From NCBI RefSeq assembly GCF_039349365.1, contig NZ_CP134977.1, forward strand, positions 1 through 64,000: a DNA stretch of 64,000 bases, in the 5' to 3' direction. This DNA comes from Buchnera aphidicola (Shivaphis celti). Lineage in GTDB: Bacteria > Pseudomonadota > Gammaproteobacteria > Enterobacterales > Enterobacteriaceae. Shown here piece after piece: positions 1 to 64,000 of this stretch. The first letter of the stretch is position 1. Each line of letters starts with the position of its first letter. The translations under genes were made by a program, and so were the position numbers. The notes under the pieces are model-generated. The model was not told the DNA's origin, ran no database searches, and saw only the letters and a program-made list of their open reading frames with translations.

Positions 1-2782
<2,782 letters not shown>

Positions 2783-2799
2783 AATTATTATAATAATAA

Positions 2800-3051
<252 letters not shown>

Positions 3052-3083
3052 AAATAAAAAATATTTCATAATGAGGAAAATTC

Positions 3084-3548
3084 ATGGACCTAAATGCAAC
3101 TATTTTTGGGCAAATGATTTCGTTTTTTTTGTTTCTGTGGTTTTGTATGCACTACATTTGGCCAAAAATAATATCTTCAATAGAAAATCGAAAAAAAAAA
3201 ATTTTAAATACAATGCATAAAATAGAAGTAACTAAAGATGAAATTCGTGTTTTGCATCAAAAAGCTAAAAAAATTATTTTGAATTCACAAAAAAAATCTA
3301 TTGAAATTCTTTCTGATGCTAAAAAAAATAAGATGTATATTTTAGAAAATGCAAAATTATTAGCTTATAAAGAAAGAGAACAAATACTTTTCATTGCACA
3401 TCAAGAAATTAAAAGAAAAAAGATACAAATTAAAAATGAACTGTTAAAAGAAATAAATAATATATCTATTTTAATGGCACAAAAAATAATCAATGATTTT
3501 ATTCAAAATAAAAGATATGATGTGGAAAAATTAATTCAAGATATATAA
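3084..3548 (+). CDS. atpF: ATP synthase Fo subunit b
   Basis: Subunit b forms the peripheral stalk linking Fo to F1. It has 154 residues (E. coli 156). One N-terminal membrane segment (about residues 5–27, beginning MDLNATIFGQMISFFLFLWF) is followed by a long, lysine-rich charged helix that would pair as a coiled coil with a second copy. Start ATG 3084 is supported by GAGGAA at 3073–3078 and by the N-terminal match to E. coli MNLNATILGQ. The longer overlapping frame from 3035 is a shadow. Confidence 0.96.
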   Translation: MDLNATIFGQMISFFLFLWFCMHYIWPKIISSIENRKKKILNTMHKIEVTKDEIRVLHQKAKKIILNSQKKSIEILSDAKKNKMYILENAKLLAYKEREQILFIAHQEIKRKKIQIKNELLKEINNISILMAQKIINDFIQNKRYDVEKLIQDI

Positions 3549-3562
3549 TTTTGGAGAAAAAT

Positions 3563-4096
3563 GTGCAACAAGAAATAACTATTTCTTTTTCTTATGCTAA
3601 AGCAATTTTTGATGTTGCTGTTAAAAAAAAAAAATTAGAAGAATGGAAATTAATGTTATATAGACTAAAAAAAATTTTTAAATTAAAATTTTTAAATATT
3701 TTTTTTAATGAAATTTATCCTGTAAATACAGTATTACATGTTATACAGATTGCTTATCAAAAAGAAATGAGTATTCATGAAATAAATTTTATTAAATTAT
3801 TAATTTTAAATAAAAGATTATATATAATTTCTAGAATTTATATTTTATTTCTGCATTTTTATAATCAATATCATAATATTGTCCATGTAGAACTTATTTC
3901 TGCAAATAATTTAAATGAAACAAAAAAAAAGAAAATTTGTTCTTTTTTAAGTAATAAAATGGGAAAAAATATAGATTTATTATGTAAAACAGATTCTTCT
4001 ATTTTATATGGCTTTATTTTGCGATATGAAGGTTTTGTTATAGAATATAATGGTTTAAAGAATTTACAAGAATTTTCAGAACATTTATTATCTTAA
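3563..4096 (+). CDS. atpH: ATP synthase F1 subunit delta
   Basis: Delta caps the F1 hexamer and binds the b-stalk. The frame is open from TTG 3551, but that TTG overlaps the GGAG (3553–3556) that looks like the ribosome binding site. I therefore choose GTG at 3563. The product is then exactly 177 aa, the E. coli length, and begins MQQEITISFSYAKAIFDVAV, aligning residue for residue with E. coli [20 protein letters not shown]. The C-terminal region (SSILYGFILRYEGFVIEYNG) keeps the family pattern. atpF ends 14 bases upstream. The middle of the protein is strongly diverged and lysine/isoleucine rich. Confidence 0.94.
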   Translation: MQQEITISFSYAKAIFDVAVKKKKLEEWKLMLYRLKKIFKLKFLNIFFNEIYPVNTVLHVIQIAYQKEMSIHEINFIKLLILNKRLYIISRIYILFLHFYNQYHNIVHVELISANNLNETKKKKICSFLSNKMGKNIDLLCKTDSSILYGFILRYEGFVIEYNGLKNLQEFSEHLLS

Positions 4097-4114
4097 TATG
4101 AGAATATACTAGAA

Positions 4115-5689
4115 ATGCAATTAAATTCTAATGAAATTAGCGAGTTAATTAAACAACGTATTGAAAAATTTGATATTTTAAAAAAAATGCATAATGAAGG
4201 AGTAATTCTTTCTGTCAGTGATGGAATTATAAGAATTTATGGAATTACTGAAGTCATGTTTGGAGAAATTATCGCTCTACCAAATCATATTTATGCACTT
4301 GCTTTAAATTTAGAAAAAGATATTGTCAGTGCAGTAGTTTTGGGGTGTTATTTACATATTACTGAAGGAATGCGAGTATATTCTACAGGAAAGATGTTCG
4401 AAGTACCTGTTGGAAAAAATTTATTAGGGAGAGTTTTAAATGTTTTAGGTCAACCAATTGATGGAGGAGAAAATATTATTTCTAAATATTTTTTTCCTAT
4501 TGAACAAGAAGCACCAGGAGTAATTGAACGAATTTCTGTTAGTGAACCTATATATACTGGTTATAAAGCTATAGACTCTATGGTTCCTATTGGGAAGGGA
4601 CAAAGGGAATTAATTATTGGAGATCGACAAACTGGAAAAACTACTTTAGTTGTAGATACGATAATTAATCAAAAAAATAGTAATGTTTTTTGTATTTATG
4701 TTGCTATAGGACAAAAACAATCAACTTTATTAAATGTAGTAAGAAAATTAGAAAAATATGATGCTATAAAAAATACAATTATTATCAATGCTTCAGCATC
4801 AGAACCTGCAGTAATGCAATATTTGGCACCATATGTTGGATGTGCCATGGGGGAATATTTTCGAGATAATGGACAAGATGCATTAGTTATATATGACGAT
4901 TTATCTAAACATGCTATTGCATATCGACAGATTTCTTTATTATTAAAAAGACCTCCTGGAAGAGAAGCGTTTCCTGGTGATATATTTTATTTGCATTCTC
5001 GTTTATTAGAACGATCTGCTCGTATTAATATTGACAGTGTTAAAAAAAGGAGCGGTGGAAAAATTTTAAATAGAACAGGTTCATTAACTGCACTACCAAT
5101 TATTGAAACTCAAGCTGGTGATGTTGCTGCATTTATACCTACTAATGTTATTTCTATTACTGATGGACAAATTTTTTTAGAATCTAGTTTATTTAATGCA
5201 GGTATTAGACCGGCAATTAATCCTGGTATATCAGTATCAAGAGTAGGAAGTGCAGCGCAGATCGAAATAATTAAGAAATTATCTTCTAAAATACGTACTG
5301 CATTGGCTCAATATCGTGAATTAGCTGCATTTTCTCAATTTTCTTCTGATTTAGATACAGAAACGAAAAAACAACTTAATTACGGTGAAAAAATTACTGA
5401 ATTATTAAAACAAAAACAACATTGTCCTATGTCTGTTGCAGAACAAGCAATTATTTTTTTTGCAGCAGAATGTGATTTTATTCATGATATTCATGTCAAA
5501 GAAATTGCATCTTTTGAAACTAAAATATTAAATTATTTTTTTAAGAATTGTCAAAATTTAATAAAGAAAATTAATTCCAGTTTTTTATACACAGATGAAA
5601 TTAAAGATATATTAGGAAAAAATATGGATATTTTTAAAAAAAAATATTTTTCCTATAGTGACAATAAATTATTTACTGAAAATAAATAA
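4115..5689 (+). CDS. atpA: ATP synthase F1 subunit alpha
   Basis: Alpha is the non-catalytic nucleotide-binding subunit of F1. It has 524 residues (E. coli 513), beginning [20 protein letters not shown]. The P-loop GDRQTGKT falls at 169–176. The signature [17 protein letters not shown] and the GAGIRPA-type region around the crown are present. The C-terminal tail is longer and lysine/phenylalanine rich compared with E. coli, where drift is tolerated. There is only a weak purine-rich sequence (GAGAA) upstream of the ATG. It lies in the atp operon between atpH and atpG. Confidence 0.98.
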
Positions 5690-5717
5690 ATAATTTGTAT
5701 TAGGATACAGAATTGAT

Positions 5718-6593
5718 ATGGCAAATACAAAATTGATTAGAAATAAAATTGTTAGTATAAAAAATACTAATAAAATAACTAAAACTATGGAAATGGTAGC
5801 AATTGCAAAACTAAAAAATTCGAAAAAAAAATTGTTGCATAGTTTATCGTATTTAAATAATATAAAAAATATTGTTTCAAACTTTTGTACAAGTAATATT
5901 AAGTATCGTAATCATTTATTTATTCCGAGAAGTATAGTAAAAACTGTTGCTATTATAATAATTACTACTGATCGTGGTTTATGTGGTAACTTAAATAATA
6001 ATATATTTAAGAAAGTTAATTTATTTCTTGAAAAATATATTAAGAAGAATGTTTTTTGTAAATTATATATTTTTGGAATGAAAGGACATATGTATTTTAA
6101 AAATAAGTATAAAACTTGTTTAAAAAAAAATATTTTTCTTAATGATCAAATCAATCCTATAACATTACAACCATTAATAAAAAAAATTATTACGTATTAT
6201 GTGAATGAAAAATTTGACAAATTATTTATTATTAGTAATAAATATGTCAGTCAAGTGAAACAATCTCCATCTTTTTTACAATTATTGCCGATCATTACGA
6301 AAGATTCGAATAATTTAAATTTTTTAGATAGTAAAAAATGGGATTATATATATGAACCAGACGAAACAATAACAACTAATTATGTATTAAAAAAATATAT
6401 TTTATTTCAGTGTTTACAATGTATTTTAGAAAATATAGTTTGTGAACATTCTGCTCGTATGTTAACTATGAAAACTGCTACTGATAACAGTAAAAAAATT
6501 ATGCATGATTTAAAGGTTTTATATAATAAAGTACGTCAATATAGTATTACGCAAGAATTAATAGAAATTATTTCAGGCTCTTCTACTGTTTAG
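5718..6593 (+). CDS. atpG: ATP synthase F1 subunit gamma
   Basis: Gamma is the central rotating shaft of F1. It has 291 residues (E. coli 287). Both coiled-coil ends are conserved: N-terminal IRNKIVSIKNTNKITKTMEM and the C-terminal stretch with SARMLTMKTATDNSKKIM and RQYSITQELIEIISGSSTV. TTDRGLCGNLN matches the family in the globular domain, whose remainder is diverged and AT-driven. It is followed by the unusual T28 tract that precedes atpD. Confidence 0.96.
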   Translation: MANTKLIRNKIVSIKNTNKITKTMEMVAIAKLKNSKKKLLHSLSYLNNIKNIVSNFCTSNIKYRNHLFIPRSIVKTVAIIIITTDRGLCGNLNNNIFKKVNLFLEKYIKKNVFCKLYIFGMKGHMYFKNKYKTCLKKNIFLNDQINPITLQPLIKKIITYYVNEKFDKLFIISNKYVSQVKQSPSFLQLLPIITKDSNNLNFLDSKKWDYIYEPDETITTNYVLKKYILFQCLQCILENIVCEHSARMLTMKTATDNSKKIMHDLKVLYNKVRQYSITQELIEIISGSSTV

Positions 6594-6609
6594 TTAATGT
6601 ATTTTTTAA

Positions 6610-8058
<1,449 letters not shown>

Positions 8059-8079
8059 AGATATATATGGTTAATATTT

Positions 8080-8469
8080 ATGAAAACTATTTTAAATGTT
8101 GTTAGTTATACAAGAAAGATATATTCTGGAAATTTTTATAAAATTAATGTTTTTGGAATAGATGGTGCATTAAATATTTACCCTGGTCATTCTTCTTTAT
8201 TAACGTTAATTCAACCAGGTTTATTATTTATTCATACAATTTGTAAAAAGGAATATTTTTATATATCCTCTGGAATTCTTGAAATACAACCTAATTTAAT
8301 TCATATTCTTTCTGAAGAAGTAATACCCAGTAATTGTTTAAATTACAATGATTTAATAAAAGAAAAAAATATTCTTTTAAAAGAAAAATCTCATTTTAAT
8401 AATCATGATATAAAAAAAAAAATAATGATAGTTTCTGCGAAATTAAACATTATTCGTTTTACTACGTAA
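8080..8469 (+). CDS. atpC: ATP synthase F1 subunit epsilon
   Basis: Epsilon is the inhibitory subunit at the foot of gamma. It has 129 residues (E. coli 139). The N-terminal beta-sandwich is clear (GIDGALNIYPGHSSLLTLIQPG and ISSGILEIQPNLIHIL). The C-terminal helical hairpin is short and lysine-rich and ends early, so the ratchet/inhibitory helix is probably reduced. It is the last gene of the atp operon and ends 11 bases from the convergent gyrB stop codon. I see no hairpin terminator between them. Confidence 0.94.
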   Translation: MKTILNVVSYTRKIYSGNFYKINVFGIDGALNIYPGHSSLLTLIQPGLLFIHTICKKEYFYISSGILEIQPNLIHILSEEVIPSNCLNYNDLIKEKNILLKEKSHFNNHDIKKKIMIVSAKLNIIRFTT

Positions 8470-8480
8470 ATTTATTTTTT

Positions 8481-10898
<2,418 letters not shown>

Positions 10899-10926
10899 TT
10901 AAATATTTAATTGTATTTATAAAATA

Positions 10927-10935
10927 AATATAGCA
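10927..10935 (-). promoter_or_regulatory. Candidate extended −10 promoter of gyrB
   Basis: On the minus strand the sequence reads TGCTATATT, an extended −10 element (TGN plus TATATT), with its hexamer 38 bases before the gyrB ATG. No recognisable −35 hexamer lies 16–18 bases upstream. The assignment rests on motif and position only. Confidence 0.4.
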
Positions 10936-11005
10936 TGATAATATTTAATATAAAAATTTATTTAATTACTTTTTTTGAATATTATTTATTAAACATATAA
11001 TTTTA

Positions 11006-12109
11006 TTATAAAATTAATGGCATGATAATATAAAATGCTTTAAAAATATTTTTATATTGAATATATATATTAGAATTATTTTCTTGTATTAAAAACGTAA
11101 TATTTTCTTTTTTTATGGTTTTTATAACATCTAAAATATAATTGATATTCATTGTTAATTCTATTTTATTGTGAATATCGTTTACTTCAAATGTTTCTTT
11201 AGCTTGTTCCTCGTTTTCATTATATGTAGAAACAGTGCAATATGTATTTTTAAAAGTAATTTTTACTCCTTGAAATGTTTGATTAGTAATAATCGACGCC
11301 CGAATTAATGATTGTTGTAATTTTTCTCGATTAACCTTTATTTTTTTTGTGAAACTTTTTACTAAAAATTGTTGATAATCCGGAAATTTATTTTCAATCA
11401 TTTTGCTTGTTAAAATATAATTTTGAAAAATAAATAGAATACTTTTGGGATGAATGATGATTTTTAACATTTGATTTGTATTATTTAAAATTTTAATTAA
11501 TTCTAAAATAGTTTTTCGAGGTATAATTATAGAAATAGTTTTTTTTGGTTGATATTTTATATTAACATAGGAGATAGCCATACGATATCCGTCACTTGCA
11601 ATAGCTAATATTTTTTGATTTTTGATTTTTATATTTATTCCGTTTAAGTAATTTCTTATATCATTTTTTGCCATAGAAAAATATGTATTATAAATAATAT
11701 TTTTGAATTCATTTTGTGTAATATAAAAAAAAACTTTTTTTTTTTCTTGTGCAAATTTCGGAAAATTATTAGTATGTAATGTACGTAAAGAAAAAAATAT
11801 TTTTTGAAATGTTAATTGTATATATTCTTTTTGAATGATAATTTTTATGTTTGCTTTTTTTGGAAAACTACGTATAATATTTAATATTTTTTTACTAGAT
11901 ACTAGTATTTCTCCAATTTGATCAATTGTATTACAATTTAATTCAATTCGAAATTCTATTTCTAAATTTGTACTCATTAAATATGATTGATTAGAATTAA
12001 TATGTATATAAATATGATGCATAACTGGATTTTCATGATTAATGGAAATAATACTATTTAATTTTTGCAAAGGTTGTAAAAAATTTTCTTTTGTAATGTT
12101 AAATTTCAT
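11006..12109 (-). CDS. dnaN: DNA polymerase III beta sliding clamp
   Basis: DnaN is the ring-shaped processivity clamp of the replicative polymerase. It has 367 residues (E. coli 366) and begins MKFNITKENFLQPLQKL. The three-domain clamp is complete by length. Recognisable patches are ILVSSKKILNIIRSFPK, LAIASDGYRMAIS, NKFPDYQQFLV and the C-terminal YIIMPLIL (E. coli YVVMPMRL). Sequence is strongly diverged toward Lys, Ile and Asn. Neighbours are gyrB downstream and rpmH upstream on the other strand, where dnaA would normally lie. Confidence 0.97.
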   Translation of the reverse strand: MKFNITKENFLQPLQKLNSIISINHENPVMHHIYIHINSNQSYLMSTNLEIEFRIELNCNTIDQIGEILVSSKKILNIIRSFPKKANIKIIIQKEYIQLTFQKIFFSLRTLHTNNFPKFAQEKKKVFFYITQNEFKNIIYNTYFSMAKNDIRNYLNGINIKIKNQKILAIASDGYRMAISYVNIKYQPKKTISIIIPRKTILELIKILNNTNQMLKIIIHPKSILFIFQNYILTSKMIENKFPDYQQFLVKSFTKKIKVNREKLQQSLIRASIITNQTFQGVKITFKNTYCTVSTYNENEEQAKETFEVNDIHNKIELTMNINYILDVIKTIKKENITFLIQENNSNIYIQYKNIFKAFYIIMPLIL

Positions 12110-12158
12110 ATTTTTATAATATTAAAATAAAATTCATGTATTTTAATAGATAAAATCT

Positions 12159-12167
12159 ATTATATCA
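12159..12167 (-). promoter_or_regulatory. Candidate extended −10 promoter of dnaN
   Basis: The minus strand reads TGATATAAT, a perfect extended −10 (TG-N-TATAAT), with its hexamer 49 bases before the dnaN ATG. There is no convincing −35 hexamer at the usual distance. The TG extension can substitute for a −35 element in sigma-70 promoters. Confidence 0.5.
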
Positions 12168-12322
12168 GATATATAAATATTGATGATTATTATCAGTAAT
12201 TTTTTTAATATTTATTTTTTTTAATTTATTAATATAGTTAAATAATATGATTTTAAATTTATTTATTTTATTTATTTATTTAAGAAATATATATATAGAT
12301 AATATTTTATTTTCTAAAACTG

Positions 12323-12328
12323 TATAAT
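12323..12328 (+). promoter_or_regulatory. Candidate −10 box of rpmH–rnpA
   Basis: A perfect TATAAT preceded directly by TG lies 32 bases before the rpmH start. No good −35 hexamer is seen 16–18 bases upstream. AAGGA just before the rpmH ATG is its ribosome binding site. Confidence 0.4.
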
Positions 12329-12360
12329 TTTTTGTTAAATATATTTTGTAAGGATGTTAT

Positions 12361-12513
12361 ATGAAAAGAACTTTCCAGCCTTCTTGGATTAAACGCTATC
12401 GAACTCATGGTTTTAGAGCAAGAATGGCAATAAAATCTGGTCGAGATATCTTGTCTCGTAGAAGAAGTAAATTACGTTATCGTTTAACAGTATCTAAAAA
12501 AAACAAAATTTAA
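12361..12513 (+). CDS. rpmH: 50S ribosomal protein L34
   Basis: L34 is a small basic protein of the large ribosomal subunit. The 50-residue frame begins [20 protein letters not shown] and continues [20 protein letters not shown], then [10 protein letters not shown]. It matches E. coli L34 (46 aa) throughout, with a four-residue extension (KNKI) at the end. The ribosome binding site is AAGGA. It is followed after a single base by rnpA, the same pair found in nearly all bacteria. Confidence 0.97.
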
Positions 12514-12514
12514 G

Positions 12515-12859
12515 ATGAATAGATTTTTTTTAAAAAAAAATATGAGGATTGCCAAATTCTCATTTGATAATTCTTATATTAAAAAATTTCATCAATTTAA
12601 TGATAAATTTATTAAAATTTTTAGTATATTAAACGAATTTTTTTATCCAAGAATAGGTATAATTATTTCAAAAACAGTATCGAAATATTCATACAAACGT
12701 AATTTTTTAAGGAGAATAATTAAAGAAAGTTTTCGTATTAAACAATATATTTTGTTTAAAATGGATTTTATTATTATTGTTAAATCAAATTTTGTAAAAA
12801 TGCGTCGTAATATAATTTATAATTATTTGAATAAAATATGGTTAAGATATAGCAAATAA
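12515..12859 (+). CDS. rnpA: Ribonuclease P protein component
   Basis: RnpA is the protein cofactor of RNase P, which trims tRNA 5' ends; its RNA partner rnpB is at 58943–59308. It has 114 residues (E. coli 119). The family core is visible: YPRIGIIISKTVSKYSYKRN followed by FLRRIIKESFR, matching the HPRIGLTVAKK and RNRIKRLTRESFR blocks of E. coli, then KMDFIIIVKSNF. The start is one base after the rpmH stop, indicating translational coupling. The N-terminal 30 residues are poorly conserved. Confidence 0.93.
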   Translation: MNRFFLKKNMRIAKFSFDNSYIKKFHQFNDKFIKIFSILNEFFYPRIGIIISKTVSKYSYKRNFLRRIIKESFRIKQYILFKMDFIIIVKSNFVKMRRNIIYNYLNKIWLRYSK

Positions 12860-12903
12860 TTTATTGTCATATTACAATAATTATATAGATAAATTATTAT
12901 TCA

Positions 12904-12912
12904 TGGTATATA
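12904..12912 (+). promoter_or_regulatory. Candidate extended −10 promoter of yidC
   Basis: TGGTATATA matches TG-N plus a TATAAT-like hexamer and lies 36 bases before the yidC ATG. No clear −35 hexamer is seen. yidC may also be read from the rpmH promoter. Confidence 0.3.
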
Positions 12913-12948
12913 TAAAATATATTAATTTTATTTTTAAGTACAATATGA

Positions 12949-14556
12949 ATGAAAATATTTCACTTTATCATTAAAAGCATATTTAATATAGGTGTCAAAC
13001 GTTTTTTTTTTATTTTTTTTATAGTAATTTTTTCAATTTTTTTTCTTAATCTTGTTTCTTCTAGATTATATATCTCTCATGTTTCAAAAATTAAATTTCA
13101 AAATTATACAAAGAATGTTTGTAACAAATTTGTACCTTTTGTAAAATCGAAATTTATTTATATCAAAACTGATGTTTTAGATGTAAAAATTAATCTTGTT
13201 GATGGAACAATATATAAAAGTAAATTGTTAAATTATCAAGATAAAAGAAATAATTTTAAGAGAATAAATTTGGTAAATAAATTGCATAAATTGCAGGTTA
13301 AAAATTTTTTATTAAGTCATTGTAATCAATTAAAAGATTTTAAAAATTTACGTTATTTTTCAAATTGTACACATTTTAGATTATTAAATGGAAAAAAAAA
13401 TTTATTGGTTCCAATATTTAAAAAGAATAAAAATGGAATATATTTTATTAAAACTTTGATATTTAAAAAAGGTTCTTATAATATTGAAGTACAATACCAA
13501 ATATGTAATTATACTAAAAAAATAGTATCTTATTCAATATGGTGTGAATTACAGAATTCATTGCATTTATATTCTATGAATAAAAACGTTAATTTTACAA
13601 GTCTTGCATTTTCTACAAAAAATAAAAAATGTGCTGTATATGATTTTAGTAATATTAAAAAAAATAAAACAATGAATTTTTATACATCAAATGGCTGGAT
13701 TGCCATGTTACAAAAATATTTTTCTATAGCATGGGTATTAGATCAAGTACATCAAAATCACATGTACATTTCACGTGATCGCAATACAGTGACTGCTGGT
13801 TATATTTCTGAAAAATTTTTTGTTCCTGCGAATACAGTCACAGTAAAACATATGATGTTATGGATTGGACCAAAAATTCAAAATCAGTTGAAACAAGTTG
13901 CTCCTTACTTTGACTATACCATAGATTATGGTTGGTTTAGTATGATAGGAAGACCATTATTTTTACTGTGTAATTTTTTTCACTGTGTAGTAAAAAATTG
14001 GGGATTTTTAATTATATTAGTAACTTGTTTAATTCGATTTATTACATATCCACTCATGAAATTACAGTATCTTTCTACAATAAAAATGCGTTTATTAAAA
14101 CCACAAATTGATGAGATTAAAAAAGAATATTCTCATCATCGTCAGAAAATGAATGATTTAATATTAAAATTATATAAAGAAAATAATGTTAATCCAATGA
14201 CGGGTATATTTTCTGTAATTATACAGATGCCTATTTTTTTAGCATTATATTATATTTTAGTCAATTCAATAGAATTTCGTCACTCTCCATTTATATTTTG
14301 GATTCATGATTTATCTGCTCAAGATCCTATGTATATTTTACCTATTTTAATGGGTATAACGATGTTTTTTGTACAAAGAACTTCTTCAACAAATGCTATG
14401 AATTCTACCCGAGAAAAAATTTTCAGTTATATTTCATTATTGTGTACTGTATTTTTTTTGTGGTTTCCATCAGGATTAGTGTTATATTATGTTTGTAGTA
14501 ATATTATTACTGTAATTCAACAATTAATTATTAATTATCAATTAAAAAATAATTAA
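12949..14556 (+). CDS. yidC: Membrane protein insertase YidC
   Basis: YidC inserts inner-membrane proteins, including Fo subunit c, alone or with SecYEG. It has 535 residues (E. coli 548). An N-terminal signal-anchor helix (about 17–35) is followed by the large periplasmic domain (to about 310, including KTDVLDVKINLVDGTI and NGWIAMLQKYFSIAWV). The conserved C-terminal insertase domain follows. The hydrophilic-groove arginine sits in LIRFITYPLMKLQYLSTIKM. Later helices HDLSAQDPMYILPILMGITM and VFFLWFPSGLVLYY are nearly identical to E. coli. yidD, which usually lies between rnpA and yidC, is absent. Confidence 0.97.
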   Translation: MKIFHFIIKSIFNIGVKRFFFIFFIVIFSIFFLNLVSSRLYISHVSKIKFQNYTKNVCNKFVPFVKSKFIYIKTDVLDVKINLVDGTIYKSKLLNYQDKRNNFKRINLVNKLHKLQVKNFLLSHCNQLKDFKNLRYFSNCTHFRLLNGKKNLLVPIFKKNKNGIYFIKTLIFKKGSYNIEVQYQICNYTKKIVSYSIWCELQNSLHLYSMNKNVNFTSLAFSTKNKKCAVYDFSNIKKNKTMNFYTSNGWIAMLQKYFSIAWVLDQVHQNHMYISRDRNTVTAGYISEKFFVPANTVTVKHMMLWIGPKIQNQLKQVAPYFDYTIDYGWFSMIGRPLFLLCNFFHCVVKNWGFLIILVTCLIRFITYPLMKLQYLSTIKMRLLKPQIDEIKKEYSHHRQKMNDLILKLYKENNVNPMTGIFSVIIQMPIFLALYYILVNSIEFRHSPFIFWIHDLSAQDPMYILPILMGITMFFVQRTSSTNAMNSTREKIFSYISLLCTVFFLWFPSGLVLYYVCSNIITVIQQLIINYQLKNN

Positions 14557-14619
14557 TATTATTTTTATTTTTTTTTAAATATTCAATATTTATGAATAAT
14601 AATTTGTGTATATACAATT

Positions 14620-15987
14620 ATGAAAAATGATACTATTATTGGACAAGCTACTCCATATGGTAGATCTGGTGTTGGAATATTGAGAATATCTGGAAATCAG
14701 GTAAAAGATATTGCTTATAAAATTTTGGGTAAATTACCTCCAGAACGGTTGGCTTGTTACTTTTCTTTTTATGATTATAAAGGCTGTGTAATAGACCAAG
14801 GTCTTGTATTACGGTTTGTAGAACCCAGATCCTTTACAGGAGAGGATGTTTTAGAATTGCAAGGTCATGGAAATCCAATTATTTTAGATTTATTAATCAA
14901 AACAATTTTATTAATTAATAAAAATATTCGTATTGCGAATCCTGGGGAATTTTCAGAACGTGCTTTTTTAAATAATAAGATTGATTTAATACAAGCAGAA
15001 TCAATTATTAAATTAATTAATGCTGAAAATGAATGTAGTATTAAATCTTCTCTTCAATCTTTAAAAGGTGTATTTTCTAGAGAAATCAAAAATTTAATAA
15101 ATAAAGTAACTGATTTACGTATTATGATAGAAATGGTATTGAATTTTCCTGATGAACCATATGATATGGTTATTTTTGATGTATCGATGAAATTAAATGA
15201 AATTTCTCAAGATGTAAAAAGAGTTTATCAAATTTCTACAGTGAGTAAAAAGTTATATGCAGGATCAAAGGTTGTATTATCTGGACCTACTAATGTAGGT
15301 AAATCTAGTATATTCAATTCATTAATAAATAAAAATTCAGCAATTGTAACTAATATTCATGGTACGACTCGAGATTTATTACATCAATCAATTTCTTTAT
15401 ATGGTATTACATTGCAAATAACAGATACTGCTGGATTTAGAAGTACCAAAAATATAATTGAAAAAATTGGTATTAAAAAAACATGGGATTATATTGATAC
15501 TGCAGACCATATATTTTTTGTTATTGAAGATAATAAATCGATATATGAAAAAAAATTTTTGATTTCTAATTTTTTGAAAAAGGTAGGTAAGAAAAAATCA
15601 GTAACAATTCTTTTAAATAAATCAGATATATTAAAAAATAAACCAGTTATTAAAAAATATTCGAATGGTCGAACATATATTATATTATCTGCAAAAACTG
15701 GTTCTGGTATTTGTATATTAAAGAATTATTTAAAATCAATTATAAAAAAAACTGATTATTTTGGATCAGCACCTATTTTTCTAGCACGAAGAAGACATTT
15801 AAATATTTTAAATCATATTATTCACGATATAGCAGTGATTAAAAAAAAATGGCTAACAAGTAATAATATTGAATGTTTAGCAGAAGATTTAAAAAATATT
15901 CAAAATATGTTAAATGAGATAACTGGAGTTGTAACATCTCAAACAATTTTAAATTCAATATTTAAAAGATTTTGTATTGGAAAATAG
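14620..15987 (+). CDS. mnmE: tRNA modification GTPase MnmE
   Basis: MnmE is the GTPase partner of MnmG (start of this window) in U34 modification. It has 455 residues (E. coli 454). The N-terminal formyl-THF-binding domain starts DTIIGQATPYGRSGVGILRI. The G domain carries G1 GPTNVGKSS at 222–230, G3 DTAGF and G4 NKSD. The C-terminal CIGK tetrapeptide with the key cysteine is intact. It is convergent with tRNA-Phe downstream. No defects are visible. Confidence 0.97.
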   Translation: MKNDTIIGQATPYGRSGVGILRISGNQVKDIAYKILGKLPPERLACYFSFYDYKGCVIDQGLVLRFVEPRSFTGEDVLELQGHGNPIILDLLIKTILLINKNIRIANPGEFSERAFLNNKIDLIQAESIIKLINAENECSIKSSLQSLKGVFSREIKNLINKVTDLRIMIEMVLNFPDEPYDMVIFDVSMKLNEISQDVKRVYQISTVSKKLYAGSKVVLSGPTNVGKSSIFNSLINKNSAIVTNIHGTTRDLLHQSISLYGITLQITDTAGFRSTKNIIEKIGIKKTWDYIDTADHIFFVIEDNKSIYEKKFLISNFLKKVGKKKSVTILLNKSDILKNKPVIKKYSNGRTYIILSAKTGSGICILKNYLKSIIKKTDYFGSAPIFLARRRHLNILNHIIHDIAVIKKKWLTSNNIECLAEDLKNIQNMLNEITGVVTSQTILNSIFKRFCIGK

Positions 15988-16010
15988 TAATTAATTGGTA
16001 TTTTTAATTT

Positions 16011-16083
16011 TGCCCGAAGGCGGAATTGAACCACCGACACGGGGATTTTCAGTCCCCTGCTCTACCAACTGAGCTATTCGGGC
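16011..16083 (-). tRNA. tRNA-Phe (GAA)
   Basis: The minus strand reads GCCCGAA, then the D-arm AGCTCAGTTGGTAGAGC, an anticodon arm GGGGACTGAAAATCCCC with anticodon GAA, and T-arm GGTTCAATTC. The acceptor stem closes perfectly and the discriminator base is A. The 3' CCA is not encoded: the next bases are AAA. It is divergent from groESL. Confidence 0.97.
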
Positions 16084-16096
16084 AAATACAATATAT

Positions 16097-16126
16097 ATTA
16101 GATCATATATTAGTTCAATATGTCAA
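16097..16126 (-). promoter_or_regulatory. Sigma-70 promoter of tRNA-Phe
   Basis: On the minus strand a perfect TTGACA (16121–16126) is followed after 18 bases by TCTAAT (16097–16102), five of six matches to TATAAT. The expected transcription start is near 16090, a few bases before the mature tRNA 5' end at 16083. It is one of three near-consensus promoters in the window, all serving tRNA units. Confidence 0.65.
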
Positions 16127-16158
16127 TATTTTAATGAAATTATTTTTATATTTTTATT

Positions 16159-16185
16159 CTTGAAAAAAAACATATGTATCCCTAT
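16159..16185 (+). promoter_or_regulatory. Sigma-32 heat-shock promoter of groESL
   Basis: CTTGAAA (16159–16165), 14 bases, then CCCTAT (16180–16185) matches the E. coli sigma-32 consensus (CTTGAAA, 13–15 bases, CCCCAT). It lies 117 bases before groES. The cognate factor gene rpoH is intact at 21528–22382. No comparably good sigma-70 promoter stands out in the same gap. Confidence 0.75.
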
Positions 16186-16302
16186 AATTATTATCATAGG
16201 GCTACTTGTTATTTATCTATAATTTTTTTTAAATTTTTTATATTTTTAATTTCTTTTTTTTTTAAAAAAAGTAATTTATGTAATATTGAGGAGTAGAATT
16301 AT

Positions 16303-16596
16303 ATGAAAATTCGTCCTTTGCATGATCGAGTGATTATTAAAAAACAAGAAGTAGAATTAAAATCAGCCGGGGGTATTGTTCTTACTGGTTCTGCAGCAGG
16401 TAAATCTACTCGAGGTACAGTGATTGCAGTAGGTAATGGTCGTGTTTTAGATAATGGAAAAATAAAATCTTTAGATGTTAAAATTGGAGATGTGGTAATT
16501 TTTAATGAAGGGTACGGGTCTAAAGTTGAAAAGATAGATAATGAAGAAATATTGATATTGACTGAAAGCGATATTTTAGCAATTGTTGAAGAATAG
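16303..16596 (+). CDS. groES: Co-chaperonin GroES
   Basis: GroES is the heptameric lid of the GroEL folding chamber. It has 97 residues, the same length as E. coli. [20 protein letters not shown] starts the protein, the mobile loop [18 protein letters not shown] is complete, and [11 protein letters not shown] and [16 protein letters not shown] follow. GAGGAG before the ATG is a strong ribosome binding site. It is the first gene of the heat-shock-type groESL operon, 51 bases before groEL. Chaperonin is highly expressed in Buchnera, and the gene is better conserved than its neighbours. Confidence 0.98.
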
Positions 16597-18294
<1,698 letters not shown>

Positions 18295-18321
18295 ATTGTA
18301 ATATGTTTGTTAAATTTATTG

Positions 18322-18366
18322 ATAATTACCCCTAAATTATTTTTTCTTTTTGAAAGGGGTAGTTAT
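18322..18366 (+). terminator. Hairpin downstream of groEL
   Basis: ATAATTACCCCT (18322–18333) pairs with AGGGGTAGTTAT (18355–18366), 12 pairs including one G·U, around a T-rich loop. No T-run follows, so it may be an mRNA 3'-end stabiliser or weak terminator rather than a classical one. Confidence 0.55.
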
Positions 18367-18367
18367 T

Positions 18368-18387
18368 CATTACTTTTATAAGTAATG
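18368..18387 (+). other. Second hairpin between groEL and efp
   Basis: CATTACT (18368–18374) pairs with AGTAATG (18381–18387) around a six-base loop, starting two bases after the first hairpin. The two together form a tandem structure in the groEL 3' untranslated region, 38 bases before efp. Confidence 0.45.
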
Positions 18388-18424
18388 ATATGAATAATAT
18401 TAATGAGATACTTGTATTAATTGT

Positions 18425-19000
18425 ATGATTGTATATTACAGTAGTGACTTTAAGTCTGGATTAAAAGTTTTAATTGATAATCATCCATGCGAAATTCAAA
18501 GAGTAGATTTTGTAAAGCCAGGAAAAGGACAATCGTTCTCTCGAGTCAAGTTAAAAAAATTATTAACTGGTCAATTAATTGAACGAACATTACGATCTAC
18601 AGATAGCTTGTTAAGTGCAGATATTTTTGAAATAAAATATACGTATATTTATCATGATAATATGTTTTGGCATTTTATTCATCAATCTAATTTTGAGCAA
18701 ATAGCGATAGGTAAAAATATTATTCAAGATAAATATAAATGGTTATTAAAAAATAATAGTTATACTATTATTTTATGGAATCAAAATCCGATTGGTGTGG
18801 TAATTAGTCATTTTATTGATTTAAAAGTAGTATCCTTTGTTTCTGATAGTAAAAAAAATATGTCTATGAGTAAAAATAATTTTAAATTATGTATGTTGAA
18901 TACTGGATTAATTTTACAAGTTCCATTATTTATTCAGATTGGAGACATTATTAGAATTGATACACGAAAAGTGGAATATCATTCACGTATTCATCGGTGA
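18425..19000 (+). CDS. efp: Translation elongation factor P
   Basis: EF-P relieves ribosome stalling at polyproline. It has 191 residues (E. coli 188). FVKPGKGQSFSRVKLKKLLTG places the modifiable lysine at Lys34, exactly as in E. coli. Domain II keeps WHFIHQSNFEQ and domain III ends VPLFIQIGDIIRIDTRKVEY. The ribosome binding site is weak. The last 10 bases overlap the 3' end of the convergent dnaC gene. The modifying enzymes (EpmA/EpmB) are not in this window. Confidence 0.96.
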   Translation: MIVYYSSDFKSGLKVLIDNHPCEIQRVDFVKPGKGQSFSRVKLKKLLTGQLIERTLRSTDSLLSADIFEIKYTYIYHDNMFWHFIHQSNFEQIAIGKNIIQDKYKWLLKNNSYTIILWNQNPIGVVISHFIDLKVVSFVSDSKKNMSMSKNNFKLCMLNTGLILQVPLFIQIGDIIRIDTRKVEYHSRIHR

Positions 19001-19728
19001 TTTTTTATTTTGTAACGATAACTTTCCCAGTAAAAATTTATCCATAAGCTATTACCTAATTTCATTCGATCCATAATTCTTATACCAAGTATTTTTTGAA
19101 TTTGTATTATATTACAATTAGAGAGCATTCCTGTAGATTTTTTTGATGAAGATCTTTTATCAATAATTTGATCTAATATAATTTTTTCATAGAGAGATTC
19201 TTGTTGTATTCCAATTTCATCAATTATTAGTAAGTCAATTTTACTTAAATAATTTATAAATTTTTCTGTTGTAAATTGTTTATTTAAATTATGAAAAGTA
19301 GATTTAATTTTTGACATCAGGTCAGAAATTGTAATGATTAATACTGTTTTTTTTTTGGATATTAAATATTTGCTTATTGCAGTAGCTAAATGATTTTTCC
19401 CAGTCCCCGGTTTTCCTAAAAAAATAAAATTTCCAATATTTTTATGAAAATTTATTGCATAATTTTGTGTTAATGTAATTGCTTTTTTATGTCCTTCATG
19501 TTCGATATGATAGTTTTGAAATGAACAATCTTTATATAATTCTTGAATTCCTGATTTAATTAAAATATTTTTATTTTTTTTTTTTTGACTTTTTTGAATT
19601 ATAGATTTAGAAAATCGCTCTCCTTGCTTTTTATTCCATGACAGCAAGTCAATTTCTTTATAAAATTTCGGTTTAATATGATTGGGAATAATTTTTTTTA
19701 ATTTTTTAAAAAAATCTATCTTTTTCAT
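18991..19728 (-). CDS. dnaC: Replicative helicase loader DnaC
   Basis: DnaC delivers DnaB helicase onto single-stranded DNA at the origin. It has 245 residues, the E. coli length. Walker A GKPGTGKNH starts at 105, Walker B is LLIIDEIG, and RRS-like and arginine-rich blocks (DKRSSSKKSTGMLSNCN, GIRIMDRMKLGNSLWINF) match E. coli. The N-terminal DnaB-binding segment (KKIIPNHIKPKF) is conserved. A helicase loader is kept although the initiator gene dnaA is missing from its normal place in this window. It overlaps efp by 10 bases, tail to tail. Confidence 0.96.
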   Translation of the reverse strand: MKKIDFFKKLKKIIPNHIKPKFYKEIDLLSWNKKQGERFSKSIIQKSQKKKNKNILIKSGIQELYKDCSFQNYHIEHEGHKKAITLTQNYAINFHKNIGNFIFLGKPGTGKNHLATAISKYLISKKKTVLIITISDLMSKIKSTFHNLNKQFTTEKFINYLSKIDLLIIDEIGIQQESLYEKIILDQIIDKRSSSKKSTGMLSNCNIIQIQKILGIRIMDRMKLGNSLWINFYWESYRYKIKNHR

Positions 19729-19779
19729 AAATATACTTAATATAAGTGAAATATTTATATTTAATAAATAAATTTGTTA

Positions 19780-20333
19780 TTAACATGAAGAGTATAATAC
19801 ATAACAAATTTTTTTAGTATTTTTTTTTTTTTTTACAATCCAATTTTTTGGATATTGGATTTCATTATATCGAAAAGTTTCTATATATATATAACCATTT
19901 TTTTTAATAATTTTATTTTTTTTTATTAAAAATATTGTTTTTTGTAAAATATTTTTATAATATGGTGGATCAAGAAAAATAATATCATATTGTATTTTAG
20001 ATATTTTTTTTAACCAATGTAAGGTATCTATATTTATAATAGTAATATTTTGAATATTTAATCTTTGAATATTATTTTTTATATTATGAAATATTTTTTT
20101 ATTTTTTTCGATCAGTGTTACATGTTTAGCATGTCTAGAAATCGCTTCAATACCTAATGCTCCACTACCAGCAAAGCAATCTAAACAATTTTTCTCTTGA
20201 ATTTTATTTTCTAACCAATGAAATAAGGTTTCTCGAATTTGATTTTTTGTAGGTCGTAAATTTTTATGATTAATAGTATTAATAATATTTCCTTTTAAAA
20301 TACCACTAATAATTCTAATTTTTTTTTTTTCAT
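19780..20333 (-). CDS. rsmD: 16S rRNA (guanine966-N2)-methyltransferase, start out of frame at A12
   Basis: RsmD methylates G966 of 16S rRNA. Read from codon ATT at 20319 to the TAA at 19780, the minus strand has an uninterrupted frame beginning IRIISGILKGN. It contains the SAM-binding DCFAGSGALGIEAISRHA and the catalytic FLDPPYYKN (E. coli DPPF). The only sensible start, ATG at 20333, is followed by exactly 12 A residues (20319–20330). That puts the ATG out of frame, and the ATG frame stops after 12 codons. Ten or thirteen A's would restore a protein of about 184 aa (E. coli 198). No ATG, GTG or TTG occurs in the correct frame upstream, where a TAA lies at 20335–20337. A second run, A15 (19820–19834), is in frame near the C-terminus. 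The rest shows no decay, so I read it as an active gene rescued by slippage, or a very recent lesion. Confidence 0.85.
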
Positions 20334-20511
20334 ATTATAAGATTTTTAATTTATTATAATACTGTATCATATATATTTTATATAATTTTTAATTACATAA
20401 TAGTAGTATACTATTTAATTAGTATAAAAGCTTTAATATTATAATTATATTATACAATATTGAATATTATTAAATAACAAATATATTGAAAAATTAATAT
20501 GATATGGTCTT

Positions 20512-21435
20512 ATGAATTTTTTTAAAAAAATAAAAAAAAGTTTTATTAATAGAAAAAATGATTTTGGTTCTGTAATTCGAAATTTATTTTTTAAAAATCA
20601 GATTAATGATGATTTTTTTGTTAAATTGGAAGAAAAGTTATTGGTTTTTGATTTTGGGTTTCATACAACTCAAAAAATTGTAGAAAGTTTATTGGTAAAA
20701 TATAAACAAAATAGATTCTTAAAAGAAATAGATGTATATTTGGAACTTAAAAAATACCTTTTGCATATATTATCTATAAATAAAAAGAATAGTTTTAATA
20801 ATATTAAAAATAATTTGAACACCTTACAAACAATATTATTTGTTGGGGTGAATGGAGTAGGAAAAACTACTTCTGCGGTCAAACTAGCAAGGTTGTATAT
20901 ACAAATGGGAAAGAAAGTTTTATTATCAGCAAGTGATACTTTTCGGTTTGCTGCTATTGAACAATTACAATTTTGGGGGAAAAAAAATTCTATTCCAGTT
21001 TTTGCAAAAAAAATTGGTTTTGATTCATCTGCTGTAATTTTTGATTCTATTGATTTTGCTAAAAAGAATTGTTTTGATATTTTAATAATTGATACAGCAG
21101 GTAGATTACATAATAAAGTTAATTTAATGGAAGAGTTAAAAAAAAATATTCGTGTTATAAATAATAAAAATTCTGGTTCTATTAATGATATATATCTTGT
21201 TTTAGATATGTGTAGTGGTCAAAACACTATTTTACAAACAAAATTATTTTCGGAAAAACTTATAAATATTACTGGAATTATATTAACTAAATTAGATGGT
21301 ACTGCAAAAGGAGGTGTGATATTTCCTATTTTGGAAAAATTTCTAATTCCTATTCAATATATCAGTCATGGTGAACATATAGATGATTTTTCAGTGTTTA
21401 ATGAAAAAAAATTTATTGATAATATGTTTGCGTAA
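20512..21435 (+). CDS. ftsY: Signal recognition particle receptor FtsY (NG domain only)
   Basis: FtsY receives SRP–ribosome complexes at the inner membrane. It has 307 residues against 497 in E. coli: the acidic N-terminal A domain is absent and the protein is essentially the NG GTPase. G1 GVNGVGKTT is at 112–120. ASDTFRFAAIEQL, DTAGRLHN and TKLDGTAKGG are all present, and the C-terminal GEHIDDFSVFN matches the family. The first residues (MNFFKKIKKSF) form a short basic amphipathic stretch that may serve in membrane contact. It lies between rsmD (divergent) and rpoH, as in E. coli apart from the lost ftsEX. Confidence 0.97.
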   Translation: MNFFKKIKKSFINRKNDFGSVIRNLFFKNQINDDFFVKLEEKLLVFDFGFHTTQKIVESLLVKYKQNRFLKEIDVYLELKKYLLHILSINKKNSFNNIKNNLNTLQTILFVGVNGVGKTTSAVKLARLYIQMGKKVLLSASDTFRFAAIEQLQFWGKKNSIPVFAKKIGFDSSAVIFDSIDFAKKNCFDILIIDTAGRLHNKVNLMEELKKNIRVINNKNSGSINDIYLVLDMCSGQNTILQTKLFSEKLINITGIILTKLDGTAKGGVIFPILEKFLIPIQYISHGEHIDDFSVFNEKKFIDNMFA

Positions 21436-21527
21436 AGAAAATAATTTAAAATAAAATAATAATATTTATTTTTTTAATTTTTTTATGATTGATGATTTTA
21501 AGAGTATTTTTATAGGAATATATTTAT

Positions 21528-22382
21528 ATGTATAAGATACAAACTTTACAGGTTCTTTCTTTAAAGAATTTACGTTCTTATATTCATGCTGTGAATTCTT
21601 GGACAATACTATCTGCTCAAGAAGAGCATAAGTTAACAAAAAAAGTGTATTATGACGCTGATGAAAATGCTGCTCGAATTGTTATTTTATCTAATTTAAG
21701 GTTTGTTGTGCATATTGCTCGCACTTATTCTGGTTATGGCTTATCACAATCAGATTTGATACAAGAAGGTAATGTTGGATTGATGAAAGCAGTAAGGAGA
21801 TTTAATCCAAATATTAATGTTCGAGTAATTTCATTTGCTGTACATTGGATTAAATCTGAGATCCATGAGTATATTATTAAGAATTGGAGAATTGTAAAAA
21901 TTGCTACTACTAAAGTACAAAGAAAATTATTTTTTAATTTACGAAAAACTAAAAATCGTTTGGGTTGGTGTAATAAACATGAAATATCTCTTATTGCAAA
22001 AACGTTAGGAGTAAAAAATCATGATATACAGGATATGGAATCCAGGATGTCTATGCAAGATTGTACTTTATCGTTAAGTGTTACAGATAAAAATAATCAA
22101 AATATCGAATCAAGCAGAATGTCATATTTAAAAGATTGTAAATCTGATTTTGCAGTACAAATTGAAAAATCTAATTGGAATAAGTATATTTTTGGTAAAT
22201 TAAATCACGCAATATTAAATTTAGATCACCGTAGTCGTAATATTATTTGTTTGCGATGGTTAAATCATAAAAATAAAATTACTTTACAAGAAATAGCAAA
22301 ATTTTATGGAATTTCTGCAGAACGTGTACGTCAAATTGAAAATAATGCAATGCGGAAATTAAAAAAAATACTTGAAGAATAA
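21528..22382 (+). CDS. rpoH: RNA polymerase heat-shock sigma factor RpoH (sigma-32)
   Basis: Sigma-32 directs RNA polymerase to heat-shock promoters. It has 284 residues, the E. coli length. Region 2 reads NLRFVVHIARTYSGYGLSQS and DLIQEGNVGLMKAVRRFNP. The RpoH box is present as QRKLFFNLRKTK, and region 4 is TLQEIAKFYGISAERVRQIE. A clear target promoter lies before groESL in the same window (16159–16185). Its known post-translational control by DnaK and FtsH cannot be judged here. No defects are visible. Confidence 0.97.
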   Translation: MYKIQTLQVLSLKNLRSYIHAVNSWTILSAQEEHKLTKKVYYDADENAARIVILSNLRFVVHIARTYSGYGLSQSDLIQEGNVGLMKAVRRFNPNINVRVISFAVHWIKSEIHEYIIKNWRIVKIATTKVQRKLFFNLRKTKNRLGWCNKHEISLIAKTLGVKNHDIQDMESRMSMQDCTLSLSVTDKNNQNIESSRMSYLKDCKSDFAVQIEKSNWNKYIFGKLNHAILNLDHRSRNIICLRWLNHKNKITLQEIAKFYGISAERVRQIENNAMRKLKKILEE

Positions 22383-22553
22383 AATTGTATTTTTTTTGAT
22401 ACATGATTTATTTTTTTTTATAAAAATATTTTTTTTAAATACAAGATTGTTTTTTTATTTTTTTTTTTTGATAGTTATATTATACATTTTAGTTATTTAA
22501 ATTACTTAATATGAGACCATGTTCTATAATAGATATAATTGATATTTGTGTGA

Positions 22554-22559
22554 TATAAT
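22554..22559 (+). promoter_or_regulatory. Candidate −10 box of metE
   Basis: A perfect TATAAT lies 54 bases before the metE ATG; another TATAAT is at 22525–22530. Neither has a good −35 hexamer. I looked for MetJ boxes (AGACGTCT repeats) and a MetR site and found none. AAGG is the ribosome binding site. Confidence 0.35.
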
Positions 22560-22613
22560 GAAAAAATATGGAAAATTATAATAATTTTTATGCAATTTTC
22601 ATAAGGTAATGAT

Positions 22614-24890
22614 ATGAGTGTAAGAAATCATATTTTAGGATTTCCTAGAATAGGAGCACGTCGTGAATTAAAATATGCATTAGAAGATTATTGGTCTGGT
22701 CATATTACTAAAGATCAATTAATAAAAATTGGCGCTAATTTAAGACTAAAGCATTGGAATCAACAAAAAGAGATTGGAATAAATTATGTTACTGTTGGTG
22801 ATTTTGCATGGTATGATCATGTGTTGTCTATGAGTATGTTGTTAGGAAATGTTCCCACTCGCCATCGAATGAAAAATAATTCTATTGATTTAGATACATT
22901 ATTTTATATTGCTCGTGGTAATGCACCTTATAGAACACCTGTTTTAGCATCTGAAATGACAAAATGGTTTAATACAAATTATCATTATATTGTTCCTGAG
23001 TTTTTTGAAGGGCAAAAATTTCATTTATCTTGGTTACAATTATTTGAAGAAATTGAAGAAGCATTAAAATATGGCTTTAAAGTAAAACCTGTTATTATTG
23101 GTCCAATGACATATTTATGGTTAGGAAAAACAACGGGTAAAGAATTTTCTCGATTAAATTTATTAAATGAATTATTGCCTGTATATAAAGAAATATTAAA
23201 TAGATTATATAGTCAAGGTATTCGTTGGATACAAATTGATGAACCAATTTTATCGTTAGATTTGCCAAAAAAATGGTTAAAATCATTTAAAAAATCTTAT
23301 TCATATTTATCTTCCAGTTGTAAAATATTGTTAACTACGTATTTTGGTAGTGTTTTACATAATATCACAACAATTAACGAATTGCCTGTTGATGGTTTAC
23401 ATATTGATGCAGTAGATGGTCAATATGATTTTGCAAATTTGAATTCTATTATACCAAAAAATTGGGTTCTTTCTTTAGGTGTGATTAATGGTCGAAATAT
23501 TTGGAAGTCTGATTTAAAAAATATATTCCATATGGTAAAAAAAATTCAATGTATCAGAGAAAATGTATGGATTTCATCTTCTTGTTCTTTTTTACATTGT
23601 CCGGTTGATTTAGAATGCGAAGAAAACATGAATCTTGAAATAAAAAATTGGTTTTCTTTTGCATTACAAAAATGTTATGAAATAAATTTATTAACAAAAT
23701 CTGTAAATATAAATGATATCTCTATATTGGATGAATGGAGTAGTTTATTATATACACATCGTTATTCGAGTTATATTAATAAGCAGTTTTTAAAAAATAA
23801 ATTAGATCAAATTCAAGAAAGTGATACAGTTCGTAATAATCCATATATTATACGTTCAAAATTGCAAAAAGAGAGATTTTGTTTTCCATTATTACCTACT
23901 ACAACTATTGGTTCATTTCCTCAAACTAATGATATTAGAGAATTGCGTATAAATTATAAGAATAAACAGATTACTTCTGAGGAATATAAATTACAAATTC
24001 AGAAACATATTAGTAATGTAATACTGCAACAAGAATTATTAGATTTAGATGTTTTGGTACACGGTGAAGCTGAAAGAAATGATATGGTGGAATATTTTGG
24101 TGAAAATTTAAATGGTTTTATATTTACAGATTTTGGTTGGGTTCAAAGTTATGGTTCACGATGTGTAAAACCACCAATTATTATTGGAGATGTATATCGA
24201 TCAAAACCAATAACTATCGATTGGTTAAAATATGCACAATCTTTAACACATAAACCAGTAAAGGCTATGTTGACTGGTCCAGTAACAATTTTATTATGGT
24301 CTTTTTTGCGAGAAGATTTATCGAAAGAAAAAATATCGATGCAAATTGCATTAGCATTACGTGAAGAAGTATTAGATTTGGAACGAGAAAATATTAATAT
24401 TATTCAAATTGATGAACCTGCATTAAGGGAAGGGTTACCGTTACGTAAATCTCAATGGGAAGAATATCTATCCTGGTCTGTTAAATCATTTAAATTATCT
24501 TCTGCTTGTGTTAAAGATACGACACAAATTCATACACATATGTGTTATTGTGAATTTCAAGATATTATGGATGCTATTGTAGAATTAGATGCTGACGTTA
24601 TTACTATTGAAACCGCTCGTTCTAATATGGAATTATTAGATTTTTTCAAAAAATTTAAATATCCTAACGAAATTGGTCCTGGAGTGTATGATATTCATTC
24701 GCCAAATATTCCTAGTGTTTTAGAAATTAAAAATTTATTAAATCGTGCAATAAAATATATACCATTAGATCGTTTATGGGTAAATCCTGATTGCGGATTA
24801 AAAACTAGAAATTGGAAAGAAACAAAACTATCTTTAAAGAATATGGTTCTTGCAGCAAAAAGTATTCGAGAAAAAATTTCTAATGTTTAA
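22614..24890 (+). CDS. metE: Cobalamin-independent methionine synthase
   Basis: MetE transfers the methyl group of 5-methyltetrahydropteroyl-triglutamate to homocysteine, the last step of methionine synthesis. It has 758 residues (E. coli 753). The N-terminal half begins NHILGFPRIGARRELKYALE. The C-terminal barrel has TTIGSFPQTNDIR. The zinc ligands are His and Cys in IHTHMCYCEF and Cys in VNPDCGLKTRNW. metF, which makes its methyl donor, is at 39401–40285. Homocysteine supply is not encoded in this window. A hairpin terminator follows. Confidence 0.98.
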   Translation: MSVRNHILGFPRIGARRELKYALEDYWSGHITKDQLIKIGANLRLKHWNQQKEIGINYVTVGDFAWYDHVLSMSMLLGNVPTRHRMKNNSIDLDTLFYIARGNAPYRTPVLASEMTKWFNTNYHYIVPEFFEGQKFHLSWLQLFEEIEEALKYGFKVKPVIIGPMTYLWLGKTTGKEFSRLNLLNELLPVYKEILNRLYSQGIRWIQIDEPILSLDLPKKWLKSFKKSYSYLSSSCKILLTTYFGSVLHNITTINELPVDGLHIDAVDGQYDFANLNSIIPKNWVLSLGVINGRNIWKSDLKNIFHMVKKIQCIRENVWISSSCSFLHCPVDLECEENMNLEIKNWFSFALQKCYEINLLTKSVNINDISILDEWSSLLYTHRYSSYINKQFLKNKLDQIQESDTVRNNPYIIRSKLQKERFCFPLLPTTTIGSFPQTNDIRELRINYKNKQITSEEYKLQIQKHISNVILQQELLDLDVLVHGEAERNDMVEYFGENLNGFIFTDFGWVQSYGSRCVKPPIIIGDVYRSKPITIDWLKYAQSLTHKPVKAMLTGPVTILLWSFLREDLSKEKISMQIALALREEVLDLERENINIIQIDEPALREGLPLRKSQWEEYLSWSVKSFKLSSACVKDTTQIHTHMCYCEFQDIMDAIVELDADVITIETARSNMELLDFFKKFKYPNEIGPGVYDIHSPNIPSVLEIKNLLNRAIKYIPLDRLWVNPDCGLKTRNWKETKLSLKNMVLAAKSIREKISNV

Positions 24891-24905
24891 TTTTTTTTTT
24901 TTTTG

Positions 24906-24938
24906 ACAAAAGGGAATTTAAGTAGCCCTTTTGTTTTT
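24906..24938 (+). terminator. Rho-independent terminator of metE
   Basis: ACAAAAGGG (24906–24914) pairs perfectly with CCCTTTTGT (24926–24934), followed by TTTT. It lies 16 bases past the metE stop, between metE and the convergent purH end. Confidence 0.8.
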
Positions 24939-24958
24939 ATGTGATATTAATATATTAT

Positions 24959-26542
24959 TTAATGTCTAAAAATTCTATTTTTTGTGAAAATCATACATAT
25001 ATTATAATCATTTGCTGCTTGTATAATTTCTTTATCTCTAATAGAACCACCTGGCTGAATAATACAAGTTATTGCATGATTTTTTTTTTTACATTCATCA
25101 ATACTATCTCTAAATGGAAAAAAGGCATCAGACGCCATAATAATATTTTTGTATTTTTTTTTTTTATTTTTTTGATTATTATCAAGTTGATTATTTGCTA
25201 TTTTTACAGATTCTAGTCGATTTGTTTGACCAGATCCTATACCAATAGTTTGAAATTTATAACTATATACAATAGCATTTGATTTAACAAATTGCGCTAC
25301 TTTCCAACAAAATAACGCATGTTTTTTCTCGATGTCTGTTGGTTGTTTTATACTAACAATTTCCCAATTTTGAAGAAATTTTTGTATATTTTGTTTTTCT
25401 TGTATTAATATTTTTTCTCTAATATTTTTAAATTCGTATTCTTTTTTTATATTATTTTTATAATTTCCACAAATTAATAGTTTTATTTTTTTGTTTTTTT
25501 TTATTATTTTTAATGCTTTAGATGTAATTTCAGGAGCAATAATTAATTCTACGAATTGTGTATCCATAATTTTTTGTGTGATAGATTTTGTAAGAATAGT
25601 ATTTATTCCTATAATTCCTCCAAATGCTGAAATAGGGTCACTAGTATATGCATTACTATATGCTGATAGTATATGACTAGCAGTAGAAACACCACACGGG
25701 GTACCATGTTTAATGATTGCACATGCTGGATGAGTAAATTGATTGACACATTCATTTGCTATATGAGCATCATATATATTATTATATGATAGTTTTGTTC
25801 CATTTATTTGTTTAAATGAATCAATAGAACCGTTTTTAATATTTTTTTTTTGTGTATATAATGCTGCTTTTTGGTTAGGATTTTCTCCATATTTTAATTC
25901 TTGTTCTTTATATAATTTAAGATATATAGTACTGTAGAAAGGAGATTTTTCTTGATTCAATTTATTTAATTTTTTATGAAAATGTTTTAGTATATTGTGT
26001 TCATAATTTATAATGTATTCACATGCTTTTTTAGCTAATTCTAATTTTGTTTTTGTGCAAACATTATTAAATGTATTGATTTCTTGTAATATACGTTCAT
26101 AATCGTGATAGTCAACTATGACAATAGTATTTTTATAATTTTTCATTGCTGCTTTTATCATAGCAGGTCCACCAATATCAATATTATCTTCAATCGTTTT
26201 GTTGTCTTGAACAATATTGATTGGAGTAAAATTTACTACTACTATATCAAATATAATAATTGATTTTGTTGTATGATTTTCTAAATCTTTTTTTTTTCCT
26301 AATATTCCAAAAAATATTTTTGGGTGCAATGTTTTTATTTTTCCGTTTAACATTTCTGTATATTTCGTTATTTTTGAAACATTTGTTGTGTTAATATTTT
26401 TTTTTTTTAAAAATTTTTCAGTATTATTTGTAGTGAAAATATTTACTTTTTTTTCAGTTAGTTTTTTTGCAAAATTTGTTATATTTTTTTTGTTATATAC
26501 GCTAATTAATGCATTTTTAATTATTAAATTTTTATTTTCCAT
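24959..26542 (-). CDS. purH: Bifunctional AICAR transformylase / IMP cyclohydrolase
   Basis: PurH carries out the last two steps of IMP synthesis, formylating AICAR with 10-formyl-THF and closing the ring. It has 527 residues (E. coli 529). The N-terminal cyclohydrolase domain starts IKNALISVYNKKNI and keeps GKIKTLHPKIFFGIL and DIGGPAMIKAA. The transformylase domain carries KHGTPCG near residue 277 and ends in the family-typical QPGGSIRDKEII. In endosymbionts purH can persist to recycle AICAR released by histidine synthesis; that is inference here, as no his genes are in the window. purD, its E. coli operon partner, is absent. Confidence 0.97.
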   Translation of the reverse strand: MENKNLIIKNALISVYNKKNITNFAKKLTEKKVNIFTTNNTEKFLKKKNINTTNVSKITKYTEMLNGKIKTLHPKIFFGILGKKKDLENHTTKSIIIFDIVVVNFTPINIVQDNKTIEDNIDIGGPAMIKAAMKNYKNTIVIVDYHDYERILQEINTFNNVCTKTKLELAKKACEYIINYEHNILKHFHKKLNKLNQEKSPFYSTIYLKLYKEQELKYGENPNQKAALYTQKKNIKNGSIDSFKQINGTKLSYNNIYDAHIANECVNQFTHPACAIIKHGTPCGVSTASHILSAYSNAYTSDPISAFGGIIGINTILTKSITQKIMDTQFVELIIAPEITSKALKIIKKNKKIKLLICGNYKNNIKKEYEFKNIREKILIQEKQNIQKFLQNWEIVSIKQPTDIEKKHALFCWKVAQFVKSNAIVYSYKFQTIGIGSGQTNRLESVKIANNQLDNNQKNKKKKYKNIIMASDAFFPFRDSIDECKKKNHAITCIIQPGGSIRDKEIIQAANDYNICMIFTKNRIFRH

Positions 26543-26567
26543 AGTAATTCTCAGAATTATAATATTA

Positions 26568-26591
26568 AGTATACCATGTACATGGTATGAT
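26568..26591. promoter_or_regulatory. Palindromic divergent promoter pair of purH and yqhA
   Basis: ATACCATGTACATGGTAT (26571–26588) is a perfect 18-base palindrome. On the plus strand it supplies TGGTATGAT, an extended −10 whose hexamer is 26586–26591, pointing to yqhA. On the minus strand it supplies TGGTATACT, with hexamer 26568–26573, pointing to purH about 26 bases downstream. The two polymerases would cover the same DNA and exclude each other. It could also be a repressor operator; I recognise no known operator sequence. Confidence 0.5.
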
Positions 26592-26661
26592 ATTATTTTT
26601 ACAGGTAGTATTTTATTTTATTTTATTTTATTTTTTTTTATTTTTTTTTTTTATTTTTTTT

Positions 26662-26689
26662 TTGACATTCTATATCTTTATAAGATATT
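26662..26689 (+). promoter_or_regulatory. Second candidate promoter of yqhA
   Basis: A perfect TTGACA (26662–26667) is followed after 16 bases by GATATT (26684–26689), four of six matches to TATAAT. It lies in a T-rich leader 64 bases before the yqhA start. Confidence 0.3.
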
Positions 26690-26752
26690 TATATTCTTTA
26701 TGATAGGAGAAAGATTAATATATTATTTAATAATGAGATAAGGTAATAATGT

Positions 26753-27250
26753 ATGGAAGAAGCGATTGAAAAAATAATATATGCATCAAGATGGTTAATG
26801 CTTCCTGTATATGTTGGATTATCATGTGGTTTTGTTTTATTAACATTAAAGTTTTTTCAACAAATTATTTCTGTTATTCCTGAAATTTTAATTATGTCAG
26901 AATCTGGTTTGGTGTTAATTGTTTTATCTTTGATTGATATTGCATTAGTGGGAGGTTTATTAGTTATGGTTATGTTTTCAGGTTATGAAAATTTTATTTC
27001 TAAAATGAATATTCATGGAAATAAAAATAAATTAGGATGGATGGGTACTATGGATGTTAATTCTATTAAAAACAAAGTTGCTTCTTCTATTGTAGCTATT
27101 TCTTCTGTTCATTTATTAAGATTATTTATGGAAGCAGAAAAGATATTAGATAATAAAATTATGTGGTGTGTTGTTATTCACTTGACATTTGTTATTTCTG
27201 CATTTGGTATGTCATATATTGATAAAATGACAAAAAAAAACTTATATTAA
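26753..27250 (+). CDS. yqhA: UPF0114 family inner-membrane protein YqhA
   Basis: This 165-residue protein aligns end to end with E. coli YqhA (164 aa): [37 protein letters not shown] and [18 protein letters not shown]. Hydrophobic segments lie at about 15–37, 55–80, 105–125 and 135–158. The function is unknown. In Buchnera the gene is best known from replication plasmids, where it lies between repA1 and repA2. Here it is chromosomal, between purH and rpoC where Buchnera APS carries hupA. AAGG precedes the start. It ends before a clear terminator and is convergent with rpoC. Confidence 0.93.
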
Positions 27251-27283
27251 TTTTTTTTGAAAAATTAATTATATAAGAATATT

Positions 27284-27320
27284 TTGTGGTAACTCAATTT
27301 CAAGTTATCACAATTTTTTT
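27284..27320 (+). terminator. Rho-independent terminator of yqhA
   Basis: TTGTGGTAACT (27284–27294) pairs with AGTTATCACAA (27303–27313), 11 pairs with one G·U, followed by seven T's (27314–27320). It is one of the most canonical terminators in the window. Confidence 0.85.
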
Positions 27321-27335
27321 AAATTATTTAAAAAA

Positions 27336-30300
27336 TTAAATATTCTTTATTTTTTTTTTTTTTTTTTTTTTTTTGAATTTATTTTTATGATACATGTATC
27401 CTGTTCCTGCTGGAATCAATCTTCCTACAATGACATTTTCTTTTAATCCTCTTAGATGATCTCTTTTCCCAGATACTGCTGCTTCAGTTAATACTCTTGT
27501 TGTTTCTTGAAATGATGCGGCAGATATAAATGATTCTGTTGATAATGATGCTTTTGTGATTCCTAATAAATTATGGGAAAAAGTTGCTGTTTCTTGTTTT
27601 AATTTTTTTAATTTTCTATTTTGTATTTTAATTCTGGAAAATTCTATTTGTTCTCCGTTTAAAAAATTTGAGTTACCTGGATTAATAATTGTCACTTTTC
27701 TAAGCATTTGTTTAATAATTACTTCAATATGTTTGTCGTTAATTTTTACTCCTTGTAATCGATATACCTCTTGTACTTCATTGACTATGTAGTTAGTTAA
27801 ACTTGATATTCCTCTTAATCGAAGGATATCATGTGGTGATTCTATTCCATCGGAAATTATATCTCCTTTTTTTACTGATTCTCCTTCAGAAACGTTAATT
27901 TGCCTCCATTTAGGTATCATTTCTTCATGTATTTTTGTTTCATTTTCATGTTCAGTAATAATTAATCTTATTTTCCCTTTTGTTTCTTTCCCAAAAGAAA
28001 TTGTTCCATTTATTTCTGCTAGAATGGCTAGTTCTTTTCCATATCTTGCTTCAAATAAATCTGCAACTCGTGGTAATCCTCCTGTGATATCTTTTGTACC
28101 TCCAGTTGCCTGCGGAATTCTTGCTATAACATCACCAGCATATACTTTTTTTTGATCATGTAATTGAATAATAGTATGTCCAGGTAAAAAATATTGAGCA
28201 GGAGTATCTGTTTCTGGTACTAAAATATCTTCTCCATTTTTATTTATTATTTTTATTGTTGGTCTTAGTTCTTTACCTAAATTAGTTCTTTCTGGTGTAT
28301 CCAAAATAGCAATAGAAGATAGACCAGTGAGTTCATCATGTTGTTTGATTACACTTTGACCCTCTATCATATCTATAAATTTTATATACCCATTAACTTC
28401 AGTAATTATTGGTAATGTATGCGGATCCCATATTGCTAATATTTCTCCAATATGTACTGTTTCTCCATGATTTTTTTCTAGTGTTGCTCCATATGGTATT
28501 TTATAACTTTCTTTAATTTTTCCAAAATTATCAATGATATTTAATATGACATTTTTTGAAATAATAATTGTTTTTCCATAATAGTTAGTGACTGTTTTGG
28601 AATTTTGTAAATTAATTATACCATTATTTTTTACTTCAATGCTTGATTCTGAAACTGATCGTGATGCTGCTCCTCCAACATGGAACGTACGCATGGTTAA
28701 TTGAGTACCTGGTTCTCCAATAGATTGTGCAGCAATTACACCAATCGCGGAACCTTTTTTTACCAATTCTCCTTGTGATAAATCATATCCGTAACATAAT
28801 GCACAAACTCCAAAATCTGTTTTACAATGTACAACAGATCTGACAACAACTGAGTCTATGGAATATTTTTCTAAAATATTACACATGTGTTCATTTAATA
28901 TCGTATTTTTAGGAATGAGTGTTTGGTTTGAATCAGGATATAGAATCTCTTGTGACGTAACACGTCCTATTACTCTATCTCGTAGTGGTTCTTTTATGTC
29001 GCTTCCTTGAATAATTGCACTTAATTTAATTCCATGATGAGTTTTACAATCATGTTCTGAAATTACTAAATCTTGTGCAACATCTACTAATCTGCGTGTT
29101 AGATAACCTGAATTTGCGGTTTTTAAAGCAGTATCTGCTAATCCTTTTCTTGCTCCATGTGTTGAAATAAAATATTGTAGTACATTTAATCCTTCTCTAA
29201 AGTTTGCTGTGATAGGAGTTTCAATAATAGATCCATCTGGTTTTGCCATTAATCCTCGAATTCCTGCTAATTGTCTTATTTGTGCTGCTGAACCTCTCGC
29301 TCCAGAATCAGCCATCATAAAAATATTATTAAAAGATTTTTGTTTTTTATTTTTTCCTGTGACATAAAGATTATGATCTATAGATAATTCATCCATCATA
29401 GCTTGTGAAATTTTTTCATTTGTATGTGACCATATATCGATAATTTTATTATATCTTTCACTTGCTGTTACTAAACCAGATTGAAATTGTTCTTGTATTT
29501 CTAGTACTTCTTTTTCAGCATATTTGATCATTTTTTCTTTTTTGCTTGGTATGATTAAGTCGTTAATGCCGACTGATACTCCTGATAATGTAGAATATTT
29601 AAATCCAGTATACATAATTTGGTCTGCAAATTTTACTGTTTTTTTTAATCCTAATCGTTGTGCACATACGTTTAATATTTTAGAAATTTTTTGTTTGTTT
29701 AATGTTGTATTTAATAAATTGAATGACATACCTTTTGGGAAAATTGTCCATAAAATTGCTCTTCCAACACTTGTTCGTACGGTGCGAATTTTTTTAATAA
29801 AGGTATTTTTTTCTTTAATATATTCTGTAATTTTTACGTGTATTAAAGAATGTAATTCTACTAATCCCATGTGATAAACTTTTTCCACCTCATTTGTATT
29901 TTTTAATAACATTCCTTCTCCTTTTCCATTATATTTTTTTCGTGTCATATAATATAAACCTAAGATTACATCTTGAGAAGGTATGATAATAGGTTCTCCA
30001 TTTGCCGGAGAAAGAATATTTTTAGTGGACATCATAAGTTCATGCGCTTCTTTTTGTGATTCTTTTGTTAATGGGATATGTACTGCCATTTGATCACCAT
30101 CAAAATCAGCGTTATATGCTGCACAAACTAGTGGATGTAATTGTATTGATTTTCCTTCAATTAATATAGGATCAAATGCCTGTATTCCTAATCGGTGTAA
30201 AGTAGGTGCACGATTTAGTAAAATAGGATGATTATGAATAATTTCTTCTAATATATCCCATATAATAGGTTCTTTGGATTCAACCATTCTTTTTGCAGCT

Positions 30301-31481
30301 TTTATTGTTGCTGCACATCCTGTTTGTTCAAGTTTTCCAAAAATAAATGGTTTAAATAATTCTAATGCCATTTTTTTTGGTAAACCGCATTGGTTTAATT
30401 TTAAATATGGCCCTACAGTAATAACAGAACGACCAGAGTAATCTACTCTTTTTCCTAATAAATTTTGTCTAAATCTTCCTTGTTTTCCTTTAATCATATC
30501 CGCTAAAGATTTTAACGGTCTTTTATTTGAACCCAATATTGCTTTACCTCTTCTTCCATTATCGAGTAGCGCATCTATTGCTTCTTGCAGCATTCTTTTT
30601 TCGTTTCTGATGATAATATCAGGAGCAAATAATTCCGATAGTTTTTTTAGTCTGTTATTTCGATTAATTACACGTCTATATAAGTCATTTAAATCTGATG
30701 TAGCAAATCTTCCTCCATCTAATGGTACTAATGGTCTTAAATCTGGAGGTAAAATTGGTAATACTGTAAGAATCATCCATTCTGGTTTATTTTCAGATAT
30801 AATAAATGATTCAATAATTTTTATTCTTTTTGTTAGTTTTTTTTTTTTTGTTTCTGAATTGCTTTCTTGTAATTCATTATGTAATTTTTCATGTTCATCA
30901 GATAAATCTATATCTTTTAATAATAGTTGAATAGCTTCTGCTCCCATTTTTGCATCAAATTCGTCTCCAAATTCTTCTATTGCATGTAAATATTGTTCTT
31001 CTGTTAATATTTGTTTTTTTTCTAAATTTGTCATTCCTGTCTCTAATACAACATATGATTCAAAATATAGTACTCTTTCTATATCACGTAATGGCATATC
31101 TAATAATAAACTGATGTTGGATGGTAAAGATTTTAAAAACCAAATATGTGCTACAGGAGTTGCAAGTTCAATATGTCCCATGCGTTCTCTACGTACTCTT
31201 GTTTGAGTGACTTCTACTCCGCATTTTTCACAGATTACCCCCCTGTGTTTTAGACGTTTATATTTTCCACATAGACACTCGTAGTCTTTAATTGGTCCAA
31301 ATATTTTTGAACAAAATAATCCATCTCTTTCTGGTTTAAAAGTACGGTAATTAATTGTTTCTGGTTTTTTAACTTCTCCAAATGACCAAGAACGAATTGT
31401 TTCTGGAGAAGCTAGTTGAATTTTAATAGAATTGAAATCTTCAATTGTGTTATTTTTTAAAAATTTTTGTACATCTTTCAC
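27336..31481 (-). CDS. rpoC: RNA polymerase subunit beta'
   Basis: Beta' holds the catalytic magnesium of RNA polymerase. It has 1381 residues (E. coli 1407). The first zinc site is [20 protein letters not shown], the active-site [12 protein letters not shown] falls near 456, and the second zinc site is [11 protein letters not shown]. The C-terminal conserved block ends [11 protein letters not shown]. After it a run of 25 A's (27350–27374, T on the plus strand) encodes eight lysines and then IKNI and stop, replacing roughly the last 30 residues of E. coli. Slippage there would only swap very short tails. It is the last gene of the operon. Confidence 0.98.
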
Positions 31482-31548
31482 AAATAAACCTCTCTAATTT
31501 TTTATTTCAATAAAAATTTATTTTTGTATGATTAATATTTCATAATAA

Positions 31549-34500
31549 TTACTCATCATCAAGCGAAATATTAATTCCTAATGATCTAATTTCACGTAAA
31601 AGTACATTAAATGATTCTGGCATTCCTGGATTCATATGGTATTTTCCTTTTACGATATTTTTATACATTCGTGTTCTACCAATAACATCATCTGATTTTA
31701 CAGTTAGCATTTCTTGCAATGTATATGAAGCTCCGTATGCTTCTAGAGCCCATACTTCCATTTCTCCAAATCGTTGACCACCAAATTGAGCTTTCCCTCC
31801 TAGTGGTTGTTGAGTAATTAAACTATAAGAACCAGTTGATCGAGCATGCATTTTATCATCAACTAAGTGGTTTAATTTTAACATGTACATGTATCCTACA
31901 GTCACTGGTCTTTCAAATTTTTTCCCTGTTTTGCCGTCAAATAAATCAATTTGACCAGAAGATGGTATTCCTCCAGCTTGTAGTAATTCTTTGATTTCTT
32001 GTTCATTTGCTCCGTCAAATACGGGTGTTGCAATTGGTAATCCATTTTTATAATTATTTGCTAGTGTTAATATTTCTTCATCTGAAAAATTATCAAAATT
32101 AATTTTTTGTCTAATATTGTGTCCAATATTAAATACTTTTTGTATAAATTTTCTTATATTTTGAATAGATTGTTGTTGTTTTAATAGACTATTAATTTTT
32201 TCTCCAATTCCTTTTGCTGCCATTCCTAAATGTGTTTCTAATATTTGCCCAATATTCATTCTTGATGGAACTCCTAAAGGATTTAATACGATATCTACTG
32301 GTATTCCATGTTTATCATATGGCATATCTTCTATTGGGTTAATTTTGGAAATTACTCCTTTATTACCATGCCTTCCTGCTATTTTATCCCCTGTTTGTAT
32401 TTGTCTTTTTACTGCTAAATATATTTTTATCATTTTTAATACTCCTGGAGCTAAATCGTCTCCTTGAGTAATTTTTTTCTTTTTAAAATCAATTTTTTTT
32501 TCAAATTCTTTTTTTAATTTTTTATATTTTTTTGAAAGTTTTAATAGTTGTTTATTTAATATTTTTTCTTTAATATGAATTTTGTGCCATTTTTCTTGTT
32601 TTATAGAGTCTAAATAGTCTTTTTTTATCCCAGATTTTAAAAGTAGTGTTTTAATTCTTTTTAATAAGTAGTATTTAAATATTTTAAATTCTTTAGTTAA
32701 GTCTTTTTTTATTTTTTTAATTTGCATATTTTCGATTTCTATTGTTCTTTTATCTTTTTCTACTCCACTTCTTGTAAATATTTGTACATCAATTACTGTT
32801 CCTGATATTCCACTTGGTACTCTTAAGGAAGTATCTTTTACATCTGATGCTTTTTCTCCAAATATTGCTCGTAATAATTTTTCTTCTGGAGTTAATTGAC
32901 TTTCGTTTTTTGGTGTTACCTTTCCTACTAGGATGTCTCCTTCAGTAATTTCTGCTCCAATATATATAATTCCAGAATCGTCTAATTTTGATAAAGATGA
33001 TGCACTAATATTGGGAATATCAGCACTAATTTCTTCTGGACCAAGTTTCGTATCTCTAGCAATACAAGATAGTTCTTGAATATGGATGGTTGTAAATTGA
33101 TCGCGGTGTATAACCTTTTCTGAAATTAAAATTGAGTCTTCAAAATTGTATCCGTTCCATGGCATAAAAGCAACTCTCATATTTTGTCCTAATGCTAGTT
33201 CTCCTAAATCTGTTGCAGGTCCATCAGCAAGTACATTATTTTTATTAACATTTTCTCCTATTTGAATGCATGGTATTTGGTTAATGCAGGTGTTTTGATT
33301 AGATCGAGTATATTTTATAAGATTGTATATGTCGATTCCTAATTCTTCAGGTTGTAATTGATTTTCTTGTACTTGTACTACAATACTTGAAGCATCGACG
33401 TATTTTATTTTTCCATCTCTTTTTGCTATAATAGTAACTCCTGAATCTACTGCTACTGATCTTTCGATTCCAGTTCCTACTAATGGTTTCTCTGCTTTCA
33501 TAGTTGGTATAGCTTGTCTTTGCATATTAGCTCCCATTAATGCACGATTTGCATCATCGTGTTCTAAAAATGGAATTAGTGCTGCACCAACAGATACGAT
33601 TTGTTGTGCTGAGACATCCATATAATTTACTTTTTCTGGAGGAAACAACGTTGATTCACCTTGATACCTACAAGTAATGAGTTTTTGTGTAAATTGTCCG
33701 TTTTCATCTAATATTGTATTTGCTTGAGCAATAATATGATTGCTTTCTTCTGCGGCAGATAAATAATTTATTTTTTTAGTTGCAATTCCATTCTTTACCA
33801 TACGATATGGAGTTTCTAAAAATCCATATTCATTGATTTTTGCATATATTGATAGAGAATTAATTAATCCAATGTTTGGTCCTTCTGGGGTTTCAATTGG
33901 GCAAATACGACCGTAATGAGTTGGATGCACATCTCGTACTTCAAATCCTGCTCTTTCTCGAGTTAATCCTCCTAATCCTAAAGCAGATATTCTTCTTTTG
34001 TGAGTAATTTCTGATAATGGATTATTTTGATCCATGAATTGTGATAATTGGCTTGATGTAAAAAATTCTTTTACAACTGCAGATATTGGTTTTGAATTGA
34101 TAACGTCTTGAGGCATCAGAGTATCTAAATCTCCTACCGATAATCTTTCTCTAGCTGTTCTTTCTACTCTAATTAACCCAATTCTAAATTGATTTTCTAT
34201 CATTTCTCCAATTGATCGAATTCTTCGGTTTCCCAAATGATCAATATCATCAATTACACCGTTTCCATTTCGAATATTTATTAGTTTTTTAAGAATGGCA
34301 ATAATATCTTCTTTATGTAGTAAAGTTGATTTTTGGTTATCTTTGAGGTGTAAAGATTTATTAAATTTCATTCTTCCAATAAAAGATAAATCATATCGTT
34401 CTTCTGAAAAGAATAAGTTTTGAAATAAGTATTCTGCTGCTTCTTTTGTTGGTGGTTCTCCTGGTCGCATAATACGATATATTTCTATTAATGCACTTGT

Positions 34501-35574
34501 TGTATCAGATGTAGAGTCTATTCTTAATGTATTAGAAATATATGGACTGTGATCTGTTGTTTCTGTAAATATTGTTTCAATGGAAGGTATTTTTTCTTCT
34601 TTAATTTTTTTAATATTTTCTTTTGTGAGTATTGTATTAGCTGTAATAATAATGTTTTTATTTTTTATACTTTTGTAATTTTGACAAACAATTTTTCCGA
34701 TTAATGTATCAATTGATACTTCAGATTTTGTAATATTATTTTTTTTGAGTATTTCTATGTGTTTATCAGTAATAAATTCTCCTTTTTTAATATATATAAT
34801 ATTATTCTTAATAATATTAAATGTTATAACTGTTTTATAAATTTGTTCATTTAATATTTTTATATATATTTTTTCATGAGAAAATTCATAAATAGATTTT
34901 TTGCAAAATATATTTAATATATCTATGTTTGTGTATCCTAATGCACGTAATATAACTGTTGCTGGAATTTTACGACGTCGATCAATTCTTGCAAATAAAT
35001 TATCTTTATGATCAAATTCAAAATCCAACCAAGATCCTCTGTATGGTATAATTCTAGCATTATATAATGTTTTTCCAGAAGAATGTGTTTTTCCTCGATC
35101 ACTGTCAAAAAATATACCTGGACTTCGGTGTAATTGTGACACTACTACTCTTTCTGTTCCATTAATTATAAATGTACCATTGTTTGTCATAATAGGAACT
35201 TCACCCATATATACTTCTTGTTCTTTAATATTTTTGACAATTTTAGGTGTGATTCCTGGTTCATAAATAATTAATCTAATAGTTACTCTGATGGATGCTG
35301 AGTAAGTTGATCCTTTGATTTGGCAATCTTTGGAATTAGCGATTGGTTTTCCAACACGATATTTAACATATTGTAATTCGGAATGATTGTTATAACTTTT
35401 TATTGGGAAAATAGATTTAAAAACTGATTCTAGTCCTTTTTTTTCTGTTTTATCTTTTTTAATAAATGTATTATAAGAGTCAATCTGCACGGAAAGTAAG
35501 TATGGAATATGTAAAATTGTTACATATTTACCAAAATCTTTTCGAATTCTTTTTTTTTCAGTTTTAGAATGCAC
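31549..35574 (-). CDS. rpoB: RNA polymerase subunit beta
   Basis: Beta forms the other half of the RNA polymerase cleft and the rifampicin pocket. It has 1341 residues (E. coli 1342). The rifampicin region reads [20 protein letters not shown] and [20 protein letters not shown], all wild-type-like. [15 protein letters not shown] and the C-terminal [19 protein letters not shown] (catalytic interface with beta') are intact. The stretch around residues 950–1040 is lysine-rich and diverged, as expected in a peripheral insertion. A 67-base gap separates it from rpoC, and a strong hairpin lies upstream between rplL and rpoB. Confidence 0.98.
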
Positions 35575-35739
35575 TATTAAATGCCTAAATTGAATGTAAT
35601 TGATATAATTAAATATTAATATATTAGAAATAAAAAATAAAAAATTTTTTATTTATATTTAATTGTTTTAATATAAAATATTATTTTAATAAATTGTATT
35701 GATATTTTTTTTTTGAGTATATAAAAAATATTTTTATAT

Positions 35740-35760
35740 GCTGGTGATTTTTTCACCAGC
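35740..35760 (-). promoter_or_regulatory. Hairpin between rplL and rpoB (possible attenuator)
   Basis: GCTGGTGA (35740–35747) and TCACCAGC (35753–35760) form a perfect 8-pair, GC-rich stem with a five-base loop, prominent in an A/T background. On the minus strand a T-run follows about ten bases later. E. coli has a partial attenuator and an RNase III site in this same gap, so a transcript-ratio role is plausible. Confidence 0.6.
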
Positions 35761-35811
35761 GAATATGTATGAAAATAATATACTCAATTTATTTGATTAT
35801 AATATGAAATA

Positions 35812-36180
35812 TTATTTCATTTCAATTGTAGCACCTGCTTTTTCTAAAGTATTTTTTAATAATTCAGCTTCTTTTTTGTTAATTTTTTCTTTTAAAGTAG
35901 TTGGTGCAGATTCAACAAGATCTTTTGATTCTTTTAGACCTAAACCCATTGTGCTACGTACTGCTTTAATGACTGAAATTTTATTTTTCCCAATACTTTT
36001 TAAAATGATATCGAATTCAGTTTTTTCTTCTTTTTTTTCTTCTTGTTGAGTATGATTTTGTTGTACGTTTGGTATTGCAGATACTCCAAATTTTTTTTCC
36101 ATACTTGAAATAAGATCGATAATATCCATAACAGACATTTCAGAAATTTTTTGTATTATTTGTTCTTTTGTGATTTCCAT
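35812..36180 (-). CDS. rplL: 50S ribosomal protein L7/L12
   Basis: L7/L12 is the multi-copy stalk protein that recruits translation GTPases. It has 122 residues (E. coli 121). The dimerising N-terminal domain ([20 protein letters not shown]) is joined by a flexible hinge rich in Gln, Glu and Lys (about 40–55) to the C-terminal domain ([32 protein letters not shown]). The alanine-rich hinge of E. coli has been replaced by Gln/Glu/Lys. It lies 41 bases after rplJ. Confidence 0.97.
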
Positions 36181-36221
36181 TATTTCATATTCCTAACAAC
36201 AATAAAGTTAGTTTTTATATT

Positions 36222-36734
36222 TTATTTTACTATAATAGTTTTTATTTTATTTTTTTTTTTTATTTCTAATAATATAGAGAATAATTTTCCTACTGTTGTA
36301 AATTTTATTATTGTAATAATTTTTTGAATAGCTTCTTTTAAATTTGGTAATTTTGATAAATTTTCGATTTCTGTATTTGTTAAAATTTTTTTATTATATG
36401 CCGCTGTTAAAATTTTAAAATTGCTATTTTTTTTTTGAAATTGAGTGAATAATTTTGCCACACTTCCTGGATGATGTAATGAAAATCCAATAATAATAGG
36501 TCCAGAGATCTTTTTATTTAAGCATTCAAATTGAGTGGTTTTTAAAGATTTTTTTAATAATGTATTTTTTACGACATGAATTTCTATTTCTTCTATTCTA
36601 CTATGTTTTCTTAGTTTTGTAATTTCATTTGTGGTTATTTTTTTTTTTTTAGCAAGTACTGCAGATAATGATACACTGGCAATTTTATTTATTTTACTAA
36701 CAATGTGTTTTTTTTGTTGTAAATTTAATGCCAT
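36222..36734 (-). CDS. rplJ: 50S ribosomal protein L10
   Basis: L10 anchors the L7/L12 stalk. It has 170 residues (E. coli 165), beginning MALNLQQKKHIVSKINKIAS. RKHSRIEEIEIHVVKNTLLK aligns with the RNA-binding region. The C-terminal helices that bind L7/L12 are diverged but the right length. Only 45 bases separate it from rplA, too little for the long leader that L10(L12)4 binds to control translation in E. coli. Confidence 0.95.
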   Translation of the reverse strand: MALNLQQKKHIVSKINKIASVSLSAVLAKKKKITTNEITKLRKHSRIEEIEIHVVKNTLLKKSLKTTQFECLNKKISGPIIIGFSLHHPGSVAKLFTQFQKKNSNFKILTAAYNKKILTNTEIENLSKLPNLKEAIQKIITIIKFTTVGKLFSILLEIKKKNKIKTIIVK

Positions 36735-36779
36735 GGTTGTTATACTCCTGCATGTAAAAAAATATTTTTTAAAAAATTT

Positions 36780-37490
36780 TTATATAAATTTTGTATTTTC
36801 ATATATACTGTTGATTTCTGTTTTTATACCTACACCCATAGTTGTTGATAATGTAATTTTTTTTATCAAATCACCTTTTATATTTTTTGGTTTTAGTTTA
36901 TTGAGATCTATGATAATGGCAATAAGATTTTTTTGTAATTGTTCGTTAGAAAAGTTTATTTTTCCGATAGTTGTATGTATAATACCATTTTTTTCGTTTT
37001 TATATCGAACATGACCTTGATAAAAGTTTTTCACTGTTTCTTTTATATTATTAGTAACTGTTCCTGTTTTTGGATTTGGCAACAATCCTCTAGGTCCTAA
37101 AATCGGTCCTAACTTTGTTATGAGATTCATCATGTCTGGAGATGCAATAATAGTATTGAAATTATTTTTTTTATCTTTCAATTGGTTGATTATTTCTTCT
37201 CCTCCCGCAATATAAGCTCCATATTTTATTGCTTTTTGAATATTATCACCTTGAGTCAGTACAGCAATTTTCATTTTTTTTCCAATTCCATGAGGAAGTA
37301 TTGTAATTCCTTTTATATTTTGACTTGATTGTTTTGCATCAATATTTAAATTTATTGCTATATCTACACTTTCTATAAATTTTTTATTTTGGTTTTTTCT
37401 TAAAATATTTATAGCTTGATGAAAGTTATATTCTTTTTGGATATTAATTGTTTGATTTTTATTTTTTTTTTTTTTTATATATTTGGTCAT
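36780..37490 (-). CDS. rplA: 50S ribosomal protein L1
   Basis: L1 forms the mobile stalk at the ribosomal E site and in E. coli represses its own operon by binding the rplK leader. It has 236 residues (E. coli 234). ILPHGIGKKMKIAVLTQGDN, the GPILGPRGLLPNPKTGTVT signature and the C-terminal TMGVGIKTEIN are conserved. The N-terminus is rich in lysine from an A-rich run. Its ATG (37488–37490) abuts the rplK stop codon with no spacer, suggesting translational coupling. Confidence 0.97.
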   Translation of the reverse strand: MTKYIKKKKNKNQTINIQKEYNFHQAINILRKNQNKKFIESVDIAINLNIDAKQSSQNIKGITILPHGIGKKMKIAVLTQGDNIQKAIKYGAYIAGGEEIINQLKDKKNNFNTIIASPDMMNLITKLGPILGPRGLLPNPKTGTVTNNIKETVKNFYQGHVRYKNEKNGIIHTTIGKINFSNEQLQKNLIAIIIDLNKLKPKNIKGDLIKKITLSTTMGVGIKTEINSIYENTKFI

Positions 37491-37919
37491 TTAATCCTCG
37501 ATTTCTAAACCCATAGATTTTGCGGTACCTTGAATGGATTTTTTTATTTTTTCTATATTAGATCCTGTCATATCTTCTGCTTTTATTTTGGCAATTTCTG
37601 TTATTTGCAATTGACTAATTTTTCCAACTATATTTTTTTTTGTTGTACTTGAACCTTTTTCTATTTTAGAGTATTTTTTTAATAGAAAAGATGCAGGAGG
37701 TGTTTTAGTAATAAATGTAAAGGATCGATCAGTATAAACTGTAATTATAACAGGAATTGGTATGCCTTTTTCGAAGGAGGAAGTTTTTTGATTAAATTCT
37801 TTACAAAAATTCATAATATTTACTCCTTTTTGTCCGAGAGCAGGTCCAATTGGTGGACTAGGATTAGCCATCCCTGCAGAAATTTGTAATTTAATGTAGG
37901 ATTGTATTTTTTTAGTCAT
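37491..37919 (-). CDS. rplK: 50S ribosomal protein L11
   Basis: L11 forms the GTPase-associated centre with 23S rRNA and is needed for RelA sensing. It has 142 residues, the E. coli length. [20 protein letters not shown] and the C-terminal RNA-binding signature ([20 protein letters not shown] with GLEI) are intact. Both the proline-hinge N-domain and the rRNA-binding C-domain are complete. It lies 40 bases after nusG. Confidence 0.98.
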
Positions 37920-37959
37920 AATATCTCTTTAATAATAAATATTGTATTTAATATGTTTT

Positions 37960-38505
37960 TTAGTTTTTTTCAATTTGTTCGAAATTTAATTCTACAGGAG
38001 TATATCTTCCAAATATTGATACGGATACTTTAATTCTATTTTTCCCATAATCTACATCTTCTACAATACCATTAAAACCATTAAATGGACCATTTTTTAC
38101 TCGAATAGATTCTCCAATTGTAAATAATACTTTTGGTCTAGGTTTATCTCCTAATTTGCTAATTCTATTTTTTATTTTTTTAATTTCTTTGGTTTTTATT
38201 GCAGTTGGTCGATTTGTTACTCCACCTATAAATCCAATTACTTTAGGTATTTTTTTGATCAAAGTCCAACTAGATTCATTGAGATACATATGTATTAAAA
38301 TATATCCAGGAAAAAATTTAAATTCACTATTTTTTTTTTCTCCTTTGGTGATTTCAACTACTTTTTCTCCTGGTACCAAAATTTCTCCAAAGAGATGTTG
38401 AATTTTACTAGATAGAATTTGTTTTTTGATTTCTTTTACAATTCGGTTTTCAAATCCCGAAAATGTTTGTAACACATACCATTGTTTTTTTTTAACATCA
38501 TACAT
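37960..38505 (-). CDS. nusG: Transcription termination/antitermination factor NusG
   Basis: NusG binds RNA polymerase and links it to Rho or the leading ribosome. It has 181 residues, as in E. coli. The NGN domain begins KKQWYVLQTFSGFENRIVKE and includes FPGYILIHMYLN. The KOW domain has GESIRVKNGPFNGFNGIVED. The start lies one base after the secE stop codon, so the two genes are translationally coupled, the usual secE–nusG pair. Confidence 0.97.
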   Translation of the reverse strand: MYDVKKKQWYVLQTFSGFENRIVKEIKKQILSSKIQHLFGEILVPGEKVVEITKGEKKNSEFKFFPGYILIHMYLNESSWTLIKKIPKVIGFIGGVTNRPTAIKTKEIKKIKNRISKLGDKPRPKVLFTIGESIRVKNGPFNGFNGIVEDVDYGKNRIKVSVSIFGRYTPVELNFEQIEKN

Positions 38506-38506
38506 T

Positions 38507-38695
38507 TTAAAACCTTAAATTGATAATGAATGATATAATAAAAAATATTACTTGATCTAGTACCCATAATACAAAAGAAAGTATGACGCTTGAGATAATG
38601 ATAACAACGGTAATTTTTGCCGTATCTTTTTTTTCAGCCCATTGAATTGATTTAATTTCTAATACTAATGATTTTATAAAATTAATTATATTCAT
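38507..38695 (-). CDS. secE: Preprotein translocase SecE, minimal single-helix form
   Basis: SecE clamps the SecY channel. This protein has only 62 residues against 127 in E. coli. It matches the essential C-terminal part: an amphipathic helix (FIKSLVLEIKSIQWAEKKD) and one membrane helix (about 28–50, VVIIISSVILSFVLWVLDQV), then SFIINLRF (E. coli SFITGLRF). The two N-terminal membrane helices of enterobacterial SecE are gone, giving the size found in many other bacteria. No upstream frame restores them. tufB, which precedes secE in E. coli, is missing. Confidence 0.93.
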   Translation of the reverse strand: MNIINFIKSLVLEIKSIQWAEKKDTAKITVVIIISSVILSFVLWVLDQVIFFIISFIINLRF

Positions 38696-38851
38696 TTTGA
38701 TATTGTTAAAATTTATTTACTATATTGAATTTCTATATTAACAGAATTTTTTATAATATCATATTTATATATTTTATTTTTATAGATAATAATTTGATTT
38801 TATATAAATCATTTTTTGGAAGGATAGTAGTTAATTATAGAAAATGAATTT

Positions 38852-38926
38852 TGCTGATACCCAGAATCGAACTGGGGACCTCACCCTTACCAAGGGTGTG
38901 CTCTAACCTAACTGAGCCATATCAGC
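38852..38926 (-). tRNA. tRNA-Thr (GGU)
   Basis: The minus strand begins GCTGATATGGCTCAGTTAGG. The anticodon arm is CACCCTTGGTAAGGGTG with anticodon GGT, the T-arm contains GTTCGATTC, and the acceptor closes with TATCAGC. The discriminator is A and CCA is not encoded. It corresponds to E. coli thrT, last of a four-tRNA cluster. Confidence 0.96.
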
Positions 38927-38938
38927 TTGATAATTTTA

Positions 38939-39010
38939 AGCGGACAGCGGGAATCGAACCCGCATTATTAGCTTGGAAGGCTAAAGTAATAGCCGTTATA
39001 CCATGTCCGC
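38939..39010 (-). tRNA. tRNA-Gly (UCC)
   Basis: The minus strand begins GCGGACATGGTATAACGGC. The anticodon arm TTTAGCCTTCCAAGCTAAT carries TCC, the T-arm is CGGGTTCGATTCCCG, and the acceptor closes with GTCCGC. The discriminator is T, as expected for glycine tRNA. CCA is not encoded. It corresponds to glyT. Confidence 0.96.
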
Positions 39011-39022
39011 AACAGTATTTTT

Positions 39023-39105
39023 TGGTGGAGGAAGGATTCGAACCTTCGAAGTCAGTAGACGGCAGATTTACAGTCTGCTCCCTTTAGCCGCTCGGGAACT
39101 CCACC
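39023..39105 (-). tRNA. tRNA-Tyr (GUA)
   Basis: This is a class II tRNA of 83 bases with a long variable arm. It begins GGTGGAGTTCCCGAGCGGC, the anticodon arm GCAGACTGTAAATCTGC carries GTA, the T-arm is AAGGTTCGAATCCTT, and the discriminator is A. CCA is not encoded. It corresponds to tyrU. Confidence 0.97.
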
Positions 39106-39115
39106 TAATTTTTTT

Positions 39116-39188
<73 letters not shown>

Positions 39189-39211
39189 AATATTGTATTG
39201 GCCCTTCTAAT

Positions 39212-39240
39212 ATAATACTTTTAGATGTAAAAATATGCAA
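39212..39240 (-). promoter_or_regulatory. Sigma-70 promoter of the thrU–rpoC unit
   Basis: On the minus strand TTGCAT (39235–39240) is followed after exactly 17 bases by TATTAT (39212–39217). Between the −10 and the expected start is GAAGGGCC, a GC-rich discriminator standing out in an A/T background. Stable-RNA promoters under stringent control in E. coli have such discriminators. The leader before thrU is only about 15 bases. Confidence 0.7.
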
Positions 39241-39352
39241 CATGAAATTTCATATTTTTATATATATTTTTTACTGTATAGTATTTTACATATATTATAG
39301 AAAATATAGTACAAATTTATGTTTGTATATTTTAAAAATTTATATAATATCA

Positions 39353-39361
39353 TGGTATGAT
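39353..39361 (+). promoter_or_regulatory. Candidate extended −10 promoter of metF
   Basis: TGGTATGAT lies 39 bases before the metF ATG, inside an interrupted palindrome (ATATCAT-GGT-ATGATAT, 39347–39363). The 13 bases CATGGTATGATAT are identical to those at the yqhA promoter (26581–26593). No −35 hexamer is evident. Confidence 0.45.
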
Positions 39362-39400
39362 ATATTTATTTTTTATTTTTTATATTAAGTATATTATATT

Positions 39401-40285
39401 ATGAATATTTTAAATAAGTATAATGATTTTTTACAACAAAAAAAATCTGATCTTTCATCAGATATTAGTTTTTCATTTGAATTGTTTCCACCGAAAGACT
39501 TTCATCAAAAAAATAATAATTTTTTATCTTGTATTAATAAATTGAGTTTATTTAATCCAACATTTATCTCAGTGACATGTACAGCTAAAAATAATGTTTG
39601 TAATGATTATACTTATAATGCTATTCGGAATATTCCGAAAAAATTAAATTTAAACGTTGCTCCACATATAACATGTATAAATAAAAGTGAGGAAGAATTA
39701 ACAAGTCTTGCGCATCGTTATTGGAATGATGGTATTAAAAGTGTTATTGCATTGCGGGGAGATAATTTTCTTAATTCTAACAGAAAATGTTATGCATATG
39801 ATTTAGTAGTTTTGCTCAAACAAGTTGCTAATTTTGATATTTCAGTTGCAGCATATCCTGAAGGTCATCCTGAAGCAATTAATAAAAAAATTGATTTAAT
39901 GCATTTAAAAAGAAAAATTGATTGTGGAGCAAATAGAGCAATTACTCAGTTTTTTTTTGATGTTGATAAATATTTACGATTTAGGGATGAATGTGTTCAT
40001 ATTGGTATTGATGTAGATATTATACCAGGAATTTTACCCATTACCAATTTTCATCAACTAAAAAGGTTTGTTAGTATAACAAATGTTAATCTGCCAGATT
40101 GGTTGATTAATTTATTTTTACATATTCATGAACAGGATGTTGTTGTAAGTCAAATGATTGGATTAATTATTTGTGTTCAAATGATACAACGGTTATGCCT
40201 AGAAGGTGTAAAAAGCTTTCATTTTTATACTTTAAATCATTATGAATCTGTTTATTCTTTATGTTCTACTTTAAAAAAATTATGA
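39401..40285 (+). CDS. metF: Methylenetetrahydrofolate reductase
   Basis: MetF is the flavoprotein that reduces 5,10-methylene-THF to 5-methyl-THF, the methyl donor for MetE (22614–24890). It has 294 residues (E. coli 296). FSFELFPPKD near residue 25, ISVTCTA, IALRGD, VAAYPEGHPEA and GANRAITQFFFD are the folate- and FAD-site blocks of the family. No good ribosome binding site precedes the ATG. It is divergent from the thrU tRNA operon and is followed 83 bases later by argB; argE and argC, which lie here in related genomes, are absent. Confidence 0.97.
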   Translation: MNILNKYNDFLQQKKSDLSSDISFSFELFPPKDFHQKNNNFLSCINKLSLFNPTFISVTCTAKNNVCNDYTYNAIRNIPKKLNLNVAPHITCINKSEEELTSLAHRYWNDGIKSVIALRGDNFLNSNRKCYAYDLVVLLKQVANFDISVAAYPEGHPEAINKKIDLMHLKRKIDCGANRAITQFFFDVDKYLRFRDECVHIGIDVDIIPGILPITNFHQLKRFVSITNVNLPDWLINLFLHIHEQDVVVSQMIGLIICVQMIQRLCLEGVKSFHFYTLNHYESVYSLCSTLKKL

Positions 40286-40368
40286 TGTGATTTTTTTTAA
40301 ATTTTATATAATTTGTTATTTTTTATATTATTTTTTTTATTATAAACATTTTAATAGAGTAATTAACG

Positions 40369-41148
40369 ATGAATGATATTTTAGTTTTAAAGTTAGGTGG
40401 CATGTTTTTGCATAGTGATACTGCTATTCATAATTTTTTTACTTGTTTAAAAGATTTATACAAAAGAAAAAATAAAAAAATTTTGATTGTACATGGAGGA
40501 GAATTTTTGGCAAAAAAAATTTTTTATAATACAACTGTTTTAAAAGAAAATGATTTTTTTGCTAATTATAGTTACGAAAATAATATTAATAATTATCATA
40601 AAGTTAGTATTTTCCATGGAATAATTAATAGTTTTCTTTTAAAGTATGCTAATCTTTATGATATTCCTGTTATTGGATTACGTTGTACTGATGAAAATAT
40701 GATAGTTATTAAAAAAAAAGTTGGTACCAATGATTTTGATTTTCATTTAAATTCTAGGAAATTATTGGAATATTTTCTAGATCGTCAAGTTATTCCAATT
40801 ATTAGTCCCTGTGGAATTACTCAAGATAATTTGTTAATTAATCTTGATTCCGATATAGTTTCTATGTTATTAACGAAATTATTGTATTCCAAATTAATCG
40901 TGTTAACTGATGTCAGTGGTGTGTTGAATGGAAAGGGAAGAGAAATTAAACAGTTAAATTTATATGATTCTGATAGGTTAATTAGGGAAGGAGTAATTAA
41001 TCAAGGAATGATTGTTAAAGTACAATCTGCACTTGAAGCTGCTAAATATACGAAAAATGTAGTTAAAATTACTAGTTGGTTGAATTTATCAACATTGAAG
41101 CAAATTTTTTATAATGATACTATTGGAACTTCTATATTATATGAATAA
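40369..41148 (+). CDS. argB: Diverged acetylglutamate kinase-like protein
   Basis: ArgB phosphorylates N-acetylglutamate in the second step of arginine synthesis. The 259-residue frame has the E. coli length and fold pattern. Lys8 of the KLGG motif, the Asn and the following Asp in LINLDSDIVS (E. coli Asn158 and Asp162), VLTDVSGVLNGKG, and the lysine of GMIVKVQSALEAA (E. coli Lys217) are present. Two substrate-site elements are not. The NGLRVT loop with Arg66, which holds the substrate carboxylate, is replaced by a Tyr/Asn-rich stretch near residues 61–75. VHGGG has become VHGGE. No argC or argE accompanies it. It may be decaying, or may have changed substrate. Identity as an argB descendant rests on similarity and on the argG–argH context. 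Confidence 0.85.
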   Translation: MNDILVLKLGGMFLHSDTAIHNFFTCLKDLYKRKNKKILIVHGGEFLAKKIFYNTTVLKENDFFANYSYENNINNYHKVSIFHGIINSFLLKYANLYDIPVIGLRCTDENMIVIKKKVGTNDFDFHLNSRKLLEYFLDRQVIPIISPCGITQDNLLINLDSDIVSMLLTKLLYSKLIVLTDVSGVLNGKGREIKQLNLYDSDRLIREGVINQGMIVKVQSALEAAKYTKNVVKITSWLNLSTLKQIFYNDTIGTSILYE

Positions 41149-41160
41149 TGGGTAATCAAT

Positions 41161-42369
41161 ATGAACAATGTAAAAATTAATAAAACAGTTGTTTTAGCTT
41201 ATTCCGGTGGTTTAGATACATCAGTAATTATACCGTGGATTAAAGAAAATTATTCATTTGATGTTATAGCATTTGTTGCAAATATTGGACAATCTGCATG
41301 TGATTTAGATGGTATTGCAGAAAAAGCTATGCATTCTGGAGCAAAAGATTGTTACATTGTAGATTTACAGGAAAAATTTATTAAAGATTATATTTTTCCT
41401 GTATTGAGCACCGGTGCATTATATGAAGGACAGTATTTATTGGGAACAGCTATGGCTCGTCCAGTAATTGCCAAGGAACAAGTTAAGTTAGCATTACAAA
41501 CAAACTCTATTGCTGTATGCCATGGAGCAACTGGAAAGGGTAATGATCAAGTAAGATTTGAGATGGCTTATGCTGCTTTAGCTCCTGAATTACAGGTATT
41601 ATCTCCATGGAGAGAATGGAAATTTTCATCCCGAGAAGAGTTATTAATATATTTAAAAGAACGTAATATTAGTACCACTGCTACTAAAGAAAAAATATAT
41701 AGTCGAGATGAAAATATTTGGCATATTTCTACAGAAGGAGGTATTTTAGAAGATCCATGGAATATAACTGATCAAAATTGTTGGGCTTGGACTACCGATC
41801 CTGTACATGCTATCAATCAACCTGAAAATATTACTATAGAATTTAAAAACGGTTATCCAATTTCATTAAATGAAGAAAAAATGAATTTAGTGCAATTATT
41901 AAATAACTTAAATTCTTATGGTTCGAAGCATGGTATTGGTCGAGTTGATATTATAGAAAATCGATTAATTGGAATTAAATCTAGAGGATGTTATGAAACA
42001 CCAGGTGGAACTATTTTAGTTACTGCAATGCGAGCAATTGAGCAATTAGTTTTAGATCGTAATAGTTTGCATTGGAGAGAATTACTTGGGTTAAAAATGG
42101 CAAATATAGTATATGATGGATTATGGTTTACTCCTATTCGAAAGTCTGTACAATGTGCTGCTAGTACATTTTTTAATATGTTAAGCGGGAAGGTAGTATT
42201 ACAATTATACAAAGGCAATGTTACTGTTTTAAGAAAATTTTCTGAAAATTCATTATATTCTCAAGAATTTGCGACTTTTGGCGAAGATACTGTATATAAT
42301 CATCATGATGCTCAAGGATTTATTAATTTATTTTCATTGTCTTCAAAAATTCAATCTCGAAAAAAATAA
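41161..42369 (+). CDS. argG: Argininosuccinate synthase
   Basis: ArgG joins citrulline and aspartate with ATP to form argininosuccinate. It has 402 residues. The ATP pyrophosphatase loop AYSGGLDTS is at 13–21, GATGKGNDQVRFE is the substrate/ATP site, and STEGGILEDPW and GRVDIIENRLIGIKSRG are conserved. It starts 12 bases after argB and is followed by argH. It is well conserved, in contrast to the diverged argB beside it. Confidence 0.97.
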   Translation: MNNVKINKTVVLAYSGGLDTSVIIPWIKENYSFDVIAFVANIGQSACDLDGIAEKAMHSGAKDCYIVDLQEKFIKDYIFPVLSTGALYEGQYLLGTAMARPVIAKEQVKLALQTNSIAVCHGATGKGNDQVRFEMAYAALAPELQVLSPWREWKFSSREELLIYLKERNISTTATKEKIYSRDENIWHISTEGGILEDPWNITDQNCWAWTTDPVHAINQPENITIEFKNGYPISLNEEKMNLVQLLNNLNSYGSKHGIGRVDIIENRLIGIKSRGCYETPGGTILVTAMRAIEQLVLDRNSLHWRELLGLKMANIVYDGLWFTPIRKSVQCAASTFFNMLSGKVVLQLYKGNVTVLRKFSENSLYSQEFATFGEDTVYNHHDAQGFINLFSLSSKIQSRKK

Positions 42370-42442
42370 AATTAATATCTTTTATAATGAATTAATGTAT
42401 TTTATTTTTTATTTTTTTTATTAACTTAAAGGTTTAGTAAGT

Positions 42443-43846
42443 ATGAATTCTGATAATCCAAAGTTATGGGGGGGGAGATTTTTTAAAAAATCTCATCCGT
42501 TGTTTCAGAGATTTAATAATTCTTTGTCTATTGACTATCGTTTAGCAAAATATGATATTCTAGGTTCTATTGCATGGTCAAAATCTCTTTTAGAATGTCG
42601 TGTTTTGACAGTAAAAGAACAAAAAAGTATTGAAGATGCATTATATGTTTTACTGAAAAAAGTTTCTAGCAAACCTGATATAATGTTAAATAGTCAGTGT
42701 GAAGATATACATAGTTGGGTGGAATATAAATTAATTAATATGATTGGTACATTAGGGAAAAAATTGCATACCGGTCGTAGTAGAAATGATCAAGTTGCTA
42801 CTAGTTTAAAACTATGGTGTAAAGATTCTATATATAATTTAATTTTATACTTGCAAAAGATACAGTATACGTTTATTTTACAAGCAGAAATTTCTTTTAA
42901 ATATATTATGCCTGGTTATACTCATTTGCAAAGAGCACAACCAATTACATTTTCATTTTGGTGCTTGGCATATTTTGAAATGTTTAAAAGAGATGAGGAA
43001 CGATTAACAAATTTATTATCTCGAATCAATATTAGTCCATTAGGATCTGGAGCATTGTCAGGTACTTTTTGTGCGATTGATCGTGACAAATTAGCTACTT
43101 ATATGGGATTTGGTGATTCTACATATAATAGTTTAGATGCTGTTTCTGATCGTGATTATGTGATTGAATTGTTATCTATTGCCTCAATTAGTATGATGCA
43201 TTTGTCAAGATTTGCAGAGGATTTAATTTTTTTTAATTCTAATGAAGCAAATTTTATAGAATTGTCTGATTATGTTACTTCTGGTTCTTCTTTAATGCCA
43301 CAAAAAAAAAATCCAGATGCATTAGAATTAATTCGAGGGAAAACAGGAAGAGTGTATGGTTCTTTAATTAGTATGCTTGTTTTATTAAAAGGTTTACCGT
43401 TATCTTATAATAAAGATATGCAGGAAGATAAAGAAATTTTATTTGGATCAATTGAGATTTGGGAAAATTCTTTGAATATTGCAGAATTAGTTTTACAAAC
43501 TATACGAATTAATTCACAACATTGTTTAAAAATTGCAAAACATGGTTATTCAAATGCAACAGAATTAACAGATTATTTAGTAAAGAAAGGTATGTCATTT
43601 AGGGAATCACATCACGTTGTTGGTAAAATAGTACTAGAAGCAATAGATAAAAAATCATTTTTAGAAGATTTATCTATTGAAGTTTTTCAAAAATACACTC
43701 CTTTATTTCAAGATGATGTATATGAAAAATTAAGTTTACTTTCTTGTATTAATAGTAAAACTTCTAAGGGAGGTGTATCATTTCATCAAGTATTGTCATC
43801 TATTAAGAATATTAAAAATAAATTACATGAAAATATTTTTTCATAA
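42443..43846 (+). CDS. argH: Argininosuccinate lyase
   Basis: ArgH splits argininosuccinate into arginine and fumarate. It has 467 residues (E. coli 457). [20 protein letters not shown] opens the protein. [33 protein letters not shown] and the fumarase/ASL signature [16 protein letters not shown] are intact, including the catalytic serine loop. It is the last gene of the metF–argBGH run and ends before a bidirectional hairpin shared with rpoD. Confidence 0.97.
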
Positions 43847-43880
43847 AATATTGCTTTTCATAGTGTTTAAAATTTAATTT

Positions 43881-43905
43881 AGCTTCCATATTTTAACAGG
43901 AAGCT
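43881..43905. terminator. Bidirectional hairpin between argH and rpoD
   Basis: AGCTTCC (43881–43887) pairs with GGAAGCT (43899–43905), with ATTTTAT following on the plus side and AAATTAAATTTT on the minus side. It lies between two convergent genes and could serve both. Confidence 0.6.
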
Positions 43906-43925
43906 ATTTTATACAATCAATATAT

Positions 43926-45698
43926 TTAATCATCTAAAAAATTTTTTAAAATTTCCGAACGACTTGGATGACGTAATTTTCTTAATGCTTTGGCTTCAAT
44001 TTGTCTAATTCGTTCTCTTGTTACAGAGAATTGTTTTCCTACTTCTTCTAAAGTATGATCAGTATGCATATCAATTCCAAAACGCATTTTTAATACTTTT
44101 GCTTCTCTGGGAGTCAGAGCTGATAATATATTATATGTTGCAACTCTTAAGCTGTCTGTTGTAGCTAAGTTAATTGGTAATTCTAAATTTGTGTCTTCTA
44201 TAAAATCACTTAATTGTGAATCATCATCATCTCCGATTGGTGTTTCCATAGATATTGGTTCTTTTGCAATTTTTAATACCTTTCTGATTTTTTCTTCTGG
44301 AATAAGCATTCTTGTAGATAGTTCTTCTGGTGTTGGTTCTCTTCCTATTTCTTGTAATATTTGTCTAGAAATTCGATTTAATTTATTAATTGTTTCAATC
44401 ATATGTACTGGTATTCTAATTGTTCTTGCTTGATCTGCAATAGATCTTGTAATTGCTTGACGAATCCACCATGTTGCATAGGTTGAAAATTTATATCCTC
44501 TTTTATATTCGAATTTTTCTACTGCTTTCATTAATCCAATATTTCCTTCTTGAATTAAATCTAAGAATTGTAATCCTCTATTAGTATATTTTTTTGCTAT
44601 TGAAATCACTAATCGCAAATTTGCCTCAATCATTTCTTTTTTAGCTTGTTTAGCTCTTGTGTCTCCAATGATCATTCTTTTGTGAATATTTTTAATTTCT
44701 TGTATAAATAGTCCTGTTTCTTGTTCAATTTGTTCTAGGTTTTGTATAATTAAAAATATGTTTATTTTTATTTTTATAATTTTTTTAGACCATGTTGTAT
44801 GCATTTTACATGCATTGTAAAACCATTTTTTATTTGTTTCATTTCCAACAAATAACTGTAAAAATATTGACTTTGGCATTTTGCATTTTTCTACACATAA
44901 TTGCATAATTTTTTTTTCTTCTAGACGAATTCTTTGGATCATATGTCGCATGTTACTAATTAGATATTCAAATTGCTTAGGAACAAGTTTAAATTGTTTA
45001 AATATTTTTGATAATTTATTAATTTCCTGTTTTGCTGCTTGATTGTTACGGTTTTTTTTGTTAATGATGTGATTAGTTTTAATATATTGTTTTTTTAAAT
45101 TTAGAAATAATTGTTTAGCTACTATTGGATCAATTTCATATTCATCAATATTAGTATTTATTTTATTTTTACTTAATTGAATATCTTTAATACACGGGTT
45201 ACTAAATCCTGTAATTACATCAGATAGTCTTATTTGTCCTGTTTTAACACGTTCATATTGATTCAGTAAATATACAATTGCTTCCGGATATTCTGATACT
45301 GAGGATTGTATTTGATTCATTCCTTCTTCTATTTTTTTTGCAATATGAATTTCTCCTTCTCTTGTTAATAATTCTACAGTTCCCATTTCTCTCATGTACA
45401 TTCGGACAGGATCGGTTGTTCTTCCTATATCAACTTCGGATTCAGATAATATATGATTAATTTCGTTTGTTTCCGGTGTATGAATATTATCTGTATTTAA
45501 ATTTAGAGTGTTATTTTTTGGAATTTTATCAATTACTTGAATTCCCATATCGTTTATCATTTGGATGATATCTTCAATTTGTTCAGAGTGAATAACTTCT
45601 TGTGATAAAAAATTGTGAATATCAATGTAAGTTAAATATCCTTGCGCTTTTCCATGAATAATAAGTAATTTAATTTGTATTTGAGGATTTTGCTCCAT
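43926..45698 (-). CDS. rpoD: RNA polymerase primary sigma factor (sigma-70)
   Basis: RpoD is the housekeeping sigma factor. It has 590 residues (E. coli 613). Region 1.2 reads [20 protein letters not shown], and region 2 has [19 protein letters not shown] and [15 protein letters not shown]. Region 4.2 is [20 protein letters not shown]. The non-conserved insert between 1.2 and 2 (about 190–330) is lysine/isoleucine rich and shortened. It is the last gene of the rpsU–dnaG–rpoD macromolecular synthesis operon. Extended −10 promoters common in this window need region 3.0, which is present. Confidence 0.98.
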
Positions 45699-45780
45699 AA
45701 ATAAATACCTATTGAATTGTTTATGATAGATACATGTAATAAAAAAATATAATTTATTTTTTTTATTTTTACAAGATATA

Positions 45781-47517
45781 TTATTTATTTTTAGCGATGG
45801 TTTTATTAATTAGCCATAATATATTTTTTTCTGTTTTATTAATTTTTTTTAAACGATCTTTAATAATTAATTTATTGTATTTTTTTATTAATGTTGTATG
45901 ATATATTTTTTTTATTATTTGAATAAAAGTAATTTTTATATTTTTTTTATTGATCATATTTTTCAGACATGATAATTGTTTAATAATATTAATATTTTTT
46001 TTTTTTCTATATATTTCAATAATTTGTCCTGTATGATTACAGTTGTATTTTTTGCATATATTAAATATTTCTATAAAGAACTTTATTCCTTTAATATTAA
46101 TTTTTTTTAGCTCGTTCATATGATATGGAATACACAGATGTAATACAGGATATTGTATAATTAAACTCATTAGTATACGGATATTGTTTAACTTGTAATT
46201 ATGAGTATAATTTTTTTTTTTTTTTGTATAAAAAATTTGATTTAATCTTATTTCATCTGTAATACCTATTATATTTCCTAATTTTTGTTTTAAAGAAATC
46301 TTAATATATGGATCATTAATTTTGTTTATTAAAGGTATCGTTATATGTAATATTTTAGCTTTATCACTTATTGAATACAAGTGCATTTTCTTAAAAATAA
46401 TTTTAATAAAACAATCTAAAATATTTTTTGCATATTGAATTTTTTTTAAAAAATAATTTTTTCCCTTGCTATGAATAGTACTGTCAGGATCTTCTCCTGG
46501 GGAAAGAAATATAAATTTTACACTTTTTTGATGATTTACATAAGGCAATATATTTTTAAAGGTTTTCCAAATTGCTATTTTACCAGCTTTATCTCCATCA
46601 TAACAATATATTAATTGATCAGTAAATTTAAATAACATACTAATTTGATATTTTGTAATTATAGTACCTAATAATGCTACTACATTATAAATTTTATATT
46701 GTGTTAATGAAATAACATCGAAGTATCCTTCAACAATTAAGATATATGGTGGTTTTTTAATTTTATCAATTTTATCAATTCCATATACGTTATGACTTTT
46801 ATTAAAAATTGTTGTTGTAGGTGAATTAATATATTTTGGTTCATATTGATAGATTGATCGACCGCCAAATCCTATAACTTTTCCAAATTGATTTTTTATC
46901 GGAAATATGATTCTATATTGTAATGTATCATATGGAATATTATTTTTTATTTTTAATAATCCTTCTTTTTCTAAAATAGGAATATATTTTTTTTTGTTCG
47001 ATAGAATATTGTTTAATATACAAAATTTATGATGACAATATCCAATTTGAAATTCATTAATCATTTTAGAATTGATATTTCTTTTTTTTAGATATATTTT
47101 TGCCAAATATGAGTGATTGAATTGAATATTTTTGTGATATATATATGATATTTTTTTTAGAACATGATACTGATTAATTTGATTAATATATTCTTTTTGA
47201 TTAGTAGTTTTTTTTTTGTATTGAGTAATTTTTATTCCTGTGATTTTTGCCAGTGTTTGAATGCTTTCTACAAAAGATATTTTTTCGTATTGCATTAAAA
47301 AATCTATTACATTACCGTGTATTTTGCAACCAAAGCAGTAAAAATATTGTTTATGATGATACACTGTAAATGAAGGTTTACTTTCCTGATGAAATGGACA
47401 AACAGCGCTATAGTTTTTCCCTGTTTTTTTTATTTCTATTTTTGATTGTATAACTTCTAATATATCTGTTTTTTCTAATATTTCATTTATATATTTTTTT
47501 TTTATAAAAATATGCAT
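45781..47517 (-). CDS. dnaG: DNA primase
   Basis: DnaG makes the RNA primers for replication. It has 578 residues (E. coli 581). The N-terminal CHC2-type zinc finger has Cys40, His43, Cys61 and Cys64 ([11 protein letters not shown] and CFGCKIHG). [20 protein letters not shown] starts the RNA-polymerase core, and the TOPRIM domain carries [10 protein letters not shown] and [10 protein letters not shown]. The C-terminal helicase-binding domain is lysine-rich and strongly diverged. It sits between rpsU and rpoD. Confidence 0.97.
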
Positions 47518-47545
47518 AATGCTTGATTATTTAATGGAATTACAT

Positions 47546-47575
47546 GACCGTGCTATAAAAAAATTAAGTACGGTC
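47546..47575 (-). terminator. Hairpin between rpsU and dnaG
   Basis: GACCGT (47546–47551) pairs with ACGGTC (47570–47575), with two more pairs inside the loop. E. coli has an internal terminator and RNA processing site at this point, which lowers dnaG relative to rpsU. The equivalent role here is inference from position. Confidence 0.5.
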
Positions 47576-47609
47576 TATTATAAAATTGATATTCTTATAT
47601 TGTAATATA

Positions 47610-47825
47610 TTAATAAAGTCTTGTGCGACGCGCGTTTTCTCTTAAATTTTTTTTAATTAATCTTTTAATAGCAGAGGCTTTTGCTCTTTTTCTTTGTGTT
47701 GTAGGTTTTTCATAAAATTCTCTTCTTCTTATTTCAGATAATACCCCGGATTTTTCACAAGATCTTTTAAATCTTCTTAAAGCTATATCAAATGGTTCAT
47801 TTTCTCTAATTTTTATAGCTGGCAT
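47610..47825 (-). CDS. rpsU: 30S ribosomal protein S21
   Basis: S21 is a small basic protein of the 30S subunit needed for initiation on natural mRNAs. It has 71 residues, the E. coli length, beginning [20 protein letters not shown] and continuing [20 protein letters not shown]. The arginine-rich tail ([12 protein letters not shown]) is intact and nearly identical to E. coli. It is the first gene of rpsU–dnaG–rpoD and is divergent from tsaD, also as in E. coli. Confidence 0.98.
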
Positions 47826-47929
47826 AATGTTTCCTTTTATTTTTTTTTTGAATTTTATATATGATATAATTATTATATATTATATAAATTGTAATCGTAA
47901 ATAAAAAAAATTATAACAAAATAGGTTGT

Positions 47930-48949
47930 ATGAAATATATGAGAATTTTAGGAGTAGAAACTTCTTTTGATGATACTGGGGTTGCTATTTATGATAGCAA
48001 TGATGGGTTATTAATTAATGAAGTTATTCAACAGTGTGATATACATGTTAAATATGGAGGTGTAGTTCCAGAGCTAGCTGCAAGAGAGCATATGAAACAA
48101 TTATCTCCTTTAATTAAAAATGTTTTAAAGAAAAATGCTTCGTTTTTTAAAAAAATTGATTGTGTTGCATATACTGCTGGTCCTGGCTTACCTGGCTCAT
48201 TATTGGTTGGTGCTACAATGAGTTGTGCGCTTGCATATTCTTATAATATTCCTTCAATTCCTGTACATCATTTGGAAGGTCATATATTATCTCCGATGTT
48301 AGAGGGTCAAATTTTGAATTTTCCCTTTATTGCTTTATTAGTTTCAGGAAAGCATACGCAATTAATTAGAGCATATAGTATTGGTCAATATGAGATTTTA
48401 GGCAGTACATTAGATGATGCTGTGGGAGAAGTGTTTGATAAGATTGCAAAATTATTAAATTTGGGTTTTCCGGGAGGGAGGTTACTTTCTGATTTTGCGA
48501 GCCATGGTAAATTAGGTTTTTTTAAATTTCCAAAACCAATGAAGTATGATAATAGTTTAAATTTTAGTTTTTCTGGATTAAAAACTTTTACATTGAATTT
48601 AATTAAAAAAAATATAGAAAATATACAATCGTTATATAATATTGCATGTGAGTTTGAAAATACTATTTTAGACATATTAGTTTATAAGTCAAAAAAAGCA
48701 TTACAAAAAACAGGTTATAATAATTTAGTTGTTTCAGGTGGTGTAAGTGCAAATTATAAATTGATTCATGCTTTGCAAAGTATGTTAAAGAAAAATAATA
48801 AAAAATTATTTTTTGTAGATCCAAAATTTTGTACTGATAATGCAGCAATGATTGCTTATGTTGGCATGCTTTATTTACGCAATGGTATTTTTCAAAAAAA
48901 AAATGATATTTTTGTCCGGTCAAAATGGTTAATTAATGATATATATTAA
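47930..48949 (+). CDS. tsaD: tRNA threonylcarbamoyladenosine transferase TsaD
   Basis: TsaD (YgjD, Gcp) transfers threonylcarbamoyl to A37 of ANN-reading tRNAs with TsaB, TsaE and TsaC; none of those is in this window. It has 339 residues (E. coli 337). The ASKHA fold opens MRILGVETSFDDTGVAIYD, where E. coli has ETSCDET, so the cysteine is Phe here. The metal-binding HLEGH, GPGLPGSLLVG, VSGKHTQLI and the late SGGVSANYKL are conserved. There are two in-frame ATGs (47930, 47939). AGG about 7 bases before the first favours it, whereas homology fits the second equally. Confidence 0.96.
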   Translation: MKYMRILGVETSFDDTGVAIYDSNDGLLINEVIQQCDIHVKYGGVVPELAAREHMKQLSPLIKNVLKKNASFFKKIDCVAYTAGPGLPGSLLVGATMSCALAYSYNIPSIPVHHLEGHILSPMLEGQILNFPFIALLVSGKHTQLIRAYSIGQYEILGSTLDDAVGEVFDKIAKLLNLGFPGGRLLSDFASHGKLGFFKFPKPMKYDNSLNFSFSGLKTFTLNLIKKNIENIQSLYNIACEFENTILDILVYKSKKALQKTGYNNLVVSGGVSANYKLIHALQSMLKKNNKKLFFVDPKFCTDNAAMIAYVGMLYLRNGIFQKKNDIFVRSKWLINDIY

Positions 48950-48964
48950 TAGTAATATACTAAT

Positions 48965-49609
48965 TTATCCTTTTTTATTTTTTAAATATGATAACAAGTC
49001 ATCTATTGTTAATACGGATATTTGATGTATTTGGGCAAATTGAACAATTTCTTTTGTTTTTTTCATACTACCATCTTTATTTGTTAATTCGCAAATGACA
49101 CTCATTGGACTAAATCCTGCCAAAGTTACTAATTCGATTGATGCCTCTGTATGTCCATTTCTACAAAAAACTCCTCCTTCATGAGCACATAAAGGAAAAA
49201 CGTGTCCTGGATATTTTAAATCTGATGATTTTGCTGATTGTGGAATAATGGTTTTAATTGTTTGTAATCGATCTTGTGCAGAAACACCAGTGGAAATTCC
49301 TTTGGCCGCTTCAATACTAATTGTAAATCCTGTATTGTAAGTACTAGTATTTTTTTTAACCATCATGGGTAAATCTAATTGTTTTCTTTTTTCATTTGTA
49401 ATACATACACAAACAATACCACTACCATGATGAATGGTAAAAGCCATTTGTTTTACTGTCATTGTTTCACATGAGAAGACTAAGTCTCCTTCGTTTTCTC
49501 TATTACGATTATCTATTAATATTATTCCTTTATTTAATTTTAGATCATTAATTGCTGAATTTACTCTATGATTTATATTGCCAAATCTACTTAATAGATC
49601 ATTTTTCAT
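48965..49609 (-). CDS. ribB: 3,4-dihydroxy-2-butanone-4-phosphate synthase
   Basis: RibB converts ribulose 5-phosphate into the four-carbon precursor of riboflavin. It has 214 residues (E. coli 217). DNRNRENEGDLVFSCETMTV carries the acidic metal site, GSGIVCVCI follows, and GVSAQDRLQTI, HVFPLCAHEGGV and RNGHTEASIELVTLAGF are the conserved catalytic blocks. It is convergent with tsaD (15 bases between). Its leader shows no FMN riboswitch. Aphids cannot make riboflavin, so retention is consistent with a nutritional role. Confidence 0.97.
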   Translation of the reverse strand: MKNDLLSRFGNINHRVNSAINDLKLNKGIILIDNRNRENEGDLVFSCETMTVKQMAFTIHHGSGIVCVCITNEKRKQLDLPMMVKKNTSTYNTGFTISIEAAKGISTGVSAQDRLQTIKTIIPQSAKSSDLKYPGHVFPLCAHEGGVFCRNGHTEASIELVTLAGFSPMSVICELTNKDGSMKKTKEIVQFAQIHQISVLTIDDLLSYLKNKKG

Positions 49610-49729
49610 ATTATCCTCTTATTTTAAAATATTTTATTATAATATTTATATTATCTTATTCATATTTATTATTTTTAATTTTTATTTTTTCTTGCCGATA
49701 TAATGAAAATTTTATATTGTAGATTTATT

Positions 49730-49761
49730 AAACGGTACTAATGATTTTTTTTGTACCGTTT
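49730..49761 (-). terminator. Hairpin downstream of crr
   Basis: AAACGGTAC (49730–49738) pairs perfectly with GTACCGTTT (49753–49761). It lies 10 bases past the crr stop codon and upstream of ribB. On the minus strand the tail is A/T-rich (AATAAATC) rather than a clean T-run. Confidence 0.6.
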
Positions 49762-49771
49762 AAATATATTA

Positions 49772-50275
49772 TCATTTTTGTGTAATTTTCATAATAGGAG
49801 TAACTCCAGAAATGACTTTTCCTGAATATTTTTTTATTCTTTGAATTTTTTCAGAGTTTGAAATTATTATAGGAGTAATCACAGATTTTGCATTTTTCTT
49901 TAAAAATTTTAAATTATATTCAAGAATTATTTCTCCTACATTGACTTTTTTTTCTTTTTTAATTATTTTTTTAAATCCATTTCCTTTTAAGAAAATCGTA
50001 TCAATGCCGAAATGAACAAAAATTTCTATTCCTTCTATACTAAGAATAGAAAAAGCATGCATTGTGGGAAAGATTTTTCCAATTGTTCCCGTAATTGGGG
50101 CAACAATTCTTTTCCCTGTTGGTTGAATAGCGATTCCATCTCCAACAATTTTTTTTGAAAATACTTCATCTGGAACATTTGTAATGTCTATTATAGATCC
50201 AGATATAGGAGCAATAATATCGACAGTTTTTGATACTACAGTTTTTTTTCTGAAAAGTCGGGACAATAAATTCAT
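49772..50275 (-). CDS. crr: PTS glucose-specific enzyme IIA
   Basis: EIIA-Glc passes phosphate from HPr to the glucose permease and, in free-living enterics, regulates adenylate cyclase and other permeases. It has 167 residues (E. coli 169). The two active-site histidines are His73 (TMHAFSI) and His88 (FVHFGID), matching E. coli His75 and His90. IAPISGSIIDITNVPDEVFS is conserved. It is the last gene of ptsH–ptsI–crr; the membrane permease is not in this window. Regulatory roles are doubtful in a genome this reduced. Confidence 0.97.
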   Translation of the reverse strand: MNLLSRLFRKKTVVSKTVDIIAPISGSIIDITNVPDEVFSKKIVGDGIAIQPTGKRIVAPITGTIGKIFPTMHAFSILSIEGIEIFVHFGIDTIFLKGNGFKKIIKKEKKVNVGEIILEYNLKFLKKNAKSVITPIIISNSEKIQRIKKYSGKVISGVTPIMKITQK

Positions 50276-50311
50276 ATTTTATTTTCCAAATAATTATATA
50301 TTAATTGCATG

Positions 50312-52030
50312 TTATATTGATAAATTGTTTTTTTTTATTATTTCCATAATTTTGTTAGATGTATTTTGTTTTAATATTTCTGCAGCTAATATTTTAGCTT
50401 GATGAAATTCAATACTTCTAATTACTTTTTTTATTTTTGGAATACATGAAGGATGCATACTAAATTCATTTAATCCCATACCAACTAATAGAATTGTTGC
50501 TATTTCATTTCCAGCAAGCTCACCACACATACCAGTCCATTTTCCTGCATTTTGTGATACTTGAATGACGTGATGAATTAATTTTAATATTGGAGGGCTC
50601 ATTGGGTTATATAAGTGTGATATCAATTTATTTCCCCGATCAACAGCCAAAGTATATTGGGTTAAATCATTTGTTCCAATACTAAAAAAATCTACTTCTT
50701 GTATTAAATGTTTTGCAATAATTGCAGAAGCAGGTGTTTCTATCATAATGCCGATTTGAATTTTTTCATCGAATAATATCTTTTGTTTTTTTAAAATAAA
50801 TTTTATTTTTTTAATTTCTTCTTTTAATGTTTGTATTTCTTCAACAGAAATGATCATTGGAAATAATATTTTTAAATTTCCAAATTTTGAAGCTCGCAGA
50901 ATTGCTTTAATTTGTGTATGTAAAATATTTTTTTTTTTCATTCCGATACGAATAGCTCTCCATCCTAAAAATGGATTTTCCTCTTTTGGAAAATTCATAT
51001 ACGGAATTTCTTTATCTCCACCTATATCCATAGTTCGTATAATTATAGGATGGTTTTTCATTATAGTTGCTGCTTTTTGATATGCAAAAAATTGTTCATC
51101 TTCTGATGGTAATTCTGTACGTTCCATAAATAAAAATTCTGTTCTGTATAACCCGATAGATGTAGCTCCGTATTTTTTTGCATTTATAATGTCTTGAATA
51201 TTACTAACATTAGCGCTAACTTCAAATTGATAGTTATCTTTTGTAATAGCTGGTAATTTTATAAATTTTTTAAGCTGATTTTTTTTTTTTGATAATATTT
51301 TTTTTTTTTTTTGAAAAGAATTGATTTTTTCTTGTATAGGATTAATAAAGATACGATTTTTTATTCCGTCTAGTATGATATAATCTCCATTTTTTACTTT
51401 TTCTGTAATGTTTCCTGTTCCAACAATAGCAGGTATTTCGAGTGAACGAGCCATGATTGACGTATGTGATGTTTCTCCTCCTAAATTGGTAATAAAACCT
51501 TTTATATATTTAAAGTTGATTTGAGCTGTTTCAGACGGAGTTAAATCATTTGCAATTAAAATTACTTCGTTTTGAATTTTTTTTAAGTTGATTGTTTTTA
51601 TATTTAAAATATTTGTTAATAAACGAGAACTAATATCTTTGATGTCTATTGCTCTATTTTTTAGGTATTCGTTTTTGATTTTTTCAATTTTAGATATTTG
51701 TTTTTCAAAAATTAATTTTATTGCATATGCTGCAGTATGGAAATGGTTTTTAATTGAAGAGATAATTTCATGTTCTAGCTCTATGTCTTCAAGAATCATG
51801 ATATGTCCTTCAAATATTGTTGATTCTTTTTTACTGATTTGTTTTTTTGTTTGGTCTTTTATATTTTTTAATTGTGTGATTGTTTTTTTTTTTGCTTGAA
51901 ATAATTTTTTTATTTCATGATTGATATTAGAATAAGTAATTTTTTTTTTATTTATAATAATCGGTTCATTTTGTAATAAAAATGCTTTTCCAATAGCAAT
52001 TCCTGGTGATGCTAAAATTCCTGAAATCAT
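50312..52030 (-). CDS. ptsI: PTS enzyme I
   Basis: Enzyme I takes phosphate from phosphoenolpyruvate and hands it to HPr. It has 572 residues (E. coli 575). The phospho-histidine lies near residue 188 in NLGGETSHTSIMARSLEIPA. The C-terminal PEP-binding barrel has GLYRTEFLFMER, TMDIGGDKE, DFFSIGTNDLTQYTLAVDR and the Cys of KWTGMCGELAG. It lies between ptsH and crr in the standard order. Confidence 0.98.
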   Translation of the reverse strand: MISGILASPGIAIGKAFLLQNEPIIINKKKITYSNINHEIKKLFQAKKKTITQLKNIKDQTKKQISKKESTIFEGHIMILEDIELEHEIISSIKNHFHTAAYAIKLIFEKQISKIEKIKNEYLKNRAIDIKDISSRLLTNILNIKTINLKKIQNEVILIANDLTPSETAQINFKYIKGFITNLGGETSHTSIMARSLEIPAIVGTGNITEKVKNGDYIILDGIKNRIFINPIQEKINSFQKKKKILSKKKNQLKKFIKLPAITKDNYQFEVSANVSNIQDIINAKKYGATSIGLYRTEFLFMERTELPSEDEQFFAYQKAATIMKNHPIIIRTMDIGGDKEIPYMNFPKEENPFLGWRAIRIGMKKKNILHTQIKAILRASKFGNLKILFPMIISVEEIQTLKEEIKKIKFILKKQKILFDEKIQIGIMIETPASAIIAKHLIQEVDFFSIGTNDLTQYTLAVDRGNKLISHLYNPMSPPILKLIHHVIQVSQNAGKWTGMCGELAGNEIATILLVGMGLNEFSMHPSCIPKIKKVIRSIEFHQAKILAAEILKQNTSNKIMEIIKKNNLSI

Positions 52031-52154
52031 AATGTTACCTTTTTTAAATATAAATATTATGTATTTAAATTTAATATATATATTTTATATGAATAAAATA
52101 TATTGTCGGTAAAATTATTTTGAAAATGATTTCAGGTGTGTGAGATTATAATAT

Positions 52155-52412
52155 TTATGATAATTGTTTTATCATATTTATTAATTCTTCAACTGCTTTT
52201 TTTTCATCTTTTCCATTTGCAGAAATGGTAATTATTGTATTTTGTGATAAATCTAATGTTTGTAATTTAAATAGACTTTTTCCATTTACAGTTTGTTCAC
52301 ATGATGTGACAGTAATATCAGATAGAAATTCTTGAGCAAGTTTTACAAATCTTGCTGCTGGTCGAGTATGAAGACCATTTGTTGAAGTGATTTTTATTTT
52401 TTTTTGCAACAT
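52155..52412 (-). CDS. ptsH: PTS phosphocarrier protein HPr
   Basis: HPr shuttles phosphate from Enzyme I to EIIA domains. It has 85 residues, the E. coli length. The phospho-histidine is His15 in TSTNGLHTRPAARFVKLA, and SLFKLQTLDLSQNTIITISA matches the second conserved block. It is the first gene of ptsHI–crr, with a 124-base gap before ptsI, and is divergent from ligA. I see no clear promoter or CRP site upstream. Confidence 0.98.
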   Translation of the reverse strand: MLQKKIKITSTNGLHTRPAARFVKLAQEFLSDITVTSCEQTVNGKSLFKLQTLDLSQNTIITISANGKDEKKAVEELINMIKQLS

Positions 52413-52637
52413 ATTTTTCCTTGATATTAATAAATAATTAACATATAAAATATTTTAATATATTAGTATATATTAACTATAAATATTACTTTTTATAATA
52501 TATTACATAAAAATTTTTATGAATATTTTATATTTTTTTTATAATTATTTTAAATTATTTATATTATTTTTTTATTTTTTATTTTATAAATAAGTTAATT
52601 TTTAATATTTATTTTTATATCTAAGACAAATTTTAAA

Positions 52638-54662
52638 ATGCAATATATGAAATATACAAAAAAAAATTTTTTTAAATTAAAACTGTTATTACAGTATCAT
52701 GATTATTTATATTATGTTTTATCTGAACCTGTTATTTCTGATGAAGAATATGATTTTTTATTTCATCAGTTCCAATTATTATATAAAAAATATTTTCAAT
52801 TTCATGATTATGAAAATATTAATCATAAGAAATTATTAAAAAAAAATATTTTGACTTTTAATACACATATATATCCTATGTTGTCTTTAAATCATTCTTT
52901 TAAAATTAACGGATTTATTAATTTTTATAAGAAAATATTCGATTTTTTTTATGATCAAAAAAAGGTTAATTTATTCTGTGAATTGAAATTTGATGGAGTG
53001 GCATTAAGTTTATTATATAAAAATGGAAAATTGATTCGTGCATTAACGAGAGGTAATGGGCATGTTGGAGAAGATGTTACATACAATGCTTATTTTATTA
53101 ATAATATTCCTCACTATCTTGATGGATCATCTGTTCCAGAATTATTAGAAGTTCGTGGTGAAGTTTGTATGTTAAAAAAAGATTTTCATATTTTAAATTT
53201 AAATTCTATTAAAAAAAATAAAAAAATTTTTTCCAATGCTCGTAATGCAGCTTCTGGTTCTTTATTGCAAAAAAATTTCTTAGTTACTAAAAAAAGAAAT
53301 TTATATTTTTTTTGTTATGATTGTATAATAATTTCAGGAAAAAATTTTTTTGAATTACATTCTGAGCAATTGCAGATGTTATGTGAATTTGGTTTTGTTA
53401 TTAGTCCATATATCTTTTCTTCTTCTGATATTAATAAAATTATTCGTTTTTATTATTTAATGGAGAAAATAAGAAATTTTGTTTCTTTTGATTTTGATGG
53501 TATTGTAGTAAAAGTAGACTCAATAAATTTAAGAGAAAAAATTGGTTATACTAATGCATTTCCAAAATGGGCATTAGCTATTAAATTTTTCTCTAAAACG
53601 GCACATTCAAAGTTATTAAATGTACGTTTTTTAGTTGGTCGGACAGGAGTTATTACTCCTGTAGCTGATATTTTTCCTACATTATTATATGGTTCGATTA
53701 TTAAAAAATCTTCTTTATATAATGTGAACGAAATTAAAAAGTTGGATTTATACATAAATGATACTGTTGTTATTAGTAAAATAGGAGATGTCATTCCAAA
53801 AATAATATCTGTAATATATTCAAATAGATCATTAAATACTGTTAGTAAAATTTGTATTCCAAAAAATTGTCCTTCATGTCATTCATTGTTACATACTGAT
53901 AATAATACTGTTTTACAATGTTTGGCCGGTATAAATTGTTTAGAACAACGCAAAAAGATAATAAAACATTTTTTTTCAAAAGACGGTTTATATGTCAGAG
54001 GATTTAGTATTGGTATAATAGAAAAATTAGTTAATTTTCGTTTTATTAAAACGCCATTAGATTGTTTAACTATAAATTTTTTAGATTTACATAAATTAAA
54101 GTATTTTGGGAAGAAATTAGTTTGGAATATTGCTCAAGAAATAAATAAATGTAAATTTACTACTTTAAATAGATTAATTTATGCTTTGAATATTCCAGAT
54201 ATTGGGAAAGAAAGCTCTATTTTAATTGCTAATTATTTTGTTTCATTAAAAAATTTTTTAAATTGTACATTTCAAGAATTAATGAATATTAAAAATATTG
54301 GATTTGCTAGTGCAAATAGTATATTTGAATTTCTAAGACATAAAAGTAATTTAAAAAATATTTATCAATTATGTAATAAAGGGGGAATTACTTTATTATA
54401 TGATAATAAAATCATGAAAAGGAATTATAATTCTTTTTTTTTGAATAAAAATTTTTCTATTACTGGGAAATTTAAGAATTTTTCTAGAGAAATGCTGGTA
54501 AATAAAATTCAATTTAATGGAGGATTCTTTTTTAGTCATATATCTAAAAAAATTCATTATTTAATTTGTGGAAGGAATCCGGGAAAGAAATTTATACAGG
54601 CTAAAAATAAAAAAATTATAATTATATTAGAAGATGAGATAAAAAAAATTTTATATAAATGA
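52638..54662 (+). CDS. ligA: NAD-dependent DNA ligase
   Basis: LigA seals nicks in replication and repair. It has 674 residues (E. coli 671). The Ia and adenylation domains hold the active-site lysine at 117 (CELKFDGVALSLLY), then RGEVCM and FDFDGIVVKVD. The four-cysteine zinc finger is CPSCHSLL and CLAGINCLEQ, followed by helix-hairpin-helix repeats (LNIPDIGKESS, IKNIGFASA). A C-terminal BRCT domain (about 590–670, NFSITGKFKNFSREM) is present. The protein is AT-driven but complete. Confidence 0.97.
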   Translation: MQYMKYTKKNFFKLKLLLQYHDYLYYVLSEPVISDEEYDFLFHQFQLLYKKYFQFHDYENINHKKLLKKNILTFNTHIYPMLSLNHSFKINGFINFYKKIFDFFYDQKKVNLFCELKFDGVALSLLYKNGKLIRALTRGNGHVGEDVTYNAYFINNIPHYLDGSSVPELLEVRGEVCMLKKDFHILNLNSIKKNKKIFSNARNAASGSLLQKNFLVTKKRNLYFFCYDCIIISGKNFFELHSEQLQMLCEFGFVISPYIFSSSDINKIIRFYYLMEKIRNFVSFDFDGIVVKVDSINLREKIGYTNAFPKWALAIKFFSKTAHSKLLNVRFLVGRTGVITPVADIFPTLLYGSIIKKSSLYNVNEIKKLDLYINDTVVISKIGDVIPKIISVIYSNRSLNTVSKICIPKNCPSCHSLLHTDNNTVLQCLAGINCLEQRKKIIKHFFSKDGLYVRGFSIGIIEKLVNFRFIKTPLDCLTINFLDLHKLKYFGKKLVWNIAQEINKCKFTTLNRLIYALNIPDIGKESSILIANYFVSLKNFLNCTFQELMNIKNIGFASANSIFEFLRHKSNLKNIYQLCNKGGITLLYDNKIMKRNYNSFFLNKNFSITGKFKNFSREMLVNKIQFNGGFFFSHISKKIHYLICGRNPGKKFIQAKNKKIIIILEDEIKKILYK

Positions 54663-54671
54663 TATTTTTTT

Positions 54672-54744
54672 TGGGTCGTGCAGGATTTGAACCTGCGACC
54701 AATTGATTAAAAGTCAACTGCTCTACCAACTGAGCTAACGACCC
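54672..54744 (-). tRNA. tRNA-Lys (UUU)
   Basis: The minus strand begins GGGTCGTTAGCTCAGTTGG. The anticodon arm GTTGACTTTTAATCAAT carries TTT, the T-arm is GCAGGTTCAAATCCTGC, and the acceptor closes with ACGACCC. The discriminator is A and CCA is not encoded. It forms one unit with tRNA-Val, like E. coli valU–lysV next to gltX. Confidence 0.97.
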
Positions 54745-54756
54745 GAATAATATTTA

Positions 54757-54829
54757 TGGGTAATGACGGATTCGAACCGCCGACTTCCTCCGTGTAAAGG
54801 AGGCGCTCTACCAACTGAGCTAATCACCC
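54757..54829 (-). tRNA. tRNA-Val (UAC)
   Basis: The minus strand begins GGGTGATTAGCTCAGTTGG. The anticodon arm CCTCCTTTACACGGAGG carries TAC, the T-arm is GCGGTTCGAATCCGT, and the acceptor pairs with ATTACCC including one G·U. The discriminator is A and CCA is not encoded. It is upstream of tRNA-Lys in the same unit. Confidence 0.97.
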
Positions 54830-54851
54830 TTTAAATAATAATCTATTACTT

Positions 54852-54879
54852 ATTATAATGATCAAAAAAAACTAGTCAA
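54852..54879 (-). promoter_or_regulatory. Sigma-70 promoter of tRNA-Val–tRNA-Lys
   Basis: On the minus strand TTGACT (54874–54879) is followed after 16 bases by a perfect TATAAT (54852–54857), 11 of 12 consensus matches. The expected start is near 54845, about 16 bases before tRNA-Val. Confidence 0.75.
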
Positions 54880-54984
54880 TGTTTTTATAAATATTATTGT
54901 CTTATTTTACAATTTATAATATTTTATTTTATATTTTATATATTATATAAGTTTTATTATTATTGTTTTTGCAGGATAAAAATT

Positions 54985-56391
54985 ATGCAAGTAAAAACAC
55001 GTTTTGCTCCAAGTTCTACTGGTTATTTACATATAGGGAGTGTTAGAACAGCATTATACTCTTGGTTGTTCGCAAAACATTATGGTGGATCATTTGTTTT
55101 ACGTATTGAAGATACTGATATGCATCGTTCAAAAAATATTTTTGTAAAAGATATTTTAAAAACATTAAAGTGGTTGGGGATTTTATGGGATGAAGGACCA
55201 TTTTTTCAAAGTGAACGATTATCTTTATATAATGATAAAATTACTGAGTTATTAGATTTAGGATATGCTTATCGTTGTTATTGTTCTGTAGAAAGGTTAA
55301 AAAATATACGTTTAGAACAAATTAAAAATGGGGAAAAACCTTGTTATGATCGTAAATGTAGAAATAAAATAAATGTTAATTGTCGATCTCAAGATTATGT
55401 TATTCGTTTTAAAAACCCAGTTTTTGGACAAGTAAAATTTCATGACCAAATTAGAGGAAAAATTGTTTTTAACAATACCGAATTAGATGATTTAGTAATT
55501 CAGAGAAAAAATAGAATTCCAACATATAATTTTTGTGTAGTAGTTGATGACGCAGAAATGAATATTACACATGTAATTAGAGGTGAAGATCATATTAATA
55601 ATACTCCGAGACAAATTAATATTTTAAAAGCATTAAATGCTGTTATACCAAATTATGCGCATGTTTCTATGGTTGTTAATGCTAATAAAAGTAATCTCTC
55701 AAAGAGAAAAAATGATTTTAATGTTTTATATTATAAACAAGAAGGTTTTTTAAAAGAAGCAATTTTAAATTATTTGATTAAGTTAGGATGGTCTTATTCT
55801 GATCAAGAAATATTTAGTATTACTGAAATGAAAAAATTATTTTCTATTCAAAAAGTTAGTATATCATCTAGTGAGTTGAATTTCGAAAAATTATTGTGGT
55901 ATAATCGTTATTACTTAAATAATTTACCTATCAATAATTATTTAATTGATGAATTTAAACATCATTTAAATATGATCAATGTTAATTTTAGTTATGGTCC
56001 TGATTTATGTAGAATAATTCAATTATTAAGAAATCGATATTCTACTATTAAAGAATTAGCAGTAAATGCAAGATATTTTTTTGAAGAGGTATATGATTTA
56101 AATGTTAATTTAATTAAAAAATATGTTTTTAAAAATTGTGCAATCGTTTTCTCTTTGATTTTAAAAAAAATGAAATTAATTAATATTTGGGAAGAAAAAA
56201 ATATATTAAAAGAACTGAAAGATATTTCTTATAAATATAATGTATCTTTTCAATCTCTTTGTATGTTATTAAGAATTTTAATTATAGGATTAGATCATTC
56301 TCCAAGTATTTTTTCTATTATGGAGATTATAGGAAAAGAAAAAATATTATATAGAATTCAAAAAAATTTACATTATATACATCTACAATAA
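54985..56391 (+). CDS. gltX: Glutamyl-tRNA synthetase
   Basis: GluRS charges tRNA-Glu. It has 468 residues (E. coli 471). The HIGH motif is in FAPSSTGYLHIGSVRTALYS, and NFCVVVDDAEMNITHVIRGE and EDHINNTPRQ follow. The KMSKS-type motif reads NLSKRKND where E. coli has KLSKRHGA, so the first lysine is lost but SKR is kept. In the zinc knuckle CYC and the following Cys (RKC) remain, but the fourth ligand, His in E. coli (CRH), is Asn here, with an extra Cys in KPCYD nearby. CAGGATAA precedes the start. Confidence 0.96.
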   Translation: MQVKTRFAPSSTGYLHIGSVRTALYSWLFAKHYGGSFVLRIEDTDMHRSKNIFVKDILKTLKWLGILWDEGPFFQSERLSLYNDKITELLDLGYAYRCYCSVERLKNIRLEQIKNGEKPCYDRKCRNKINVNCRSQDYVIRFKNPVFGQVKFHDQIRGKIVFNNTELDDLVIQRKNRIPTYNFCVVVDDAEMNITHVIRGEDHINNTPRQINILKALNAVIPNYAHVSMVVNANKSNLSKRKNDFNVLYYKQEGFLKEAILNYLIKLGWSYSDQEIFSITEMKKLFSIQKVSISSSELNFEKLLWYNRYYLNNLPINNYLIDEFKHHLNMINVNFSYGPDLCRIIQLLRNRYSTIKELAVNARYFFEEVYDLNVNLIKKYVFKNCAIVFSLILKKMKLINIWEEKNILKELKDISYKYNVSFQSLCMLLRILIIGLDHSPSIFSIMEIIGKEKILYRIQKNLHYIHLQ

Positions 56392-56407
56392 TTAATTTAC
56401 AATATTT

Positions 56408-56438
56408 TATTGTACTGTATAAATTTTACAGTACAATA
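56408..56438 (+). terminator. Terminator hairpin of gltX
   Basis: TATTGTACTGTA (56408–56419) pairs with TACAGTACAATA (56427–56438), 12 perfect pairs around a seven-base loop, followed by TTTTATTATATG. It lies 16 bases past the gltX stop, between convergent gltX and rpmG. Confidence 0.75.
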
Positions 56439-56520
56439 TTTTATTATATGTTTTATTTTTTTTGTACATACGCAAAAAGATAATTTTTAGTATATTTTTT
56501 TTAATAATATAAAATTTCTA

Positions 56521-56688
56521 TTATTTAATTTTCGCTTCATTATATATTACATGTTTTCTTATTTTTGGGTCATATTTTTTAATTTTTATTTTTTTTTGAT
56601 TTCCTTTTTTGCTTTTTGTAGAAGTATAAAAATGTTTTGTTCCAGAAGAGGATATTAATTTGATTTTCTCTCTTGTACTTTTTGCCAT
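56521..56688 (-). CDS. rpmG: 50S ribosomal protein L33
   Basis: L33 is a small protein of the large subunit. The 55-residue frame, the E. coli length, reads [20 protein letters not shown], then [20 protein letters not shown] and [15 protein letters not shown]. It aligns without gaps to E. coli L33. The ATG lies directly next to the last base of rpmB with no spacer, indicating coupling; rpmB–rpmG is the usual pair. Confidence 0.97.
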
Positions 56689-56919
56689 TTATTTTCCTTT
56701 TTTAATAATTTTTTCTATAAAAAATTCTATTCCTTTTTTTTCTATTGTACGTATTCCTTTATTTGAAATTTTTATTCTGATAAACCTTTTTTTCTTTTCG
56801 CTCCAAAATTTATGATATTGCAAATTTGGTAAAAATTTTTTTTTTGTTGCGTTTAAAGCATGTGACCGATTATTTCCAAACATGGGTTTTTTTTTAGTAA
56901 TAATACAATTTTTAGACAT
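56689..56919 (-). CDS. rpmB: 50S ribosomal protein L28
   Basis: L28 is a large-subunit protein. It has 76 residues (E. coli 78). ITKKKPMFGNNRSHALNATK and KFLPNLQYHKFWSEKKKRFI match the family closely, followed by ISNKGIRTIEKKGIE. It abuts rpmG and lies 22 bases after ppa. The C-terminus is slightly shortened. Confidence 0.97.
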   Translation of the reverse strand: MSKNCIITKKKPMFGNNRSHALNATKKKFLPNLQYHKFWSEKKKRFIRIKISNKGIRTIEKKGIEFFIEKIIKKGK

Positions 56920-56941
56920 TTTTTTCTCATATAGGATATTT

Positions 56942-57478
56942 TTATAATTGTATTTCTTGATATTTTTGAATAGATTGTAATATTTTTAATTTCGCAGTTT
57001 GTGCATTATCAAATCCGATGATTTTAACCCACTTATTCTTTTCTAAATCTTTATAATGCTGGAAGAAATGAGTAATTTTTAATTTTATTATTTCTGAAAT
57101 TTGGTCTATATGTTGAATATTTTTATACTTTTCGCAGATGTTTTTATGAGGCATAGCAATAATTTTATCATCTGCTCCAGCTTCATCGATCATTTTCAGT
57201 ATTCCAATTGGTTGACATTGAATAATACATGTTGGTTGTAAAGGATATGGTATTGGAATAATTACATCTAACGGATCACCATCTTCAGATAGTGTTTTGT
57301 TTATATATCCATAATTACATGGATACAGCATTGATGTAGGAATGAATCGATCTACAAATAATTGTTGTGTTTTTTTATTAATTTCGTATTTTATTGTATT
57401 TGTATGGTATGGAATTTCAACAATAACATATATATCGTTTGGTGCGTTTTCCCCTGGTGTGATATTTTTAAAATTCAT
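56942..57478 (-). CDS. ppa: Inorganic pyrophosphatase
   Basis: Ppa hydrolyses pyrophosphate to drive biosynthetic reactions. It has 178 residues (E. coli 176). The family signature DGDPLDVIIP supplies metal-binding aspartates. EIPYHTNTIKYEINK, MLYPCNYGYI and DEAGADDKIIAMP are conserved, as is KKW-like DLEKNKWVKIIGFDNA near the C-terminus. It is upstream of rpmB–rpmG on the minus strand and divergent from tldE. Confidence 0.98.
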   Translation of the reverse strand: MNFKNITPGENAPNDIYVIVEIPYHTNTIKYEINKKTQQLFVDRFIPTSMLYPCNYGYINKTLSEDGDPLDVIIPIPYPLQPTCIIQCQPIGILKMIDEAGADDKIIAMPHKNICEKYKNIQHIDQISEIIKLKITHFFQHYKDLEKNKWVKIIGFDNAQTAKLKILQSIQKYQEIQL

Positions 57479-57588
57479 ATTTTTAAAATAATTTAATTAT
57501 TTTAGTAATATAATAATTATACTATTTTTTCTAAAACATTCTATATGTTTAGAAAATTTTATTTCATTGATATTAAATATGGTTTTAT

Positions 57589-58935
57589 ATGACAATCAAT
57601 ATGTATAAATATGATCATGTAATCAATAAATCAAAAGAAATTATTTTGTATGTTTTAAATGTATTAAAAAGAAAAGTTGATGGAGCTTCAATATATATTT
57701 TACAAACATCGGGTTTAGAAGTGCAATCTAGAAATTTTAATTTAGAAAATTTATTTTTTAATCGTAATAGTACCATTACTATTACTGCATATAAAGATTA
57801 TAAAAAGTGTGTAGTCTCTTCAAATAATTTAAGTATTAGTAACATAAAAAAAATTCTTTCTCATGTATTTAATATGATTCAATATACATCACGTGATCGT
57901 CATTTTGCATTGCCCCATTTACATTTGTTAAGTTTTCAAAAAAGTGATATTTCTTTATTTTATCCGTATGAGTTAAATGTAAAAAAAAGTATGGATTATG
58001 CTAAGGAAATTGAAATGCATGCTGTTGAATATGATAAACAATCAATTTATATAGAAAATATTTATATTAATAGCTATATGCATTTTCATATTATTGGTAA
58101 TACAGATGGTTTATTACAAAATTATCATAGTACTTTATATTCTATGTCTAGTGTTGCAATTGCAAAATGTGATTCTGTTATGCAACAGGATTATTCATAC
58201 ACAATAGCACGTTCTTTCGATGATTTAAATTCTACAACATGGTTAGGAACAACCAGTGCGAAACGAGCGAAAAATCGTTTATTTGCTAAAAAAATTAAAA
58301 CTCAAAAATGTCCAGTAATTATATTTTCAGATATAGCAAATATTTTTTTTTCTTATTTTGTTTCTTCCATTAGAGGGCATAATGTATATCAAAAATCTAC
58401 TGTTTTATTAAATTATATGAATAAAAAAATTTTCCCTCATTGGTTTAATATTTTAGAGAATCCGAATTTAAATAAAGGTTTATCATCTAAACCTTTTGAT
58501 TCTGAAGGAGTAAAATCAAATACTCGTTTTATAGTGCAGGATGGCATATTATGTAGTTGGTTATTAAATAATTACACAGCTCGGAAATTAGGAATGTGTA
58601 GTACTGGACATGCTGATAGCATACATAATTGGTTTATTTTTAGTCAATTGAATGTAACTTTTTCTGATCTATTAAAAAAAGTTTATCGTGGTTTATTAGT
58701 TACTGAGTTTATGGGTCAAGGAGTAAATATTGTTACGGGTAATTATTCTCAAGGAATTTTTGGATTTTGGATAGAAAAAGGAGTAATACAATATCCGGTA
58801 ACAGAAGTCACTATTTCGGGAAACTTGCTAGATATGTGGAAAAATATTGTTGGGATCAGTAATGATATTGATACTAGACATAGTATTCAATGTGGTTCAG
58901 TTTTATTACAAAACATGCAGATTTCTGGTTTATAA
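57589..58935 (+). CDS. pmbA: Metalloprotease subunit TldE (PmbA)
   Basis: PmbA/TldE is the non-catalytic half of the TldD–TldE heterodimeric protease that trims peptides in E. coli (microcin B17 maturation, CcdA degradation). It has 448 residues (E. coli 450). Recognisable blocks are GLEVQSRNFNLENLFFNRNS, RSFDDLNSTTWLG, SSKPFDSEGVKSNTRFIVQD and VTGNYSQGIFGFWIEKGVIQ. TldD is not in this window. It is convergent with rnpB, with seven bases between. Confidence 0.94.
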   Translation: MTINMYKYDHVINKSKEIILYVLNVLKRKVDGASIYILQTSGLEVQSRNFNLENLFFNRNSTITITAYKDYKKCVVSSNNLSISNIKKILSHVFNMIQYTSRDRHFALPHLHLLSFQKSDISLFYPYELNVKKSMDYAKEIEMHAVEYDKQSIYIENIYINSYMHFHIIGNTDGLLQNYHSTLYSMSSVAIAKCDSVMQQDYSYTIARSFDDLNSTTWLGTTSAKRAKNRLFAKKIKTQKCPVIIFSDIANIFFSYFVSSIRGHNVYQKSTVLLNYMNKKIFPHWFNILENPNLNKGLSSKPFDSEGVKSNTRFIVQDGILCSWLLNNYTARKLGMCSTGHADSIHNWFIFSQLNVTFSDLLKKVYRGLLVTEFMGQGVNIVTGNYSQGIFGFWIEKGVIQYPVTEVTISGNLLDMWKNIVGISNDIDTRHSIQCGSVLLQNMQISGL

Positions 58936-58942
58936 ATATAAT

Positions 58943-59308
58943 CAAGTTAACCGATAAGCCGGATTCTGTATTAAACAGTCATTTATCTAGACCAATAATT
59001 ACTTATTGGTTCAAGCGGTTTACCCAGATTAATACGAGCAATATTATCAATCTTATTTAACCTTGCTCCGAGTGGAGTTTACATTGCCATATTTATTACT
59101 AAATATGCGGTGTGCTCTTAACACTCCTTTTCACCCTTACTTAATCTATATTAATTTTTTGTTCAATATAAATTAGCGGTATTTTTTCTGTTGCACTAGT
59201 CGTCAAAAAAAATTGCCCAGATGTTATCTGGCACTCTGCTCTATGGAGTCCGGACTTTCCTCTCATTAATAAAATATCTATTAATCAGCGACTGTCTTGG
59301 TTAACTTG
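58943..59308 (-). ncRNA. rnpB: RNase P RNA
   Basis: This is the catalytic RNA of RNase P; its protein partner rnpA is at 12515–12859. On the minus strand the bacterial type A core is clear: GAGGAAAGTCCGGACTCCAT, GTGCAACAGA, AGGGTGAAAAGG, GTAAGAGCACACCGC, GTAAACTCCACTCGGAGCAA and the 3' CCGGCTTATCGGTTAACTTG. The P1 stem is a perfect 10 pairs between CAAGTTAACC at 59308–59299 and GGTTAACTTG at the 3' end. Peripheral helices are AT-rich and short. The 5' 24 bases overlap the end of the co-oriented rsmI reading frame. Confidence 0.97.
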
Positions 59309-60160
59309 TTTTATTATATCACATTTTATTTTATTTTTTATTAAATATTTGTACAATATATTTTTTTTAATTTGACATATTTTAGATGTAATTTGAATAG
59401 CAGTTTTTTTTGATAACTTTGTGATTAGAATTGAAAGTACATTTCTTACATGTATAGGAATAGTTTGTTTTTTTATTTTAATTCCCTTTATTAAGATAAC
59501 GATTTCTCCTTTTTGTCTTTTAATATCTTTTTCTAGCCAAAGTAAAATATTTTTTGCTGTATCATATTTAATTTTTTCCCATTTTTTAGTTATTTCTTTT
59601 GCTAATACAATAATTTTTTTTTCTCCTAAAATTTCTATTATTGTTTTTATACTATTGATTATTCTATGACAGGATTCATAAAATATTGTTGTTATGTTTT
59701 TATATTTTATTTTTTTTAAGGTTTGGATTTGATGTGTTTTTTTTCTTGGAAAGAATCCTTTGTAATAAAATTCGTGACTTGGTAATCCTGAAGCGCTTAT
59801 TGCAGAAATTAATGCACATGGACCAGGTATAGGGGTAACTGTGATATTATTTTGATGGCATAATTTAATGAGCTTATAACCTGGATCATTAATATTTGGT
59901 GTACCCGCATCTGAGACTAACGCAATATTTATATATTTTAATTTGTTAAAAATTTTTGTAGTTAATTTATTTTCATTAAATTTATTAAAGGAAGATACAT
60001 AAGTAGTAATATTAAAGTTTTTTAATAAATTTCTTGTATGTTGAGTATTTTCAGTAATAATTAATTTTACTTGTTTTAATATATCGATTGCTCTAAAACT
60101 AATATCTTGCATATTACCGATTGGAGTTGCAACAATATATAATTTATTTTTAATTGTCAT
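59285..60160 (-). CDS. rsmI: 16S rRNA 2'-O-ribose C1402 methyltransferase RsmI
   Basis: RsmI (YraL) methylates the ribose of C1402 in 16S rRNA with SAM. It has 291 residues (E. coli 286). The N-terminal IVATPIGNMQDISFRAIDIL, VSDAGTPNINDPGYKLI and TPIPGPCALISAISASGLPS are family hallmarks. The C-terminal residues CDIIKQVNQDSR are encoded by DNA that also holds the rnpB promoter and the first 24 bases of RNase P RNA, so the stop codon TGA is inside rnpB. Its frame is complete. Confidence 0.96.
   Translation of the reverse strand: MTIKNKLYIVATPIGNMQDISFRAIDILKQVKLIITENTQHTRNLLKNFNITTYVSSFNKFNENKLTTKIFNKLKYINIALVSDAGTPNINDPGYKLIKLCHQNNITVTPIPGPCALISAISASGLPSHEFYYKGFFPRKKTHQIQTLKKIKYKNITTIFYESCHRIINSIKTIIEILGEKKIIVLAKEITKKWEKIKYDTAKNILLWLEKDIKRQKGEIVILIKGIKIKKQTIPIHVRNVLSILITKLSKKTAIQITSKICQIKKNILYKYLIKNKIKCDIIKQVNQDSR
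59313..59321 (-). promoter_or_regulatory. Extended −10 promoter of rnpB inside rsmI
   Basis: The minus strand reads TGATATAAT, a perfect extended −10 (TG-N-TATAAT). Its hexamer ends five bases before the P1 helix of RNase P RNA, so initiation at the usual distance would fall at about 59306, within the first bases of the mature RNA. The same bases encode Cys-Asp-Ile-Ile of RsmI. Confidence 0.65.
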
Positions 60161-60240
60161 TTTTATGGAAATTATTTTATTAAATATTTTAATATATAAT
60201 ATATAAATTATTTTTTCTATAAATTCATAAGGAATTTTTA

Positions 60241-61443
60241 TTGAAACGTGTAGTTATTACTGGTTTAGGAATTATTTCAAGTATTGGAAATAATAAAAGA
60301 CAAGTGTTATCATCTTTAAAAAAATTGCGATCAGGAATTATTTTTTCAGAAGAAATGCGTAATTTTGGAGTAAATAGTCAAGTATGGGGAAAAATTAAAT
60401 TAGATAAAAGAAATATTGATCGTAGTAAATTAAAGTTTATGAATACTGCTTCTTTATATGCGTATATAGCAATGGAACAAGCTATTCAAGATGCTGGTTT
60501 AAAAAAATCTATGTATCAAAAAAGTTATCGTGCTGGTGTTATTGCTGGAACTGGTTGTAATTTTTTTTCTAATGATATTTATAATAAAAATAATGATATA
60601 TATTTGTTAATTAAAACAATGCCGTCAAATATTTCAGCTTGTTTATCTACTTTCTATCATATTTATGGTATTTCTGACTCTATGAGTGCTGCTTGTGCGA
60701 CATCACTGAGTTGTATTAATCATGCTGTTGAATTAATCCGTTTTGGAAAACAAGATATTGTGTTTGCTGGAGGAGCTGAAGCGATAAACTGTGAATTAGC
60801 ATATAAATTTGATCAGATGAAAGTTTTATCAATAAAATATAATAAATCTCCAAAGACATCTTCTCGTCCTTATGACATATGTAGAGATGGATTTGTAATT
60901 TCTGAAGGATCAGGGATAGTTGTTTTAGAAGAATTGGAACATGCCTGTGCAAGAAATTCTAAAATTTATGCAGAAGTTATTGGTATAGGTATGACTTCTC
61001 ATGGTAAGAATATGGTTCAACCTTCAAAAAGCGGGTTATCTCAATCTATGAGTATGGCAATACATGATGCTGGAAATGTAGTCATTGATTATATTAATAC
61101 ACATGCCACATCTACTATGATAGGAGATATAACAGAATTACAAGCAATAAAAAGTATTTTTAGTCGTTATTCCCCATATTTTTCTTCTACTAAATCAATT
61201 ACTGGACATGCCTTAGGTGCTTCCGGTGTACATGAAGTTATTTATTCTATTCTAATGATGCAGAACAATTTTGTTTTTCCAAATATTAATATTAGTAATT
61301 TAGAACCATTAGCTAAAAATATGAATGTTGTGTTAAAAATGAAGTATGTAAAATTAAATTATATTTTATCTAATAGTTGTGGTTTTGGCGGTTTTAATTC
61401 TTCTATTATATTAAAGAAATATAATTTTGTTTTTAAAGAATAA
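60241..61443 (+). CDS. fabB: 3-oxoacyl-ACP synthase I
   Basis: FabB condenses malonyl-ACP with acyl-ACP in fatty acid elongation, including the unsaturated branch. It has 400 residues (E. coli 406). The start is TTG at 60241, supported by AAGGA upstream and by the immediate match KRVVITGLGIISSIGNNKRQ. The catalytic cysteine is at 152 in SAACATSLSC. The two histidines are in NTHATSTMIGD and SITGHALGASG. A segment before the cysteine (residues about 105–135) is shortened and diverged relative to E. coli, but the active site is complete. Confidence 0.96.
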   Translation: MKRVVITGLGIISSIGNNKRQVLSSLKKLRSGIIFSEEMRNFGVNSQVWGKIKLDKRNIDRSKLKFMNTASLYAYIAMEQAIQDAGLKKSMYQKSYRAGVIAGTGCNFFSNDIYNKNNDIYLLIKTMPSNISACLSTFYHIYGISDSMSAACATSLSCINHAVELIRFGKQDIVFAGGAEAINCELAYKFDQMKVLSIKYNKSPKTSSRPYDICRDGFVISEGSGIVVLEELEHACARNSKIYAEVIGIGMTSHGKNMVQPSKSGLSQSMSMAIHDAGNVVIDYINTHATSTMIGDITELQAIKSIFSRYSPYFSSTKSITGHALGASGVHEVIYSILMMQNNFVFPNINISNLEPLAKNMNVVLKMKYVKLNYILSNSCGFGGFNSSIILKKYNFVFKE

Positions 61444-61524
61444 TATAATAAGATTTTTGTTGAATTTTTTTTCTAAATGTATTATCTTGTATAAATAGTA
61501 TTATTGAAATACTTTGAGGGATAA

Positions 61525-62478
61525 ATGAATCAGTTGATTGGGTTACAAAAATTTACGAAAATTGTTGCAGATAGTGGTGATGTATATCAAATTAAAAAAT
61601 ATAAACCGTTGGATGCAACAACCAATCCTTCTTTAATTTTAAAAACAATGTCTCTACCTGAGTATAAAAAATTAATAGAAAATGCTGTTTCATATGGAAA
61701 AAAAAAAAGTTATCTTAAAAAAGAACAATTAATACATGCTAGTGATAAAATTTTGGTAAATATTGGAAAAGAAATTCTAAACTATATACCTGGAAAAGTT
61801 TCTACAGAAGTTGATGCGAGACTTTCTTTTGATAAGTTTGCATCTATTAAAAAAGCAAAAAAAATAATTAATATGTATGAAGAAGATGGAATTCATAGAT
61901 CAAAGATATTAATTAAATTAGCTGCTACTTGGGAGTGTATTCAGGCAGCAAAAGAACTTCTCAAAGAAAATATTAATTGTAATTTAACATTATTGTTCTC
62001 GTTTGCTCAAGCTATAGCTTGTGCTGAAGCTAATGTTTTTTTGATTTCTCCTTTTGTTGGAAGAATTTATGATTGGTATTTTGAAAAAAATTTAATTCAT
62101 GTTTATAATGTTAACAATGATCCTGGTGTATTGTCTGTAAAAAAAATATATCAATATTATAAAAAATATAACTATAATACTATTATTATGGGGGCAAGTT
62201 TTCGTAATGTTGATCAAATATTAGCGTTAGCTGGTTGTGATTATTTAACTATTTCTCCAGATTTATTAAATAAATTATCAAATACCGTAGGTTTTGTGGA
62301 AAGAAAATTATTTCCTTTAGAAAAACCTATTTCTAAGCCAAAAAGTGTATTACATGAATCGGAATTTCGATGGTTACATAATCAAGATAAGATGGCTGTA
62401 GAAAAATTATCAGATGGAATTCGTCAGTTTAGTGTTGATCAAGAAAAAATAGAAGAAATTTTAAACCCATTATTTTAA
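61525..62478 (+). CDS. talA: Transaldolase
   Basis: Transaldolase moves a three-carbon unit between sugar phosphates in the non-oxidative pentose phosphate pathway. It has 317 residues (E. coli 316–317). [10 protein letters not shown] is the N-terminal signature. The Schiff-base lysine is Lys131 in [12 protein letters not shown], and [20 protein letters not shown] and [20 protein letters not shown] follow. Whether it derives from talA or talB cannot be decided by eye; the pairing with transketolase matches the talA–tktB layout. It is followed 26 bases later by transketolase. Confidence 0.96.
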
Positions 62479-62504
62479 TCACTTTTAATTACTAGGAACT
62501 AGAT

Positions 62505-64000
62505 ATGCGTTCTAGACAAGAATTGTCTAATGCAATTCGAGTGTTAAGCATTGACTCGGTTCAGGCGGCAAATTCTGGACATCCTGGAGCACCAATGAGT
62601 ATGGCAGATATTGCCGAAGTATTATGGAGAAGTTTCTTAAAACATAATCCAAATAATCCTTATTGGGATAATAGAGACCGTTTTATTTTATCTAACGGTC
62701 ACGCTTCCGCATTATTATATAGCGTACTACATTTAACAGGTTATGATATTTCAATAGATGATTTAAAGAATTTTAGAAAATTAAATTCGAAGACTCCAGG
62801 TCATCCTGAGGCAGGATGTACTCCAGGAGTTGAAATGACTACTGGTCCATTAGGTCAAGGATTAGCTGCTGGAGTTGGTATGGCGATAGCAGAAAAAATA
62901 CTGTCTTCTTATTTTAATCGTCTAAAATACAATATTGTAGATCATTATACCTGGGTATTTGTTGGTGATGGATGTTTAATGGAAGGTTTGTCGCATGAAT
63001 CTTGTTCTTTAGCTGGCACTTGGAAATTAGGAAAGTTAATTGTTTTGTATGATAGTAATAAAATTTCTATTGATGGTAAAATAAAAAATTGGTTTAATGA
63101 TGATACTGAAATGCGTTTTCATTCGTATCATTGGCACGTTATTAATCATGTTGATGGACATGATGCAGAAGAAATTTTAAAAGCTATTCATACTGCTAAA
63201 ATGGTTACTGATAGGCCAAGCATAATCATTTTTAATACAATTATTGGTTACGGTTCTCCGAATAAATCTGGTACATCAGATGTACATGGCAGTCCGTTAG
63301 GTTTAAAAGAAACAGAATTAACAAAAAAACAATTAAATTGGAAATATCCTCCATTTTATATTCCCGATGAAATATATGATTGTTGGGATGCACGAAATAT
63401 TGGTGATGAAAAAGAAAAAGAATGGAATGATTTATTTTCACAATATAAATTAGACTATCCAGATCTTGCAAATGAATATACTCGTCGTATGTCTGGTTTA
63501 TTGCCTAAAGATTGGTCTAAAAAGGTTTCTCAATTTGTTCGTACATATAATAATTTTTCCTCTATTGCTACACGTCAGTCCTCGCAAAATGTTTTAGAAT
63601 ATTTTGGTAAATTACTTCCAGAACTTTTAGGGGGATCTGCAGATTTATCACCAAGTAATTTAACTATGTGGTCCGGCTCTTTACCCATTCATAAGAAAGA
63701 TTCAGGTAATTATATTCATTATGGCGTTCGTGAATTTGGTATGACAGCTATTGCTAATGGTATAGCACAACATGGTGGTTTTATTCCTTATACAGCAACA
63801 TTTTTAGTATTTTTAGATTATGCTAAAAATGCAGTGCGAATGTCTGCATTACTGAAAACTAGACATATTATGTTATATACGCACGATTCAATTGGTTTAG
63901 GAGAAGATGGTCCAACACACCAACCAATTGAGCAATTACTGAGTTTGCGAACTATTCCTGGAATGAGTGTTTGGAGACCTAGCGATACTATTGAAACAAT
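62505..64000 (+). CDS. tktB: Transketolase (5' part, runs off the window)
   Basis: Transketolase transfers two-carbon units using thiamine diphosphate, linking with the transaldolase just upstream. The frame opens [20 protein letters not shown] and continues without a stop for 498 codons to the window edge; E. coli enzymes have about 663–667. [36 protein letters not shown], the ThDP/Mg motif [12 protein letters not shown] and the pyrimidine-domain [20 protein letters not shown] and [16 protein letters not shown] are intact. AGGAAC precedes the start. The symbol follows the talA–tktB layout; tktA is the alternative. Confidence 0.95.

Follow-up and report, generated by a model that had tools for sequence, protein, structure and literature searches.

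The window analysed here comprises the first 64,000 nucleotides of the single contig (422,485 bases) of Buchnera aphidicola (Shivaphis celti), hereafter G000, and contains on its reverse strand a reading frame for RsmD that lacks a canonical start codon. As delimited by the open reading frame and by family profiles, the intact frame extends from ATT 20319 to its TAA stop (19780..20319) and is flanked by the divergent ftsY on the forward strand (20512..21435; PF00448, PF02881) and, downstream, by a gene for an IstB/AAA ATPase on the reverse strand (18991..19728; PF01695), which we take to be DnaC-like. It stays open for 184 codons between the TAA at 20337-20335 and the TAA at 19782-19780, 179 of which follow from ATT 20319, and no ATG, GTG or TTG is found in this frame, either among the 179 codons or in the stretch that separates the upstream stop from ATT 20319. 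The ATG at 20331..20333, near the place where the genus-mates of G000 have their in-frame rsmD ATG, is the start of an out-of-frame leader: It is followed by a run of 12 A's (20319..20330, reverse strand) that constitutes the frame break and leaves the ATG one base short of the RsmD frame, or two bases long, and its own frame ends with a TAA after 12 codons (20295..20333, reverse strand). Three further elements lie on the same strand: the AUU codon at 20317..20319, which is in the RsmD frame and might serve as a non-AUG start; a predicted 15-bp hairpin 7 nt behind the A-run (20277..20311, arms 20311-20297 and 20291-20277), whose folding is not significant; and an A15 run near the 3′ end of the gene (19820..19834), which is in frame and represents a second slip-prone site that the initial annotation did not mention. 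The anatomy described in that annotation was borne out: The ATG followed by A12 and a stop after 12 amino acids, the roughly 180 open codons in another frame from ATT 20319 and the lack of an in-frame ATG, GTG or TTG upstream are all present, and its statement that 10 or 13 A's would restore the frame follows from simple arithmetic.

The identification as RsmD, made initially from the SAM-site and DPPY motifs, is supported by family profiles and by structural relatives. The protein scores 159.1 bits against TIGR00095 (cut-off 117.5) and 183 bits against PF03602 (cut-off 24), with the latter profile being covered from its position 1 at codon ATT 20319; against the narrower NF008157 it reaches 168.7, which is under the cut-off of 302. 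Its best solved relatives are 2IFT and 2FPO/YhhF. The motifs LDCFAGSGALG and LDPPYY, presumably the SAM-site and the DPPY motif, are both present, and the D, P and P of the latter are invariant in all 11 genomes of the genus that were compared. The substrate nucleotide is present as well: The 16S rRNA pattern around G966-C967, in the numbering that we assume for it, has one match in G000, with 1 mismatch elsewhere in the pattern.

For comparison within the genus we used ten genus-mates of 412-453 kb (G001-G010), whose relationships to G000 were derived from 40 proteins (FastTree, 19,175 columns, unrooted) as ((G006,(G008,(G005,(G004,G009)))),(G010,(G001,(G002,G003))),(G007,G000)). rsmD is kept in 11 of 11 genomes and begins with an in-frame ATG in ten of the ten genus-mates, among them G001, in which the ATG is followed by an A10 run that is in frame. 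From 149 family genomes, 20 further small-genome rsmD genes were picked as a sample outside the genus; 18 of these have an in-frame ATG and two have only GTG or TTG, and a canonical start is missing in G000 alone among the 31 rsmD genes. The frame break of rsmD is confined to one of the 11 genomes and is not maintained across species; such maintenance, a feature of some published slippage cases, would strengthen the slippage reading without being necessary for it. Such a distribution would be expected of a young pseudogene, in which the run length changed recently on the G000 branch, no useful RsmD is made and erosion has not begun, and the recent lesion entertained as an alternative by the initial annotation is compatible with it; because the nearest sister RsmD is only 65% identical, the lesion is not datable. 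The same reading is favoured by the dispensability of the gene: E. coli manages without RsmD under usual growth (excerpts of PMC7056703 and PMC10117853), four of the 149 family genomes have no rsmD match at all and two more have none over the cut-off, and in G028, a genome outside the genus, rsmD is cut internally at an A11 run, one base short, its halves being otherwise intact (G028:C1:23200-24600). However, retention in all 11 genomes argues against a pseudogene, and so does the state of the gene itself: At the 56 residues that are invariant in the other ten species G000 shows one departure, the lowest value in the genus (1-6 in the other species), whereas an unconstrained gene with 0.04 substitutions per site would show at most one departure with a probability of 0.03 (simple Poisson). 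Moreover, Nei–Gojobori estimates for G000 rsmD give a dN of 0.26-0.32 versus a dS of 0.59-0.96. The rest of the gene, which had been called perfect, is in this sense free of decay, and judged by its sequence G000 rsmD is either in use or was lost very recently. Taken together with a similar break that is borne by metG, a gene the cell needs, we regard the pseudogene explanation as unlikely.

In the 164 kb of G000 covered by scans across the genus, corresponding to 39% of the genome, the 122 conserved ORFs contain 132 A-runs of at least nine, 23 of them of at least 12, and the frame is broken at an A-run only in rsmD and metG. These counts bear on an error of sequencing or assembly, according to which the true run at rsmD would consist of 10 or 13 A's. 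Sequencing is commonly least reliable in homopolymers, and G000 is represented by a single assembly; further records of its species were found neither among 6 contig matches nor in viral contigs (0), collections from which near records may be absent. Yet so many long runs are in frame in the same assembly, including the A15 run inside rsmD itself, and the metG break recurs as A10 in eight separate assemblies, so that we consider an error at rsmD rather improbable.

metG is represented in each of the 11 genomes by a single match over the metG cut-off, which has no internal stop, and the G000 gene scores 651.5 bits as methionine--tRNA ligase. Its start in G000 (G000:C1:77569-77589) consists of an ATG, three codons and an A10 run and is one base short. 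The gene is out of frame at A10 in eight of the 11 genomes (G000, G001, G002, G003, G005, G006, G008 and G010), and in all eight the ATG nearest to the domain precedes it by 17 or 20 nt, is invariably one base off and is followed by A10. An in-frame ATG, GTG or TTG is lacking upstream of seven of the eight cut genes, and G005 has an in-frame ATG 21 codons ahead. The ATG is in frame directly ahead of the gene in G004, G007 and G009, and outside the genus an in-frame ATG precedes the domain by 12-27 nt in 16 of the 16 genes read. Not until codon 18 of the domain does G000 have another in-frame start. It lies immediately past the HIGH-like signature, and annotating the gene from this ATG would drop the signature; internal starts that weaken the argument are a GTG at codon 2 in G006 and an ATG at codon 13 in G002. 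The simplest history on the tree would be one early break, with the frame regained in G007 and in the line of G004 and G009. Aminoacyl-tRNA synthetases are indispensable. Because the cell needs MetG, it very probably decodes metG through the A-run, which would mean that slippage at such starts works in this organism, and the break in eight of 11 genomes suggests that slippage decoding has served a core gene for a large part of the evolution of the genus. We judge rsmD to be expressed likewise. The pairwise scan of G000 against G001 detected rsmD and missed metG, because both reference ORFs of the latter begin at an internal codon.

We extended the search to roughly 160 kb per genome in all 11 genomes and tested 1,339 gene instances; the 1,337 conserved ORFs contain 1,158 A-runs of nine or more. 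Many rows of the resulting tables have a single supporting genome or reflect differences in start sites or gene ends, and only those were used in which an A-run at the break coincides with homology in two frames or with the lack of an in-frame start. Breaks without a long run were dropped before counting (for example at 41.4 kb in G002 and at 41.8, 109.3 and 141.9 kb in G007), as were gene ends near A-runs that differ only in C-terminal length, infC in G004 and G010 with its AUU start, and a locus at 63.8 kb in G006, in which A9 and A10 runs lie close to a missing N-terminus. Six otherwise intact genes cut at A10-A13 were found in this way: rsmD and metG as described, ung, rsmI, tsaD and ribE. 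ung is cut near its 5′ end, one base short, in the sister species G001 (A11; 145353-146004), G002 (A11; near 147095-147746) and G003 (A10; near 149327-149978); rsmI, a 16S rRNA methyltransferase gene, is cut at A11 in the sisters G004 (~60.9 kb) and G009 (~60.3 kb); and in G005 tsaD is cut at A13 and ribE at A12, near 50.9 kb and 86.2 kb, both one base short. NCBIfam served to check the names rsmI, tsaD, ribE and ung, for which intact proteins of sister species were used; the name metG was checked on G000 itself. For ung in G003 and for ribE the frames were partly read by eye, with the ung offsets confirmed afterwards, and the ribE break has two-frame support from two query genomes only and start-loss support from ten.

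All six breaks in the genus, as well as that of rsmD in G028, are one base short of the frame modulo 3. With equal odds for the two offsets and shared breaks counted once, the one-sided probability of such uniformity is 0.016 with six cases and 0.008 with seven. This uniform offset is suggestive: It fits a rescue by one-base addition or by −1 ribosomal shifting, and a deletion bias in replication would look alike. In this respect the odd start of rsmD becomes a testable rule, namely that the intact genes found cut by an A-run in the genus are all one base short.

The sole row with the opposite offset in the two-frame homology table is an A8 run at 111.0 kb in G007, which we rejected as a slippage case, given also its 55-aa gap. 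At ~109.3 and 111.0 kb of this genome two adjoining genes, which we take to be carB and carA, are broken away from long A-runs and look like true decay. Nearly all of the apparent internal stops in the 12 rows of the pairwise scan that were read by eye proved to lie outside true starts or ends; only the ung break of G001 did not. Separately, the thrS gene of G000 (G000:C1:84518-85858) lacks about 190-240 N-terminal residues compared with G001, with a similar picture in G002, G003 and G005; a tRNA_SAD domain at a thrS-like place was found only in G006-G009 among the 11 genomes, and the editing part of thrS has likely been lost.

Within the G000 genome, 27 sites consist of an ATG followed by A9 or longer. 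By ORF reading, 12 of these serve as gene starts and keep the run (A9-A16) in frame, and rsmD is the sole start stranded out of frame. Another of these arrangements was seen at G000:C1:358182-358193, ahead of a gene that is presumably rpsE: Here an upstream ATG with an A13 run is out of frame and an in-frame ATG stands directly behind the run, which is perhaps the healed version of an rsmD-type lesion.

On the combined evidence we consider it probable that rsmD of G000 is a working gene for a 16S rRNA m2G966 methyltransferase, the frame of which is one base off at A12 and rescued by slippage. Ribosomes would start at ATG 20333 and enter the RsmD frame when the A12 run slips, and there are two conceivable routes to this: Either RNA polymerase adds one A in part of the transcripts, or the ribosome steps back by one base (−1) on the A-run. 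Both would lead to the same product, Met followed by about four Lys and IRIISG, which resembles the N-terminus found in the sister species, and unslipped messages would end in the 12-aa dead end. That slippage makes RsmD is the best explanation of the data, and the machine responsible and the yield would be matters of inference. Buchnera RNA polymerase is described as producing mostly single-base insertions in A/T runs, more commonly in longer ones (PMC5574713, excerpt), and in the ATG frame the A12 run offers the ribosome a slippery A_AAA_AAA site with RsmD in the −1 frame. The proposal of the initial annotation that RsmD is expressed from slipped transcripts is supported indirectly, by metG, as far as slippage is concerned; the transcriptional and the ribosomal route are indistinguishable here, and the −1 shift as well as the AUU start had been overlooked. 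That only a minority of transcripts slips was an assumption, and published efficiencies are high: In endosymbionts, 12-50% of transcripts are corrected according to a review (PMC5009743, in part), and E. coli reporters showed 10, 40 and 63% −1 shifting on A7, A9 and A11, respectively (PMC3711429, in part). Against slippage it must be said that, according to excerpts of their work, Traverse and Ochman did not see a restored frame in Buchnera, and that some of the slipped messages would be lost again at the A15 run in rsmD. As to a stimulating structure for the ribosomal route, the hairpin has z values of −1.89 (80 nt, 11 of 200 shuffles as stable) and −1.39 (110 nt, 19 of 200), and no comparable stem is predicted in the ten genus-mates. 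A stimulating hairpin as a general feature found no support: Five of the eight metG leaders were folded, with z values from −1.25 to +0.19 and no consistent structure.

A start without slippage would be conceivable if RsmD began at AUU 20319 behind the A-run and ATG 20333 were a relic. The infC gene is read with an ATT start in ten and an ATA start in one of the 11 genomes, an assignment that we make by likeness to E. coli IF3, position 1 of the PF03602 profile falls on the very codon in question, and in E. coli that lacks RsmB or RsmD a mutant initiator tRNA achieves more initiation (PMC7949028, excerpt). However, the infC ATT in G000 is preceded by the Shine–Dalgarno-like sequence aaaggag and rsmD has no such sequence, and the element that the metG genes share is an ATG whose phase is wrong in the same way throughout, with no near-cognate codon in common. 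Initiation at AUU 20319 is in our estimation quite improbable, and slippage from ATG 20333 is preferred.

Annotation would miss rsmD or call it a pseudogene. The suggestion of the initial annotation that slippage might set a low dose is a conjecture. A bolder reading is that near-start A-runs are a maintained gate on the translation genes metG, rsmD, rsmI and tsaD, with slip efficiency setting the yield, and that RsmD may regulate itself; we regard this as very doubtful. infC and prfB control their own synthesis. For RsmD, the feedback would consist in too little enzyme loosening initiation or framing, whereby more RsmD would arise from A12 or from AUU 20319. m2G966 and m5C967 are stated in a review to prevent frameshifting (PMC7949028, excerpt). 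As m2G966 is located at the P site and reportedly promotes correct initiation, low RsmD would raise its own synthesis. Reportedly, in the work on m2G966 and m5C967 cited by that review, G966 methylation by itself had no direct effect.

The rescue of frameshifts by slippage is already known in endosymbionts: Tamas et al. (2008) and Wernegreen et al. (2010) reportedly described poly(A) frameshifts in Buchnera and Blochmannia that are rescued by transcriptional slippage. Eight genes with poly(A) frameshifts of this type are given for B. vafer (PMC3017870, excerpt) and four to eight per genome for Blochmannia (PMC4389277, excerpt); in the literature open to full-text search, which lies outside most subscription journals, no rsmD or metG frameshift in Buchnera was found. 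The G000 genes resemble these cases in that an intact gene of an AT-rich endosymbiont is broken once, at a long A-run, without decay, and, as in some published endosymbiont cases, the breaks of metG, ung and rsmI are common to several species. They differ in the position of the cut in rsmD and metG, which immediately follows the start codon and deprives the gene of an in-frame start, and in that metG encodes a single-copy aminoacyl-tRNA synthetase; the present cases are read from the DNA sequence. With programmed −1 frameshifting of the dnaX type, or of the magnesium chelatase type with A7-A11 runs (PMC3711429, in part), rsmD shares the slippery A-run, the −1 frame and a predicted hairpin, whereas its site lies in codons 2-5, its hairpin is not significant and absent in sisters, and its break is not conserved. 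Finally, infC, which encodes IF3 and reads as starting at AUU, indicates that a non-AUG start is used in the genus and that AUU 20319 could serve as one, but in contrast to infC, rsmD has neither a Shine–Dalgarno-like sequence nor a start that is conserved across the genus.
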